Assembly (NCBI GenBank): GCA_903822595.1
Contig: CAIJPS010000083.1
Span: forward strand, 1 to 64,000
Length of the DNA stretch: 64,000 bases
Source of the DNA: an uncultured Chlorobiaceae bacterium
GTDB lineage: Bacteria > Bacteroidota > Chlorobiia > Chlorobiales > Chlorobiaceae
Direction of reading: 5' to 3'
Both the position numbers and the translations under genes were made by a program. Positions 1-64,000 of the stretch are shown piece by piece (position 1 is the first letter of the stretch; each line of letters opens with the position of its first letter). The notes below the pieces were generated by a model. That model did no database searches. It saw only the letters and a program-made list of their open reading frames with translations, and had not been told where the DNA came from.

Positions 1-1605
1 AGTTATGGGTGAAAAACTCAGTTCAGTACCGTTCATTATCGCATAGAATGATGATGTTCAATGCCTGTCCCGTAGTGCCTAAATTTTTAGGCCCTCCCTT
101 ATTTTGCTTATACTTACAGGGTTTTATGTATGAAGTCAGGAAAGTTGAAACTTTCTGGTTTACCTTCTCCCCGTTTCTGCCGTCTTTCGGCAACATACCG
201 GCCAAATTCAATCAGCCGTGTTTTCTCCGGGTTAAGAGTTAGACCGAATCCGGCGAGCCGTTCCCGCATGGCTGTAAGGAATCTTTCTGCCTCTGATTTG
301 TACTGGAAACCAAGCACACAGTCGTCAGCAAACCTCACAATTATAACATCTCCATTCGGTCGGGTCCGCCTTTCGGACTCTACCCATTCGTCTAATGCGT
401 AGTGAAGATAGATGTTGGCCAACAGTGGAGAAATCACTGATCCCTGCGGTGTACCTACTGTTTGCCGGTGAATCATTCCCTCTTCGCTGTATCCCGTCTT
501 TAGCCATTTGCTGATAAGACGCAATACCCTTTTGTCCCCCACTCTCTTCTTGATGAGTGTCAGTAAAGGTTCATGAGGTATCGTATCAAAAAAGGCTTGT
601 ATATCTACATCAAGAATCCAGCCTATGCGACGGGTCAGTATTCCCGCTGCCAACGCATCCAGTGCTTTGTGTTGATTGCGGTTTGGACGGTATCCGTAGG
701 AAAATCCATAGAATTCCGTTTCGTATATCGGCGTAAGCACGGTGACAACTGCTTGTTGAACAAGTTTGTCCTCTATGGCGGTTATGCCCAACGGGCGTTT
801 CTTGCCATTGTCTTTCGGAATATACGTCCGCAACACTGGTTTTGCGCGGTAGTTGCCTTTGTGGATTTCTTCATGCAGTTTTGGTAAGCGTTCTTCAAGT
901 TGCTTTTCGTATTCCTGCCATGTGACACCATCTATTCCCGGTGCTGCTTTGCGTTTAAGCTCGTAAAAACTTTGACGCAATAACTCCGGTGTGATATGAT
1001 GAAGCAAGGCGGTAAAGCAGCAAGTCTTGTCAGCTTTGGCTCGTGTTCGCACGCCGTCGAGTCCAAACGACACCATTTCCCGGCCCTGTATCCGGATGGT
1101 GGCTTCTTCTTCGGCGTTCCTCTTGGCTGATGTCCTTCCCTCCGTCACCTCCGCTAAAGCAGGGGCTTCTTTGTTCGGTGATTTCTCAGGTACTATGACA
1201 CCATCCGACTCCCGGTTTGCGTCAGCATCAATTCTTCGGGTTTTCTCCTTCATTGATACCACCCTCCTCTCTTTTGCCTTTGATGAGGGAGCTTACCGGG
1301 TCTCCCGATTCCCGTGTAGAAAGCATCCACACATGCGCCAGGTCTCTGACTCCGTCGAAGCCTACCATATCTTGCCATACCGGTACGGTTGATGTTGCAT
1401 TCCCCATATTAGGACAAGGTCTGCCTTCGAATTAAGGTGATTTCGGAGCTCAATACTGTGCCTGCGTGTTCCCCTGTCAACGCTTCCCCATGCCATTGCT
1501 GGTCATCGAGGCATGACTCGGGGCTATGATAGTTGGCTAAACCTTTCATATAAGACTCTTGCATTCTCTACTTCCTACCGGTTTTAATCGGCGCTTTCCC
1601 TAACC
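1..1605 (-). mobile_element. Group II intron, partial
   Basis: Reverse-strand unit made of about 340 non-coding bases (roughly 1263-1605) followed by an intron-encoded reverse transcriptase. The leader just upstream of the ORF reads GGAATCGGGAGACCCGGTAA on the reverse strand, a familiar segment in front of bacterial intron ORFs. The RNA 5' boundary could not be placed exactly because no clear GUGYG start was found. The 3' part (end of the maturase, domains V and VI) is not recognisable in 1-113, so the copy looks truncated and probably cannot splice or move by itself. Confidence 0.72.
114..1262 (-). CDS. ltrA: Group II intron reverse transcriptase/maturase, C-terminally truncated
   Basis: Intron-encoded protein that would reverse-transcribe the intron RNA and assist its splicing. 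Visible RT motifs in order are PGIDGVTWQEYE, RPLGITAIEDKLVQQA, the YGFSYGYRPNRNQHKAL segment, a DVDIQAFFDTIPHE block, TPQGSVISPLLANIYL and the catalytic FADD box. The QG..SP motif is the group II type, not the DGR type. The protein stops after 382 residues in the sequence FNFPDFIHKTL, where full-length relatives read a GFTH-like motif and continue into the X (maturase) and often HNH domains. The N-terminal 75 residues are charged and poorly conserved. Truncation by deletion or a later insertion is the likely explanation. Confidence 0.85.
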   Translation of the reverse strand: MVSMKEKTRRIDADANRESDGVIVPEKSPNKEAPALAEVTEGRTSAKRNAEEEATIRIQGREMVSFGLDGVRTRAKADKTCCFTALLHHITPELLRQSFYELKRKAAPGIDGVTWQEYEKQLEERLPKLHEEIHKGNYRAKPVLRTYIPKDNGKKRPLGITAIEDKLVQQAVVTVLTPIYETEFYGFSYGYRPNRNQHKALDALAAGILTRRIGWILDVDIQAFFDTIPHEPLLTLIKKRVGDKRVLRLISKWLKTGYSEEGMIHRQTVGTPQGSVISPLLANIYLHYALDEWVESERRTRPNGDVIIVRFADDCVLGFQYKSEAERFLTAMRERLAGFGLTLNPEKTRLIEFGRYVAERRQKRGEGKPESFNFPDFIHKTL

Positions 1606-1610
1606 CCCCT

Positions 1611-2099
1611 TTGACGATTACTGAAACACATCAACTGCCCTACGTCAGCAGACATAATCCGGCTGATTTTCCAGCTTCCTGGTCCTCTTATGCCTTGACC
1701 GGGTACAATGGAACTCTTCCCAACAAATTTCTTCTGGACACATTCGCATGGAAGACACGGCCTTGTTGCCAGTTTATAAGTGGCACGCTGACCATTTACT
1801 ATCAGCCTATCCAGGGCGGACATGGGGATAACTCCTCTCAGGCAGGTGATGCGGGGAATGACAGTTGGTTTATTTACAAAAACGGTGTTCAGCAAGCAAG
1901 TGGCTTTCTTTATTCCACCACCACTCCTCCTTATAAATTTGCAGCAGGTTCAGGGCCCTATACCAAAGTAATCAACCTGACCGCTGCCATGGTGGATTGT
2001 AACCAATTGAGCTTCGGTGTTCAGGATGATACCAAAGTGATATCGGCAAAAATCAATCTCACCTACTGCTGTGTGAATGAGGGATGCGGAAAGAATTAA
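1611..2099 (+). CDS. Unrecognised protein, probable 3' gene fragment next to the intron
   Basis: A 162-codon reading frame with no ATG; the first usable codon is a TTG at 1611, and the frame is open back to a stop at 1551. There is no signal peptide. The product is rich in Thr, Ser, Tyr and Asn and has paired cysteines (CCQF near the middle, TYCC and CGKN at the end), with alternating beta-type segments, which fits an extracellular beta-sandwich domain. I do not recognise the family. It starts almost exactly where the intron RNA ends, so it may be the downstream part of a gene that the intron interrupted. Confidence 0.45.
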   Translation: MTITETHQLPYVSRHNPADFPASWSSYALTGYNGTLPNKFLLDTFAWKTRPCCQFISGTLTIYYQPIQGGHGDNSSQAGDAGNDSWFIYKNGVQQASGFLYSTTTPPYKFAAGSGPYTKVINLTAAMVDCNQLSFGVQDDTKVISAKINLTYCCVNEGCGKN

Positions 2100-2152
2100 T
2101 TTCACTTGCGGCACTCTGTCTCAACGCGCAAAGAGAATGAATGAATCATTAT

Positions 2153-2181
2153 GCGGCGGGGTAGTAGAAAACCCCCGCTGC
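2153..2181. terminator. Possible bidirectional hairpin between the fragment and rpoD
   Basis: Inverted repeat GCGGCGGGG / CCCCGCTGC (one G-T wobble) with a ten-base loop in the space between two convergent genes. There is no strong U-run, so it is only a candidate terminator. Confidence 0.35.
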
Positions 2182-2257
2182 ACTCTTCCATTGAACCGCA
2201 TCAAGGGGTAAACAATTCTGACGGAACCACTCACACCTTGCACTGCAGCTCAAAAAA

Positions 2258-3157
2258 TCAGCTTCCGATGTACTCCTTCAAAATCTTGCTGTATGCCGAC
2301 TGACGAAGCCTGCGGATCGCCTTTTCCTTGATCTGACGGACACGTTCGCGGGTCAGTCGGAACTTCTCACCGATCTCTTCAAGGGTAAGAGGGTTATCCA
2401 TACCTATTCCAAAGTAGGATTTGATGACATCAGCTTCACGCGGGGCAAGAACGGAGAGGGAGCGCTCTACCTCAAGGGTGAGTGAATCGCGGTTCAAGCC
2501 GTAATCAGGCAGATGGCCATCGTTTTGCAGCACATCAAGCAGACGGTTATCGTCACCCTGCGCAAAAGGGGCATCAACGGAAACATGTCGTCCTGCAATT
2601 TTCAGGGTATCGGCAACGTCCTGCGAATCCATTTCAAGCAAGGTGGCCAGTTCCCTTGTGTTCGGATCACGTTCAAATTCCTGTTCCAGTTGGCTGTAAG
2701 CTTTGCTGATCTTGTTGAGTGTTCCTACCCGGTTCAGGGGAAGCCGTACAATTCGTGACTGTTCGGCCAGAGCCTGGAGAATGGACTGGCGAATCCACCA
2801 TACCGCATAAGAGATAAACTTGAATCCGCGGGTTTCATCAAACCTCTTGGCGGCCTTGATAAGACCAAGATTTCCTTCATTGATCAGGTCACCGAGGGTG
2901 AGCCCCTGATTCTGATACTGCTTCGCTACAGAAACAACAAAGCGCAGGTTACCCTTGATCAGCTTGTCAAGAGCGCGTTTCGCCCTCTTGTATTCGGTCG
3001 TATCGACCGGCATATCAAAACCCTCTTTGATCGCCTTGGTCAGTTTGACCTCATCTTCAGCGGTCAACAGGTCGTATTTTCCAATCTCCTGCAGGTAACG
3101 ATCAAGAGAGAGGCTCTCACGATTGGTTATCTGTTTGCTTATTTTAAGTTGCCTCAT
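2258..3157 (-). CDS. rpoD: Primary RNA polymerase sigma factor (sigma-70/RpoD)
   Basis: Directs RNA polymerase to housekeeping promoters. At 299 residues it is short because region 1.1 and the non-conserved insert are missing, as in other Chlorobi/Bacteroidetes RpoD proteins. Region 1.2 is [19 protein letters not shown], region 2 contains [20 protein letters not shown] and the -10 recognition helix [14 protein letters not shown], region 3 follows, and region 4 ends in the -35 helix [18 protein letters not shown]. The conserved region 2 supports the primary rather than an alternative factor. It is the last gene of the clpP-valS-rpoD reverse-strand group, about 174 bases after valS. Confidence 0.96.
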
Positions 3158-3331
3158 GTATAACTTCTCCTTGCGAGCTTCTGCGTTTTAAACATTCCCT
3201 GATGGTTTGCGTAACAAACCGGAAAAGTCGGAAGATATCATTTCAGACTGATTAAATCTAAAAAAAAGAGCTTTTTTCTTCTCTCCACAACCCTCGGGGA
3301 TCCTCAGACAGCTTCGGCAAGCTTTCCACCC

Positions 3332-6043
3332 TCATTCACTGAGAATGGCAAGATTGCTGCTGAGCTTTTCGAGGTTATCCTCCGCCTCCCTGAGTTTTTC
3401 ACGCTCTTTTGCAATGACATCCGGAGGTGCATTGTCCGCAAATCCCCCGCTTGCCAATTTCCTGTGAATCGAGCTGACATAAGAAGCAATGTTATCGATC
3501 TCCTTTCGAAGTCTGGCACGTTCCTTATCGAATGATATCAACCCCTCAAGCAGCACAAATAGTTCATTACCCTCAACCACGGAACCCGCAGCATGCGGTG
3601 GGCGCTCTGTATCAGCCATGAGTTGCGGTATGCATTGACCAAGCGCTGCAATCAGCGGAAGATTGTTTTCGATGATCAGCCGATCCTCCTCACTGGCTGG
3701 CCTGAGCAAAACCTCTGCCCGGCTGCTGTGGGGAACACCAAAGAGCGAGCGGAGACTTCTGACCTCGGTTACCAGCTTTTGTATAACGGAAAAACCACGG
3801 AGATCGGCTCCTGCAAATCCACTGTTTGAAAGGGGCATCGGAGAGAGGGCAACACTCTCATCAGTCGAACGCTGGAGCACCTGATGCCATATCTCGTCGG
3901 TAAGAAAAGGCATCACCGGATGCAGTGCCTTCAGTGTACCCTCAAGCACATGAATTGCAAGGCAAACCGTCTGTTGAGCATCCTCACGTGTCAACTCCCC
4001 TGAAAGCCTGACCTTCAGGGCTTCGAGATACCAGTCGCAATAGTCGCGCCAGAAAAAGTCATAGAGATTTTTGACGATATCATTGACCCTGAACTGAGTG
4101 AAGGAGTTGTGATAGCGGTCAAGCATACCATGATATCCGGCCAAGAGCCACTGGCCAGCAAGATCATCTGTTATGGAAAGAGGATCAAAATTGAGGTAAA
4201 CGGCTGAAAACTCTTCATGATCACGGAAATATTTCTCCCGCTGCATGAAGACCAGACGGGAAGCGTTCCATATTTTGGTGGCAAAATTCCGTCCGAGTTC
4301 ACACTTTTCCTCGCCGAACAGGACATCCTGACCAAGAGGGGCAATGTAGATGATGGTGAAACGCAGGGCATCGGTGCCATAGGTATCCATCACCTTGATC
4401 GGGTCAGGTGAATTACCGAGTGACTTTGAGAGCTTGCGCCCCTTCATGTCACGAATAATGCTGGTAAAGTAGACGTCGCGGAAAGGAACCGTCCCCTTGA
4501 AATAGAGACCGGCCATGACCATTCTGGCAACCCAGAAAAAAATGATGTCCGGCCCGGTTACCAGCGTATCGGTGGGATAAAAGGCTCTGAGATCATCATT
4601 GTCGCTCTGCCTCTCTGTCCAGCCAAGCGTTGTCAGCGGCCAGAGCCACGAAGAGAACCAGGTGTCGAGCACATCATCGTCCTGCACCAGTTTGTCGGTA
4701 CCGGCAAGATGACAGGCCTCTTCGAAGGATGCGGCAACCCAAACCTTGCCTTCGCCGTCGTACCAGGCTGGAATGCGGTGCCCCCACCAGAGCTGACGGG
4801 AGATACACCAGTCACGGATATTGCCCATCCAGTGGCGGTAGGTGTTGATCCAGTGCGGAGGATGGAAGCGTATTTCACCGTCATTGACCACCTGCAGGGC
4901 AGCTTCGGCCAGAGGTTTCATCTTGACAAACCACTGCTCGGAAAGATAGGGTTCAACAACCACATCTGCCCGTTCGGAGTAACCGACATTGTGTTCATAC
5001 TCCTCAACACGGACAAGATCGCCAAGCTCTTCGAGATCCTTTAGAATTTTTTCGCGGGCAACGAACCGATCCATGCCGCCATAGCCGAACTCGTCAGTCA
5101 TTTTACCATCTTTACCGACAACCGAAAGAATCGGAAGATTATGGCGTTTGGCAACCTCGTAGTCGTTGGCATCATGTGCCGGAGTAATTTTCAGCGCCCC
5201 GGTACCAAATTCAATATCGACATAGTCATCAGCAATAATGGGAATATAGCGCCCTGCAACCGGCACGATGGCAAGCTCACCCACCAGATCGGCATAACGG
5301 GGATCGGCGGGGTTGACGGCAATGGCAACGTCGGCGAGAATGGTTTCAGGCCTGACGGTAGCAATGGTAATGAAGCGGCCGGGATGGCTGACAAGGGCAT
5401 ACTGCACATAGACCAGCTTGTCCTTGCGCGACTTCATGATCACCTCTTCATCCGAGAGCGCGGTCTGTGAAACGGGGCACCAGTTGATAATACGGGTACC
5501 ACGGTAAATAAGACCGTCACGGTAAAGAGTGATGAAGGCATTGATAACCGCTTTTGAGGCGCTTTCATCCATGGTAAAGAGGTTGCGCCGCCAGTCACAG
5601 GAGATGCCGAGACGACGCAGTTGACGGAGAATGAGATCGCCGTACTCATTCCTCCAATCCCAGACATGGCCAAGGAACTCCTTGCGTCCGAGATCATGTC
5701 GGGTTATCCCCTCTTTTTTTAGCTTGCGCTCTACCACTGTCTGCGTTGCAATACCTGCATGATCGGTACCGGGAAGCCACAACGCCTCTTTGCCCGTCAT
5801 GCGGCTGTAGCGGATAAAAATATCCTGCAGGGTATGGTTCAGCACATGGCCAAGCGTCAGACTTCCCGTCACATTGGGGGGAGGCATAAGGACGGTATAG
5901 GGCTTATTTCCCTTTTCCAGCACGCGCGAGCTTTCGGCATGGAAACTGCCGAGTGCCTCCCAGTGCGCACTTCCCCAACGCTCTTCGACATCGCGATGAT
6001 TATAACTTTTTTCCAGATTGAATACTTCGGTCTGATCACTCAT
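3332..6043 (-). CDS. valS: Valyl-tRNA synthetase
   Basis: Charges tRNA-Val with valine in the cytoplasm. It is a class I synthetase of 903 residues, the usual length. The HIGH-type motif is in [18 protein letters not shown] and the KMSKS-type loop reads [13 protein letters not shown]1 editing domain ([17 protein letters not shown]) lies between them, and the last 80 or so residues form the charged coiled-coil arm typical of ValS ([15 protein letters not shown] onward). The start at 6043 gives a normal N terminus ([20 protein letters not shown]). It lies 17 bases downstream of clpP and is probably cotranscribed with it. Confidence 0.97.
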
Positions 6044-6060
6044 GATAACATCGGTCGGGG

Positions 6061-6738
6061 TTAGTCCTTCTTTTCTGGCAGCGGACGTTTCTGGAAAATG
6101 GCATCGATAATGCCGTAATCAAGCGCTTCAGTGGCATTCATCCAGCGATCCCGTTCTGAATCTTCACGTATTTTCTGCACATCTTTGCCTGTATGGCTTG
6201 CGAGCAGTTCATCGAGCAACGTGCGGATCTTCTCTATCTCCCTCGCCTGTATAACAATATCGGTCTCCTGACCATGTGCTCCACCGGATGGCTGATGAAT
6301 CATGATTCTTGAATGGGGAAGCGATGCCCGCTTGCCTTTTGCTCCGCTGGCAAGCAGAAATGCACCCATGCTTGCCGCCATACCGACACAGACGGTCGAG
6401 ACATCGGGACGGATATACTGCATGGTGTCGTATATACCGAGACCAGCAGAGACACTGCCACCCGGAGAGTTGACATAGATGTAAATATCGCGTTCAGGAT
6501 CTTCTGACTCGAGAAAAATAAGCTGGGCCATGATCAGGCCAGCCACATGCTCGTCAATCCCGCTGCCGAGAAAGATAATGCGTTCACGTAAAAGCCGTGA
6601 AAAAATATCGAACGCCCGCTCTCCCCGCCCTGAAGTTTCTATAACCATGGGCACAAGAGTGTTGGTAATCCCCTCTTCTATAGCCCCGGAATACATTTTT
6701 TTGGCATGATGCTCAAAACCGAAATTAATATTTGCCAT
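6061..6738 (-). CDS. clpP: ATP-dependent Clp protease proteolytic subunit
   Basis: Serine peptidase that forms the 14-mer chamber working with ClpX or ClpA. The catalytic triad is visible as Ser123 in [12 protein letters not shown], His148 in [11 protein letters not shown] and Asp197 in [16 protein letters not shown]. Length (225 residues) is slightly above average because of about 25 N-terminal residues ([15 protein letters not shown]) that are likely processed. It is the first gene of a clpP-valS group and is divergent from thyX, with about 250 bases between their start codons for both promoters. Confidence 0.96.
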
Positions 6739-6986
6739 AACTGCCCTGTCGTTTGAGTTTGGTAAGTCTTTATTAAAAGCACACAGAGATCGGATCGGCT
6801 TTACTTCTCATGCAGCCAAAAATCCGAATTTCCGATACGAATGGTTAAAATACGTAGTGATAACAACAAATCAAGAATTACGGTTCCAATTAGCAAAAAA
6901 GGATGCTTTCCGCCAAAACGGAAGGACAGGTAAAATGCATCTATTTCTTTATATTGCTTTTCAATACAAACAAAACATTGAGGAAT

Positions 6987-7637
6987 ATGCAGGTACGGCT
7001 TATCTCGGTCACCTCTCCGCTTATCCAGGTTGATAATCAGCCACTCTCACCTGAAGGACTTATCGCTTACTGCGCAAGAGTATCAAGCCCTCATCAGGAG
7101 ACGCCCGATTATGAGAAGCTGCTCGCGTATTGTATTGCGCACAAGCACTGGAGTGTCTTTGAAATGGTTGATATGACCGTTGAAATTGTGACATCCAGGG
7201 CCATTTCGCCACAGATTCTTCGACACAAAAGCTTTCAGTTTCAAGAGTTCTCACAACGTTATGCCAAAGCTCAGGAGATCGAGCGATACCAACCGAGACG
7301 CCAGGACAGCAAGAACAGGCAGAACTCGCTGAATGATCTTGACGAAGAGACAAGAATATGGTTTGATGAAGCGCAGGAACGCATTGCCCGATTGACGCTT
7401 GAAGAGTACAACACGGCTCTTGAAAAGGGTATTGCAAAGGAGTGTGCACGAGTACTCCTGCCAATGGCTACCCAGACAAAACTCTATATGAAGGGCTCTG
7501 TCAGAAGCTGGATCCACTATCTGGAGGTACGAACCGACAAAAGCACACAGCAGGAACACCAGGAAATTGCCCTTGCCATCAAAAAAATTTTCATGGAACA
7601 ATTCCCTGTTACAGCGAAAGCGCTCGCCTGGAGCTAA
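6987..7637 (+). CDS. thyX: Flavin-dependent thymidylate synthase
   Basis: Makes dTMP from dUMP with methylene-tetrahydrofolate, FAD and NADPH. The signature loop is present as [14 protein letters not shown]; the usual second arginine of RHRxxSxNExSxRY is a lysine here. I chose ATG 6987 ([11 protein letters not shown]), which has TGAGGA just upstream, over an in-frame ATG at 6903 that would add 28 unconserved residues. The resulting 216-residue length is normal. The 3' end overlaps the convergent accD gene by four bases. Confidence 0.94.
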
Positions 7638-8473
7638 ACCTTCAGCATACCCAGTAAACTGGTCAACTCACTTTTCAGATCCCTGCGATGAATAATGCGA
7701 TCGAGAAAGCCATGTTCAAGCAGAAATTCGGCCCGCTGAAACCCTTCAGGCAGATCCCTTTTGATGGTATCGCGGATCACTCTTGGGCCTGCAAACCCGA
7801 TAAGGGCTTTCGGCTCACTGATATTGATATCGCCAAGCATGGCAAAGGAAGCGCTGATACCTCCCATCGTCGGATCCGTCATCAGGGAGATAAACGGCAG
7901 TTTTCTTTCACTCAATCGAGTCAGTCTCGCTGCGGTTTTGGCCATCTGCATGAGGCTGAAGGCCCCCTCCATCATCCTCGCTCCACCCGACTGGGAAATC
8001 ACCAGAAGTGGAGCGTCAAGCTGGAGTGACATATCAACAGCACGCGCTATTTTTTCACCGACCACCGATCCCATGGAACCTCCGATAAAGCCAAAATCCA
8101 TAGCCGAAACAACAAGGGTACTTCCGCCACTCTCTCCATAGGCATTGCGGCAAGCTTCAGTTTTTCCGCTTTTTTCAATGGTATCATGCACACGGTCTGG
8201 ATATTTTTTCGTATCGATAAAGCCGAGAGGGTCGGCTGAACGCAAATGATCATCAAACTCGGAGTACTTGTCGTCGTCGAAAAGAAGTGAGAAATATTTA
8301 TAGGGAGATATTCTGAAATGGTGACTGCATTCCGAACAGGTAAAGAAATGATCTTCAAACTGTTTTTTGTGAAGCATAGCTCCACACTCTTCACATTTCC
8401 ACCACAACCCTTCCGGCATATCACGCTTGTCGGTCGGACGTATCGAGGGTTTTACCCGTTTAAACCAAGCCAT
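7634..8473 (-). CDS. accD: Acetyl-CoA carboxylase carboxyltransferase, beta subunit
   Basis: Transfers the carboxyl group from biotin to acetyl-CoA, the first step of fatty acid synthesis, as part of the AccA2D2 complex. An N-terminal zinc ribbon (CEEC near residue 27, CSEC about 20 residues later) precedes the crotonase-fold carboxyltransferase domain with [20 protein letters not shown] and a [18 protein letters not shown] stretch. ATG 8473 ([11 protein letters not shown]) is the classical start; a TTG two codons upstream is less likely. It is divergent from the patatin-type gene at 8570. Confidence 0.96.
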
Positions 8474-8569
8474 TTTCAAAATGAGATATAAAGATTATAC
8501 ATTAAAGCTGAAGATAGGAAGTCCGCATGAGATCTCAAAAGCAGCCGGAAGAAAGAGCCCTTATCACAG

Positions 8570-11332
8570 ATGTATGAATCAGGAGCGCCACCATTGTTGA
8601 ATGTCAGGACAATTTTCTGCATAGCGGCACTCTTTGCCGTTTTCGTAACGGAGATGACATATTCCGATGCCACGGTTTGGTCGGCCACCATTGTCTATCC
8701 CGATACGCTTAAACTCCCCATGCGCCGCTATGCTCTGCGCCATGCAATGAGGCCGGCAAGACAAACTGTCGGCCTTGCCTTGTCAGGCGGCGGTGCCAAT
8801 GCTCTTTCTCAGATAGGTATACTCAAAGCCCTTGATGAAGAAAAGGTGCCCATCGATTTTATTGCTGGCACAAGCATGGGTGCCATCATCGGAGCTTTGT
8901 ACAGTTGCGGATACAGCCCTGATGAACTTGAAGAGATCGCCAATAACCTGCCATGGCAATCCATGATCTCTCTCCACAAGGATTATACCCGCTCAAACAT
9001 CTTTCTTGAACAACAGAAAATCCGCGACCGGGCTTCCATTGCAATCCGTTTCGACAAGCTGAAACTTCTGATACCGAAGTCACTGAATTCAGCCCAGGCA
9101 CTGACAAAAAAAATTGACCTTCTGGTTTTGAATGGTATTTATAAGGCCTCCGGTGACTTTTCAAAACTGCCGATCAATTTCAGGGCAGTAACGGCCGACC
9201 TGGTGTCCGGAAGGCGTATCACCCTTACCTCCGGCTCTCTGTCAGAAGCAATACGGGCAAGCAGCACGATTCCGATTCTTTTCGAACCAATCATCCGTAA
9301 CGGCTATCAACTGGTTGATGGAGGACTCGTTGCAAATCTTCCGGTCGATGAACTTGACAGTGTCAATGCAAACTATAAAATTGCCGTTGATACACACGGC
9401 AGCATGTACGCCACTGGCGGCGAACTTGATCTTCCCTGGAAAGCCGCCGACCAAACCATGACCATACTGACACAACTTCAGTATCCTGCGCAGTTGGCAA
9501 AAGCCGACATTGTCATAACTCCCGACCTCACTGAACATAAGGCTACCGATTTTTCTGATATCAAGGCTCTTGTAGAGGCCGGGTACACGAAAGGAAAAGT
9601 TTTTGCAGAAACCATAAAACACCGTATAGAAAACAACAATCACAGCAGCATCGCAATCGGTGCCTATGCAAAAAACATTCTTTTTGTGGAAGAGCGTCCG
9701 GAATTCCGGGCACACTCTCTTCTTGCTTCATCCATTGTCCGTAATGCAACTGACCTGTCCAAGACTCTTCGAGAGCTCCTCGAAACCGATCTTTACACCA
9801 AGGTCTATGCCGAAGTGGATGACCAGCAAAAAACAGTGGTATTTCACCTGGAACCATTGCCCGGAATAAAAAAAATAACCGTGACGGGCGGGCCGCCTGA
9901 TGCACTTTCGCCCGAAGAGATTGCTTCCTGTTTCAGACCCCTGATAGAAGCACTCCCGACCAATGCTGCCGGGACAAAAGCGCTTGAAGCACTGGTAAAA
10001 AAATACAGAAAAAAGGGATATAGCCTTGTCACTATCGAAACCAGCTCCATGGAAAGCGGCACGCTCAAAGTGAACCTCTCTTCGGGAAAACCGGACAATA
10101 TTGAGATACGCCGTGACAAGAATGTCACCGGCATAACTCCCATAGAGCGGGAAATCAAAATCGATACAACAAACCCGTTCAGCATCCAAAAGGCTGAAGA
10201 ATCGATCGATAACCTCTACGAAACGGGAGTTTTCAGTCGTGTCTCCATCTCAGAAGCATCACCTGAGACCTCCAAGCCCTTTGTAAGTAAGGACCTGCAA
10301 TTTTCTCTTGAAGAAAAACCATCGTCCGTTCTCCGGCTCGGATTGCGTTACGATGAAACAAACAACGCCCAGTTTCTCCTCGATGTCAGAAACGAAAATC
10401 TCGCCGGAACAACCAGTTCAATCGGTGGCTGGCTGAAAGCAGGAAGAAAAAGCAACCTCGTCAACCTTGAGTTCAATATGCCGCGTATCGGACCCTCCCA
10501 TTTGACGATGTCTTCACGCCTCTTTTATGACCAGCATCTCTTTGAAAACCGTAATGCAGAAGGCGATACCAAAAATTATGGAATCCAGAAATACGGCTTT
10601 AGCCCGGCTTTCGGTATAAGAATCAGAAAAAACGGGCAATTTATTGCCGATATGACCCTGCAAAATTCACAATCCTATGCTGAAAAAAGTAACGGCACGG
10701 CACTGAACACAGCAAGTACCAATATGCTCTCCATCGGCACACAGTTTACCCTTGATTCAAGAGACAATCCGCTGATTCCCGAGTCAGGTACTTATACGAA
10801 CTTCAGATATTCAATGACTCCGATACTGCTCGACAACCATGATATCTTCTGGCAGGTATCCGGCAACCACGAAGAAAACATCCGGCTTGGGAGCAAAACA
10901 ACACTGCAACTTTCAGGGCTATTTGGTCTAAGCAGCAGTAACATGCCTCTGTCGGAGAAATTTTTCCTCGGGGGAGCGGGAACAACCTACAGCCAGCGCT
11001 TCATAGGGCTGAAAGAAAACGACCTGCCCTGCAATAATATGGCGGCGGCCGGAATGCACCTGCGCTACAAGCCCTCATTCGCTATCCTCTTTCCGGCTTC
11101 GCTGCTCGTGCACTACAATGTCGGAAATGTCTGGAAAGAGATTGATGACATCTCTTCAACACATCTTATTCACGGCATCGGAACCAGCATGATATGGGAG
11201 ACCCCTCTCGGCCCGACAAGGTTCACCGTTTCAAAGGCTTTTCCCTTTGCTGAAGAGGCCCGCAATATCGAGTCCACATCGTTAAGATTTTCAGATACAA
11301 TCTTTTATTTCAGTATTGGCCATAACTTTTGA
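8570..11332 (+). CDS. Patatin-like phospholipase fused to POTRA and BamA-type beta-barrel
   Basis: An outer-membrane protein of 920 residues that resembles the PlpD type Vd secretion proteins. A hydrophobic signal-like segment covers residues 10-30. The patatin domain (about 65-340) has the oxyanion loop LSGGGANA, the nucleophile Ser102 in GTSMG and Asp250 in DGG, so the lipase dyad is intact. POTRA-like repeats (about 415-570, [20 protein letters not shown] and [15 protein letters not shown]) and a C-terminal 16-strand surface-antigen barrel follow, ending in FYFSIGHNF with a terminal aromatic residue. The lipase may be exported through its own barrel or act at the envelope. The substrate is unknown. 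Confidence 0.9.
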
Positions 11333-11399
11333 GCTGTTCTTTTTTGTATTTTTACGCACCCGAAGAGACCATGACACATCAGACACCGAAAACATACTC

Positions 11400-12197
11400 A
11401 TGATAAACGAACAGAAGAATATTGAGACTCCGCAAAAACCTCATATACTGGTCTGTAATGATGACGGCATTGAAGGCGAAGGCATTCATGTACTTGCAGC
11501 CGCAATGAAAAAAATCGGACGGGTTACCGTTGTTGCCCCCGCAGAACCACACAGTGGAATGAGTCATGCAATGACACTCGGTGTTCCGCTGAGAATCAAA
11601 AAGTTTTTGAAAAATGGCCGTTTTTTTGGTTACACGGTATCCGGAACCCCTGTTGACTGCATAAAGGTAGCACTGAGCCATATTCTGCCGTCAAAACCAG
11701 ACCTTATTGTCTCAGGCATAAACTACGGCAGCAACACCGCAACAAATACACTTTATTCCGGTACCGTCGCTGCGGCCCTTGAAGGAGCTATCCAGGGAAT
11801 CACCTCACTTGCCTTTTCACTGACAACCTATGAAGATGCGGACTTTACCTATGCCGGAAAATTGGCACGGAAACTGGCAAAAAAAGTGCTTGTTGAAGGG
11901 CTGCCTCCAGACACCATTCTTTCGGTAAACATTCCAAATGTGGCAGAATCGCAAATTGTCGGTATCGTAATCACCGAACAGGGACGTTCGCGCTGGGAGG
12001 AGAATGCCATCGAACGAAACGATATGTTTGGCAACCCCTATTACTGGCTGAACGGTACCCTGCGCCTGCTCGACGAGACGCTGCGCAAAGATGAATTTGC
12101 TATACGACACAACTATGTGACCGTTACACCTCTCTCCTGTGATCTCACCAACCACGGGCTTATCAGCGTACTTGAACAATGGAACCTGCAAAAATAA
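11400..12197 (+). CDS. surE: 5'/3'-nucleotidase SurE
   Basis: Metal-dependent phosphatase that removes phosphate from nucleoside monophosphates and short polyphosphates. The metal site is at the N terminus ([13 protein letters not shown]), followed by [15 protein letters not shown] and a conserved [19 protein letters not shown] stretch. I start it at ATG 11400 ([10 protein letters not shown]), giving 265 residues; the longer frame begins inside the preceding gene and has an unconserved hydrophobic lead. It follows the patatin gene by 67 bases and precedes bshC by four bases, which suggests an operon. Confidence 0.94.
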
Positions 12198-12201
12198 AAA
12201 C

Positions 12202-13893
12202 GTGAACACCTTTCTTCTTGAGTACAAACAGATCCTGACACCGAAAAAAGGATTTTCAAAACTTTTCCGTGACTATACATCGGAGGGTGCGGAACGTTCA
12301 GAGCTTATCGCAGAGTGTTTTCACCTTGATTACCTGAGAGAGGCCGATTACTATCGACAACTTGGATTACTTGGTTCAAGAACATTCGAGAGAGAAACCC
12401 TTGTGCGTCTCCTTTCGAAACAAAACAGTCGCTATGGGGGCACACAACGTCAGCTTCGGGAAATTGAAAAACTCCGATCACCGCGATGTATGGCCATCGT
12501 TACCGGACAGCAACTCGGTCTTTTTACTGGACCGATTTATACCATCTATAAAGCTCTGACCGCCATTATTTTCGCAGAACGGCAAAAAGCACTCTTTCCC
12601 GAATACGATTTTGTGCCAATATTCTGGCTCGAAGGTGAAGACCATGACTATGAGGAATCAGCCCAGACTGCGATTTTTTCTGAAAACCAGGTCGTACACT
12701 TCAAGCAGGAACCCTATAGGCGCATGCCGGATCAGATGGTTGCCAACAGTTGCTTTGGAGAAGAGATTAACCAGACCGTCGAGGAGTTTCTCCGGCTCCT
12801 GCCGGATTCCACTTACAAACAAAGCGTGTCGGATATCCTGAAAGAGTGCTATTATCCGGGAAACACCTTTGAGATGAGCTTTGCGTGCACCATGATGCAA
12901 CTCTTCCGGGAACAACCGCTGATTCTGCTTTCAAGTCAGGAACCAGAATTCAAGCAGCTTTCAGCCAAAATCTTTTTGCGGGAACTCTCATCCTCCCCGG
13001 CATCGTCATACAATGTGATTGCACAAAGTTCCTGCCTCGAAAATCTTGGCTATACGGCACAAACAAAACCAAGAACAGTCAATCTTTTTCATATCAACCA
13101 TCTTGGCCAGCGACAGAAAATTGAACACCCGGCAGATGACACTTTTTCTATTCTGCCCGACAAACAGCGCTATTCAAAACACCAAATGCTTGAACTCTGT
13201 CAGGATCATCCCGAACAGTTCAGCCCGAACGTCGTTCTCCGGCCCATCATCCAGGATTACGTCCTGCCAACCTTTGCCTGCATTGCAGGACCTGGAGAGA
13301 TCAGCTACCTTGCACAGTACCGTAAAAACTACGAGCACTTTGGCATCACCATGCCCTTTATTATTCCAAGAGGAAGTTTTACCCTGGTCGAACCGAAAAT
13401 AAGTCGAATTATGGACAAGCTGCTCCAGGTCATCGGAAAACCGGGAGTTTCACGCAAACAAATTTACCATGCGGTATTCGGCGACCTTCAGCAACTGAAA
13501 AAAAATGCGGTCGGCATCGCTGAAAACCCTCAGCTCGAGGCGCTTTTCGAGGAGACAAGGACGGAAATCCGGCGGGCGTTTGCCGCTCTTGAACCGGTGC
13601 TCGCCAAGATTGACACCACTCTTGAACCGCTCCTGGCTGCTTCATCGGTCCAGTCGGCAAAAATTATCGAAAGTATTGAACAGAAAACATGGAAAGCAAG
13701 CCGACGCAAACACGAAGAGCTGCTTGAACAGATCCTGAAAGCAGAAACATCACTTTTTCCGGAAGGGCTGCCTCAGGAACGGCTGATCAATATTTTTTAT
13801 TATCTCAACAAATACGGCATGGGGCTGATCGATACCCTGAAGAATCTGCTGAACGGACATGCAACTGAAGCGCATATCATTGTCGAACTGTAA
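12202..13893 (+). CDS. bshC: Putative bacillithiol synthase (cysteine-adding enzyme)
   Basis: Adds cysteine to glucosaminyl-malate in the last step of bacillithiol synthesis; Chlorobi are known to use an N-methylated form of this thiol. The diagnostic sequence is [20 protein letters not shown], followed by [34 protein letters not shown] and a long C-terminal coiled coil (about residues 430-540) complete the family pattern. The GTG at 12202 ([12 protein letters not shown]) fits the family N terminus and lies just after the surE stop. An ATG at 12139 would overlap surE by 59 bases. The ribosome-binding site is weak. Confidence 0.93.
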
Positions 13894-13905
13894 CACTCTA
13901 CAGCT

Positions 13906-14223
13906 TTATTTGGTATCCTTTTCCGGGGCTTCCTCTTTTTGCAACAGGTGACAGCAGTTGCAAACAATGCCCTGAAGCTCAGTATGCGAGGCCTCTTCAC
14001 AGATCTTTTTAACTGCCGCATCAATCTCCTTACGATAGCTTCGGCTCTTCAGCGATTGCATACCCCGTTTTTTATGAATATACTGGGAAACGGCAGCGGG
14101 TGTAACGCCAAGCTTCTTTGCCGCCTGCGATTGGGTCATACCGGTCTTCACGAGTTCAATGGCAAGATCAGCCCTTATTTGAGGAAGATAGTACCATACA
14201 GCTTTTTCACAGGGAAATATCAC
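13906..14223 (-). CDS. Small HTH regulator with a C-terminal cysteine cluster (COG2522 type)
   Basis: A 105-residue protein with the order seen in archaeal COG2522 regulators: an N-terminal PCE..VWYYLPQIRADLAIELV helix, a helix-turn-helix (MTQSQAAKKLGVTPAAVSQY, residues about 28-48), and a C-terminal tail with cysteines (CEEA, then VCNCCHLL). The cysteines could bind a metal or an Fe-S cluster. It is the last gene of a reverse-strand cluster, convergent with bshC with only a dozen bases between them. Target genes are unknown. Confidence 0.8.
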   Translation of the reverse strand: MIFPCEKAVWYYLPQIRADLAIELVKTGMTQSQAAKKLGVTPAAVSQYIHKKRGMQSLKSRSYRKEIDAAVKKICEEASHTELQGIVCNCCHLLQKEEAPEKDTK

Positions 14224-14306
14224 GATAACTTTTTTTGAAATTAACAGGAATCAGGTTCAGGGTTTTCCGGCAAATAATGACTCCCCCTGGGAAAAACAAT
14301 TCTCCA

Positions 14307-15053
14307 TTAAAAATTCAGGGAATAACCATCAGGATAAAATCTTTTGATAATTTCGATAACCTCTTCCGGACTATCTTCCAGATAAATGAATTCCAGATCA
14401 TCAGCATGAATATAGGCCTTCTCCTTGTACATGCTCTCCTCAATCCAGCGATAGAATCCCTCCCAGTAATTTTTTCCAACCAAAATAACAGGAAATCGCT
14501 CACTCTTCCCCGTCTGTATCAACGTAATGGCTTCCATGATTTCATCAAGCGTCCCAAAACCACCCGGCAGAGCAATAAATGCCTGGGCATACTTCATGAA
14601 CATCACCTTACGCACAAAGAAATACTGAAAACTGACCAGTTTATCATGATCAATATACTTATTGGGCTGCTGCTGGTTTGGAAGTTTGATATTAAAGCCG
14701 ATCGATGAACCTCCGGCACTTTGCGCACCCTTGTTCGCCGCAGCCATGACACCCGGTCCACCTCCGGTTATTACTGAAAACCCCTCAGCAGCAAGCAAAC
14801 TGCCGATCCTCTCGGCAAGAAAATATTCAGGGCTCTCGGCCTGCACTCTTGTAGAACCAAAAACGGCAACCGCCGGACCAGCTTCAGACATCATCTCAAA
14901 ACCACTGACAAATTCCGCCATAATCTTGAACACGCGCCACCCATCAGCCATGAAATCCGTTTCCCGATCTGAACCAACACGCTGCAACAAACTTTTGCCC
15001 GTATTCTCCTTATCTTTTCCCGAAGAACAGCGATAAATGTCCATACATCTCAA
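14307..15053 (-). CDS. LOG-family (lysine decarboxylase-like) protein
   Basis: A Rossmann-fold protein of the TIGR00730/LOG family, many of which are cytokinin-riboside 5'-monophosphate phosphoribohydrolases or other nucleotide N-glycosidases. The two signature motifs are GGGPGVMAAANKGA and LPGGFGTLDEIMEAITLIQTGK. About 45 N-terminal residues precede the conserved core (AVAVFGSTR). ATG 15053 and ATG 15044 are both possible starts. It sits three bases after trpG/pabA on the same strand. The exact substrate cannot be read from sequence. Confidence 0.88.
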   Translation of the reverse strand: MRCMDIYRCSSGKDKENTGKSLLQRVGSDRETDFMADGWRVFKIMAEFVSGFEMMSEAGPAVAVFGSTRVQAESPEYFLAERIGSLLAAEGFSVITGGGPGVMAAANKGAQSAGGSSIGFNIKLPNQQQPNKYIDHDKLVSFQYFFVRKVMFMKYAQAFIALPGGFGTLDEIMEAITLIQTGKSERFPVILVGKNYWEGFYRWIEESMYKEKAYIHADDLEFIYLEDSPEEVIEIIKRFYPDGYSLNF

Positions 15054-15056
15054 ATG

Positions 15057-15620
15057 CTACAGTTCAAGAAAATTCCTGATAATTTTTTTTCCTTCGCTGG
15101 TCATGATAGATTCAGGATGAAACTGCACACCGTAGAGCATAAGCTGCTCCGAATCCATACCCATTATTACCCCATCTTCAGTCCACGCACGGATAGCAAG
15201 AGAGTCGGGAAGCGTCTGGCGCTCCACGATAAGCGAGTGATACCTTGTTGCCACAAACGGATTGTCAACTCCGCTGAAAATACCCCGGTTATCATGATAA
15301 ACCTGTGAGGTCTTGCCATGCATAATTGTGGCAGCACGCACCACCTTTCCACCCAAAGCAGCTCCAATCGACTGATGCCCCAGACAGACCCCGAGTAGAG
15401 GAATTTTACCCTTTACAGCATGGATCAGCGGCACGGACACACCAGCGTCATCCGGAGTTCCAGGACCTGGTGAGATAACAATCTTTTCCGGAGCCAAGGC
15501 AATAATATCTCCAACCGACAACTCGTCGTTGCGGTACACCTCAACCCTACCCCCTGACTCTCCGATATACTGCACCAGGTTATAAGTAAAAGAGTCGTAA
15601 TTATCGACAACAAGAATCAT
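15057..15620 (-). CDS. trpG: Anthranilate/aminodeoxychorismate synthase glutaminase subunit
   Basis: Class I glutamine amidotransferase that feeds ammonia to a chorismate-utilising partner (TrpE or PabB). The nucleophile elbow is GVCLGHQSIGAALGG, with the catalytic His-Glu in VQFHPESIMT near the C terminus; length (187 residues) is normal. The start MILVVDNYDSFTYNL is typical of the family. No trpE or pabB is nearby, so it may serve either pathway (alternative name pabA). Confidence 0.92.
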   Translation of the reverse strand: MILVVDNYDSFTYNLVQYIGESGGRVEVYRNDELSVGDIIALAPEKIVISPGPGTPDDAGVSVPLIHAVKGKIPLLGVCLGHQSIGAALGGKVVRAATIMHGKTSQVYHDNRGIFSGVDNPFVATRYHSLIVERQTLPDSLAIRAWTEDGVIMGMDSEQLMLYGVQFHPESIMTSEGKKIIRNFLEL

Positions 15621-15639
15621 GCATATCCAAACTTAAGAA

Positions 15640-16890
15640 TTAGACAAATAACCGCGAGGCGCTCTCCATGCTGGCAACAATACGGAACATCGACTCATAA
15701 GTAGAGCTCATCACAACCTGACGACGTTCCATAACCCTTCTTGCTGTTTCAACTGCTTTTTCAACCTCATAAGGCTCAAACCCGTCGATGCCTCCCCAAG
15801 AAAAAGAGTGCACCTCCTTCGGAGGAAATCCACCTCCAAAAATGTTTGCCCCCGTCCCGACAACGGTTCCAGTGTTAAACATTGAATTAATTGAGCACTT
15901 ACTGTGATCCCCCATCAAAAGACCAAGAAACTGCAAGCCGGTCATCTGCAACTGGCCGTTACGCAACAATCTGATCCGGCCATAGTTATTTTTGAGGTCA
16001 CTCGTATTGGTACCAGCGCCGAGATTACACCATGATGAAATATATGAGTGGCCAAGAAAACCGTCATGCTGCTTGTTGACAAAGGGCTCAATCAGTGAAT
16101 CTTCAACTTCACCGCCAACTCGCGATGCCGTACCGATTGCAACATTACTGTAAAGTTTTGCACCGATTTTTACCCTCGACCATGGCGCAAGAAAAACATT
16201 CTGCATCAGCACTGCCTGCGGATCAACAATCGCACCAGCCCCGACCGCAACAAATCCATCATCAGCATCGAGAACCGCTCCAGCCCGCACAACGGCTCCA
16301 GAACCCACATAAATATTCGAAGGGTTGACAAGGACGGCTGACGGATGAACATCTCCCTCAATACGCCCAAGCTCAAGCGTTTCCGCATCCCGCAAGAGCT
16401 CATCAGAATGAAACGCCAGCATATCCCAAAGATTGTGGATAACACGGAACCCGGTAACAGATTCTGTAACGAGCTCTCCGGCAAGGAGTGATGTATCAAC
16501 AAGATCCGGCATCAAGCCTTCGGAATCAGTAATCAGAGAGGCTGATACTCTTGCAAACAGCAGATCATCACCCTGCATGTAGGCTATACCCGGTTCAAAA
16601 GCACTGTCGTTAATCACTCTGGATGCAGCCTCATCAAAAACAATACGGCCGTTGACCAGCAACACATCCTTCTCTTCAAGCCGGTTAACCAAACATTCGG
16701 GATGCTGTTCAGCATAAAAAGGAGCAAGATAACGGCGAAGATGACAGGTAATCATTACCTCCTGCCTTGTCCAATACTCAATCTTCTCCAAAAGAGTGCG
16801 AAAGCCGGTATAAAGAGCATAAACCGGCTTAAGATTGACAAGAGGCTTCAGCTCCAGAACCCTGGTATCTTCAAAAACGATAACCTGCAT
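15640..16890 (-). CDS. GlmU-like sugar nucleotidyltransferase/acyltransferase-like protein
   Basis: A 416-residue protein of the GlmU-related family common in Bacteroidetes and Chlorobi. The N terminus (VIVFEDTRVLELKPLVNLKP) resembles a degenerate nucleotidyltransferase domain, while the C-terminal half from about residue 190 is a left-handed beta-helix with hexapeptide repeats (IYVGSGAVVRAGAVLDADDG, GAGAIVDPQAVLMQNV) and SWCNLGAGTNTSDLKNNYG as in GlmU. The classical GlmU N-terminal signature is absent, so the first activity is uncertain. The last 30 residues are helical. It belongs to a reverse-strand cluster with trpG and the lipid kinase gene. Confidence 0.82.
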   Translation of the reverse strand: MQVIVFEDTRVLELKPLVNLKPVYALYTGFRTLLEKIEYWTRQEVMITCHLRRYLAPFYAEQHPECLVNRLEEKDVLLVNGRIVFDEAASRVINDSAFEPGIAYMQGDDLLFARVSASLITDSEGLMPDLVDTSLLAGELVTESVTGFRVIHNLWDMLAFHSDELLRDAETLELGRIEGDVHPSAVLVNPSNIYVGSGAVVRAGAVLDADDGFVAVGAGAIVDPQAVLMQNVFLAPWSRVKIGAKLYSNVAIGTASRVGGEVEDSLIEPFVNKQHDGFLGHSYISSWCNLGAGTNTSDLKNNYGRIRLLRNGQLQMTGLQFLGLLMGDHSKCSINSMFNTGTVVGTGANIFGGGFPPKEVHSFSWGGIDGFEPYEVEKAVETARRVMERRQVVMSSTYESMFRIVASMESASRLFV

Positions 16891-17015
16891 AGGATAAACG
16901 CACTCTGTTTTATAAACCTTTCACGTTACAAACCAACCTTGACACTGAATATAAAAAAAGCAAGGAACTTGCCCGGCCTTTAAAGCATCTGCAATTATGG
17001 GATAGCCGCTTATAA

Positions 17016-17942
17016 TCAAGCTGACGGCAACTCGTCACAAAGCACGCGAAGACACTCCGGGACAACCGAAATTCCAACTCTGCCATGAACGTTATCATAA
17101 ACCTCCCCATCCATGTGCATCACCTCTGGCGCCATTAAGGTCACCTCAACAGCCTTCGCTTTGCAATAAAGAACTTTGGGGTCATTGATATGTGTTCCTT
17201 TAAGGTATTTGAGTACAAAGCGAAAAAAATCGTGCTTCGGAATATCCCTGAGAATACAGACGTCAAGCAAACCATCTGACAATTCGGCATGAGGAGCAAT
17301 AATAAATTTCCCCCCCTCGATTTTTCCGTTTGACACAGAAAAAGCAAATATTCGCTCATGAAGCTCCAGCACAGAGTCCTCCAGAGTGATGAGAATATGC
17401 ATCGGTAACGATGTATAACCGGCAAGTACGCTGAATAGCGCATAGACATAAGCCAACTCTCCTTTCAGCCAGGAAAGACGTTTAACAGCTTGCGCTACTC
17501 GTCCAGTAAAGCCAATTCCCAGAGAATTGACAAAATAACGATGATCGGCAACACCAAATGAAACACTTCCCAAATCAACGTTTTTGCTTCCCGCATCGAA
17601 CAGATGTCCGATTCCAGGGTAGGGCCTGTTCCGGTGATTCAGTGTCTTGATAAAATCATTTGCTGAACCGATCGGTAAAATCCCGACCGTGCCGCCCTCT
17701 CCCACAACCGCATTTACCACTTCATGAAGCGTTCCGTCCCCACCACAAGCAATCAAACAACTGCTCTGCCGAACTCCGGAACGGGCAATCTCTACCGCAT
17801 GTCCAGCATAAGCCGTGGTGACGAGAGCCGCATCTTTTCTGCCAGCAACAAGTGCTGCCAGCCACTTCGCCTTGCGTGACGCACGACCCTTATCTGCCGC
17901 AGGATTAAAAATAAAAAGGTAACGGGAGCTGTAATTCATCAT
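17016..17942 (-). CDS. Diacylglycerol kinase-family lipid kinase
   Basis: YegS/DagK-type kinase that would phosphorylate a membrane lipid, most often diacylglycerol. The nucleotide-binding signature is CGGDGTLHEVVNAVVGEGG, followed by GILPIGSANDFIKTL; the family C-terminal beta-sandwich domain contains GKIEGGKFIIAPHAELSDG. Two adjacent ATGs at 17942 and 17939 fit the family start (NYSSRYLFIFNPAADKG); a longer start at 17993 is possible. The gene probably heads the cluster running down to 13906. Confidence 0.88.
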   Translation of the reverse strand: MMNYSSRYLFIFNPAADKGRASRKAKWLAALVAGRKDAALVTTAYAGHAVEIARSGVRQSSCLIACGGDGTLHEVVNAVVGEGGTVGILPIGSANDFIKTLNHRNRPYPGIGHLFDAGSKNVDLGSVSFGVADHRYFVNSLGIGFTGRVAQAVKRLSWLKGELAYVYALFSVLAGYTSLPMHILITLEDSVLELHERIFAFSVSNGKIEGGKFIIAPHAELSDGLLDVCILRDIPKHDFFRFVLKYLKGTHINDPKVLYCKAKAVEVTLMAPEVMHMDGEVYDNVHGRVGISVVPECLRVLCDELPSA

Positions 17943-18213
17943 CCTGAAAACTGGAAAAAGGGAAAATACCTGGCTATTATCGATACCAGGCAAGTTGCAA
18001 GCTTAGAAAGATAATGGTATTCCTCAAACCCGCAACAAACTCCATTACGAGACAACTTTTTTGATTTTCTCCTTTTCCTGTATCAAAATCGCTGTAATTT
18101 TTTATCTATTATTCATCAGAAAATGTAGGAAAGCCGGTGTTTTTTCGGTATTATGCAATGTCTATTAGCTCAATAGTGTCAGGATTTTCCAAAACAATCA
18201 AACAAACAAACGC

Positions 18214-18693
18214 ATGAAAAAAAAGATGTTGTTGCCATTGTGCCTGTTAGTTGGTCTTGGTCCGGTTCTTAGTGGTTGTGCCACAATAATGAGTGGATCA
18301 GAACAAAAAATCGGTTTTTCAAGTACCCCGACAGGTGCTGAAGTGACCATTGATGGCAAGGTATTGGGAAACACTCCGTTGACTGAAAACTTGTCAACCA
18401 AGGAGACGCATACGGTAAAAATGCTCCTTGCAGGCTATGAACCCTATGAAATGACGCTGACCAAGAAAACGAATGGCTGGGTATGGGGTAATATTCTTTT
18501 TGGTGGTCTTTTTGGTTTGGGAATTGATGCGATCACTGGCGCTATATACAAGCTGACCCCGGAGCAAGTAAATGCTGATTTGAAAGTCAAGGGGATTTCA
18601 TCGACGAATATTGTTAATAAAACGCTTTACATTACAGCCACGTTGAGCCCGGATAAATCCTGGGAAAAAATCGGGAATCTCAAAGGCCTGTAG
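18214..18693 (+). CDS. PEGA-domain lipoprotein
   Basis: A 159-residue exported protein with a signal peptide ending in a lipobox (LSGC, modified Cys about residue 22). The next 50 residues form a PEGA beta domain (FSSTPTGAEVTIDGKVLGNT, with the GYEPYE element). A short hydrophobic Gly-rich segment (WGNILFGGLFGLGIDAITGA) may insert in or touch the membrane. The function is unknown; such proteins are envelope components. It is a single gene ended by the hairpin at 18722. Confidence 0.82.
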   Translation: MKKKMLLPLCLLVGLGPVLSGCATIMSGSEQKIGFSSTPTGAEVTIDGKVLGNTPLTENLSTKETHTVKMLLAGYEPYEMTLTKKTNGWVWGNILFGGLFGLGIDAITGAIYKLTPEQVNADLKVKGISSTNIVNKTLYITATLSPDKSWEKIGNLKGL

Positions 18694-18721
18694 ACTTCTG
18701 TACTTGAATTAAAAGGGGAAA

Positions 18722-18755
18722 AAGTTGCCCGTTGTGTTGATGGGCAGCTTTTTTT
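18722..18755 (+). terminator. Rho-independent terminator after the PEGA lipoprotein gene
   Basis: Arms AAGTTGCCC and GGGCAGCTT (one G-T pair) with an 11-base loop, followed by a run of T residues. Confidence 0.85.
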
Positions 18756-19095
18756 CCTGAATCAGAAAAAATACCCTATAAAGGCGAATTTATTACACAA
18801 TCAACGCCGCAATCAAGAAAAAAAGCGTTTTTTTTACATGAGTTCGAATATTTATTGCTTTTCTATGAAAAAAAAACAATATTACTGCCCTTAACACGTC
18901 AGACCCGATAAAGTAAACGGTATTTGTCGCCTTGCGGCTCAAAGCTTTTGACAAAAAGGCTGGCGAAAATGAGGTGAGCTGGGAGGAACCCTCAAAAGAA
19001 AGCGGCATTCTTAAAGCTGTTTCAAGAATCTGCCGATTTAGAACATTTGAACAGCGTAAAGATGTTACCATAAATCGAATAACCCGGATGATAAA
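18756..19095. other. Non-coding stretch with no recognised element
   Basis: About 340 bases between the terminator at 18722 and the LuxR-like gene at 19096. I see no credible coding frame, no tRNA and no riboswitch core that I recognise. It presumably holds the promoter and leader of the LuxR-like gene. Confidence 0.5.
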
Positions 19096-19599
19096 ATGAA
19101 CGCACAAGCAGAACTGACAAACAAAAGCATTGCGGAATACGAAAAGGAAATCGGAGAACTCAGGGCGCGAATCGCAAACCAGGATCTGGAACTGACAAGA
19201 GTTTCCACCGCAATCGCAGAGAAAACAAATTCATTGCGCAATCTCCTCGACCAGATACACGCTCTTGAAATTGATACCACTGTAAAAAGGTCGATGACCG
19301 ATTCATGTCTGAGTCTTATCGAGACCGAGACAATAGAAAAACGCCTGAACATAGAGCTGACCGAATCCGATTCTGTGTTTTTATCGAAACTGCAGAAAAA
19401 ACATGCCAACCTCAACCAGCGTGAGTTGAGAATCAGCCTGCTTGTCAAACTGAACTACGACACCAGAGAGATTGGCCGCTCTGTAGGAATATCAACCAGA
19501 GGAATGGAAAGCATCCGCTACAGAATGCATAAAAAGCTTGGTCTTGGAAAACATCAGTCCATCAAGACCTATCTTTCAGACCTCGCCGTAGCTTTTTGA
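19096..19599 (+). CDS. Coiled-coil protein with C-terminal LuxR-type HTH
   Basis: Residues 1-105 are a highly charged helical, coiled-coil segment, and residues 107-160 form a LuxR/GerE-like DNA-binding domain (LNQRELRISLLVKLNYDTRE, then IGISTRG-type turn and YRMHKKLGLG). The same HTH is found in Bacteroidetes/Chlorobi regulators that also carry TPR or triple-tyrosine sensors, but no sensor, receiver or transmembrane segment is present here. It may be a stand-alone DNA-binding module activated by a partner. It is monocistronic, followed by a strong terminator. Confidence 0.8.
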   Translation: MNAQAELTNKSIAEYEKEIGELRARIANQDLELTRVSTAIAEKTNSLRNLLDQIHALEIDTTVKRSMTDSCLSLIETETIEKRLNIELTESDSVFLSKLQKKHANLNQRELRISLLVKLNYDTREIGRSVGISTRGMESIRYRMHKKLGLGKHQSIKTYLSDLAVAF

Positions 19600-19625
19600 G
19601 CAATAGCGTACGTCAACGAAAACAT

Positions 19626-19661
19626 CAAAAGCCTCTGTTTCAACTGGAACAGAGGCTTTTG
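19626..19661. terminator. Strong terminator hairpin
   Basis: Near-perfect inverted repeat with arms CAAAAGCCTCTGTTC-like and GAACAGAGGCTTTTG around a short loop; A-run and T-run on the two flanks make it usable on both strands between convergent genes. Confidence 0.9.
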
Positions 19662-19743
19662 TGCGTTCATTCTCTTGGTGGGAGACGAAATGATCAGGAA
19701 TCAGGGCGGGATGACCCCGCCCATACGGATATAAAATGAGGGG

Positions 19744-21126
19744 TCACGAGCCTGTGGTGAAAACGGTTTTGATATTGACGAATTCCCTGATGCCATAACT
19801 TGCGAGTTCACGGCCGTATCCAGACTCTTTCACACCGCCGAAAGGAAGGCGCGGATCGGATTTTACCATGCTGTTGATAAAACAGTTCCCGACATCAAGC
19901 CGGTCGGCAATGGCCAGTGCCCGTTCACGGTTGGCGGAAAAAATGGCTGATCCCAGCCCGTATGGGGTGTCGTTGGCAATCATGACCGCTTCCCGATCAT
20001 CCCCTACCTCAATAAGGGTTGCAACCGGTCCGAAGGTTTCCTCACTATAGGCGGTCATTCCCTTGCTCACCCCCGAAAGAATGGTCGGCGGATAGAAAAA
20101 ACCTTTACCGGAAGGCATGACCCCGCCGCAAAGCAGTCGTGCACCCTGGGCAATACTTCTGGAAACCTGGTCGTGAAGCTGAGCACGAAGATCGGAACGC
20201 GCAATCGGCCCCACCTCAACCGCTGGATCGAAGGGGTCACCCATAATTGCCGACTTCATGCGATGCAGAAGAAGGGCTTCAAACTGCGCCATGACCGAGG
20301 CGTGCACAAGAAAACGCTTGGCAGCAATGCAACTCTGGCCGCAGTTGAGAAGACGTGCCGCAACGCACTGGTCAACAGCCAATGCCAGATCAGCATCATC
20401 AAGCACGATATAGGGATCACTGCCGCCAAGCTCAAGCACACTTCGTTTCAGGGCTCGTCCTGCTTTTGCCGCAACAGCGCGGCCCGCAGCGGTACTTCCC
20501 GTCACCGATACCGCTTTAACGGCGGGATGATCAATCATGAAGCCAGTCAGACGATCAACATCCTCAAGAGCGATATGCACTGTCCGATAGAGATGTTCAG
20601 GAAAGCCTGCTTCCCGGAAAAGCTCCTCAATGGCAATTGCTGAGCCGGTCACATTGGGGGAGTGCTTGACAAGAGCGGCGTTGCCTGCCATGACGGCCGG
20701 TACGGCAAAGCGAAAAACCTGCCAGAAGGGGAAATTCCACGGCATGACACCGAGAACAAGCCCGACGGCCTCGAATTTCACCACTCCCCGCGCTCCCCCG
20801 TCAAGGTCACTCTCTTCCGGTTTTAAAAAGAGTGCCGCATGTTCAGCATAAAAGTCGCATACCCAGGAGCACTTCACCACTTCAGCCACCGCCTGCGCAA
20901 GAGGTTTGCCCATTTCACGGCTGATCAGCGCAGCATGATGCTCTTTCTGATCACGAAGAAGCCCGGCAAGACGCCTCATCAGCGTACTGCGCTCCTGCGA
21001 TGAAACCATTCTCCATGAAAGGAAATCACGATGAGAGTGGTTTAAAATCTCTTCAATCTCGCCGGATGTCATGGTCTGATATTCGGCTATCACCTCTTCA
21101 GTCGCAGGATTGACGGTAAGAATCAT
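19744..21126 (-). CDS. NAD(P)-dependent aldehyde dehydrogenase, succinate-semialdehyde type
   Basis: Oxidises an aldehyde, most likely succinate semialdehyde, to the acid. The catalytic cysteine is in GQSCIAAKRF, the general-base glutamate in VLELGGSDPYIV, the cofactor-binding loop is VTGSTAAGRAVAAKAG, and MPWNFPFWQVFRF is the usual oxyanion Asn region. I start it at ATG 21126 (MILTVNPATEEVIAEYQ, 460 residues); the frame is open further upstream but the extension is not conserved and would run into rsgA. The substrate is assigned by family resemblance only. Confidence 0.87.
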   Translation of the reverse strand: MILTVNPATEEVIAEYQTMTSGEIEEILNHSHRDFLSWRMVSSQERSTLMRRLAGLLRDQKEHHAALISREMGKPLAQAVAEVVKCSWVCDFYAEHAALFLKPEESDLDGGARGVVKFEAVGLVLGVMPWNFPFWQVFRFAVPAVMAGNAALVKHSPNVTGSAIAIEELFREAGFPEHLYRTVHIALEDVDRLTGFMIDHPAVKAVSVTGSTAAGRAVAAKAGRALKRSVLELGGSDPYIVLDDADLALAVDQCVAARLLNCGQSCIAAKRFLVHASVMAQFEALLLHRMKSAIMGDPFDPAVEVGPIARSDLRAQLHDQVSRSIAQGARLLCGGVMPSGKGFFYPPTILSGVSKGMTAYSEETFGPVATLIEVGDDREAVMIANDTPYGLGSAIFSANRERALAIADRLDVGNCFINSMVKSDPRLPFGGVKESGYGRELASYGIREFVNIKTVFTTGS

Positions 21127-21184
21127 TGGTCGTAGGGGTTCATGATGGCAAAAGCTGTCCTCTTCGGGAAAGAGAGTAATAGTC

Positions 21185-22150
21185 TCAACTGTCCCGGTCA
21201 ATACTCTCGTAGATTGCAAGATAACTCTCATAACGCTCATGATCAATACGCCCCGATTCAACGGCCTTCAGAATTCCGCACTCCGGCTCTACCGTATGCG
21301 TACATGAAGAGTAGGCACAATCCGGCATAGAAGAGAGAAACTCCTTGAAATAGAAACGCAGGTTTTCGCGGGTGATTCCTGAAAGATTGAACTCCCTTAT
21401 CCCCGGGGTATCAATAATGTAGCCACCTTTTGGAAGGGCAAGCATGATGGCGCTGCTTGTGGTATGGAGCCCTTTTCCGGTCTTCTCATTGGTTTCGCCG
21501 GTTCGAAGCAGCTCCTCTCCGAAAAGCTGGTTGATCAGGGTTGACTTCCCCACCCCCGAATGACCACTGAGGGCAGAAAGCTTGCCGGCAAGAGCCTTAC
21601 GGAGAGATTTCATGCCTCTGTTCTCTTCGGCACTCGTATAGAGAATCCTGTAACCAAGTGCGTGATAGGGCTTCATCAGCTCACGGGTCTCCGGCGACTC
21701 TTCGAGATCCATCTTGTTGACGACAATCAGCGTCTCCAACTGTTCGGATTCAGAAAAAACCAGGTAACGGTCGATCAGGCGGGTACTGAGAGGAGGATCA
21801 AAAGCTGAGACAACCACCACCAGTTGATCGATATTGGCTGCAATCACCTGAACCTTCTCCTTGCTGCGGTTCCGGCGAAGATCCCGCTTTCGTGTCAGGG
21901 CACTCCGGCGACGCTCCACAAGGGTGATAACCGCTTCAAAGAATTCCGTACCCGTTTCAGTCTCCTTCAGCACCACCCGGTCACCAACAGCAACGAGAGA
22001 GGAAAAATCATTCTCCGTCTTCGTTCCGGGGAATGTCCTGCACCTGAAAACCTTGCCCCCATCGGTCACAACCATATATGTTGAGCCTGTAACTTCAACC
22101 ACCATGCCACCGCTCACCTCTCCAGCCTCTTTTTTACGCTCCATCTTCAC
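21185..22150 (-). CDS. rsgA: Ribosome small-subunit biogenesis GTPase
   Basis: Circularly permuted GTPase that helps the final maturation of the 30S subunit. The motif order is permuted: NKMDLEE (G4) comes before SGHSGVGKSTLIN (G1) and DTPGIREFNL (G3). An N-terminal OB fold (VAVGDRVVLKETETG) and a C-terminal zinc knuckle (CAYSSCTHTVEPECGI) complete the architecture. Length 321 is normal. Start is ATG 22150 or 22144. It is downstream of recG with a 29-base gap on the same strand. Confidence 0.95.
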   Translation of the reverse strand: MKMERKKEAGEVSGGMVVEVTGSTYMVVTDGGKVFRCRTFPGTKTENDFSSLVAVGDRVVLKETETGTEFFEAVITLVERRRSALTRKRDLRRNRSKEKVQVIAANIDQLVVVVSAFDPPLSTRLIDRYLVFSESEQLETLIVVNKMDLEESPETRELMKPYHALGYRILYTSAEENRGMKSLRKALAGKLSALSGHSGVGKSTLINQLFGEELLRTGETNEKTGKGLHTTSSAIMLALPKGGYIIDTPGIREFNLSGITRENLRFYFKEFLSSMPDCAYSSCTHTVEPECGILKAVESGRIDHERYESYLAIYESIDRDS

Positions 22151-22179
22151 CCTTTACGCTCCCCTTCTTTTTCAAATAA

Positions 22180-24300
22180 CTATCCGATATCGGCCAAAGT
22201 GAACCGGTCATGGTAATGACGCAGATAACATTCCCGTACACGGCGATGCTCCGCACCCCGCAACTGGCAATCCACTTCAACAAGCTGGAATGCCGCAGCA
22301 CGGGCCGACTGCATGATATCAAAATCCTTGTTCAGATCGGCAACTCTTAATCCACTCAGCGTTCCAGACTGCTCTTTTCCAAGAATATTTCCTGCTCCCC
22401 TTATTTTAGCGTCAATTTCAGAGATGAGGAAGCCGTCCGTCGTCGACTCCATGGCCGAAAGCCTTTCACGCGCGTCAACCGTCATTTTTGCATGAAGCAG
22501 AAAACAGGTGGAACGATGCTCTCCCCGGCCAACCCGACCCCTGAGCTGATGCAGTTGGGCCAGACCAAAGCGTTCAGCATGTTCAATAACCATAACCGTC
22601 GCATTCGGCACGTCAACACCAACCTCAATCACCGTGGTGCCCACCAGCAGGTCAATCTCCCGGCACCGGAACTGCTCCATTACCCTCTCCTTCTCATCCG
22701 GCGTCAGTTGGCCATGAATCAATCCAAGGCGCAGATCAGCAAACAGGGTGACAGAAAGCTCCTGATAACTCTCCACCGCAGCTTTCAGATCCATTTTTTC
22801 CGACTCCTCAACAAGAGGATAGACAATATAACCCTGTCTTCCTTCCGCGATCTCGGCACGGAGATAACCATAAACTTTCATCTTCTCCTCTTCAGGGCGC
22901 ACAACAGTCCTGACCGGTATCCGTCCGGCAGGCATCTGGCGAATAACCGAAACATCAAGATCACCAAAAACCCCCATGGTGAGGGTTCTCGGTATCGGTG
23001 TCGCCGTCATCAGCAGCACATGCGGATGTGTCGCCTTCTCCTGAAGCGCCTTGCGTTGCAACACCCCGAAGCGATGCTGTTCATCTATGATAACAAGGCC
23101 AAGTGAGGCGTAACTCACCCCCGGCTCAATCATGGCATGGGTACCAACCGCAATATGCAGCTCTCCCGAACTGAGTGAAGCAAGCACCGCCTGACGCTCT
23201 TTTTTGCCCTGCTTCCCTGTCACGAGGCCAACCTGCACGCCAAGCGGATTGAAAAAGCGCTTCATGACCAGATAGTGCTGTACCGCCAGAATCTCCGTTG
23301 GAGCCATGAAGGCCGCCTGCAAGCCATTATCGACCGCAAGAGCCATGGCAAACAGGGCGACGATAGTTTTTCCCGAACCAACATCACCCTGCAACAGGCG
23401 GTTCATTGGGCTGCCGCTTCTGAGGTCCCGGTATATCTCACGGATGGCATTTTTCTGGGCTTCGGTCAACGTGTATGGCAAGCTCGCATGGAGCTTCCGG
23501 GTCACCTCGCCTGAATGGGTGAACTTCACCGCCGCCCTGTTTCGCCTGATTGCGCTATGGCGCAGGGCAAAGAGAAGCTGGGCATAAAAGAGTTCTGTCC
23601 ACTTCATCCGGTAACGGGCTCTTGCAAGCTGCTCATGCGAAGAGGGAAAGTGTATTTCACGGTAAGCCTCGGCAAGCGGCATCAGAGCGTTACCCGCAAT
23701 CATAGCAGGGGTAAGATTCTCATCCTTGCCCGGAAAACACGCCTCAAAAGCACGGGCAATAAGGGTGCGCAACGGCTTTGAGCCGAGACCCGCCTGCTTC
23801 ATCGCCTCGCTTGACGGGTAGACAGGAATAATCTTGCCGGTGTTGTAGAGCTCCAAATCGCTGCACTCCCCACTGCGCGACTCGATGATATCAGGACTGA
23901 GACGGTCGAAATCGGGATGCTGCATTTGCGCATGATGTCCGAAATAGCTCACCTTGCCATGAACGGCAAGCGACTCACCCTGAACAACACTGCGGGAAAA
24001 ATAGCGGACACCCCTGAACCAGGTCAGTTCAAGCACACCGGTGGCATCACCAAGCCACGCCTTGAAACGCGCCCGACCCGGAGCGTCCCCGTCAAGCTGC
24101 GTTTTTATCACGGTACCGACAACCGTCACCGTTTCACCATTCGCAAGCGCTCCGATACTCTTCATGGCGCTCCGATCGAGATAACGGCGCGGGAAATAAT
24201 CAAAAAGGTCATCAAGGGTCACAATACCGGCCTCTTGCAGAATAAATGCCTTTTTTGTGCCCACTCCTTTCAGGTAGGTGATTGAGGTGGTGCCGGTCAT
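22180..24300 (-). CDS. recG: ATP-dependent DNA helicase RecG
   Basis: Branch-migrating helicase that regresses stalled forks and processes Holliday junctions. After an N-terminal wedge/OB domain come Walker [18 protein letters not shown], the DEQH box [33 protein letters not shown] and the C-terminal helicase motif [20 protein letters not shown] use ATG 24300 ([14 protein letters not shown]); the longer frame would extend into the intergenic promoter region of the divergent rpmE gene. Confidence 0.96.
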
Positions 24301-24355
24301 CTTAATGGTTGTAACTCGATTGAAATTCTTGTATATTTGCACCTTTACTATTTTA

Positions 24356-24383
24356 TTGCCGTCCATATCATTTATTGTACGAT
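24356..24383 (+). promoter_or_regulatory. Candidate promoter of rpmE-frr
   Basis: TTGCCG and TACGAT boxes separated by 16 bases, ending 16 bases before the rpmE ATG. It lies in the 100-base gap between divergent recG and rpmE. Confidence 0.45.
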
Positions 24384-24399
24384 AAAGTCAACGAAAGTC

Positions 24400-24624
24400 A
24401 TGAAACAAGATATTCATCCAAAGTATAAGGAAGTTACCGTTAACTGCGCCAACTGCGGCAACTCCTTCGTCACCCGTTCAACCCGTACAACCATCAAGGT
24501 TGATATCTGCAACAACTGCCACCCCTTCTATACCGGAAAGCAGACCCTTGTCGATACCGCCGGACGCGTCGAACGCTTCAACAAGCGCTTTGCAAAATCA
24601 ACAGCAGCACAGGCAAACGCCTGA
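24400..24624 (+). CDS. rpmE: 50S ribosomal protein L31
   Basis: A 74-residue ribosomal protein of the zinc-binding (C+) type: [16 protein letters not shown] and [14 protein letters not shown] supply the four cysteines. ATG 24400 ([12 protein letters not shown]) is the family start; an upstream in-frame ATG adds an unconserved segment. Followed 21 bases later by frr. Confidence 0.96.
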
Positions 24625-24645
24625 CTCTAACCCATCGGAACCGCT

Positions 24646-25206
24646 ATGAGTGTCAGAGAGGTTTATCAGAAAACTGAGCCGAAGATGAAAAAAACCATCG
24701 AGGCGTTTCAGCATGAAATTGCTTCGATCAGGACAGGCAAGGCTACAACAACCCTGCTCGACCGTGTCAAGGTAGAGGCTTATGGCCAGCAGATGCCGCT
24801 GAAACAGGTCGGCAACATCAGCGTGCTTGATGTCCACACCCTTATTGTCCAGGTCTGGGACAAATCAATGGTATCGGCCACCGAAAGGGCTATCCGCGAC
24901 GCCAACCTTGGACTCAACCCTGCCGCCGACGGCCAGAACATCCGCGTCAGCATTCCCCCGCTCACCGAAGAGCGCCGCAAGGAGTTTGTCAAACTTACCA
25001 AAAAATTTGGTGAGGACTCAAAAGTATCCCTTCGCAACCTTCGCCGCGACATGATTCAGGAGATTGAAAAACTCGAAAAATCAAGAACAATCAGCGAAGA
25101 CGACAAGAACAAAGGCAAAAAGGATGCCGACGAGATGCTCCACAAATTTGAAAAACAGCTTACCGAACTGATCACGCACAAAGAGAAAGAGATCATGGAG
25201 GTATAG
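24646..25206 (+). CDS. frr: Ribosome recycling factor
   Basis: Splits the post-termination ribosome together with EF-G. The 186-residue protein has the usual features: ASIRTGKATTTLLDRVKVEA, IRDANLGLNPAADGQ, IRVSIPPLTEERRKEFVKL and RRDMIQEIEKLEK in the helical arm. It is the last gene of the rpmE-frr pair and ends in a terminator at 25240. Confidence 0.97.
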   Translation: MSVREVYQKTEPKMKKTIEAFQHEIASIRTGKATTTLLDRVKVEAYGQQMPLKQVGNISVLDVHTLIVQVWDKSMVSATERAIRDANLGLNPAADGQNIRVSIPPLTEERRKEFVKLTKKFGEDSKVSLRNLRRDMIQEIEKLEKSRTISEDDKNKGKKDADEMLHKFEKQLTELITHKEKEIMEV

Positions 25207-25239
25207 GCTCTGGCGGAAAAGAGTCATCAGTTCAGCAAT

Positions 25240-25265
25240 AAAGCCGGGAATACCCCGGCTTTTTG
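25240..25265 (+). terminator. Terminator after frr
   Basis: Stem AAAGCCGGG / CCCGGCTTT around a short loop, followed by T residues. Confidence 0.9.
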
Positions 25266-25273
25266 TATTTTTA

Positions 25274-25303
25274 TTGCCGTTTCCCGGGTATTTGCGCTAT
25301 AAT
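25274..25303 (+). promoter_or_regulatory. Promoter of the restriction-modification genes
   Basis: TTGCCG box, 18-base spacer and a perfect TATAAT, 22 bases before the first codon at 25326. This is the clearest sigma-70 promoter in the window. Confidence 0.7.
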
Positions 25304-25325
25304 GCACTCTTACTAAAAATTTCCG

Positions 25326-26207
25326 ATGAAAGCTCCGTTACAACCATTGGCAGAAGTCTTTGGATATCCGGTTCATGACCATTCCGCCAAAGCTCAACGC
25401 TACCGTGCACATCGGCTTTGCCCGTTCAACAACAAAATCCCGAACTGCACAAAAGACAAAGCAAAAAATCCTTTGGGTGTTTGCAGTATTATGCACAACA
25501 ACCATCCGGTCATAACCTGTCCGGTTAGATTTCGTGAAGATTGGCTGATTACCGATGATGCCGCTTCATTCTTTTTTGATGCATCAACCTCATGGAACTC
25601 CCTGACGGAGGTCAGACTGAACGATACACAAGGTAAATCCGCCGGAAATATTGACGTTGTCCTCGTGGCTTACGATAATAATGGCAAAGTAACCGATTTC
25701 GGAGCTCTTGAAATTCAGGCGGTTTACATTTCCGGAAACGTCAGGGAACCTTTCGAGCACTTCATGAAAGATACCTTGGCTCATGCTGATATGGACTGGA
25801 CAACTCAACCGAATTATCCACGACCGGACTACCTGTCATCTTCACGCAAGCGACTTGCTCCCCAGCTTCTGTTTAAAGGCGGCATCCTTAATACCTGGAA
25901 AAAGAGAACTGCCGTAGCAATTAACAAAAGCTTTTTCAATACACTCCCTCCGCTGAAACCGGTAAATAAATCAGAGGCTGATATTGCCTGGCTTATTTAC
26001 GATCTTGAGCTTGCTGCAGAAGATGGTGCGGAACGCTATCACCTCAAAAAAATTGACGAAATTTATACCGGATTTGAGTCGGCGTTGCTCTCGATTACTA
26101 CAGCCTCACCTGGAAATATGGATAATTTTATAAAACTCCTTCAGGAAAAGCTTGACGATCAGCTTGAAACTCCGCCAAACAACAAAACCATTGAGGGGCC
26201 ATTTTAG
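25326..26207 (+). CDS. NotI-family type II restriction endonuclease
   Basis: A 293-residue homologue of NotI. The N-terminal cysteine-rich element is recognisable (RLCPFNNKIPNCTKDKAKNP, then LGVCSI) and corresponds to the iron-Cys4 fold of NotI. The PD-(D/E)xK-like catalytic core reads GNIDVVLVAY and GALEIQAVY, matching the unusual D...ExQ catalytic triad of NotI. Reading continues normally to a stop next to the methylase start (one base between). It has its own promoter at 25274. The recognition sequence is not deducible from the protein. Confidence 0.85.
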   Translation: MKAPLQPLAEVFGYPVHDHSAKAQRYRAHRLCPFNNKIPNCTKDKAKNPLGVCSIMHNNHPVITCPVRFREDWLITDDAASFFFDASTSWNSLTEVRLNDTQGKSAGNIDVVLVAYDNNGKVTDFGALEIQAVYISGNVREPFEHFMKDTLAHADMDWTTQPNYPRPDYLSSSRKRLAPQLLFKGGILNTWKKRTAVAINKSFFNTLPPLKPVNKSEADIAWLIYDLELAAEDGAERYHLKKIDEIYTGFESALLSITTASPGNMDNFIKLLQEKLDDQLETPPNNKTIEGPF

Positions 26208-26208
26208 C

Positions 26209-27105
26209 ATGACGGTATCCCGACAACAATGTTTATTTGCTGAAATGAGTGAATCGGTTTGCCGCCCGAAACCGGTCAATGTAGCATCCGTTCCTCATCG
26301 GAGCCCGTTTCGTTATCCCGGTGGAAAAACATGGTTTGTTCCTGCATTCAGGAAGTGGATCAGCTCCATGCAAAACAAGCCCTCTCTGCTGATTGAACCT
26401 TTTGCAGGTGGGGGCACAATAAGCCTCACGGCTGTTTCTGAACACCTTGTTCAACATGCCATCATGGTTGAACTGGATGAAGAGATCGCCGCTGTATGGC
26501 ACTCAATCAGTAACGGTGATGGAGATTGGCTGGCAAAAAGAATCCTTGAATTCGATCTCACAAAAGAAAACGTCACCCATGAACTGCAAAAAACAGACGT
26601 GGATCTGAAAGAGAAAGCATTTCAGACTATCCTGAAAAACCGAACCTTTCACGGAGGTATTCTTGCCGAAGGAGCGGGATTTGTGAAACATGGCGAAAAT
26701 GGAAAGGGTCTCCGTTCACGCTGGTACCCGGCAACCCTTGCAAAACGATTTTCAAATCTCAACCAGATCGCGAAGGACATTACTTTTCTGCAGAAGGATG
26801 GCTTGAAAATCATAGAAGAATATGCGGAACATGAGGATGTTCTCTTTTTTATCGACCCGCCATATACCGCCGGAGGCAAAAAAGCTGGCAAACGCCTCTA
26901 CCGCCATTTTGAGCTTGACCATGAGCAACTCTTCAGGCTTTGCGAGTCAATCAAAGGCAATTTTTTAATGACGTACGACAATGCTGACGAAGTGAAGTTG
27001 TTGGCAAGCAAGCATGGATTCCAGACACGCCTTATTGCCATGAACAATACGCATCACGCCACCATGGAGGAACTGGTGATCGGAAAAGAGCTCTCGTGGC
27101 TGTAA
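26209..27105 (+). CDS. DNA adenine methylase, D12 class (Dam-like), cognate modification enzyme
   Basis: Transfers a methyl group to N6 of adenine. The SAM-binding motif is FRYPGGKTWFVPAFRKW, the acidic strand LLIEPFAGGGTISL follows, and the catalytic motif is FIDPPYTAGGKK. I use ATG 26209, directly after the endonuclease stop, with GAGGGG upstream; the frame is open further back inside the endonuclease gene. Length 298 residues is normal. Its pairing with a NotI-like enzyme, rather than with a GATC enzyme, is what makes it notable. Confidence 0.9.
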   Translation: MTVSRQQCLFAEMSESVCRPKPVNVASVPHRSPFRYPGGKTWFVPAFRKWISSMQNKPSLLIEPFAGGGTISLTAVSEHLVQHAIMVELDEEIAAVWHSISNGDGDWLAKRILEFDLTKENVTHELQKTDVDLKEKAFQTILKNRTFHGGILAEGAGFVKHGENGKGLRSRWYPATLAKRFSNLNQIAKDITFLQKDGLKIIEEYAEHEDVLFFIDPPYTAGGKKAGKRLYRHFELDHEQLFRLCESIKGNFLMTYDNADEVKLLASKHGFQTRLIAMNNTHHATMEELVIGKELSWL

Positions 27106-27147
27106 AGTTTCGCAGCGCTATAATCGGCTTCTGCAAGATACCCTGAT

Positions 27148-27226
27148 CACGCTTGATATCCTGGCCGAGGGTGTACGTGTACTCACGCGGAAAATCTTTG
27201 CAGTACTCAAAGATTTTCAGAATCAG
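27148..27226 (-). pseudogene. avd: Remnant of a DGR accessory gene (avd)
   Basis: About 27 codons on the reverse strand read LILKIFEYCKDFPREYTYTL followed by GQDIKRD, closely resembling the second helix of Avd/four-helix-bundle proteins of diversity-generating retroelements. The flanks of the same frame bear no resemblance to Avd, and the rest of the roughly 110-120 residue protein is missing. It lies immediately downstream of the variable-lectin gene, exactly where avd normally sits in a DGR cassette. The truncation point is close to the end of the methylase gene, so the restriction genes probably replaced the rest of the cassette. Confidence 0.72.
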
Positions 27227-27247
27227 ACAGGGGGCACGCCCCCTGTC
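27226..27247. repeat. GC-rich hairpin just downstream of the variable repeat
   Basis: Ten-base arms GACAGGGGGC and GCCCCCTGTC with a two-base loop, 35 bases past the stop codon of the adhesin. In studied DGRs (Bordetella phage BPP-1) a short-loop hairpin just after the variable repeat stimulates mutagenic homing. A terminator is the alternative, but there is no T-run. Confidence 0.55.
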
Positions 27248-27282
27248 AACCCCCACGGGAAAATTGTTAAAGAGATAAATGG

Positions 27283-27408
27283 CTAAAAAGCCCGCACAGC
27301 CCGAACCCGACCGTCGAGCGCCTTATTGCCCTGGAGCTGGTTCCCATTGTAGAAGGCCTCCCAGCACGCGCCACCCGCACCGACCTCCGTAGAACTCCAG
27401 TAGTAGTC
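27283..27408 (-). other. Candidate DGR variable repeat in the adhesin gene
   Basis: The last 41 codons of the adhesin carry the constant frame YYWSSTE ... RVRAVRAF. Between these, many codons end in C or T with arbitrary first and second bases (GTC GGT GCG GGT GGC, then GCC TTC TAC AAT, then CTC, GGC AAT, CTC GAC GGT). This is the footprint of AAC/AAT template codons changed at adenines by a DGR. No template repeat is present in the window, so the assignment is by pattern. Confidence 0.6.
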
Positions 27409-29787
27409 ACCCGCAAAACCGCCAACAACATTGTTTTGCATGTAGAGTTCATTCAACTCATCCTTGCTCGGCAGGAACCAGTCGGTGTAGCCTCCCCCTC
27501 CATATGCTTTTGCAATACCTGCTGCAAAATCGCTAACCTGGCCGTTTTGGGAAATAATTGCATCGGTATTAGCTTTTCCTGTGCCAATTCCGGTTCCAGC
27601 TGCCCCTGATGGGACTGATTTGAACAAATATAAAGGTGTTGCCCATGAAATTCCAGTGCTCTGGTCTGCTGTCGCCGCAATAAGGCCGTGCTTAACAGTG
27701 GGTGTAGATGGAGGAATATTGCCTTGTTGAAATCCCGACTCATTTACATAAAATACAATGCCGCCCTGATAGCTGTCGCCAATATCCACTTGGGCTGTCG
27801 ATGGGAATAGTGCCGTCACCACACCGGAGTCGGTCGAATTGGTGACTGATGTTGCTCCCGCTACCGTAAAGAAGTTTGCGGCAACTCCTGCCAGGGTAAA
27901 TCCTGGTTTCGGGAAAAGAGTAATTGTGGCCGTGTATGACGTATATGGACCAAATATGGTACCTGTTGGTGTTAAATCCCAGCTTACTGTCCCTGTGTAT
28001 TGTTCGGTCTCTGTGATTGTAGTTACCGGAGTCTCTCCCTTTACCGGCACTGTTACTCCGGGTATTGCGGCTATATTTACCACTTGCAACGTGATCGTAA
28101 AAGCCGGATTTGTCGTGGCCGTGGTCAAAATACCTGAACTCGCCATCAGCACCTTGTCGGTGCCAGCAAGATCGATGTTCACTCCCTTACCGGTAAAGTC
28201 GGCGACTCCATTGACAGCATTCATCGCAAGCGTACCGCCGAGGGTACCAGTACCTGTCGTCAGCGTCAACGTTATTAAGTCGGTGGCATCTGTTACCGTA
28301 TTGCCTGCCGCATCATGAACCGCCACGACAGGCTGCTGCGCAAAGGCTGCACCGCTGACAGTGCTGGCTGATGGCTGTGTCGTGAAGGCAAGCTTGCTGG
28401 CGGAGCCATTCGTTACAGTAATTACACCTGCCTCATCGATCAAGGAGCCTGACGCAGCTTGCACGGTGGCCGATCCTGTCAGGTGAGCAGTAAAGAGCGC
28501 ACTTTTGCCGTTGCCCGCTGCCACAAGGTCGCTACTAACCACTCCACCGGTAATGCCGGTCAGAGACCAAGTTGCTGCAACGTTGGCGACTACGTTGTTC
28601 AGTGCATCACGACTGATAGCGTATCCGGTAAAGGTTGTCCCTGATACCAGCGATTGAGCTGTGATTGCTGATCCGGAACCATCTGCCGCGGTTTCAATGG
28701 CAATCTGGCTGGCGGCTCCGGCGGTGCCGGTTGCCGTGAAGGTCAGCGGTGAACCACTCAGCCCTGTGCTTGTTGCTGTAAGGGTATTTGAACCTGCGGT
28801 GTTGCCACGCCTCCAGGTTCCTGCAAAGGTCGCTATACCATCCGATCCGGTTGTAGCAGTCATCGTCCCGCTGACGGAACCACCGGTACCATTCGCAAAG
28901 GTGACATCAACGCCGCTGACAGGGTTGTTGTTCGTATCCTTGACCTTCACACTCGGCGCGGTCGCCACAACTGAACCAACGGTGCCCGCTTGATTATCAC
29001 CAGCGTATACCGCTATCTGCGCTGCGGATCCGGCAGTGAGAGCAAACGGATTCGATATGGCTGCAACAAGATCGGTTGGCGTAAAGGTTAGCACAAAGTT
29101 GCCTGCGGTACCCGCTATGCTCAAATCGGTGAAGGTTGCCGTGCCACTGCTGTTGGTTGTTGCTGTGGCGTTGGTTAATATACCGGAGCCTGTGGTGATG
29201 GCTGCCACCACGAAAACACCGGAGGTGCGAACATTATTGCCATTCGCATCCTGAAGCTGCACAACTGGCTGGGTCGAAAGGGCTGTGCCACTCACCGCTC
29301 CCTCTGGCTGCGTTATCAGAACCACTTTTGTCGCTCTTCCTGCGCTGTAGGTTATGGTTGCTTCAGCCTGTGCATCGGTGCCACCTTTGACTGGTGCACC
29401 GGCAAGGGTGGCTACAAAAACTCCGCTGCCTGCCGTTCTGGGAGAGGTTACCCTGGCGCTATAGGTGCCGTTGCCATTATCGGTGACTGAACCAATAGAG
29501 CCTGTGCCGCTGGATTTTGTTATAGCAACATCGGCCCCGCCTGAGGCCATGTTGTTACCATTGGCATCTTTTACGGTCACCGTCAGTACCTGCGTACTGG
29601 TGCCGTCAGCCGTGATGGTGGCACTGCCGGGCGTCAGGGTAGAGTGTTCTGCGCTGTTTCCTTTCACAATGATGATACTTTCGATAGTCAGCGCATGGGC
29701 CAGGCCAAAGAGAGAGAGAAGAAGCATCCCGATGAAAAGGAGTGCTCTGGACGTTACCGTCAACTGTTTTTTTGCTGAAATGTCCAT
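27283..29787 (-). CDS. Exported adhesin with Ig-like (Big) repeats and a DUF1566/C-type-lectin-like variable domain
   Basis: An 834-residue surface protein. Residues 1-32 form a signal peptide (hydrophobic LLFIGMLLLSLFGLAHA). Five or so invasin-type Ig-like domains follow (repeated blocks such as VTVKDANGNNMASGGADVAI, GSVTDNGNGTYSARV, VAVHDAAGNTVTDATDLITL). Residues about 660-834 are a DUF1566-like lectin fold (GIVFYVNESGFQQGNIPPS, TDWFLPSKDELNELYMQ, YYWSST) that ends in the candidate variable repeat. The likely role is binding a variable ligand at the cell surface. It follows the beta-barrel gene by 20 bases on the same strand. Confidence 0.85.
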   Translation of the reverse strand: MDISAKKQLTVTSRALLFIGMLLLSLFGLAHALTIESIIIVKGNSAEHSTLTPGSATITADGTSTQVLTVTVKDANGNNMASGGADVAITKSSGTGSIGSVTDNGNGTYSARVTSPRTAGSGVFVATLAGAPVKGGTDAQAEATITYSAGRATKVVLITQPEGAVSGTALSTQPVVQLQDANGNNVRTSGVFVVAAITTGSGILTNATATTNSSGTATFTDLSIAGTAGNFVLTFTPTDLVAAISNPFALTAGSAAQIAVYAGDNQAGTVGSVVATAPSVKVKDTNNNPVSGVDVTFANGTGGSVSGTMTATTGSDGIATFAGTWRRGNTAGSNTLTATSTGLSGSPLTFTATGTAGAASQIAIETAADGSGSAITAQSLVSGTTFTGYAISRDALNNVVANVAATWSLTGITGGVVSSDLVAAGNGKSALFTAHLTGSATVQAASGSLIDEAGVITVTNGSASKLAFTTQPSASTVSGAAFAQQPVVAVHDAAGNTVTDATDLITLTLTTGTGTLGGTLAMNAVNGVADFTGKGVNIDLAGTDKVLMASSGILTTATTNPAFTITLQVVNIAAIPGVTVPVKGETPVTTITETEQYTGTVSWDLTPTGTIFGPYTSYTATITLFPKPGFTLAGVAANFFTVAGATSVTNSTDSGVVTALFPSTAQVDIGDSYQGGIVFYVNESGFQQGNIPPSTPTVKHGLIAATADQSTGISWATPLYLFKSVPSGAAGTGIGTGKANTDAIISQNGQVSDFAAGIAKAYGGGGYTDWFLPSKDELNELYMQNNVVGGFAGDYYWSSTEVGAGGACWEAFYNGNQLQGNKALDGRVRAVRAF

Positions 29788-29807
29788 AGTGGTATAAATG
29801 CCGCTGC

Positions 29808-31466
29808 TTATTTTTTGATATTGACGGTTATGAGCCAGGGTGTCGGGATGCCGTCAGTAACGGTGATTACCCAGCTATCACTGATACCTGTCGGTTCGGG
29901 AAGCTGCCTTGTATGGATAACCACCTGCGTTGGCGTGGTTGTGATCATTGCTGCATAACCATAAGGCGATCCGTTGCGTGTGACGCCGGTTATGACGGGC
30001 GTTCCGGTGCCGACCTTGATGAACACATCGCCATCACTGTTGAGGGTGGCTCCGCCTGGCAGCCCTGTTTTGCTGATGGTCGCTGCCAGAGTGACCGCAG
30101 TCGGATCAACCTTGGCAAGGAAGGAGTGCGGGAGTTGCGTCGGACGCAGGAGGGCATCGGCAAGCAGGTTTCCACTGTCGCTGCTGCGGGTTGGCTTCAT
30201 GCGTTGGGCAAGCGAGGTTTTCTGATTTCCTGCAGGCAGGGCAAGGCGACAACTCAGCAACATGCCATTATTGTCGGCAACGCCGTTTTGACCCTCGTTG
30301 TGAAACGCACTGAGCTGCCAGTTACCGGTTTCAGCCGTGATGCTGATGCGGTTCTCCCCTGCTCCCGATCGGTAGCCTGCACCAAAACAGAGCGAAGAAA
30401 AAGGTTCAGAAAAGAGGTCAAAAGCATAATAAACCTTTTGGCTGATTTCTCTGGTGCCGTCCGAGAAGGGGAAGCGGAGCTGTTCATAGCCAAGTGATCC
30501 TTTGAGAACCAGACTTGGAAGCAAGGCCACCTGTGCATCTGCGGCAGCACCAAGCAGCCTGCCCTCGGAGAGTTTGAGGGGGTCACTCATGACAAAATAG
30601 TCTGTGGCGGTTTGCCGCAGAAAAGAGCGGGGGCCATCGGAGTTTGACGTTTGATTCGCTTCTGCTCCCCATGCCGAGAGCCCTACGGATTGGAGTGTGC
30701 CGGTTTCTTCACTCTCGTTAAGAATGTATTGGGTTGCAAGGGAATAACTGAACTGTTCGAGATCGATGTTGGCCTCCCCCGACGGGAAATCAAAATTCTG
30801 GTTGCCCCATAGATAGCCGCCGGAGGCTTTAAAACGGAAACCGGAATCGGGAAGCTGCCAGATAGTGTTTACGACCAGATCCCTACGATCGTTAAAAAGG
30901 GCGATGGTGGAGCCGATGGCGAACGGCTTCCCTAACATGGTTGCAAGCTCAAGCTGGCCGCCAGCCATTGAGCTGCCGATTTGGGGCTTGAAAGAGCCAA
31001 AGCCCAGGCCCAGGGTGGCGATGCTCTGTTTGCCATGATACTTCAAGGAAGCCCTCTCTGGACTGATCGCACCGGTTACCGAGCCGTCAGCCAGTGCAAA
31101 GGGAGCGGAAGGGAGCAGGCTTGCAATGCCGGGTGTTGTTTGCCGGGTTTGAGCGTCCGGGTTACCGTTGGCGGTGTAATAGCTCATTCCCCCTGCTGTA
31201 CTTGCAACCATTGCGGCAAGATAACCGGACGCTCCTGCAAGCGGTTGTCCGGCGCCCTGCGACAGCGCTTCAGCAGTAATTGATTTTGAAAGATCCTTGG
31301 GATTGAGAACATATTCCTGCTGCTGGGCAAAAAGCGAAAGAGTAGTGCATAATGGCAAGACACCGAGTAAAACTACAGCAAGAGATACCTTGGTGACAAG
31401 GGATGACGCACAGGTCTTCCCGGTAGGGGAATGACCGCAAATCGGGCTATGGGGTACCATGAGCAA
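29808..31466 (-). CDS. Invasin/intimin-like outer-membrane beta-barrel protein
   Basis: A 552-residue exported protein. A signal peptide-like segment (KVSLAVVLLGVLPLCTTLSLFAQQ, about residues 27-50) is preceded by a longer N terminus, so a later start is possible. The body consists of alternating amphipathic strands (GLGFGSFKPQIGSSMAGGQL, SLATQYILNESEE, LVLKGSLGYEQLRFPF) and resembles the barrel of inverse autotransporters, with a C-terminal Ig-like or cadherin-like segment (ATISKTGLPGGATLNSDGDV). It lies directly upstream of the Ig-repeat adhesin and probably anchors or exports it. This partnership is inferred from gene order. Confidence 0.65.
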   Translation of the reverse strand: MLMVPHSPICGHSPTGKTCASSLVTKVSLAVVLLGVLPLCTTLSLFAQQQEYVLNPKDLSKSITAEALSQGAGQPLAGASGYLAAMVASTAGGMSYYTANGNPDAQTRQTTPGIASLLPSAPFALADGSVTGAISPERASLKYHGKQSIATLGLGFGSFKPQIGSSMAGGQLELATMLGKPFAIGSTIALFNDRRDLVVNTIWQLPDSGFRFKASGGYLWGNQNFDFPSGEANIDLEQFSYSLATQYILNESEETGTLQSVGLSAWGAEANQTSNSDGPRSFLRQTATDYFVMSDPLKLSEGRLLGAAADAQVALLPSLVLKGSLGYEQLRFPFSDGTREISQKVYYAFDLFSEPFSSLCFGAGYRSGAGENRISITAETGNWQLSAFHNEGQNGVADNNGMLLSCRLALPAGNQKTSLAQRMKPTRSSDSGNLLADALLRPTQLPHSFLAKVDPTAVTLAATISKTGLPGGATLNSDGDVFIKVGTGTPVITGVTRNGSPYGYAAMITTTPTQVVIHTRQLPEPTGISDSWVITVTDGIPTPWLITVNIKK

Positions 31467-31639
31467 AACTGTTAACGTTCAATGAAGCTGAAAAGAACTT
31501 TTTCCACTTTCACAACAATAACAATGCAGGAATTTACGTATTATTTTGGTCTTCGTCACACAGAATCGAACATCAGTTTATCTTTTTGCGAAAAAAGGGG
31601 GTAATATTTTTTCGGAATAAAACGGGAGATGTGACACAA

Positions 31640-31672
31640 AAAAGCCGGTAAACGTCTCTACCGGCTTTTCAG
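31640..31672 (-). terminator. Terminator downstream of bchY
   Basis: Arms AAAAGCCGGTA and TACCGGCTTTT around an eight-base loop, with A/T runs on both sides. It separates the bchY group from the surface-protein genes. Confidence 0.88.
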
Positions 31673-31699
31673 GATTGATGATGAACTGTTAAAGAGGCA

Positions 31700-32935
31700 T
31701 CATGCAAAATACTCCTTCATCCTGCGGAACACCTCTTTTTTGCCAAGCAGGCCACTGATCATGCCGAGCACCGTTGCGGCTCCGGCTGCAAAGAAGAGTG
31801 GACGGGCGGAGATGTTGTTGGTGTAGTAGATAGCCGGAATTCCCCGCTCCTTGGCAAAGCTGTCGAGCGAGGTGGTGCCGATAACGAGATCAGGTTCATA
31901 GTCAATCACCGCCTGCATATCCTCTTCAAGATACTTGCGGTAACGGATCTCGGTGCCGAGCATGGCAAGCACCTTGTGATCTTCCTCTCCAAGCGGCATC
32001 CTTGCAATGGAGGTGGAAGCATAGGGCACCTCAAGACCTGCCTCAAGCAGAAGACGGACCAGCGGCAGTTCATTGCCTTCGTAACCGGCAACAATCACCT
32101 TGCCTTTCAGGTGGCTGAACTGCGAAAGCACTGCACGGGTTTTCTGACTCTCCTCTTCGGCAACAGTCTGAACCGTCACGGGATCAAGATCAAGAGCCTC
32201 TCCGATGCGACCTATCCACTGCGCCGTTGCATTCGCCCCGATCGGGTTACCCTTGATCATCTTCACCCCCTTCTCTTCAAGCAGTGAAACCGTTCTCTCA
32301 TAAAAGGGATGCAGCACTGCACAGGCCTCAGCCTGACCTGCCTCGATATAATCTTCAAGTGCCGTACCGGGCAGCGTAATGACCGACTCGACACCGATTT
32401 TCTGGAGAACAGCTCCGATGGTCATGGCATCAACCGGAAAAATCTCACCCAGCACAACAAGTGATTTCACTTTTTGCGGGCCCTCAAAACGGCCAAACCG
32501 CTTCAGCAGAGTCGCAACGGCAACATCTTTTGCCTCCGGGTGCGTCCTGATCTGGAAGGCTGGCAGGCGCACCAGCAGCACCTCCGCATTGCCAGCCTTC
32601 CGGGGCAAAAGTTCCTCGGCGATTCCGGCAGTTTCAGCTACGCAGGTGCTCACCACAGGAATAAAGCGCACCGCCGGATCACGGGCAATCTCCTCTATGG
32701 TGCGGCGCACATCATCAATCATGGTTCCGCCTGAAATCTGGACATTCATCAGTTCAGGCGAGATGATCGATTTGCGCGCTGCATAAAAATGCGATACAAA
32801 GGTAAGCCCGTAAAGGCACCCCTGATCGGCAACCAGGCAAACCTGGACACCGTCGATTCTTGTCAGCACCCTCAGCCCACCGAACGCAGGACACATCGAC
32901 TGGGGATGCAACGCTTTACAGCCCTTTTGTTCCAT
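31700..32935 (-). CDS. bchY: Chlorophyllide a reductase, subunit BchY
   Basis: Subunit of the nitrogenase-like enzyme that reduces chlorophyllide a to bacteriochlorophyllide a on the way to bacteriochlorophyll a. The start region MCPAFGGLRVLTRIDGVQVC with LVADQGCLYGLTFVSHFYAA is characteristic, and SGGTMIDDVRR and IPVVSTCVAE provide conserved residues including the cluster cysteines. ATG 32935 gives 411 residues, as usual in Chlorobi. The start lies inside the end of the upstream HU-SPOR gene (20-base overlap), suggesting translational coupling. bchX and bchZ are not in the window. Confidence 0.94.
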   Translation of the reverse strand: MEQKGCKALHPQSMCPAFGGLRVLTRIDGVQVCLVADQGCLYGLTFVSHFYAARKSIISPELMNVQISGGTMIDDVRRTIEEIARDPAVRFIPVVSTCVAETAGIAEELLPRKAGNAEVLLVRLPAFQIRTHPEAKDVAVATLLKRFGRFEGPQKVKSLVVLGEIFPVDAMTIGAVLQKIGVESVITLPGTALEDYIEAGQAEACAVLHPFYERTVSLLEEKGVKMIKGNPIGANATAQWIGRIGEALDLDPVTVQTVAEEESQKTRAVLSQFSHLKGKVIVAGYEGNELPLVRLLLEAGLEVPYASTSIARMPLGEEDHKVLAMLGTEIRYRKYLEEDMQAVIDYEPDLVIGTTSLDSFAKERGIPAIYYTNNISARPLFFAAGAATVLGMISGLLGKKEVFRRMKEYFA

Positions 32936-33977
32936 GAAGCACAACCCCCTTTTGTACCTGTTGGATATAAGCAGCGCCACCAGTTTTTTGAGCCATCTGC
33001 CCGATACGCTCTGTCGCGGCACTGCGACTTGAAAACCCGCCACTAATAACCCTGTAATAGTTGATTCCGTTCTGATATGCCGGCCAGATAAAAGCCACAA
33101 CCCCTTCTGAACGCAGACGTTTCACCTCTTTGCGGGCACTCTCCTCATTGCTGAACGTAACCAGAACAATCGTATAATTTTTCGGGGCAAGAACAAGAGC
33201 GTCATTTGCCCCCTCCTTTTCGACAGAAAGAACCGGAACAGAAGGCCTCTTTTCCATTTCATGGTCGTTATGCACAACTGCGGCAGGCCTCTCGCTCTGA
33301 ACAACAGCTCTTGTCATTCTTGCAGGTTGCGGCTTTGTTGAACCGGAAGAGACGGCTTTTGGTTGCATACCGTAGAAAACGGCAAGCAGCAAAACGGCAA
33401 TGGCACCAACAACAATGGCACCAACTGCAAGCGGCACAACATAACGAAACTTTTTCTCCTCTTCTTTGTCCAGCCTCACCTGAGGCGGAGACAACACTAC
33501 CTCCCGCAGACCCTGATACTCCCTGTTCAGAAGCTCCTCCAGTGATTGTTCCGGAAAAAAGCCATAGACTCCCTGCTCGAAAGCGAACCGGCCAATCCCG
33601 TTCAGGCAGACCTCTCGCTGTTGCTGCACAGCGCTGGAAAAAAGGTCGACAAGGCTTTTGCCAAACCGTTCAGCATCATGCAGACTCATGGAGAGCCTCG
33701 ACATTGCCAGACGAATGGTATCATCAGCACCCGATATCTGGCTGCTGAAGGTGAGCCTGTTACTCGGAGGAGAATAGACAACGGTTGATGTCGTACTCTT
33801 TTTTGTTGCGGGAAAATGCGTCACCGTAAACGCACCAAGCCCCTTGATCGAAAGCTTGCGCTCGGCAAGCAGTTCGGCAACTATAGCGGAAGAAAATTGA
33901 TTCAGAAGAAGCTCGGCCTCCTGCCTTTCAACCTCAAGCAACCCCGCCAGATTTTCTATACAATCATGGTTAGTCAT
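32916..33977 (-). CDS. HU-like DNA-binding plus SPOR-domain protein
   Basis: A membrane protein with two N-terminal HU/IHF-like domains (GLLEVERQEAELLLNQFSSA, IKGLGAFTVTHFPA and the second GIGRFAFEQGVYGFFPE), a single transmembrane helix (YVVPLAVGAIVVGAIAVLLL, about residue 195), a Pro/Ser linker, and a C-terminal SPOR domain (YTIVLVTFSNEESARKEVKR) that binds denuded peptidoglycan. The architecture is a Bacteroidetes/Chlorobi type. I start it at ATG 33977 (MTNHDCIENLAG). It probably links septal peptidoglycan and DNA or protein partners at the division site. It overlaps bchY by 20 bases. Confidence 0.82.
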   Translation of the reverse strand: MTNHDCIENLAGLLEVERQEAELLLNQFSSAIVAELLAERKLSIKGLGAFTVTHFPATKKSTTSTVVYSPPSNRLTFSSQISGADDTIRLAMSRLSMSLHDAERFGKSLVDLFSSAVQQQREVCLNGIGRFAFEQGVYGFFPEQSLEELLNREYQGLREVVLSPPQVRLDKEEEKKFRYVVPLAVGAIVVGAIAVLLLAVFYGMQPKAVSSGSTKPQPARMTRAVVQSERPAAVVHNDHEMEKRPSVPVLSVEKEGANDALVLAPKNYTIVLVTFSNEESARKEVKRLRSEGVVAFIWPAYQNGINYYRVISGGFSSRSAATERIGQMAQKTGGAAYIQQVQKGVVLHGTKGL

Positions 33978-34190
33978 AGCAGCACCCATCCCCGATAACG
34001 CGTTCACCTCACACGGTTAACAAAAACCGAATATAACACTTCCACCCTGAAAACATCATCTCTCTGCTGTTTCAAATCCCGCTCGCCCCCTACGAAATAA
34101 AATGCTCGAGCTTGATGCCGTTTTTTTTCAACCGGATTTATTCTATACTCCGCAGAGCGAGAATTTTCAACAAACTCTCCCATTCCTTTT

Positions 34191-35399
34191 ATGAGCACAG
34201 ACATTCTTTCAGTCAGTGAACTGACGCAACAGATCAAAACAGGGCTTGAGACTCTTTTTCCCCAGGTCAGGCTTAAAGGGGAAATATCGAACTGCAAGCG
34301 GCATGGGTCGGGCCATATCTATTTGACACTCAAAGATGAGGGTGCCCAGATACCGGCTGTTGTCTGGAAAACCACTGCCAGCCGCCTTGGTGTTACACTG
34401 AAAGATGGCATGGATGTTGTCGCTGAAGGACGGCTTGAGGTCTATCCTCCATCAGGCCGCTATCAGCTTATCTGTACGTCAGTCACTGAAGCCGGACAGG
34501 GCGCCCTTCAGCAGGCTTTTGCCGAACTCCTCCAGAAACTTGCCAAAGCGGGCTATTTCAGCGCCGAACGAAAGAGAACGATTCCTTCCATCCCGGAAAC
34601 CATCGGCCTCATCACCTCCTCCACCGGTGCTGTGATCGAGGATATGAGCAAGGTACTTGAACGAAGATTTCCGGCGGCACGGCTCCTTCTCTATCCGGTC
34701 AAGGTGCAGGGTCTGAGTGCCGCTGAAGAGGTTGCCGCAGGTATTGCCTGGTTCAACACGGCAAAAAAAAGGCAACATCGGCCTGATGTGATCATTATCG
34801 CACGAGGTGGAGGTTCACTGGAAGATCTGCAGGCCTTCAATGGAGAGGTTGTGGCCAATGCCCTCTATCACTCACTCATACCGGTTATCAGCGCTATCGG
34901 CCACGAAACCGATCTCACCATTGCCGATATGGTGGCTGACCTGCGGGCGGGAACGCCCTCCATTGCCGCGGAACTTGCCGTGCCGGACAGCCAGGAGCTG
35001 CTCCGCCATATCGGCAATCTCCAGTCAAGGCAGGATCGGCTTCTGCAGGCAAAGCTTGAGGGCGCAGAGCGTCACGTCTATTCGATCTGCAGCAGTTACG
35101 CCTTCAACCGTCCACCCCTGCAAATGGAGCAGTTTCATGAGCGGCTCAACTCCCTTGCCGCACAGATGTCACGAACCATTACGACACTCTATAGCCAGAG
35201 GGTACAGCACTACGCTTCCGTCAAACAGCAATTGACCATGCTTGATTACCGTAAAACGCTTGAACGAGGATATGTGCTTGTCAAAAAAGAGGGAAAGTAC
35301 ATGACCGGCACACAAAAACTCAAACCCTCCGACGGAGTGGAACTTCTCTTTCATGACGGAATACTCCCTGCGGTGATCAGCCCCGCAAAGAGTTCCTGA
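34191..35399 (+). CDS. xseA: Exodeoxyribonuclease VII large subunit
   Basis: Catalytic subunit of the single-strand-specific exonuclease VII. The N-terminal OB fold is [20 protein letters not shown], and the catalytic domain has [37 protein letters not shown] and [20 protein letters not shown]. The usual length is about 400-450 residues. The C terminus overlaps the end of kdsB by 23 bases on the opposite strand. xseB is not seen nearby. Confidence 0.95.
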
Positions 35400-36120
35400 T
35401 AATGCTGCGCACCAGTTCAAGATCTTCCAGAGTGTTAACCCCTGGATTATCAACAAGCGTTCTGACACACTTGATACGGAAACCGTTTTCCAGCAGACGG
35501 AGCTGCTCAAGTGATTCCGCCTCTTCGAGCATGGAGGAGGGAAGAGCTGCGAATTTCTGCAACACGTCGGCACTGAACGCATAAAGTCCGATATGACGAT
35601 AGAAGGTGGTTGACGGCACCTTGTTGCGCCGGAAAGGTATCGGACTGCGTGAAAAATAAAGCGCAAACCCCTCTACATCCATAACCACCTTTACCTGATG
35701 CGGATCTTCGATCTGCACCCGGTCATCGGGCTGCAACGGCAAGACAAGTGTTGAGCAGTCGGGAGGATTGTCGGAAAAGAAGGGATCAAGAGCCAGATCA
35801 ATATTTTCAGGGCTGATCAAGGGCTCATCCCCCTGCAGATTGAGGAAAACATCCCCTTCGATCTGGCGGGCAGCTTCAGCAATCCGCTCGGTTCCACAGC
35901 TCGCAGCGGGCGAGGTCATGACAACCTCTGCCCCCCGCGTTTCCAGAACAGCCGCTATCTCCCGACTATCGGTAGCAACCACCACCCTTTCGGCCAGACG
36001 CGATTTAAGCGCCTGTCGCCAGGTACGCACAATAAGAGGCTCCCCTTCGAGATCGGCCAGCATTTTGCGATCGAGGCGGCTCGACTCAAGCCTTGCGGGA
36101 ATAAGAATAACGGCTTTCAT
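35377..36120 (-). CDS. kdsB: 3-deoxy-manno-octulosonate cytidylyltransferase
   Basis: Activates KDO as CMP-KDO for lipopolysaccharide inner core synthesis. The N terminus [53 protein letters not shown] and [15 protein letters not shown] are the family motifs; 247 residues is normal. It heads or belongs to a reverse-strand group with yggU and gatC, and converges on xseA with overlapping ends. Confidence 0.95.
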
Positions 36121-36129
36121 GAAGAGGTA

Positions 36130-36423
36130 TCACACAAAAGGTTCAAGAATGAGGGCTGCAGCTTCGGAACTGATTCCTTCAACCATCACGGTTTTTGTCC
36201 GGGAACTTTGGCCGGATAGAATACGCACCCGCGACGGGGGAATGTGGAAAAGCTTTGCAAAAAGTTCACAACACTCCCTGTTTGCGGCATCATCGACCGG
36301 CGCGGCTTTCAGGTTAACCTTCAAGCCGCCATTATAAAGTCCGCAAACCTGGCTTCTGGATGAGCGCGGCTGCGCCTTGACGACAAAAACAGCGCTCCCG
36401 TTCTTTTCGCGGAGTTCAATCAC
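36130..36423 (-). CDS. YggU/DUF167 family protein
   Basis: A 97-residue protein with the family motifs [38 protein letters not shown] and [18 protein letters not shown]. It has the alpha/beta fold of DUF167 proteins; no biochemical role is established. It lies in a short-gap reverse-strand run with gatC and kdsB. Confidence 0.9.
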
Positions 36424-36430
36424 CGAAAAA

Positions 36431-36718
36431 CTACCCGATCACTTTTGGTACCTTGAAAAAGCGATCCTGCTTGTCGGGAGCGTTCAACAGTACCTCCGAT
36501 GAGGGAAGAGCCTGAAGCTCAACATCATCGCGAAGAACATTGATCGCGTCATGAATACTGCTTAGTGGCAGAACTCCCTCAGTATCGATCTCATTGAGCT
36601 TCTCAACATAGCGCAGAATATTGTTAAGCTCACTGGTCATCGTCAGCATCTCTTCATCCGTGAAGCGCAGCTTGGCCAGTTCGGCGATATAGGCAACATC
36701 TTGAGTAGTAACCGACAT
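36431..36718 (-). CDS. gatC: Asp-tRNA(Asn)/Glu-tRNA(Gln) amidotransferase subunit C
   Basis: Small stabilising subunit of GatCAB, which converts misacylated Glu-tRNA(Gln) and Asp-tRNA(Asn). ATG 36718 ([19 protein letters not shown]) matches the family start; a longer frame adds 12 unconserved residues. The conserved [20 protein letters not shown] and C-terminal [19 protein letters not shown] confirm it. gatA and gatB are not in the window. Confidence 0.93.
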
Positions 36719-36792
36719 AAAAAACTTCGTAAAATTATAAAAACATTCTGTCAACTAAAATCTCTTCAAAAAAACGGGTTTGCAGCCTGCTT

Positions 36793-38136
36793 CTACAACA
36801 TGCAGAGCGTTGCTTTCTGCTCGTCAAAGCGATTTTTCGGACGCCGTTCGATCGAAATAAAATCCCTCTGCTCTTCTCCAAGATAGATCTGCCGGGGTCG
36901 TGCAATTTTCTGCTCTGAATCCTTGACATGCTCCGTCCACTGCGCAAGCCAACCAGGAATTCTGCCGATGGCAAAAAGCACCGGAAACATATCCATAGGA
37001 AATCCCATGGCCTGGTAAATCAAGCCGGAATAAAAGTCCACATTGGGATAAAGCTTCCGGTTAATGAAATATTCATCCTCAAGGGCGATACGCTCAAGCT
37101 CAAGGGCAATATCGAGCAGTGGACTACGTCCGGTCTCCTCAAAAACCTGAAAAGCGATATCCTTGATGATTTTTGCCCTTGGATCATAATTTTTATAAAC
37201 CCTGTGGCCAAATCCCATCAAACGGCCTTCACCATCCTTGACCGATTTAATGAATTCAGGAATCTTGTCGATTGAACCGATTTTCAGCAACATGTGAATG
37301 ACAGCCTCATTGGCTCCGCCATGCAAGGGCCCATACAGTGCGGCACAACCAGCGGCTACAGCAGTATAGGGATCCACACCGGAGCTACCGACAGCCCGGA
37401 CAGCGTTGGTTGAACAGTTCTGCTCATGGTCTGCATGAAGAATAAAAAGGACATCAAGAGCATGTTCAAGCACCGGATTTGGTTTGTAGTGATGCTCAGT
37501 CATCTTGAACATCATGGAAAGAAAATTGGCCGTGTAGCTCAGTTCATTATCAGGAAGAACATAGGGATACCCAAGACTGTGGCGGAAACTCATGGCGGCA
37601 AGCGTCGGTATTTTACCAATAAGACGGCGCACCTGAAGCTTGCGCGACTCTTCATCGTTGATATCCTTTGCTTCACGGTAAAAGGTCGAAAGCGCTCCGA
37701 CCGTGCCAACAAGAATACCCATCGGATGTGCATCATAACGGAACCCGTCCATAAACTTGACAATATTGGCATGGGTCATGGTATGATGACGAATATTATA
37801 GGTCCATTCAGCCAGCCGCTCCTTGTCCGGCAACTCGCCCTTGATAAGCAGGTATCCGGTTTCCAGAAAAGTACTCTTTTCTGCAAGCTGTTCGATTGGA
37901 TATCCGCGATAGCGCAAAATGCCTTTGTCTCCATCAATGTAGGTGATACGGCTTTTGCATGATGCCGTATTTAAAAACCCGGGGTCATAGCCCAATACTC
38001 CAAAATCTTCATCTGAAACCCTGATCTGACGAAGATCCATCGTATTGATACAACCGTTTTCTATCGGAAGTTCATAGGCTTTTCCGGTACGGTTATCAGT
38101 AACGGTCAGAGAATTTGTGGAGTCTGTAACGGCCAT
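36793..38136 (-). CDS. gltA: Citrate synthase
   Basis: Condenses acetyl-CoA with oxaloacetate. The catalytic histidines lie in LFILHADHEQNCSTNAVRAV and GPLHGGANEAVIHML, and the catalytic Asp/Arg region is MGFGHRVYKNYDPRA. The N-terminal SRITYIDGDKGILRYRGYPI block and 447 residues indicate a type II (GltA) enzyme. Green sulfur bacteria run the TCA cycle in reverse with ATP-citrate lyase for carbon fixation, so this enzyme serves glutamate synthesis or oxidative flux. Confidence 0.96.
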   Translation of the reverse strand: MAVTDSTNSLTVTDNRTGKAYELPIENGCINTMDLRQIRVSDEDFGVLGYDPGFLNTASCKSRITYIDGDKGILRYRGYPIEQLAEKSTFLETGYLLIKGELPDKERLAEWTYNIRHHTMTHANIVKFMDGFRYDAHPMGILVGTVGALSTFYREAKDINDEESRKLQVRRLIGKIPTLAAMSFRHSLGYPYVLPDNELSYTANFLSMMFKMTEHHYKPNPVLEHALDVLFILHADHEQNCSTNAVRAVGSSGVDPYTAVAAGCAALYGPLHGGANEAVIHMLLKIGSIDKIPEFIKSVKDGEGRLMGFGHRVYKNYDPRAKIIKDIAFQVFEETGRSPLLDIALELERIALEDEYFINRKLYPNVDFYSGLIYQAMGFPMDMFPVLFAIGRIPGWLAQWTEHVKDSEQKIARPRQIYLGEEQRDFISIERRPKNRFDEQKATLCML

Positions 38137-38284
38137 AATGGTAACTGTCTTGAAGGTTAAATACCGTTGATAAAAAAAGGTTGGAGGAAGGCCTCTCTCT
38201 TTTCTGCCACCAATATAAACAGAAAAAAATGAAAATAGTTTTTGGATATTACAAGCCGGCTACCTACATTTACAACTTCTTAAT

Positions 38285-38359
38285 GGAGCTGTAGCTCAGT
38301 TTGGTTAGAGCGCCTGCCTGTCACGCAGGAGGTCGCGGGTTCGAACCCCGTCAGCTCCG
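38285..38359 (+). tRNA. tRNA-Asp (GTC)
   Basis: A complete cloverleaf: acceptor GGAGCTG / CAGCTCC, D arm GCTC...GAGC, anticodon stem CCTGC / GCAGG with loop CTGTCAC (anticodon GTC, Asp), T arm GCGGG TTCGAAC CCCGT and discriminator G. CCA is not encoded. Followed by a terminator at 38371. Confidence 0.97.
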
Positions 38360-38370
38360 CAAAAAAAACA

Positions 38371-38404
38371 AAAAAGGCTCTGCATCGCAGGGCCTTTTTT
38401 GTTT
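38371..38404 (+). terminator. Terminator after tRNA-Asp
   Basis: Arms AAAAAGGCTCTGC and GCAGGGCCTTTTTT with a three-base loop and a T-run. Confidence 0.9.
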
Positions 38405-38414
38405 TCCTCCTCTC

Positions 38415-39431
38415 TTATGATCTTGGCACCAGCTCAACACGACGGTTTTTGGCTCGTCCAGCTTCCGTGCTGTTCGACGCAACAGGAGCAAGATAAGCTG
38501 CACCGTTTGCCGTCAGGCGGAGTGGAGAAATACCGAACTCCTTGACAAGAGAGCCTACAACGGCCTCTGCCCGACGTTTGGAAAGCCCCGTATTAAATTC
38601 ATATCCCCCGATATTGTCGGTATGACCCACAACGTGAAGCTTCAGTGCAGGCTGTTTTTTCATGAGTGTCGCAATTTCCTGAAGCGCAGGACGAGATGCT
38701 GGTTTTATCTCCCATTTGTTGGGATCAAAATAAATACCATAAAGAGAGACCTTGCCGACAGCATTCAGTGACTGCGACATTTCGTCGGCACTGACCGTCA
38801 CCATTTTCTGCGACATCGGCTGCGTCTCAATGATATCAACTGCGACGTAGGCGCCACGCTTTGCCTTGTATACCGCATCACTCTTTCCCCATTCCACCGC
38901 AGTCAAATGCACATAAATATCTCCTTCCGGCCGACTCTTTTTGGCGCTGAAAACACAGATACCTCCCTTTTCAGCCGCATAAAAAATATAGTTGCTCCGG
39001 CTGGTCTGAATATCCATGGATCCAAATGGAGCAAGGTAATTACTCCATCTGGTGGCTGCAGGATCTTTTTTGGAGTCGTAGAGAATAACAAACCCTTTTG
39101 CAGTGAGCTCATTGAGATAGTTCCTGAACACTTCAAGAGAACCGGTATCACCAGCCGCCTCATACCAGATAGTCGTCAATCGGCCTTCCGGTTTCAGAGG
39201 AGGTTTAACATACTCCATTTTTTTTGTCTCAAGGTTATAGCGGCTGAAGGTAGAGGTCTGCAACTCATAGGCATCAAAACGCTTTACCTGATAGCCGATA
39301 ATTTCCGATCCGGCAAAGCGCCTCAAGAGTGAATGATCTTTGGAACCGGCAATGTCGACAGCACCAGCATCTCTGAACGGTAACACGGTAACAATGAAAA
39401 ACAACAGCAGAATGGCCTTGAGTGATTTCAT
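38415..39431 (-). CDS. OmpA-family outer-membrane/periplasmic protein
   Basis: A 338-residue exported protein with an N-terminal signal peptide (ILLLFFIVTVLPFRDAGA). Residues 25-215 form a domain of unknown function, perhaps DUF4892-like (SEIIGYQVKRFDAYELQ). The C terminus is an OmpA peptidoglycan-binding domain: FDPNKWEIKPASRPALQEIA, LHVVGHTDNIGGYEFN, LSKRRAEAVVGSLV and GRAKNRRVELVPRS. The role is likely envelope anchoring. Confidence 0.86.
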   Translation of the reverse strand: MKSLKAILLLFFIVTVLPFRDAGAVDIAGSKDHSLLRRFAGSEIIGYQVKRFDAYELQTSTFSRYNLETKKMEYVKPPLKPEGRLTTIWYEAAGDTGSLEVFRNYLNELTAKGFVILYDSKKDPAATRWSNYLAPFGSMDIQTSRSNYIFYAAEKGGICVFSAKKSRPEGDIYVHLTAVEWGKSDAVYKAKRGAYVAVDIIETQPMSQKMVTVSADEMSQSLNAVGKVSLYGIYFDPNKWEIKPASRPALQEIATLMKKQPALKLHVVGHTDNIGGYEFNTGLSKRRAEAVVGSLVKEFGISPLRLTANGAAYLAPVASNSTEAGRAKNRRVELVPRS

Positions 39432-39463
39432 GGGGTAATGCTCCTTGGGTTTAATGATAAAAA

Positions 39464-40207
39464 TCAGAGTTTTTTGCGTTTATCGCGTACATAGATTGCT
39501 TTTGATTGCCCTTCACCAATAACTCGCTCCTCAATATCGAAGAGTTTTGTGGCAACCAATAACTCGCCAAGCCTGATATAGCCGTAATTACGAGGATCAA
39601 ATTCCGGTGACTGTTTTGCAATATTGCTCCCGGTCGTTGCAAGATGCGCCCAGCCACTTTCGTCCGAGGAGGCCTCAACGGCATTCCTCAACAAGCGCAC
39701 AAGTCGGGCATCCCGCTTGAGTTCCGTCATAGACTTTTTGGCAATCGATTCATTTTCATTGATTTTTGCCCTTAAGACTTCGATATAAATAAACTTGTCA
39801 CATGCCGAAACAAATGCGGACGGAGTTTTTTTCTCTCCAAAACCATAGACCATGAGCCCTGCCTCCCTGATTCGTGAAGCAAGTTTTGTAAAATCGCTGT
39901 CGCTTGAAACAATGCAGAAACCTTGAAATTTTCCCGTGTACAAAAGGTCCATGGCATCAATAATCATGGCACTATCGGTTGCATTTTTTCCTTTGGTATA
40001 GCCGAACTGCTGAATGGGTTGAATGGAATACTCCAGCAGCACCTCCTTCCAGCTTCTCAGGGCCGTCGAGGTCCAGTCGCCGTAGATTCTTTTAACGCTT
40101 GACGTCCCATACTTTGCGACCTCCGCCAGAAGACCTTCAATGATTGTCGCCTGTGTATTATCGGCATCAATCAGCACAGCAAGACGCTCCGTTTTTTCTA
40201 TTGCCAT
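39464..40207 (-). CDS. NYN-domain (LabA/DUF88) protein with an OST-HTH/LOTUS-like C terminus
   Basis: Residues 1-140 are a PIN/NYN nuclease-like domain: LAVLIDADNTQATIIEGLLA, KGKNATDSAMIIDAMDLL and FCIVSSDSDFTKLASRIREA give the acidic residues for metal binding. The remaining 90 residues (SGWAHLATTGSNIAKQSPEF onward) resemble the OST-HTH/LOTUS RNA-binding fold. Proteins of this architecture are suspected RNases or RNA-binding factors. Start ATG 40207 (MAIEKTERLAVL). It is 43 bases from the metal-binding protein gene on the same strand. Confidence 0.85.
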   Translation of the reverse strand: MAIEKTERLAVLIDADNTQATIIEGLLAEVAKYGTSSVKRIYGDWTSTALRSWKEVLLEYSIQPIQQFGYTKGKNATDSAMIIDAMDLLYTGKFQGFCIVSSDSDFTKLASRIREAGLMVYGFGEKKTPSAFVSACDKFIYIEVLRAKINENESIAKKSMTELKRDARLVRLLRNAVEASSDESGWAHLATTGSNIAKQSPEFDPRNYGYIRLGELLVATKLFDIEERVIGEGQSKAIYVRDKRKKL

Positions 40208-40250
40208 GGCACTTTCCGTTCTTTTGTTCTCCAAAAAAACGCAGACAGCC

Positions 40251-40457
40251 TCAGGCTTTCACCTTGAAACCCTGCCCCTCAATAACCGTTGCAATGAATG
40301 CAATACTGACCGTCTCCGGTTCATACTCTACAACAACGGTGCCTTTGAGATGAGAAGCTTCCGCCTCCCTGACCCCTTCAACCTCCTCAAGAGCCTCTTT
40401 GACAAGCAATTCACAACCTCCGCAATGCATACCGCTTACCTGAAATTCATTTTTCAT
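40251..40457 (-). CDS. HMA-type metal-binding protein (copper chaperone-like)
   Basis: A 68-residue ferredoxin-like fold with the metal-binding motif GMHCGGC near the N terminus and the usual VEGVREAEASHLKGTVVVEY pattern. It probably carries Cu(I) or a similar ion to an ATPase or enzyme. No P-type ATPase is adjacent. Confidence 0.9.
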   Translation of the reverse strand: MKNEFQVSGMHCGGCELLVKEALEEVEGVREAEASHLKGTVVVEYEPETVSIAFIATVIEGQGFKVKA

Positions 40458-40620
40458 GGAATAGTGACAATAAAATCATTGAATATCATCTTCTGATGCA
40501 CAACTGCCTTCTGCGCAAGAACTCACAAAGGAAGAAGTTACGTACACTACCGGCAATTTTAAAATATTTCCGTCAAATCAGGATTCGTAGATATTCAGGG
40601 AGTGGTTATATTGTAGAACT

Positions 40621-41211
40621 ATGAACCCTTCACGACCACATTCAAGAGCAGGCATATCATGCCTTTTTGTGCTCATGCTTTTAGCAGGGCTGACGATGCT
40701 CACGTCATGCAACCGAACACAAAATGAAATCGACAGCCTGCAACAGCAGGTCTGGAAAAACCCCAAAAATGCCAGTGCCTGGCTGCTTCTTGGTAACGCC
40801 TATGCACGCACCCGGCGCTATAGCGAAGCCTCTGCCGCATACAAAAGTGCCCTCGCCTTAAATCCCGAACTCGATGAAGCTTTGCACGCACTTGGTGCCG
40901 TCGCTTTCAACCAGAAAAACTATAGCGAAGCCCAGGAATACTTTCAGAAACACCTCGAACGTTCTCCAAAAGACTCATTGAGACTTTACGATCTCGGTAA
41001 CGCCTCCATGCAACTGGGGCAATACGACAAGGCAGCAAAACTCTACCAGGAATCCATAGAGAACAGCGATTCATTTACCGATGCACACTACAACCTCGGT
41101 GTCTGCTACATCCGTATCGGCCGCAGAACTGAAGCACAGGCGATTTATGAATGGCTTCTTGTCAAAAACAATTATCTTGCGATCTCCCTGCAGAAACATC
41201 TACAAAAATGA
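40621..41211 (+). CDS. TPR lipoprotein
   Basis: A 196-residue lipoprotein with a signal peptide whose lipobox is LTSC (about residue 30). Four tetratricopeptide repeats follow (ASAWLLLGNAYARTRRYSEA, DEALHALGAVAFNQKNYSEA, SLRLYDLGNASMQLGQYDKA, TDAHYNLGVCYIRIGRRTEA). It is a protein-interaction scaffold in the envelope with unknown partners. The stop is 7 bases before menF, so it may be cotranscribed with the menaquinone genes. Confidence 0.85.
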   Translation: MNPSRPHSRAGISCLFVLMLLAGLTMLTSCNRTQNEIDSLQQQVWKNPKNASAWLLLGNAYARTRRYSEASAAYKSALALNPELDEALHALGAVAFNQKNYSEAQEYFQKHLERSPKDSLRLYDLGNASMQLGQYDKAAKLYQESIENSDSFTDAHYNLGVCYIRIGRRTEAQAIYEWLLVKNNYLAISLQKHLQK

Positions 41212-41217
41212 GGCACG

Positions 41218-42624
41218 GTGATTAACCCTTCAGAGAAACCTTTATCCATAGAAAAGGCGATCTCAAGCCTTGTATCGGCATTAACTCGTTATGCTGACGA
41301 CCATGCACGACCCGATCATCGTGACCGGGCCCTGCTTGTAACGTTCCGTCAACCTCTTCAACCGACAGAGCTTCCTGAATGGCTTTGCCGTCAGACCATC
41401 TACCCGCGACTTTTTTGGATGAACCGGGAGAGAGATTTTTCCGTTGCCGGTATCGGAATTGCCGACACCATTACCTTGGAAGGCTCTGGAAGCAATGAGG
41501 CAAGTTTCCGGAAGTTCGCCCGTTCCATCGCAGAAAAAGAGCCCGATGCACGCTATTTCGGCGGTTTCCGTTTCAACAACGAAGAAGAGCGGGAACCGAT
41601 CTGGAAGGAGTTTTCTTCGTTTTCCTTTATTCTTCCACTTGTCCAGTTGACGTTTGAGAACGGCACGTTTACCCTCTCATGCCACCTCTGGCTTGAAAGC
41701 GACGACGAACTCCAGACAAAAATCATCGCGATAACCAATGTGCTCCATCGTGTTGTAGCAGACACTGATTGCTCAGCAATGAAACTGCCTGAACTGCTGA
41801 ATATCTCCTATAACCCGGATGAGAAAAAGTGGATGGAACAGTGCCAAAAAGCGCTGCTCACCTTTGAGGCTGGCAATATGGAAAAAATCATGCTGGCCCG
41901 GCAGACCAGTCTTGAATTCAGTAGCAGCTTTTCACCGCTCCTTTTTCTGTTGCAGTATCCTTATCCTCAGAATGCGATCTACCGGTTCTACTTCGAACCG
42001 ACTGAAAACCACGCATTTTTCAGCTTTACTCCTGAACGCCTCTACCGCCGTGACGGTAAAATGCTGCTCACTGAAGCCCTTGCAGGCACCTGCTCAAAGG
42101 AATCCATAAACGGCGATGACCATCACGCCTCGGAAGTACTCCTGAATTCAGAAAAAGATATCAGGGAACACAACTTCGTCAAGGAGATGATCTCCCAGGA
42201 ACTGAGCAAGATATGCAGCACAATTGATATGGATAAAGAGGTCAAGGTGCTTCAACTCAATCGTCTTGCACACCTCTATACACGCTGTACGGCTCAACTC
42301 AAACCTGAATTCGAGCATGACAGCGCAGTTCTGCAACTCCTCCACCCGACGCCTGCAGTCGGTGGAGTACCCAAGGCTCAGGCCATGCAGCATATCATCG
42401 ATCTGGAACCATTCAGCCGTGGCTGGTACGCCGCGCCTGTCGGGTGGGTAAGCCGGGATGCTGCCGAATTTTCCGTAGCTATCCGCTCAGCTCTTGTCAA
42501 GGGCCGTTTTGCCTATCTCTACTCCGGTGCCGGTCTTGTAAAAGGCTCCGATCCTTATTCTGAATGGGAAGAAGTTGACCAGAAAATAGGGGACATACTG
42601 GCCATAACCCGGCAGGAAGCATGA
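41218..42624 (+). CDS. menF: Isochorismate synthase
   Basis: First committed enzyme of menaquinone synthesis, chorismate to isochorismate. It starts at GTG 41218. The chorismate-binding domain is in the C-terminal half: ALAGTCSKESINGDDHHASE, LLHPTPAVGGVPKAQAMQHI, FSRGWYAAPVGWVSRDAAEF and LYSGAGLVKGSDPYSEWEEV. Length 468 is normal. The end overlaps menD by four bases (ATGA). Confidence 0.93.
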   Translation: MINPSEKPLSIEKAISSLVSALTRYADDHARPDHRDRALLVTFRQPLQPTELPEWLCRQTIYPRLFWMNRERDFSVAGIGIADTITLEGSGSNEASFRKFARSIAEKEPDARYFGGFRFNNEEEREPIWKEFSSFSFILPLVQLTFENGTFTLSCHLWLESDDELQTKIIAITNVLHRVVADTDCSAMKLPELLNISYNPDEKKWMEQCQKALLTFEAGNMEKIMLARQTSLEFSSSFSPLLFLLQYPYPQNAIYRFYFEPTENHAFFSFTPERLYRRDGKMLLTEALAGTCSKESINGDDHHASEVLLNSEKDIREHNFVKEMISQELSKICSTIDMDKEVKVLQLNRLAHLYTRCTAQLKPEFEHDSAVLQLLHPTPAVGGVPKAQAMQHIIDLEPFSRGWYAAPVGWVSRDAAEFSVAIRSALVKGRFAYLYSGAGLVKGSDPYSEWEEVDQKIGDILAITRQEA

Positions 42625-44375
42625 ACAACCGCCAGATAACCACACTGTGGAGCCAGATCGTCATTGAAGAGCTGATCCGCCAGGGTGCGGATTTTTTCTG
42701 CATCTCACCAGGCTCACGCTCAACCCCCCTCACCATTGCCATCGCAAGAAACCCGAAAGCGCGATGGAAAATTTTTGTTGATGAACGCTCCGCCGCCTTT
42801 TTTGCACTCGGGTACGGAAGGGCAACCGCCAGGCCTGCCGTGCTGGTCTGCACCTCTGGCACCGCCGTCGCAAACTATTTCCCGGCCCTCATAGAAGCGT
42901 CGATAGACTTTCAGCCGATGATTGTGCTCTCTTCCGACCGCCCCTTCGAGCTGCTGGATTGTGGCGCCAACCAGACTATCCGGCAGGAAAATATCTTTGG
43001 CAACTATACCCGATGGAACATGCAGTTGCCAGCGCCGTCAACAGATACGCCATTGAAGGCGCTCCTCTCAACGGTCGCTTATGCCGTTGCAAAATCACTC
43101 GGCGAGTCAGCAGGCCCGGTACATCTGAACCAGCCATTCCGCGAACCGTTTGAACCTGCAACTCCAGATTTGAACGATTCCTGGGTCACTCCCGTTCAGC
43201 ATTGGCTTGAAAACGGAAAACCATTCAGCAGCTCGATAGTTCCTGAAAAGCAGCCTGACAGCAACACCATCACCATGCTACGGCAACTGCTCGCAGCGGC
43301 AGAGCGGCCGATGATCATTGCCGGCAGTATGACGAGCAGGGCTGACGCCCTCGCGGTCAGTGAACTGTCGAGCGACCTGAACATACCACTCTATGCCGAT
43401 TTTTCTTCAGGTCTGCGCATGGTTGCCTCTGTCCATCCCTGGCAGCTCCTGCTCCAGACACCTGAATTCAGAAAATCCCTGCAGTGTGATCTTGTCCTGC
43501 ACTTCGGCGGCAACGTCATTGCAAAACACCCCTCAAGCGCGCTGCAAGAGTGGCAACCGGAACACTACATTGTCATCAAGCCACAACCCAACCGCTTTTC
43601 CCCCGACCACAACGTCACCTGCCGCCTTGAAGCATCCATTGCACAGACAGCCGAAATGCTGAAAGGGTGCCGCGCCACCCAGCCAAAACTCGACAGCAAC
43701 ACCGTTGACCGCGTTTTCAGAAGAATATCTGAAGAGATTCAAACCGAACTTCTCCCCGACAAACCGGTCACCGACATCTCCGCTGCCCGACTGGTTTCGC
43801 AGATTGTAACAGAGCAACAGGTGCTTTTTGTGTCAAACAGCATGCCCGTCAGGGATATGGACAACTACGCCAGCAGCAGCCACGCCTGCGGCATTCCAAC
43901 CGCCATCAACCGTGGAGTAAGCGGCATTGACGGCATCATTTCCACCACCGCCGGTTTTGCCACTGGACACCAGAAGCCGGCAACACTGATGATTGGCGAC
44001 ATTGCATTCCTGCACGACCTCAACGCCCTCTCGCTGCTCGGCACACTCCCCGTTCCCATGCAGATCATCGTTTTGAACAACAACGGTGGCGCCATATTCT
44101 CCTTCCTTCCGGTTTCAGAATACAGCGACGTCTTTGAAACCCACTTCGCCACCCCCCAGAACTACAGCATCCGCTCAGCCGCAGAAACCTTCGGGCTCGA
44201 CTATGCAGCCCCGCAAACCAACCAGGAATTCATTGAGGTATACCACACCGCGTGCAGCAGTAACCGGAGCATCATTATTGAGGTATGCGGTAACCGGGCG
44301 GAGAACGTGCACCAGCACCGCGCATTGCGGGAGAGGATTATGGCGCTGGCGAAAGAATTGAATGTCCGGGATTAA
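42621..44375 (+). CDS. menD: 2-succinyl-5-enolpyruvyl-6-hydroxy-3-cyclohexene-1-carboxylate synthase (SEPHCHC)
   Basis: Thiamine-diphosphate enzyme that joins isochorismate with 2-oxoglutarate. The N-terminal domain has FCISPGSRSTPLTIAIARNP and VLVCTSGTAVANYFPALIEA; the TPP-binding C-terminal part has MIGDIAFLHDLNALSLLG and IVLNNNGGAIFSFLPVSEY. Length 584 is normal. It overlaps menF by four bases. The next men gene on this strand is menH, about 8.9 kb away. Confidence 0.96.
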   Translation: MNNRQITTLWSQIVIEELIRQGADFFCISPGSRSTPLTIAIARNPKARWKIFVDERSAAFFALGYGRATARPAVLVCTSGTAVANYFPALIEASIDFQPMIVLSSDRPFELLDCGANQTIRQENIFGNYTRWNMQLPAPSTDTPLKALLSTVAYAVAKSLGESAGPVHLNQPFREPFEPATPDLNDSWVTPVQHWLENGKPFSSSIVPEKQPDSNTITMLRQLLAAAERPMIIAGSMTSRADALAVSELSSDLNIPLYADFSSGLRMVASVHPWQLLLQTPEFRKSLQCDLVLHFGGNVIAKHPSSALQEWQPEHYIVIKPQPNRFSPDHNVTCRLEASIAQTAEMLKGCRATQPKLDSNTVDRVFRRISEEIQTELLPDKPVTDISAARLVSQIVTEQQVLFVSNSMPVRDMDNYASSSHACGIPTAINRGVSGIDGIISTTAGFATGHQKPATLMIGDIAFLHDLNALSLLGTLPVPMQIIVLNNNGGAIFSFLPVSEYSDVFETHFATPQNYSIRSAAETFGLDYAAPQTNQEFIEVYHTACSSNRSIIIEVCGNRAENVHQHRALRERIMALAKELNVRD

Positions 44376-44401
44376 CCCGAAATCCGTACCATGAATTGTT
44401 T

Positions 44402-44429
44402 GTAGGGGCACGGCATGCCGTGCCCCTAC
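44402..44429. repeat. REP palindrome (copy 1)
   Basis: 28-base perfect palindrome with arm GTAGGGGCACGGCA, just downstream of menD and of the RAYT gene's 3' end. The same unit recurs at 44707 and 45064. Confidence 0.92.
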
Positions 44430-44463
44430 GGAATACCCATGCATCCAACAATTTGCCGCACCC

Positions 44464-45027
44464 CTACACATACAATTGATCGGCTGCCCAATGAACAGTA
44501 TTATTGCGTATATATTCCCGAATTCGTTGTAATTCAAATTCATCACGAACAATTCGTTCCCAGTAATTGCGTTGCCAAACAACACATCTTGCTGACGATT
44601 GAAAAAGATCGTTAATCGCTTTTGTCACAGCCGATTTGAATGAACGAATAACCGTTGGAATTGATCTGGAAACCGGCACCCCAAATTTTTCATTCGGCAG
44701 CGTCATCGTAGGGGCACGGCATGCCGTGCCCCTACGCGCCCCATCATCATTATCCACAACCCGTAAAATACCGTGAACATGATTGGGCATGACAATAAAT
44801 TCATCCAATTCTATATGGGAAAAATGATCCGGTATGGCAGACCAACATGCAACAGCAATTTCACCCTGTACATTGAGCCGCATCGCATCATGCTCAATGG
44901 ATCCAAACAGGCAAAAACGATTATGGGTACAGATGGTAATAAAATAAAACCCGGACTGACTATAATCATGCTGTTGTAAACGAATGCTACGCCTATGATG
45001 ACCCTGCATTATTGCCCCCCCATTCAT
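44464..45027 (-). CDS. REP-associated tyrosine transposase (RAYT, Y1 family)
   Basis: Y1/HUH-type transposase of the REP-associated family, which moves REP palindromes. The protein has the YSQSGFYFITICTHNRFCLF start, the HUH-type motif FIVMPNHVHGILRVV, and the C-terminal NYWERIVRDEFELQRIREYI stretch with WERIIR-like residues typical of RAYTs. The middle contains RRGTACRAPT, encoded by an inserted REP sequence. Start is ATG 45027 or 45009. It is flanked by REPs on both sides. Confidence 0.9.
   Translation of the reverse strand: MNGGAIMQGHHRRSIRLQQHDYSQSGFYFITICTHNRFCLFGSIEHDAMRLNVQGEIAVACWSAIPDHFSHIELDEFIVMPNHVHGILRVVDNDDGARRGTACRAPTMTLPNEKFGVPVSRSIPTVIRSFKSAVTKAINDLFQSSARCVVWQRNYWERIVRDEFELQRIREYIRNNTVHWAADQLYV
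44707..44736. repeat. REP palindrome inside the RAYT coding sequence (copy 2)
   Basis: 30-base perfect palindrome, the same GTAGGGGCACGGCA arm plus one more pair. It is read in frame by the transposase gene as GARRGTACRAPT. Confidence 0.92.
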
Positions 45028-45050
45028 GTTATACTCCGTTCGTTAAACAT

Positions 45051-45104
45051 GCACGCCGTTGTAGTAGGGGCACGGCATGCCGTGCCCCTACTACAACGGC
45101 GTGC
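45051..45104. repeat. Extended 54-base perfect palindrome upstream of RAYT (copy 3)
   Basis: Arm of 27 bases, beginning GCACGCCGTTGTAGTAGGGG and ending GCACGGCA, with no loop. It contains the 28-base REP core in its centre (45064-45091). A further partial copy (GTGCCGTGCCCCTACA) follows at about 45101-45116. Confidence 0.93.
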
Positions 45105-45248
45105 CGTGCCCCTACAATCGCATGCACAACCATACATGAACAAATAAAACATCGGTATACTACACAAAAAAATTTCCAGACTCTCCATGTGAGATTACCT
45201 TTTGCTGAAGCTTTTTTTCAGAGATTCAGAAATCAGATTGCCAGAATT

Positions 45249-48200
45249 TCAGGAAGAAAAAGGACTGGAACGGACAACCCGAAAGCCGAAACTGTCGAGC
45301 CAGTTCGCCGGATGACCGCCGCTGTACCGGGCAGCGCAACGCAGATAATCGGGATTACCGTACCAGGAACCGCCGCGCAACGCACGGGCAGAAGTGTCTT
45401 TGGCGTATTTACTATCCATCCACTCCCACGCATTACCCGCCATATCGTACAACCCCTCCGGTGTTGCCCCGTCGGGGTAGTTGCCAACAGGTGTTGTTGC
45501 ACCAATAGTTTGATTGAAATTAGCCAGTGTCGAGCCTGGCTTACCCTTCTCGTCACTCCAGGGATAATTTCGAACCTTCTCTGCGGTGGTTCCTCGCTTC
45601 CCCCCTGCGGCCCACTCCCACTCAATCTCGGTCGGAAGGCGATAAGGCGGTTTATCGGTCTCAAAAAGGGAGAGCCAGAGGCAGTAGGCTTGAGCGGCAT
45701 ACCAAGTAATACCAACAACCGGCTGATCCTCTCCGCCAAATTTTCGTTCCTCATCGTATCGTGAACGAAAGAGTGTGGCCAGATTGTTTTTACCCTCTTT
45801 GAGAAAGTTGCCAAACTCCTCTCCCCAACTGCTGTTTTTGGCAATTGTTTTCAGTTCTGCACTGAGTGTCTTCGCTGAAGAGCCTTCTTGCTGCAACGAG
45901 GCAATGAAAAGACGGTAAAGCCGGTTCGTTACCAGGTATTTGGCAACATAGAGATCCTCAACACGCTCCTCCTTTTCTGTCACCGAATAGATATAGCTCC
46001 CGCCCGGTATCAGGATGTACTCCGCATTCTGTTCATTGGGATTATGAAACGATGCCGGTTTTCCGCTGATGCTCTTTTCAGCTTTTGAAGTTAGTGGCTG
46101 ACCTCCAAGCGCAAAAATCACCTCCTCAGTCCGGTTAATAATGTCCCTGTTCTCTCTGGCAAGTTTTTTCTCCCGGAACTCCAGCAACGCTCCAAGAGAG
46201 GCCGGTTTATTGATAGCTTTGAGGCAATCAAGAATCACCCGCTGCCTGCTGGTTGTTGTCGCCGGTTCAAGCAGCTTTTTGCACAATGCGTCAATTTTTT
46301 TTCCTTTTGCCTCTTCAATGATGGTCAGCAACAACAATTGCTGTTTTGGCGTCATCTCCTCACTTTGTGGCGAATCGAAGAGCTTTGCCATAAAGGCATC
46401 AAACACCCTGGCATCAACCGAAGCAATAAAAAAGCGGAGCGGCTCTTCCCACCAGTCATCACCAAAATTTGCAACAAGCGTATTCAGATGCTCATACGGC
46501 CTGTCTTCCTTGAGCTGCACTCCCGCGAGATATTCACGGAATGATTTATGCCGGAAGAGGTACTCTTTGCCAGCGGTTTCAACGAGCAACCCTGCGCGTT
46601 TGACCAGATAGTCGCAAAAAATTTCTGCTGTTGGAGGGGTATCAAGCGTGTCAAGCGACTCCAGCATTGCCGTGTACATGTCGGCTCTCGCCGCTTCATC
46701 TTTTTTGAGCCTCTGCTGCATCCAGAGCGAAACCGGCCCAAGCACCTGGCGGGCATCAATTGCCGAGAGCAGCGGTTTTATATTCCGGCGTTTGTCGCGG
46801 AATTCGAGCAGATAATCGAGCGCAGATTCGTAAAGTTTCACACGGCTTTCCGGCATATAGTCCCTATCCTTCCACAAAATAGCCATGATCTGCAAAATCA
46901 TGGGAATGGCGGCGAGTTGACGCAGCCCCTTGTTCTTTTCTGCCTTGAGATGCGCAACAATGGTGGTGGTGCGTTTTTCGGCCTCTGCTTTTTGCCTTTC
47001 CTGCCACTTCTCTTCGTCAACGCCCTTCTCACAAGGCTCATTCATGAATGCTGCCCTGAACCAGTTGCCCAAAAACCGCTCCTGCTGCTTTACTGTAAAG
47101 TCCTGTACATCGGCTCGTTCGTACTCCGACGAAAGCTCAATACCTTCATCTTTGCGGTACCCTGTCGCCCGTGATGTCACCACAAAAAAAGCCTTGCTGA
47201 AGCCGCTGAAGGCGTTGTCAATCCACCAGCATGCCTCTCTTCTCTCATTCGTATTGCTGATTTCATCAAGGCCGTCAAGCAACACAAGAGAGTTCTCATT
47301 GTTCAGCCAGTCTTTAAAAACCTTTGCATCAATGGTTTGATGATGCTTTTCTGACCAGGCTGCAAGGGTTGCTGGCAGCTTTTCGGTGCAACGCCCCTCC
47401 TTGTCGCGGACAAGATCACGCAATGGCAGGTAGAAAACATTGACTGGAGCGCTGAATCCAAGCTTCGTGTACTCCTCAAGCGCACATAGGGCATAATACT
47501 TGAGAAGCGTTGTTTTGCCCGAACCCGGATCACCGATAACGAGAAGCATTCGGCGACCTCTCCGGTCGTGGAAAGCCTGTTTCATGATCTCGTCAGGGGA
47601 AAGGATATGTTCACTTCCCTGCAGGTCACTCTCTTTTGAAACAGAGCCAACTCTTTCATGACTGTCGGAGAGGCGCAAGGGGACAAAAGTGTCGTTATTC
47701 AGGTTAACCTTGATGCTCTCAACACCCGGAAGGCCAAGCATACGGATGTAACCCAACTCCTCTTTGAGGATTGTCTGATAGCACTCTCTGTAAACTTTAT
47801 ATTTTTTGTCAACAAGGATTGTTGTTCCTTTGCCGCCAGGATGTTCGGTATCGGGTTTGTGAAAAACAAGTCGAAGATCGAATATGGCTTTAGCAACCTT
47901 TTCCTTGAACTCCTCAAGGTTGTTGAACTCGGCATAAACACGATGAACCGCCGAATCGGGCTCCATCTTCTTTGCCCGCTCACGGAAGGCATTTAACCAA
48001 GCTTCCTTCTCAGGATCTTTTTCAATGTCACTCTTCTTTATTACATGATTGTCGCCCATAATAAAGAGGAGAATTGGCCTTCGAAGCCGCACTGCTTCGT
48101 TAAACTCCAACTCGGTAATTGAAAGCTTGCCGGGATTCCGGCTTGTGCATACTGGTGTCTGCCCATATTTGTGGCTGATCAGAAGGATATAAGCAGCGCT

Positions 48201-51047
48201 ATCCCGAACCATCTGAAGCGAAGAGTCGATAACATCCACGTCAGACCTGGCTGAATCATGCTCCATAACCACAGCTTTAAACCCTGAACGATCAATGATG
48301 TTGATCAATGCAGCACGGTGCTCCTTCAGGTCGGTGAAGGTGCTCGAAACCATAACTCCCTTGAAATCACGCGGCATAGTGGATGTATCATTTGGCATCA
48401 AATCCATGAAACGCCTGAATTCTGAAGTGCCTTCAGCGTATGGGTTTGCAAAAATGGTACGAATGACTTCGGTCAGTTTATCGGAGCTTTCAGGCGCTGA
48501 TTCAGTCAGGTCAAGCAGAAATGTGGTGGCTTCGGGATTGACAGGGCCATAGCTCAGAGCTTTTGCGAAATGACCTTCCTGAAGGGCGCGAAAAAGTGCT
48601 CGGGCAAAAAAGAATTCAAGGAGGCTTCGATGTGAAAAACGATAATAGCCGTCAGCGCTGCGCACAAGAAAAGCAGCAGTACCCAGTTCAAGGTCAACAA
48701 GCTCACTGTCGAGGCTGGGGGCAAGTCCGCCTTCACGATGCAACAATACTGCAAGATCAGTGTAATGGATCTCGTTGCGTAGCCGGTTCCAAAGCTCACA
48801 GGCCATGCGCTCAAGCAAGTCGATGATATGCTCAACGTTAACCACGCTCTGGCGCAAGCAAATGGTGTTCAAGCAGCTGGTAGTATAGGTCAGGTAGAGC
48901 GAACCTGTGCTCACGCTCTCTCCCTCTTTTATCAGATCAGGGAGAGAGGCGACAATCATGTCGAGAAACCGGGGTGTTGAGGCGATTTCACGAAGGCCAT
49001 ATCTCTCTTCGATAAACCGCCGCGCCTGATCACCCTCAACAATGCCGAGGCGCTTTTGCAAGTACTCGGCAATCTGCTCCTTTGTGAAAACGGGCAAAGT
49101 ATCAAGCGTAGCATCAAAGGCACGTGCAGCCTTGCCCAGAGCTGAATCCGCTTCGAAGAGCTTGTCGCCACCCTGCACGGCTTGCCTGGCACTGCTGTTG
49201 TCGCGGAAAAAATGGCTGCGGGAGGTGATGAGCACCCGGTTGCCGCGTGAATTGCGGCCAGGGTTGGCGGTTGGGCGCACCAGTTGGCGGAACTGCTCTT
49301 CAATGCTGCGTCCGGCTTGTGCCACGCCCATTTCATCGAAACTGTCGAGCAGGAGCACTACCCGGCCCGCTTCGAGCAGGTGCAGCACGATTTCGGGATT
49401 GAGTACAGTTCGCAGTTCGGTTTCGAGATGCTCGCGAATCAGGCTTTCAAGCGAAATGGCATTGGGAAACTGACTCAGGTTGATTTCGATCGGAATCGGG
49501 CTTTCGGGATCGTTTTCGCAGTTTCGGGCCAGTTCGTAAGCAAATCGCTCAACCAAGGTGCTTTTGCCGGTACCATAATCGCCGAGCACCAGCCACAACC
49601 GGCTTCCCGCTCCCGAAACCCATTCGAGTGCATGAGGCAACATCGGCATCGGCTTTTCATCAGCCTGCTTTTCAAAAATCAGATATTGATCGACATAGTT
49701 GCCTGCAAGTGCGCTTGCTTCATAGCGCTGACGAATGCGGGCAAGGTAGGGTGAAAAGTCGAAGAGACTGCGTTCCAGTTCATCGTATGCAAACGCCTGA
49801 ATTTTCTGCTCCTGCGCAAAGCTTCGGGCAGCAGGGCCGAAATCGCTTGCAGCAACCACCATGCCACGAGCCTGCATCTCTTTGGCAGTCGGGCCATCGA
49901 GCCAGGTTTTGAAGATCTGCACGGTCTCTTTCGGAATGACGCTTTGATGATCCTTGCATTCAACCAGATAGAGCTCTTCACGCCCGAAATCGGCACGTTT
50001 GCGTGCGACAAGATCGACGCGGTTGCTGTCGATCAACTGCTCGCGCTCGACAGTGTAGCCAAGCAGACGCAAAAGATGGGCAACTCGCTCCTCGAAACGT
50101 TTGCCTTGCTCATGACGATCTTTTTTGCGGCGGATGACCAGATCAGGACGGGTGTCGTCGCTGCGTTGAGCCGCTTGTGTTTCAGCAATAACCTGCTGGC
50201 GCACCCTGTCGATGCGACGTTCCAGGTCGATATAGGCTTTGGCTACCGGAGTATAGGGGCGTGTTGCTGCATAAAGCTCTTCGGTGAAAAGCAGGCGCTG
50301 ATCAAAAGGGATGGTGACCAGTTCTGTAGGGGCCAGGCCAAAGGCCTCTTTCCAGATCACCTCTCCCTTGGCTCGCAAATCGAGTTCATCAGCAATCGGT
50401 GAGGCAACCAGCAACCGGGTCAGGGGCGGCAGCACACCCCGTGCGGCAATGCGCCCCTCGCTGGCTGGTTGAAGGGCTTGCCAGACATGGGCAAGTCCCC
50501 TGGTATTCTGCCTGCCGTAGTTGCCAACAAGAACAGTGGCGTGTGGCAGCAGGGCGGCAAGCAGACCGCCGATGTCGGTGATGCCAGTACGCGAATCGAG
50601 CAGTACCGTTTCAAAGCCGGCCTTGCCGAAGGCATCAAGGATACTGCGAAAGAGTGCGAGGCCGCTGTCGAGGTCGCGAACCAGAAAATCGTCCCAGCGG
50701 ATGCTCTGGAAAAGTCCGGCAAAGTCCTTGTTGTCGCCATAAGCAGGCAAGATGAAGAGGCGATCCTGCTCTGGCGTCTGGCAAGCGAGTTTCAGAAGTT
50801 TGCCGAAATCAGCTTTGTTCGATGCTTTTCCAGACTCCTGCCACGAAATCATCCATTCAAAAAAACCCTCTTTGAGCGGTTTTGATGGTGTCAACCCCGG
50901 GATATTGTGCAGCCCGGGCGCTTCGATATCAAGATCCCACAGCAGCGTTTTGCCGCGCCGGGCGCAAAGAACACCGATATTGGCGGCAAGCAGGCTGCGC
51001 CCGACTCCGCCCTTGTAGCTGTAGAAAGTGACAGTGAAGGGGGTCAT
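45249..51047 (-). CDS. Giant multidomain conflict protein: KGGVGR ATPase, Mrr-like nuclease, NACHT, DUF4062, NACHT, FGE
   Basis: A single 1932-residue reading frame. Residues 1-290: ParA-like ATPase with the KGGVGRS loop (12-18). Residues 305-435: Mrr/PD-(D/E)xK-like nuclease, with Asp345 in NRVDLVARK and Glu363/Lys365 in VECKD. Residues 480-830: NACHT NTPase, Walker A GDYGTGKST (489-497) and Walker B VVLLLDSFDE. Residues 895-1060: DUF4062 (VMVSSTFTDLKEHR). Residues 1165-1500: second NACHT, GDPGSGKTT (1172-1180) and LVLLDGLDE. A helical region leads to an FGE-sulfatase/C-lectin fold (1675-1927). The likely role is a self-assembling sensor-effector in anti-phage or self-non-self defence (inference). 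It overlaps the upstream regulator by four bases. Confidence 0.88.
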   Translation of the reverse strand: MTPFTVTFYSYKGGVGRSLLAANIGVLCARRGKTLLWDLDIEAPGLHNIPGLTPSKPLKEGFFEWMISWQESGKASNKADFGKLLKLACQTPEQDRLFILPAYGDNKDFAGLFQSIRWDDFLVRDLDSGLALFRSILDAFGKAGFETVLLDSRTGITDIGGLLAALLPHATVLVGNYGRQNTRGLAHVWQALQPASEGRIAARGVLPPLTRLLVASPIADELDLRAKGEVIWKEAFGLAPTELVTIPFDQRLLFTEELYAATRPYTPVAKAYIDLERRIDRVRQQVIAETQAAQRSDDTRPDLVIRRKKDRHEQGKRFEERVAHLLRLLGYTVEREQLIDSNRVDLVARKRADFGREELYLVECKDHQSVIPKETVQIFKTWLDGPTAKEMQARGMVVAASDFGPAARSFAQEQKIQAFAYDELERSLFDFSPYLARIRQRYEASALAGNYVDQYLIFEKQADEKPMPMLPHALEWVSGAGSRLWLVLGDYGTGKSTLVERFAYELARNCENDPESPIPIEINLSQFPNAISLESLIREHLETELRTVLNPEIVLHLLEAGRVVLLLDSFDEMGVAQAGRSIEEQFRQLVRPTANPGRNSRGNRVLITSRSHFFRDNSSARQAVQGGDKLFEADSALGKAARAFDATLDTLPVFTKEQIAEYLQKRLGIVEGDQARRFIEERYGLREIASTPRFLDMIVASLPDLIKEGESVSTGSLYLTYTTSCLNTICLRQSVVNVEHIIDLLERMACELWNRLRNEIHYTDLAVLLHREGGLAPSLDSELVDLELGTAAFLVRSADGYYRFSHRSLLEFFFARALFRALQEGHFAKALSYGPVNPEATTFLLDLTESAPESSDKLTEVIRTIFANPYAEGTSEFRRFMDLMPNDTSTMPRDFKGVMVSSTFTDLKEHRAALINIIDRSGFKAVVMEHDSARSDVDVIDSSLQMVRDSAAYILLISHKYGQTPVCTSRNPGKLSITELEFNEAVRLRRPILLFIMGDNHVIKKSDIEKDPEKEAWLNAFRERAKKMEPDSAVHRVYAEFNNLEEFKEKVAKAIFDLRLVFHKPDTEHPGGKGTTILVDKKYKVYRECYQTILKEELGYIRMLGLPGVESIKVNLNNDTFVPLRLSDSHERVGSVSKESDLQGSEHILSPDEIMKQAFHDRRGRRMLLVIGDPGSGKTTLLKYYALCALEEYTKLGFSAPVNVFYLPLRDLVRDKEGRCTEKLPATLAAWSEKHHQTIDAKVFKDWLNNENSLVLLDGLDEISNTNERREACWWIDNAFSGFSKAFFVVTSRATGYRKDEGIELSSEYERADVQDFTVKQQERFLGNWFRAAFMNEPCEKGVDEEKWQERQKAEAEKRTTTIVAHLKAEKNKGLRQLAAIPMILQIMAILWKDRDYMPESRVKLYESALDYLLEFRDKRRNIKPLLSAIDARQVLGPVSLWMQQRLKKDEAARADMYTAMLESLDTLDTPPTAEIFCDYLVKRAGLLVETAGKEYLFRHKSFREYLAGVQLKEDRPYEHLNTLVANFGDDWWEEPLRFFIASVDARVFDAFMAKLFDSPQSEEMTPKQQLLLLTIIEEAKGKKIDALCKKLLEPATTTSRQRVILDCLKAINKPASLGALLEFREKKLARENRDIINRTEEVIFALGGQPLTSKAEKSISGKPASFHNPNEQNAEYILIPGGSYIYSVTEKEERVEDLYVAKYLVTNRLYRLFIASLQQEGSSAKTLSAELKTIAKNSSWGEEFGNFLKEGKNNLATLFRSRYDEERKFGGEDQPVVGITWYAAQAYCLWLSLFETDKPPYRLPTEIEWEWAAGGKRGTTAEKVRNYPWSDEKGKPGSTLANFNQTIGATTPVGNYPDGATPEGLYDMAGNAWEWMDSKYAKDTSARALRGGSWYGNPDYLRCAARYSGGHPANWLDSFGFRVVRSSPFSS
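45276..45383 (-). other. Candidate DGR variable repeat in the FGE domain
   Basis: Between the constant RALRGGSW and GFRVV codons lie TAC GGT AAT, GAT TAT, TAC AGC GGC GGT CAT, AAC, CTC GAC AGT TTC: nearly every variable position ends in C or T. That matches AAC/AAT template codons altered at their adenines. The same C-terminal loop varies naturally between FGE proteins, so the pattern is suggestive only. Confidence 0.45.
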
Positions 51048-51706
51048 GCTGCATCGTTCAAGTTTCGAATTTTCAAATGCGATTGAATCGTGGCGTCTGT
51101 TGAGAATAACCCTCGAAAACCTGTCACGGGTGCAGCCGTCTTTGGCGCTGCGCTTGTAGCATGCTTCCTCCCGCTCTCAGTGAGTTGCAAAAGAATATCA
51201 CGGCCATGTTTCCGCTTGGTTACCAAGCCGCTTGATTCGAGATTCCCGATAAGCTGAGTGACTCGCCCCGCACTGACTCCAAGTTTTTTAATAAGATCCA
51301 GTTGGGGGAGTTCACGATTTCCTGTTTCGAGAAGCAATTGCAGGATTTCCGGAACATGACGGCGTTTCAGTTGTGTCTCAGGATCGGCATGGGCAAGATT
51401 GAGTCGCCTCGCTTCAAGCATATCACTCGCCTCCTGCCATCGGTATATGAACTCTTCAGGAAGCGATGCTGGCGAATTTGCCCCGTTAAGAGCTCGATGA
51501 ATAAGACGTTGCATTTCAGATATACCTTCGCGATCGTTGGGTCGCGCAATTGCATCCATTGACCAGACGGTAATCAACAGATTGGCCATATCCAGAGCCT
51601 GTTCATCCCATTTTTCAAGTGTCCTAATGGCTTCAAAGAGTTCGGGTGGTGTAGAGCGATCGACAAACAGTATAGGATCGCTGGCATGAAGATCGAGTGT
51701 GCTCAT
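51044..51706 (-). CDS. Winged-helix (MarR-like) regulator of the conflict operon
   Basis: A 220-residue protein with a C-terminal winged-helix domain (PQLDLIKKLGVSAGRVTQLI, then SSGLVTKRKHGRDILLQLTE). Its N-terminal 100 residues are helical, with no recognised domain. Its stop codon overlaps the start of the 1932-residue gene (ATGA), which indicates translational coupling. It could repress the operon or act as a partner in signalling. Confidence 0.8.
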   Translation of the reverse strand: MSTLDLHASDPILFVDRSTPPELFEAIRTLEKWDEQALDMANLLITVWSMDAIARPNDREGISEMQRLIHRALNGANSPASLPEEFIYRWQEASDMLEARRLNLAHADPETQLKRRHVPEILQLLLETGNRELPQLDLIKKLGVSAGRVTQLIGNLESSGLVTKRKHGRDILLQLTESGRKHATSAAPKTAAPVTGFRGLFSTDATIQSHLKIRNLNDAA

Positions 51707-51790
51707 GAGAGTATTTCTAAATTATCCTAAACCTTTTCAGTTGGAATTAATTTAACATTATTTAGCTATTAAAAAATTCCTGCCTTCATA

Positions 51791-53077
51791 TCAGCTCAAG
51801 TCAACCAGCGTAAAATGGTCGAATTCATCCCTGGTTACAGAGACGATAACCAGATCTTCTTTACACTCAACAAATTTCTGGTGCTGCACAAACCCGCGCA
51901 CTGGAGTTGAACCAGCAGGCAGTTCCTGATTGGCGACAGCCACAATTGTTCCGAGCGTATCGTGCATTGTTTTTGCTGTCGCCTTATGTGGATTAAGTTT
52001 ATCGGTCATGCTCGGAACAAGCAGCCAGTCAAGCGGCAGAGAAGCCAACACCATGGCAGGTTCGCCTTCAAAAAAATCTTTGCAGATCGCCATGGCCATC
52101 AGTCCGATTGGTGTAAACAAGCAGGTAAAATGATTCGGAGCACATTCTATACCCTCCTTTCGCTTGTTAAAGGTAACCGATTTGCGCTTATCGCAGCCAA
52201 ACAGGAGTGTGCCGTCCAGCCCAAGCATTGCCTCAGCATGATTTCGCCACCCTTTTTCGACCTGCTCATGGAAGCTGCCGAGAACAATGAGTGGAACCGA
52301 GAGGGAATGCTTTTCACCATTTTTTCTGTGCAATTGCTGAAGCTCTGAAACGATTCGGGATCTGATATCGGGAGTGATTGTAAGCTCTGGCATCACAAGG
52401 ATGTGAGCGTTTCGTTTTTTTGCTTCACTGATATGGTGTAGAGCCGATGCAAAACGCGTTTCAGTGTCACTGATCTCATTGCAGATGAAGTGCGAGGGCT
52501 TCTTGTCAGAAACATTCGGCCTCACTCCGTCATCAAAATGAACGACGGCAATTCTGATCGTTGTTGCAGAAAAATGATTTGCAAGCCAATCATGGTAGCC
52601 CCTCGGTATTCCAACCACATTGACAGGAATCTTTTGAGGGTTATTGTGCGGTACCACTCTGTAATGCTTCAACCAATAGGCAATATTGCCAAATTGCAAG
52701 CGCTTTCCACCCCCGCACGATTCAGATTTTTGATAAATTGGCAGCATCCAGACCTGACCTTCACCATCATCAATACGTAAATTCCGTAAATAACCATAAG
52801 ATTTCGGGTTAATACGAACGCAAAAATCGTCAAGAGCCCCAAGCCACAGCAACGGATCATTGTTGACCTCTTCGGACGTGATCGTTGATTCTTTATTGTC
52901 GATGCTTTCGATGCGATCTATGGCATCCATGAGCATCAATTCATCCTTTTCATGCTGGTTTTCCCAATCGTCAAGAACCCGTCGACCATCAATAGTTGGC
53001 GAACCCGCAAGTCGACACAGGCGGGCAAGAGCCTGGCGGTAACTTTTGGCATTGATAAATTCAGCTACCTTTTCCAT
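51791..53077 (-). CDS. Nitrilase/CN-hydrolase-superfamily protein of the conflict operon
   Basis: A 428-residue protein whose C-terminal 250 residues have the nitrilase fold. The catalytic triad is visible as Glu231 (VMPELTITP), Lys297 or Lys299 (CDKRKSVTF) and Cys332 (MAICKDFFEG). The first 170 residues are an extra domain I do not recognise (RALARLCRLAGSP, WLGALDDFCVRINPKSYGY). It is the first gene of the three-gene reverse-strand set and is unlike housekeeping nitrilases in domain order. Its substrate is unknown; hydrolysis of a signalling amide or a nucleotide is possible. Confidence 0.8.
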   Translation of the reverse strand: MEKVAEFINAKSYRQALARLCRLAGSPTIDGRRVLDDWENQHEKDELMLMDAIDRIESIDNKESTITSEEVNNDPLLWLGALDDFCVRINPKSYGYLRNLRIDDGEGQVWMLPIYQKSESCGGGKRLQFGNIAYWLKHYRVVPHNNPQKIPVNVVGIPRGYHDWLANHFSATTIRIAVVHFDDGVRPNVSDKKPSHFICNEISDTETRFASALHHISEAKKRNAHILVMPELTITPDIRSRIVSELQQLHRKNGEKHSLSVPLIVLGSFHEQVEKGWRNHAEAMLGLDGTLLFGCDKRKSVTFNKRKEGIECAPNHFTCLFTPIGLMAMAICKDFFEGEPAMVLASLPLDWLLVPSMTDKLNPHKATAKTMHDTLGTIVAVANQELPAGSTPVRGFVQHQKFVECKEDLVIVSVTRDEFDHFTLVDLS

Positions 53078-53265
53078 ACTTGAGCTTCACCTGTTATTCT
53101 GGCAGAGCTGGAAAATATTGACGTCATTCCGGCGTTGATAGCACAACCAAGCCAGATGATTGCGACAGAAGAGTATCTGCTCAGGTTACAAAGTTTTTCC
53201 TTTCTTAACAACCATCATTTTCACTCGCAAATGATTTTCTGCACGTCAATAAGGTTTCTATATTA

Positions 53266-53284
53266 ATCCGGAATCGTTCCGGAT
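53266..53284. repeat. Inverted repeat upstream of menH
   Basis: ATCCGGAA TCG TTCCGGAT: 8-base arms with a 3-base spacer, 40 bases before menH. It could be an operator or a small terminator hairpin at the island boundary. Confidence 0.45.
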
Positions 53285-53323
53285 GACCACCGTAAAAAGG
53301 TACAGCAATCTGTCAACAATATT

Positions 53324-54154
53324 ATGGCCATAACAACAAGTTCCAGGAGTGAGACCCCACTTGAAACGGAAAGCGTAAGCGATGCTTCCCTCCCCCGCAT
53401 CCTCTTTCTGCACGGATTCCTCGGTTCAGGCAGCGACTGGGTTCCAATCGCCCGGCAGCTTGAAAATGATTACTGCTGCATTCTGGTTGACCTGCCCGGT
53501 CACGGAGAGAGCGACATAGAGGCAAACGGCAACCCTGACCTTTTTTTTACCGAAACTGTTGATGCACTGGCGGAGGAACTGAGCCGCTCGGCAGCTCCCG
53601 AACCCTGCTTTCTTGTCGGCTATTCAATGGGTGGCAGAATTGCCCTTTCTCTGGCACTGCGCTACCCGGAACTCTTTGAAAAAGCGATTATTGTCTCTGC
53701 CTCCCCCGGCCTCAGAACTGAAGAGGAGCGCCTCAGCCGCCGGGAGAGCGACGAGGGTATTGCTCGGAAAATCGAAAAAAACTTTGAGGGATTCATTCAG
53801 GCGTGGTATGATCAGCCGCTCTTTGCGACACTGAAAAGCCATCCGCTGTTCCAGGAGGTTGAGCGCGAACGAAAAATAAACAATCCCGAGAACCTCGCTG
53901 CGGCTCTCAGGCTGCTCGGCACCGGGCGCCAGCCCTCATTATGGGAGGAACTGAAAAAAAACAGGGTGCCGATACAATTTTTAGCCGGTGAAAAAGACCT
54001 GAAATTCGTTGAGATTGGCCACCAAATGGTTAATTTATGCACTGAATCCAAGCTTGAGATTTTTCCCGGCTGCGGCCACACGCTGCACATTGAAAACAGG
54101 GAATTGTTTCTTGACTGCATAAAAACATTTTTCAACAAGCATCAACCATCCTGA
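53324..54154 (+). CDS. menH: 2-succinyl-6-hydroxy-2,4-cyclohexadiene-1-carboxylate synthase (MenH-like)
   Basis: Alpha/beta hydrolase that eliminates pyruvate from SEPHCHC in menaquinone synthesis. The conserved segments are [30 protein letters not shown], nucleophile Ser in [16 protein letters not shown] and the C-terminal [14 protein letters not shown] with the catalytic His. The start at 53324 follows a TATT-rich stretch; about 24 residues precede the core. Start context and position in the men cluster support the assignment over other hydrolases. Confidence 0.9.
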
Positions 54155-54155
54155 T

Positions 54156-54977
54156 ATGAGTGCTGTAAACTGGATACCCGAAGGTGACTTTACCGACATT
54201 CTCTACCATAAGGCAGAAGGCATTGCAAAAATCACCATCAACCGGCCGGAGGTGCGAAACGCGTTTCGTCCCCAGACGGTTGACGAGATGATCGAGGCCC
54301 TTCAAGATGCAAGAAATGACAGTTCAATTGGGGTTGTCATTCTAACCGGCCAGGGCGATCTGGCCTTCTGCTCGGGCGGCGACCAGAAAATCAGGGGTAA
54401 CGCCGGCTATGCTGACGGCAAAGGAGTCAACAAGCTCAACGTCCTCGATTTCCAGCGCGATATCCGTACCTGTCCGAAACCGGTGATTGCCATGGTTGCG
54501 GGCTACTCCATCGGCGGCGGTCACGTGCTCCACATGCTCTGCGACCTCACCATTGCTGCTGAAAATGCCATCTTCGGCCAGACTGGCCCAAAAGTTGGTT
54601 CATTTGACGGCGGATGGGGTTCGAGCTACATGGCCCGGCTTGTCGGCCAGAAAAAGGCGCGCGAAATATGGTTCCTCTGCCGTCAGTACAATGCTGCAGA
54701 AGCGCTTGCCATGGGGCTGGTCAACACTGTTGTGCCGCTTGAGCGTCTCGAAGAGGAGACGGTGCAGTGGTGCCGTGAAATCCTTGCAAACTCTCCGCTT
54801 GCCATACGCTGTCTGAAATCGGCCCTCAATGCCGATTGTGACGGGCAGTCCGGCTTGCAGGAACTTGCCGGAAATGCCACCATGCTTTACTATATGAGTG
54901 AAGAGGGACAAGAGGGCAGAAACGCCTTTGTCGAAAAGCGGAAACCTGATTTCAGCAAATTTCCAAAAAGACCTTGA
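54156..54977 (+). CDS. menB: 1,4-dihydroxy-2-naphthoyl-CoA synthase
   Basis: Crotonase-fold enzyme that cyclises OSB-CoA to DHNA-CoA. The oxyanion and active-site regions are [40 protein letters not shown] and [20 protein letters not shown]; 273 residues is typical. The ATG at 54156 is one base past the menH stop, and the end overlaps menC. Confidence 0.96.
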
Positions 54978-56047
54978 AAGCGTCGCATCTCGTTATCTAT
55001 CGCTATACCATCCCTTTTACTGAACCAATAACGGTAAAAGGACAACGGCTTGTGCAACGGGAAGGTATTATCCTTGCACTGAAAAGTATGGAAGGGGAGC
55101 ACACCGCCTATGGTGAAATTGCTCCGCTTCCGGGACTGCACCGGGAAACCCTTCAGTCAGCAGAAGCGCAGCTTATAGACGTACTTTCAAAACACGATTT
55201 TGCCGCTCCCGGCATTTTGCCCGAAGAACTTTACCCTTCAGTACGGACAGGACTGGAGATGGCAATGATCAACCTTGAAGCCCTCACATCGGGAGTGCCT
55301 CCTCTCTTGTCGCTCCTGGGTCATGTCGCCGACCAGGTTCCACTCAATGCCCTGCTCTTCGGCAATACGGATCTGATCATGCAGCGGGCAGCAAAGTACT
55401 TCTCTCTTGGATACCGAACCTTCAAGCTTAAAGTTACAGCCAGTGACACTGCAAACGCCATCAGAAGCATCAATGCACTGCACCGCACTTATGCAGGGCG
55501 TATTGCACTGCGGCTTGATGCCAATCAGTCGCTCTCGCTTGACGAGGCGCTCGATTTTGCCGGAAACATCCCAAAGGGAAGCATTGCCTATATTGAGGAG
55601 CCACTGACAGAGGCCGAACTTATCGGCGAGTTTTACGCAAAAACAGCGATTCCCTCAGCTCTCGACGAAACCCTTTGGCAAAAACCGGAACTGCTCTTTC
55701 AAATTCCTGAAGCATCACTTTCTGCGCTGATACTGAAACCAAACCGGTTGGGTGGCATCTCTGCTGCGCGACAACTCGCACGGTACGCCCGGAAACACAA
55801 TCTGCTTGCTGTTTTCAGCTCAGCTTTCGAGAGCGGCATCAGCCTGAGTTTTTACACCTGGCTTGCAGCATCAACCGCTATAAAACCAGCCGCATGTGGT
55901 CTCGACACCTATCGTTATCTGCAACATGACCTGCTTGAAACCCCGTTTATGGCTGAAAATGCTCTTCTTGATGCCCGAAAAATCTACAAGGAAGGGGCGA
56001 ACGTCAAAGAGAACACTCTCAAGCGCACCTCACTATGGACATTATAG
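54974..56047 (+). CDS. menC: o-succinylbenzoate synthase
   Basis: Enolase-superfamily enzyme forming OSB from SHCHC. The active-site residues are visible in [10 protein letters not shown] (KxK), [13 protein letters not shown] (metal Asp), [12 protein letters not shown] (metal Glu), ALDETL and [20 protein letters not shown] (Lys). It starts at TTG 54974, overlapping the menB stop (TTGA), so translation is probably coupled. Length 357 is normal. The end overlaps menE by 13 bases. Confidence 0.92.
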
Positions 56048-57510
56048 GCCAAGCCGCAGTGCGTTTCGGCAACTCACCAATGCTGAGAATGGCTGGCAAA
56101 ACCATCTCCTTCATCGAGTGCGACAAACAGGCCCATCAGATTGCAAACAACCTCTGCCGCAGGGGAATTGATACCGGAGATATAGTCGCGATTGTCGCAC
56201 CAAACAGTCCGGAGATAGTACAACTTCTCCTCGGACTGCTGAAAGCCGGCATCATCGCCGCGCCACTCAACAACCGCTTTCCGGATGAGCGACTCAGCAG
56301 AACTCTTGAAAAACTGCGTCCCCGACTGATAGTCACCGGGGGTAAAGAGAGCCTCACTGGTATCAGTGCAGCAACAATTGCCTCCATTCTTGACCATCCA
56401 TCGCATGGCAAAGAGTGCGGCACAACCCTTGAGGAGAGCGCAAAGACCGACACACCTCCAGCGTTTGAAAAAGTGGAAGCAATGGAACGCCCCGTCACCA
56501 TTATTCACACCTCGGCAAGCTCGGGAGAGGCAAAAGCGGCGGTACACAGCTTTGCCAACCACTGGTACAACGCACTCGGCTCCAATGAAAATATCCCCTT
56601 CGGTGAGGGCGATTGCTGGCTTCTTTCACTGCCACTCTACCACATCGGAGGCTACAGCCTTCTCTTCCGCTCGCTTATCTCCGGCGGAGCCCTTGCCATC
56701 GCAGAACCTGATGAACGTCTCGACCACTCCCTGCAGAACTTCCCGATCTCCCATCTCTCCCTTGTGCCAACACAGCTTTACCGTCTGCTTGCCGACCAAA
56801 AGAGCACTGCCCTGCTCCGCAGGCTGAAAGCTGTTCTGCTCGGCGGCAGTGCGGCGCCAAAATCGCTGATTGAGGAGGCTCTCCGCCAAGATATTCCCCT
56901 TTACCTGAGCTACGGCTCAACCGAGATGGGCTCGCAGATTGCAACCACGCCGGAACCGATACGCACGATCCAGCAAAACAGTGGACAACTCCTGCCTTAC
57001 CGGGAACTGAGTGTTGCAAAGGATGGAGAGCTGCTGGTCAAAGGGCCCTGCCTTTTCCAGGGATACCTCCGGGATGGCGTCATTCAGCCGCAGACCGACA
57101 GGGAGGGGTGGTTCCATACCGACGATATCGGCAGCCTCTCCGAAAAGGGTGAAGTCACGGTACTTGGGCGCAAAGACAACATGTTCATTTCAGGAGGAGA
57201 AAACATCCATCCCGAAGAGATCGAAAGAGCGCTGATGATGATAGAGGGGGTGCTCGAAGCCCTGGTTGTGCCGATACCCGACGACGAATATGGGCAACGG
57301 CCCGTCGCCTTTATTCAGAGCATTGAGGAGGAAAAACCTGATGGGCAGGCAATTATTGAGGCGATGCAGACAATGGTGGGCAAGCTGAAAACTCCCACCC
57401 GCTCTGTACGTGTTGAGCAATGGGTAACCCTGCCGGGCTCACAGAAGAGCGACAGGGCGTGGTACAGAAAAGAGGCCTCAGCCCCGTCTGGCCTTTTTCT
57501 TGAGCCTTAA
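56035..57510 (+). CDS. menE: o-succinylbenzoate-CoA ligase
   Basis: Adenylate-forming ligase that makes OSB-CoA. Motifs: IHTSASSGEAKAAVHSFANH (phosphate-binding loop), LPLYHIGGYSLLFRSLISGG, YLSYGSTEMGSQIATTPEP and the C-terminal hinge GRKDNMFISGGENIHPEEIE. ATG 56035 lies in the overlapping end of menC. The last 33 bases overlap the convergent gene at 57478. Confidence 0.94.
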   Translation: MDIIGQAAVRFGNSPMLRMAGKTISFIECDKQAHQIANNLCRRGIDTGDIVAIVAPNSPEIVQLLLGLLKAGIIAAPLNNRFPDERLSRTLEKLRPRLIVTGGKESLTGISAATIASILDHPSHGKECGTTLEESAKTDTPPAFEKVEAMERPVTIIHTSASSGEAKAAVHSFANHWYNALGSNENIPFGEGDCWLLSLPLYHIGGYSLLFRSLISGGALAIAEPDERLDHSLQNFPISHLSLVPTQLYRLLADQKSTALLRRLKAVLLGGSAAPKSLIEEALRQDIPLYLSYGSTEMGSQIATTPEPIRTIQQNSGQLLPYRELSVAKDGELLVKGPCLFQGYLRDGVIQPQTDREGWFHTDDIGSLSEKGEVTVLGRKDNMFISGGENIHPEEIERALMMIEGVLEALVVPIPDDEYGQRPVAFIQSIEEEKPDGQAIIEAMQTMVGKLKTPTRSVRVEQWVTLPGSQKSDRAWYRKEASAPSGLFLEP

Positions 57511-58023
57511 AACAGCATAAGATCCCCCAAGACCGGCTATGAGGGCATAAAAAGCGCCGAAAACAACCATGTTCATCAGCAAGTCAGAGATGGTAAACTT
57601 GACCGAAGCATGAACCAGTTTTTTAGCCTCAACAAGCATCTGCATCTGATCCTGAAGCTCCGGTTTTCCCTTGGCCACATCAAGCATCCAGTCAATCACA
57701 AGAGAGTAGCTCTCCACTCCCGGTGTATACTTGAAAAGCTCAATGAGAAGAACGCTGACAACCACGGAGAGGATACCTCCGGCCAAGCCGGTAATACATC
57801 CCAGCATAAATGCTTCACTGTAGGGCAATCTCACCTGGAAGCGCATGATGGTCTGATGCAGTGCAACCGCTCCGGCCACAAAAACCCCGACAGGGAGAAG
57901 AATATTCAGCAGGGTCAGATAGGGTACCGTTGTCGTCAAAAGAATGATGGACGCACCCAGCAGAACAGCGTACCGTTTTCCCGAAAGCGGCAAAAGAGAG
58001 TTCTTCACATTTTCAACAGCCAT
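57478..58023 (-). CDS. DUF4199-like membrane protein
   Basis: A 181-residue integral membrane protein with four hydrophobic segments (AVLLGASIILLTTTVPYLTL, ILLPVGVFVAGAVAL, GCITGLAGGILSVVVSVLLI and a C-terminal MNMVVFGAFYALIAGLGG). The charged loop near residue 115 and the RLKKKARRG tail are family-like. No function is established. It is 6 bases downstream of dapB. Confidence 0.72.
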   Translation of the reverse strand: MAVENVKNSLLPLSGKRYAVLLGASIILLTTTVPYLTLLNILLPVGVFVAGAVALHQTIMRFQVRLPYSEAFMLGCITGLAGGILSVVVSVLLIELFKYTPGVESYSLVIDWMLDVAKGKPELQDQMQMLVEAKKLVHASVKFTISDLLMNMVVFGAFYALIAGLGGSYAVLRLKKKARRG

Positions 58024-58029
58024 AATCCT

Positions 58030-58776
58030 TCAGGAAAACTTTTCATTTAAAAAATCATCCATCGTATAAAATCCCGGTTCCGTTTTGTGGCGCAAGGCAA
58101 GCCAGATGGCAGCTTCAACGGCGCCAGAAGCAAACCCTGAGCGGTTTTTGGCCGTATGGGATACAACAATTTCATCAGCATCCGAATCAATAAAGGCGGA
58201 GTGCTTGCCAAAAACAGAGCCAAGCCGCAGAGAGGCAACCTGCAGTTCATCCGCCGCAAGCTTTTTATCATCGGAAAGCTGCCGTACAACACTCTTTTTC
58301 CGGCTGTTGGCCGAAAGAATCATATCCGCCGCACGCAAAGCCGTACCACTTGGAAAATCGGCCTTGGCGGTATGATGCTGTTCGGCAAAAGCGATATCAA
58401 ACTCCCCGAAAGGTGCGATAAGCCGAGCAGCTTCACGCACTGTCCTCAGAAAAATGTTCACCCCGAGAGAAAAATTGGCTGAATAGAGCAATGATCCACC
58501 CGTATCGGATACCATCTTTTTGACCTCATCCCTGAGATCATCCCATCCGGTGGTGCCCACAACAATCGGAACGCCCGACGCAAGCATAGCCGGAAGATTG
58601 GCGAGAAATGCCTCCTTGACCGTAAAGTCGATGATGGCATCACTTCCCTGAAAAAGGTCAGGAGTAATGACCGTATCAATATCGAGAACGGCAGCAGTTT
58701 CATGACAGCCCGACCGGGCAATCACCAACGCGACCTGCTGGCCCATTCTCCCGTTTCCAACAAGGGTAAACCTCAT
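58030..58776 (-). CDS. dapB: 4-hydroxy-tetrahydrodipicolinate reductase
   Basis: Reduces the cyclic intermediate in lysine and diaminopimelate synthesis. The nucleotide-binding loop is [18 protein letters not shown], with VVGTTGWDD and [16 protein letters not shown] (substrate loop), [20 protein letters not shown] (catalytic His) and [18 protein letters not shown] at the end. Length 248 is normal. It belongs to the parA-parB-dapB reverse-strand run. Confidence 0.95.
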
Positions 58777-58838
58777 GATTCTTGTTTATTGCTTATGAGT
58801 GGACTTTTAACTGCAAAGCGGAATGTTCAAAGGAGAGC

Positions 58839-59729
58839 TCAATCGCGGCGTATCAGTTCAAGAAGTCTTTCAAGATCATCATTTGAGAAATACTGGATAT
58901 GAATCTCCCCTTTTCCTCCCTTTTTTTCAACGATACGAACCTTTGTTGCAAGGTTATTTCGCAAAAGTGCCTCAAGCTCGGTAAGGCGTGAAGAGCGCTC
59001 CGAAGAGGTCGCAGGAAGAGGTTTTGACTGCTCCTTGAACATGCGGTTCACCAGCGCCTCTGTCTGACGGACGGAGAGCTGATGGTTGAGAATCTGTTTC
59101 CAGACCTTCAACTGCTGCTGTTCACCGGGAAGATTGACCAGTGCCCGTGCATGACCTGAAGAGATTTCACGACTCCTGATGCTGTCCTGAATCTGTAGCG
59201 GAAGCTTGAGCAGACGGAGAAAATTGCTGACCGTTGAGCGGTTTTTGCCCACCTTCTTCGCTATCTCCTCCTGCGTGAGGCTGCACTTCGTTGTCAGGCT
59301 TTTCAGAGCCAGCGCCACCTCAATGGCATTAAGATCCTCTCGCTGAATATTTTCGATAAGGGCCAGTTCGAGCTTGCTTGAATCGTCATGCGCCTCAATG
59401 ACATAAGCCGGAATAAACTTGAAACCGGCCAGCGTGACTGCCCTGAGCCGCCGCTCTCCACTGATGAGTTGGTAGCCTTCACCCTCCCGGCACACCGTAA
59501 CCGGCTGGATAACCCCGTTTTCGATAATAGAGTTTTTCAGCTCTTCAAGAGCCGTTTCATCAAATTCCTTGCGGGGCTGAAACGGATTTACACCTATTTT
59601 CTCAATCGGCAGACTGCCGATCGTTCCGTCCTGGGCAAGTTCCTCAGCCTCATCCTTCGAAATGGAAACAAATCCCTCGTCCGGCATAAGTGCTTTCAGA
59701 CCACGTCCCAATGCTGTTTTTTTAGGCAT
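58839..59729 (-). CDS. parB: Chromosome partitioning protein ParB
   Basis: CTP-dependent clamp that loads at parS sites near the origin. The N-terminal ParB/Srx fold has EFDETALEELKNSIIENGVI, LISGERRLRAVTLAGFKFI (GERRxRA CTP loop) and ALIENIQREDLNAIEVALAL; an HTH (LTQEEIAKKVGKNRSTVSNF) and C-terminal dimerisation domain follow. ATG 59729 (MPKKTALGRGLKALMP) is the family start; an ATG three codons upstream is possible. Confidence 0.95.
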   Translation of the reverse strand: MPKKTALGRGLKALMPDEGFVSISKDEAEELAQDGTIGSLPIEKIGVNPFQPRKEFDETALEELKNSIIENGVIQPVTVCREGEGYQLISGERRLRAVTLAGFKFIPAYVIEAHDDSSKLELALIENIQREDLNAIEVALALKSLTTKCSLTQEEIAKKVGKNRSTVSNFLRLLKLPLQIQDSIRSREISSGHARALVNLPGEQQQLKVWKQILNHQLSVRQTEALVNRMFKEQSKPLPATSSERSSRLTELEALLRNNLATKVRIVEKKGGKGEIHIQYFSNDDLERLLELIRRD

Positions 59730-59753
59730 ATCACCCATCAGCTCACCGGTCAG

Positions 59754-60551
59754 CTACGGCTGACTAACTTTAAATTTTTTAATATTGCCATCCCGCTCAA
59801 AAATTTCCTGGGCCAAATCGAGATAATCTTTCGACCCGATACACTGGGCATCATAAAGCAGGGCAGGCTTGCCATGACTCGGCGCTTCGGAGAGCCGGAC
59901 ATTCCGCCGAATATAGGTTTTGTAAACCTTCTCCTTGAAAAACTTCTTCACCTCTTCAGCCACCTGCGATGCAAGACGAAGCCGGGCATCATACATGGTC
60001 ACCAGAACCCCTTCAATTTCGAGTTTCGGATTGAGATGTTTGCGAACGATACTGATGGTATTGAGCAGTTTCCCGAGCCCCTCAAGCGCATAATATTCAG
60101 CCTGAACCGGTATCAGCACGGAATCTGCCGCCGTAAGCGAATTAAGCGTGATCAGCCCCAGCGAAGGCGGGCAATCGATAATAATGTAGTCGTAAAGGTC
60201 GCGAACACCCTTGAGCGCCTTCTGCATAACATACTCGCGCTCTTTCATGTTCACCAGCTCAACCTCCATCCCGACAAGATTGACATTGGAAGGAAGCACA
60301 TCAAGATACTCCAGACTGGAGGACTTGATCGCATCCTGTATATTGCCACCCTTTACCATCACCTGGTAAAAAGTATTATCAATCTCATCGCCTATCTCAA
60401 GTCCGAAACCAGACGTAGCATTGGCCTGCGGATCGATATCGATAAGCAATGTTTTGAACTCAGAAATAGCAATTGAGGCCGCTATATTGACGGAAGTGGT
60501 GGTTTTTCCAACCCCTCCCTTCTGGTTTGCAATCGCAATAACTCTGCCCAT
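59754..60551 (-). CDS. parA: Chromosome partitioning ATPase ParA/Soj
   Basis: Walker-type ATPase that partners ParB. It has the deviant Walker [17 protein letters not shown], Walker A' [18 protein letters not shown] and [20 protein letters not shown]; 265 residues is typical. It is the first gene of the run, with parB starting about 25 bases after its stop. Confidence 0.95.
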
Positions 60552-60646
60552 GTACTAACCAGGGAAATTTACAGCAGTTGAAGTTAAATCATGACTTACT
60601 ACATTATAATACTTACATGAACCATTACAAATTATAATTTTGCTCC

Positions 60647-60745
60647 ATGGAGCGGCTGGAAAAACAATTCTTTGAACAACCAACCCTTGAACTTGCCGAA
60701 AGAGTACTCGGAAAAATCTTTGTACGCAAGGTTACACAAATGTAA
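60647..60745 (+). pseudogene. Remnant of 3-methyladenine DNA glycosylase
   Basis: A 32-codon frame starting at ATG 60647 reads, after MERLEKQ, FFEQPTLELAERVLGKIFV, then RKVTQM and a stop. This is the start of the AAG/Mpg glycosylase family, which normally continues with a SGRIVETEAYLG-like segment and about 190 residues. The following frames show no similarity, so only about 28 residues survive. It lies between parA and mgtE. Confidence 0.75.
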
Positions 60746-60850
60746 AAAAAGAGCGGCGTATATTGGAAAGTTGCAAAAAATAACTCTTTTTGAGGCTTGG
60801 CCGTACTGTCTGAAAGCCGCCGTAACCCAGAGACTAAACCCGCTCAGCTC

Positions 60851-62233
60851 ATGCTCGGAACCTCACTCTTGCCGGAAATCAGGGAGCTGATCGAGCAACG
60901 CAACTTCAGTGCCCTGCAAAGAATTTTCAACGACTGGTTGCCGGTTGACCTCGCAGAGCTCATTTCCGAACTTCCTGAAAACGAGCAGGCCGTCCTGTTC
61001 CGGTTGCTGCCAAAGGATCTGGCGACCGAAACGTTTGAATATCTTGACTTTGACTCCCAGCAAAACCTGCTGACCGCGCTCACAAAAAAGCATGTTACCC
61101 ACATCCTCAACAGCATGTCGGCCGATGACCGTACCGCTCTGCTTGAGGAACTTCCAGGTACCGTGGTACAAGAGCTGCTGAAGCTGCTCTCCTTCAAAGA
61201 GTTCAAGATTGCCAAAACCCTGCTCGCCTACGGCGAAGGAAGCGTTGGGCGCCTCATGTCCCCCGACTACCTTAGCGTCAAGAAAGACTGGGATATCAAC
61301 CAGGTTCTCGACCACATCCGCACTTACGGCCATGAGAGCGAAACCCTGAACGTCATCTATGTCGTTGACGACAACGGCAAGTTGAAGGGAGAGCTGCTGG
61401 CAAGAACGCTCCTGCTCTCCACACCTGAAAAAACGGTGAGTGAGATCATTGCCGAAGAGAAAATCATAACCCTTACCGCCTCACAAGATCAGGCAGATGC
61501 ACTCGAAGCCTTCAAGCGATACGACAGCGTCGCGCTGCCGGTTGTCGATTCAAACGGCTACCTGATCGGGGTCGTAACGGTTGACGACATGCTTGACGTT
61601 GCAGAAGAGGAAGAGACCGAAGACATCCAGAAATTCGGCGGTATCGAAGCGCTCGAAGAGCCCTACATCGACCTCCCGATACCCCAATTGATCAAAAAAC
61701 GGGCCGTCTGGCTGGTCATTCTCTTTGTTGGCGAGATGCTGACCGCCTCGGCCATGGCCTTTTTTCAGGACGAGATGGCCAAAGCAATCGTACTGGCTAC
61801 CTTCATCCCGCTCATCATGTCAAGCGGAGGCAACTCCGGCTCACAGGCAGCCTCGCTCATCATCCGCTCACTCTCACTCGGCGAGATAACCATCCGCGAC
61901 TGGTGGAAAGTGATGCGCCGCGAACTCATTTCAGGACTGGCGCTTGGCTGCATTCTCGGCGCTATCGGCGTCCTCAGGGTGCTCATCTGGGCATCAGTTC
62001 TCGGCCATTTAAACACCCAATGGCTCTACATCTCCTTTACCATTGGGCTCTCTCTGATCGGTATTGTTATGTTCGGAACACTCACCGGATCGATGCTCCC
62101 CCTGCTGCTGAAGCGGCTCGGCCTCGACCCGGCGGTCTCCTCGGCACCCTTTGTTGCAACACTTGTCGATGTAACCGGTATTGTCATCTACTTCAGCGTC
62201 GCATCACTTCTTCTGGGCGGGATACTTCTCTGA
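60851..62233 (+). CDS. mgtE: Magnesium transporter MgtE
   Basis: A channel for Mg2+ gated by cytoplasmic Mg2+. The N-terminal MgtE domain ([20 protein letters not shown]) and CBS pair ([20 protein letters not shown], then [20 protein letters not shown]) are followed by five transmembrane segments with the pore signature [20 protein letters not shown]. The likely start is ATG 60851 ([11 protein letters not shown]); a TTG at 60797 gives an 18-residue longer protein. Length is normal (461-479). Confidence 0.92.
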
Positions 62234-62250
62234 AAAAACAGCTTGATCGT

Positions 62251-63888
62251 ATGGAACAGGAACGCGAATCACTCGAATTTGACATTGTCTATGTCGGCGC
62301 AGGCCCGGCAAACCTCGCCTCCGCCATCCACCTCCAGCATCTGATCAAGCGCCACAACGCCCAATCAGCCAATCCTCTGGAGCCCTCCATAGCCGTTATC
62401 GAGAAAGGACGATACACCGGTGCCCACCTGCTCTCAGGCGCTCTGCTTGACCCGAGAGCCCTCGATGAATTTTTTCCCGACTATCGCAAGCAAGGCTGCC
62501 CGATTGAAGCTACGGTCACAAAGGAAACACTCTCGTTGCTGCAAAGTAAACGGAAATTCCCGATTCCCTTTCTCCCCGAAACATTCAGCAACAAAAATTC
62601 GCTGCTCGTCTCGCTCAGCCGCCTCGGAGCATGGATGGCTGAAAAAGCAGAAGCGGAAGGAGTACAGCTTTTCGACAACACCGCCGCATCAGCACCCTTT
62701 ATCGAAAACGGCAGACTTGCAGGCATCATTACTGACGACAAGGGGCTCGACCGGGAAAGAAACGCCAAAGCCAACTTTGAACCGGGGCTTCTGCTCAAAA
62801 GCAACGTTACGGTGATCGGAGAAGGCTCCGACGGCTCACTCTTCCGCCAACTCTCTTCACTCTTTCTTTCAGAGAACCCCGGGCAGCGCTACGAAACCGG
62901 GGTAAAAGAGACCTGGCGGATAACGGAAGGGCGCCTCAAGGCCGGAGAGGTGCACCAGTTTTTCGGCTACCCTCTGTCAGCGGAAAGCTACGGCGGCGGA
63001 TGGCTCTACGCCTTCTCCCCGACACTCATCTCCATCGGATTCATCTCCTCATTGGGGCCCGATTCGCCCCTGTGTGACCCCCATCTCAACCTCCAGCGCT
63101 TCAAACTTCACCCGCAGCTTGCAAAAATCCTCATCGGAGGAACAATGGTTGAAGCAGGAGCAAGAACCATCAGCTCCGGTGGCCTTGACGCCATGCCGCA
63201 GCTCCACGGGCCAGGCTTTCTCGTCACCGGCGAATCAGCCGGGATGGTCAACATGCAGCGACACAAAGGGATACACCTCGCCATGAAGTCCGGCCTCCTT
63301 GCCGCAGAAACCCTCTTTGATGCGCTGCTGCACGATGATTTTTCAACCGAACGGCTGAAAGGCTACAGTGAGCGGTTCAGAAACTCATGGGCCTTCGAAG
63401 AGCTGCACGCCGCCCGGAACTACCGCAAAGCCTTCGATAAAGGGCTCTATGCCGGACTCGTTCAGGCAGGCCTTCAGCTCAGCTTTCCCGGCCTCTCCCT
63501 CACCGCCAAAGCAGAGCCGAAAAAGCAGAAAAAGCTTGTTGATGGCGAAGAGACGTTCAGGCCGGATGGCCAGCTCACCTTCAGCAAAGAGCGGAGCCTC
63601 TTCAATTCAGGCGTCATGCACGAAGAGAACCAGCCCTGCCACCTGCGCATCAAACCGGAAGATATCGCAGCGATCTGCCTGAAAAAATGCCTTGTGGAGT
63701 TCGGCAACCCCTGCAAGCACTTCTGCCCCGCAACAGTCTACGAAATCACCACCGAACCCCTTCTGGCGCTCAAACTCAACCCCTCCAACTGCCTCCACTG
63801 CAAAACCTGCGAAGTAGCCGACCCCTACGGCATCATCACCTGGACAACACCCGAAGGCGGCGGCGGACCGGGGTACAAACTAAGCTAA
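62251..63888 (+). CDS. Electron transfer flavoprotein-quinone oxidoreductase
   Basis: FAD and 4Fe-4S enzyme that passes electrons from reduced ETF to the quinone pool. The N-terminal FAD site is VYVGAGPANLASAIHLQHLI; IEKGRYTGAHLLSGALLDPR and TISSGGLDAMPQLHGPGFLV lie in the middle; the C-terminal cluster domain has CPATVYE and CLHCKTCEVADPYGIITW. ATG 62251 (MEQERESLEFDIVYV) is used; the frame is open upstream inside mgtE. It may be cotranscribed with mgtE (17 bases apart). Confidence 0.88.
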   Translation: MEQERESLEFDIVYVGAGPANLASAIHLQHLIKRHNAQSANPLEPSIAVIEKGRYTGAHLLSGALLDPRALDEFFPDYRKQGCPIEATVTKETLSLLQSKRKFPIPFLPETFSNKNSLLVSLSRLGAWMAEKAEAEGVQLFDNTAASAPFIENGRLAGIITDDKGLDRERNAKANFEPGLLLKSNVTVIGEGSDGSLFRQLSSLFLSENPGQRYETGVKETWRITEGRLKAGEVHQFFGYPLSAESYGGGWLYAFSPTLISIGFISSLGPDSPLCDPHLNLQRFKLHPQLAKILIGGTMVEAGARTISSGGLDAMPQLHGPGFLVTGESAGMVNMQRHKGIHLAMKSGLLAAETLFDALLHDDFSTERLKGYSERFRNSWAFEELHAARNYRKAFDKGLYAGLVQAGLQLSFPGLSLTAKAEPKKQKKLVDGEETFRPDGQLTFSKERSLFNSGVMHEENQPCHLRIKPEDIAAICLKKCLVEFGNPCKHFCPATVYEITTEPLLALKLNPSNCLHCKTCEVADPYGIITWTTPEGGGGPGYKLS

Positions 63889-64000
63889 AAACAAACCTCA
63901 ACAACAGTCATCGAGAGAGATACTCTTTACACCGGCTTTGGTACTGAATGAAAAAAATCTGTTATCTTGATTGAGAAAAGTACCTTGATCCTTATGACCA
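63889..64000. other. Window end, no gene seen
   Basis: 112 bases after the ETF-quinone oxidoreductase stop with no credible coding frame; a promoter for a gene beyond the window may lie here. Confidence 0.4.

What the first reader, a model, noticed from the sequence alone, without database searches (positions are those of the whole stretch)
27148..27226. Avd remnant shows a DGR cassette was cut by the restriction genes
The 27-codon match to the Avd helix (FPREYTYTL then GQDIKRD) sits in the expected place after the target gene. The similarity stops within about 40 bases of the methylase stop at 27105. The simplest reading is that insertion of the restriction-modification pair deleted the rest of avd, the template and the reverse transcriptase.
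Basis: partly seen in the sequence, partly recalled or inferred. Interest (0 to 1): 0.68.

Follow-up and report, generated by a model that had tools for sequence, protein, structure and literature searches.

The report
Avd scar beside a satellite DGR target
A short scar of the avd gene really does sit next to a hypervariable-type gene in this green sulphur bacterium, but relatives show it is the usual leftover beside copied ("satellite") targets of a diversity-generating retroelement, probably older than the neighbouring restriction genes rather than caused by them.

Summary
Window 27147-27226 (-) is 89% identical over 80 nt to codons 16-42 of a 117-aa avd gene, intact in about 12 sister genomes in a target-avd-TR-RT cassette; that Avd matches bAvd (5e-19) and phage genes annotated Avd. 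The neighbouring gene (27283-29787) carries a real DGR variable region (A mismatches 31/54, non-A 19/101 against a sister TR) and a downstream hairpin.
The causal claim is not supported. (1) In sister G011 the orthologous locus has no restriction genes (a toxin pair instead), yet avd similarity stops at the same nucleotide. (2) The window scar also lost its 5' end, against the hairpin, by a second deletion. (3) Truncated avd 5' pieces beside targets recur in the genus with other neighbours; in four genomes such targets differ from their own genome's TR mostly at adenines, so they are trans-diversified satellites. (4) In this genome no TR was found, and the cognate RT survives only as a C-terminal piece fused to avd codon 15 on another contig: the cassette broke there.
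Best reading: an orphaned satellite target with an avd hitchhiker scar; the restriction pair arrived later at an insertion hotspot.

The parts
27147..27226 (-). avd scar, codons 16-42 of a 117-codon avd; start codon side and 3' two thirds missing
   Evidence: blastn to intact avd of G046, 88.8% over 80 nt, E 5e-24
27226..27247 (-). GC-rich hairpin downstream of the VR (GACAGGGGGC-GT-GCCCCCTGTC), abutting the avd scar directly; counterpart of the DGR target-site hairpin/cruciform
   Evidence: sequence; DNA fold -12.2 kcal/mol, z -3.3, 9-bp stem and 4-nt loop; same hairpin behind other targets of the genome and in intact cassettes
27283..29787 (-). DGR target gene, 834 aa: Ig-like/invasin domains and a C-terminal Lcl_C (DUF1566) domain
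   Evidence: Pfam Invasin_D3 1e-20, Big_1 1e-8, Lcl_C 7e-7, the last below its cut-off
27286..27430 (-). variable region (VR) at the 3' end of the target gene
   Evidence: match to sister TR; A mismatches 31/54 against non-A 19/101 versus G059 TR, p 2e-6
27106..27146 (.). junction filler between methylase stop and avd scar; no significant avd similarity
25294..25303 (+). left copy of a 10-bp direct repeat GCGCTATAAT flanking the restriction module
   Evidence: 14 of 4000 random segment pairs share 10 bp or more
27115..27124 (+). right copy of the direct repeat GCGCTATAAT, 22 nt short of the avd scar
25326..26207 (+). NotI-type restriction endonuclease gene; similarity to other genomes begins at or just after its start codon
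   Evidence: Pfam NotI 1.4e-62
26209..27105 (+). D12-class adenine methyltransferase gene, C-terminus shorter than relatives (GKELSWL* against GKDLSWMDSYPAVHEPE...)
   Evidence: Pfam 2e-12 (scanned from the upstream TTG at 26152)
29808..31466 (-). partner gene of the target, no Pfam family, found at this locus in G011 too
   Evidence: 78.7% identity to G011; no Pfam family

Best explanation
The window holds an orphaned satellite (remote) target of an Avd-type diversity-generating retroelement. The target gene, with its variable region and the downstream hairpin used as landing site, was copied or moved into the intergenic space after frr, carrying the first part of the adjoining avd gene as a passenger (shown: homology, position, VR signature; inferred: the copying). 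The passenger has no function and erodes: here its 3' part was already gone when the ancestor of this locus and of the G011 locus existed, and its 5' end was later deleted against the hairpin, perhaps at a 3-nt GTC match (deletion shown; timing and microhomology inferred). Satellites of this kind are diversified in trans by a complete cassette elsewhere, as the VR/TR comparison indicates in four sister genomes. In this genome that cassette broke on contig C74, leaving about 15 Lcl_C variable regions without a recognised TR or cognate RT. The restriction-modification pair is a later, separate insertion into a site that also received toxin genes in relatives.
For: Orthologous locus in G011 (frr piece, then PIN toxin and partner, decayed avd, hairpin, VR target, partner gene, Oxidored_nitro gene) has no restriction genes and its avd similarity also ends at avd nt 125. 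Window scar lacks avd nt 1-45 although G011 and other scars keep them. Avd 5' pieces of varied length beside Lcl_C targets in many genus genomes with other neighbours (AAA gene, DUF4351 gene tail and others); only one avd piece lacks the 5' end (G076), apart from the window's own. Satellites beside truncated avd differ from own-genome TR mainly at A: G059 22/54 against 3/103, G060 22/50 against 6/114, G048 30/52 against 14/103, G084 25/49 against 2/106. Own genome: four targets with avd scars (nt 1-45, 1-192, 1-72, 46-125), others with hairpin and no avd; cognate RT only residues 261-412, fused after avd codon 15 on C74; TR-like matches are coding VRs apart from a 26-nt match on C34. The closest sister at the locus, G013, has the empty site and, elsewhere, a target with a decayed avd start and no restriction genes beside it.
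Against: The methylase C-terminus is trimmed at the same junction, so one event could have cut both genes. G011 is not the closest relative at this locus, and the closer G013 lacks the target, so vertical descent of the locus is assumed, not shown. The G011 avd is a frameshifted pseudogene of 72-74% identity, which blurs its exact end. A complete cassette could lie in an assembly gap (109 contigs, 97.6% complete).
Confidence: 0.74

Rival explanations
1. One reading: a full target-avd-TR-RT cassette stood here and insertion of the restriction-modification pair deleted the 3' part of avd, the TR and the RT.
For: avd similarity and methylase stop are 40 nt apart; the methylase C-terminus is trimmed relative to relatives; filler is unrelated to avd.
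Against: Same avd endpoint in G011 without restriction genes; a 10-bp direct repeat flanks the module and lies outside the avd similarity; separate loss of avd 5' end; similar scars elsewhere with other neighbours.
Confidence: 0.12
2. Later deletion: the restriction pair was inserted further away and a subsequent deletion between it and avd trimmed both the methylase C-terminus and the avd 3' part.
For: Both genes are truncated facing each other.
Against: G011 endpoint coincidence; the 46-nt filler and the direct repeat do not look like one clean deletion joint.
Confidence: 0.11
3. Chance resemblance, or a fragment of another four-helix-bundle gene rather than avd.
For: Curated models alone are below threshold.
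Against: 88.8% nucleotide identity over 80 nt to avd in the same position behind hairpin and VR.
Confidence: 0.01

Closest known systems
Avd-type DGR cassettes (prototype Bordetella phage BPP-1: target, avd, TR, RT)
   Same: Sister genomes hold the same gene order; the window has a VR and a GC-rich hairpin as described for BPP-1 target sites (PMC3240598).
   Different: Window locus has no intact avd, TR or RT; the targets of this family are Lcl_C proteins.
Remote/degenerate DGR loci of Thiohalocapsa PB-PSB1 (PMC10907252)
   Same: Duplicated targets, some best explained by diversification in trans, and degraded redundant DGR parts.
   Different: There transposons and MITE-like repeats degrade the parts; here the trace is a truncated avd of varied length, and in this genome the cognate cassette itself appears lost.
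HRDC-type DGRs with FGE-sulfatase targets (contigs C28 and C63 of this genome)
   Same: DGR-like RT, accessory gene and target in one locus.
   Different: Different accessory gene, RT about 35-39% identical to the Avd-type RT over aligned parts, different target family.

Membership tests
Avd (bAvd) gene family | Sequence similarity to Avd | tested here: met
   88.8% nt identity to an intact avd over codons 16-42; intact avd hits bAvd 5e-19
Avd (bAvd) gene family | Complete four-helix protein of about 117 aa with start codon | tested here: not met
   Only 27 codons, no start side, 3' part missing
Complete DGR cassette | Target VR differing from TR at adenines | tested here: met
   Against sister TRs: 31/54 A, 19/101 non-A, p 2e-6; no own-genome TR to compare
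Complete DGR cassette | Hairpin downstream of VR | tested here: met
   27226-27247, z -3.3; shared with cassettes
Complete DGR cassette | Template repeat | tested here: not met
   TR search of own genome finds coding VRs and one 26-nt match on C34; assembly gaps possible
Complete DGR cassette | Cognate reverse transcriptase | tested here: not met
   Only residues 261-412 of 419 on C74
Remote (satellite) DGR target | VR and landing site distant from RT, diversified in trans | tested here: inconclusive
   VR and hairpin present; trans diversification indicated in sister genomes with the same scar type, not in this genome

The most novel reading that the evidence does not exclude
Across the genus, Lcl_C targets have spread as movable landing sites (VR plus hairpin), many marked by an avd 5' scar of varied length; in this genome they have outlived their retroelement, leaving about 15 orphan variable regions that could be served again if a cassette were gained.
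Probability: 0.5. Interest if true: 0.5.

Novelty: new member of a known kind. Interest (0 to 1): 0.35.

Why it matters
An avd stub behind a target can be used as a marker of satellite DGR targets and of lost retroelements, and should not be read as proof of a cassette cut in place. The genus offers genomes with complete cassettes plus satellites next to genomes with satellites only, which makes the fate of orphan variable regions testable.

Tried and rejected
Pfam and NCBIfam scans of the 47-aa and 74-aa readings of the scar: uninformative. The 46-nt filler read in another frame (GYLAEADYSAAKL) looked like a four-helix C-terminus; no significant similarity to the avd remainder, TR or RT was found and the stretch is unique in the genus. 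The window RT at 114-1262 looked like a group II intron RT by eye and matched the DGR RT only weakly (31%, 2.9e-9), so it was not counted as the missing RT. C28 and C63 RTs are DGR-like but HRDC-type. TR coordinates for G054 were mis-set, so its A/non-A counts were not used. G053:C16 was left out as a truncation because the contig ends inside avd. Literature searches found no description of truncated avd as a satellite mark; the library holds open-licence papers only.

Full report
Observation. The minus strand of 27147-27226 encodes ILKIFEYCKDFPREYTYTLGQDIKRD. Curated models are too weak on so short a piece, but the own genome holds a second, longer copy on contig C74 and sister genomes hold intact genes. 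A search of 65 genomes of the genus finds about 12 with a complete or near-complete avd of about 117 codons and many with a truncated one. The intact gene hits Pfam bAvd and phage genes annotated as Avd. The window piece corresponds to codons 16-42.

Anatomy. The neighbouring gene (27283-29787, minus strand) has Ig-like/invasin domains and an Lcl_C-like C-terminus. Its 3' end aligns with the TR of sister cassettes, with mismatches concentrated at TR adenines (31/54 against 19/101 for G059; similar for G046, G048, G060, G084). Behind it lies a GC-rich hairpin at 27226-27247 like the hairpin that BPP-1 needs for efficient retrohoming (PMC3240598). In intact cassettes the order is VR, hairpin, avd start, avd, TR, RT. 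In the window the hairpin abuts avd codon 16 directly, so the avd start has been deleted, perhaps at a GTC match.

Did the restriction genes cut avd? The restriction module is a NotI-type endonuclease and a D12 methylase. Similarity to other genomes starts at or near the endonuclease start codon and ends near the methylase stop; the methylase lacks 6-15 residues of its relatives, so its right edge is trimmed. A 10-bp direct repeat GCGCTATAAT flanks the module at 25294 and 27115 (14 of 4000 random pairs are as good). Between the right repeat and the avd scar are 22 nt that resemble neither. In sister G011 the locus has a partial frr, a PIN toxin with an upstream partner gene, a frameshifted avd, the hairpin, the VR target, the partner gene (78.7% identity) and the Oxidored_nitro gene, but no restriction genes. 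Its avd similarity ends at avd nt 125, as in the window. G013 and G044 have the empty site; G029 has a BrnT-type toxin gene there. The most economical reading is that avd was already truncated before the restriction pair arrived. This rests on one sister of moderate distance and is not proof.

Recurrence. Scars of avd 5' ends occur beside other targets: nt 1-125 (or nearly) in G048, G054, G059, G060, G082, G084 and G083 with one shared junction ahead of a gene that in G059 is an AAA gene, nt 1-192 in G000:C74 and G079, and shorter or longer ones elsewhere. Only G076 holds an avd piece that lacks the 5' end, apart from the window's own. In G059, G060, G048 and G084 the target beside the scar differs from the TR of the same genome mostly at adenines, so these are best read as satellites served in trans.

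The own genome. Fifteen places match the TR as Lcl_C coding VRs (two lie on C20 and were not separated in my alignment); one further 26-nt match on C34 is too short to be a TR. Four targets carry avd scars, and others keep the hairpin without avd. The cognate RT survives only as residues 261-412, joined to avd codon 15 on C74, a deletion that must have removed any TR lying between. Two HRDC-type DGRs with FGE-sulfatase targets are also present. With 109 contigs a hidden complete cassette cannot be excluded.

Known context. Degenerate and trans-served DGR loci are known in Thiohalocapsa PB-PSB1 (PMC10907252). The present case is a new member of that kind, with an avd stub as its mark.

Noticed in passing
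25264-31700 and L070, L072, L071, L074: The space between frr and the Oxidored_nitro gene is an insertion hotspot: restriction pair plus target here, PIN toxin pair plus target in G011, BrnT-type toxin gene in G029, empty in G013 and G044.
   Followed up: partly
114-1262: Truncated reverse transcriptase that looks like a group II intron RT.
   Followed up: no
L016 and L017 (G000:C74): Cluster of protein-kinase and PP2C proteins with C-terminal Lcl_C variable regions; one VR is frameshifted.
   Followed up: partly
L018 and L019 (G000:C63, C28): Two HRDC-type DGR loci with FGE-sulfatase targets, one of them with a TIR domain.
   Followed up: partly
27099-27105: The methylase ends 6-15 residues earlier than its relatives; whether it is active is unknown.
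   Followed up: partly
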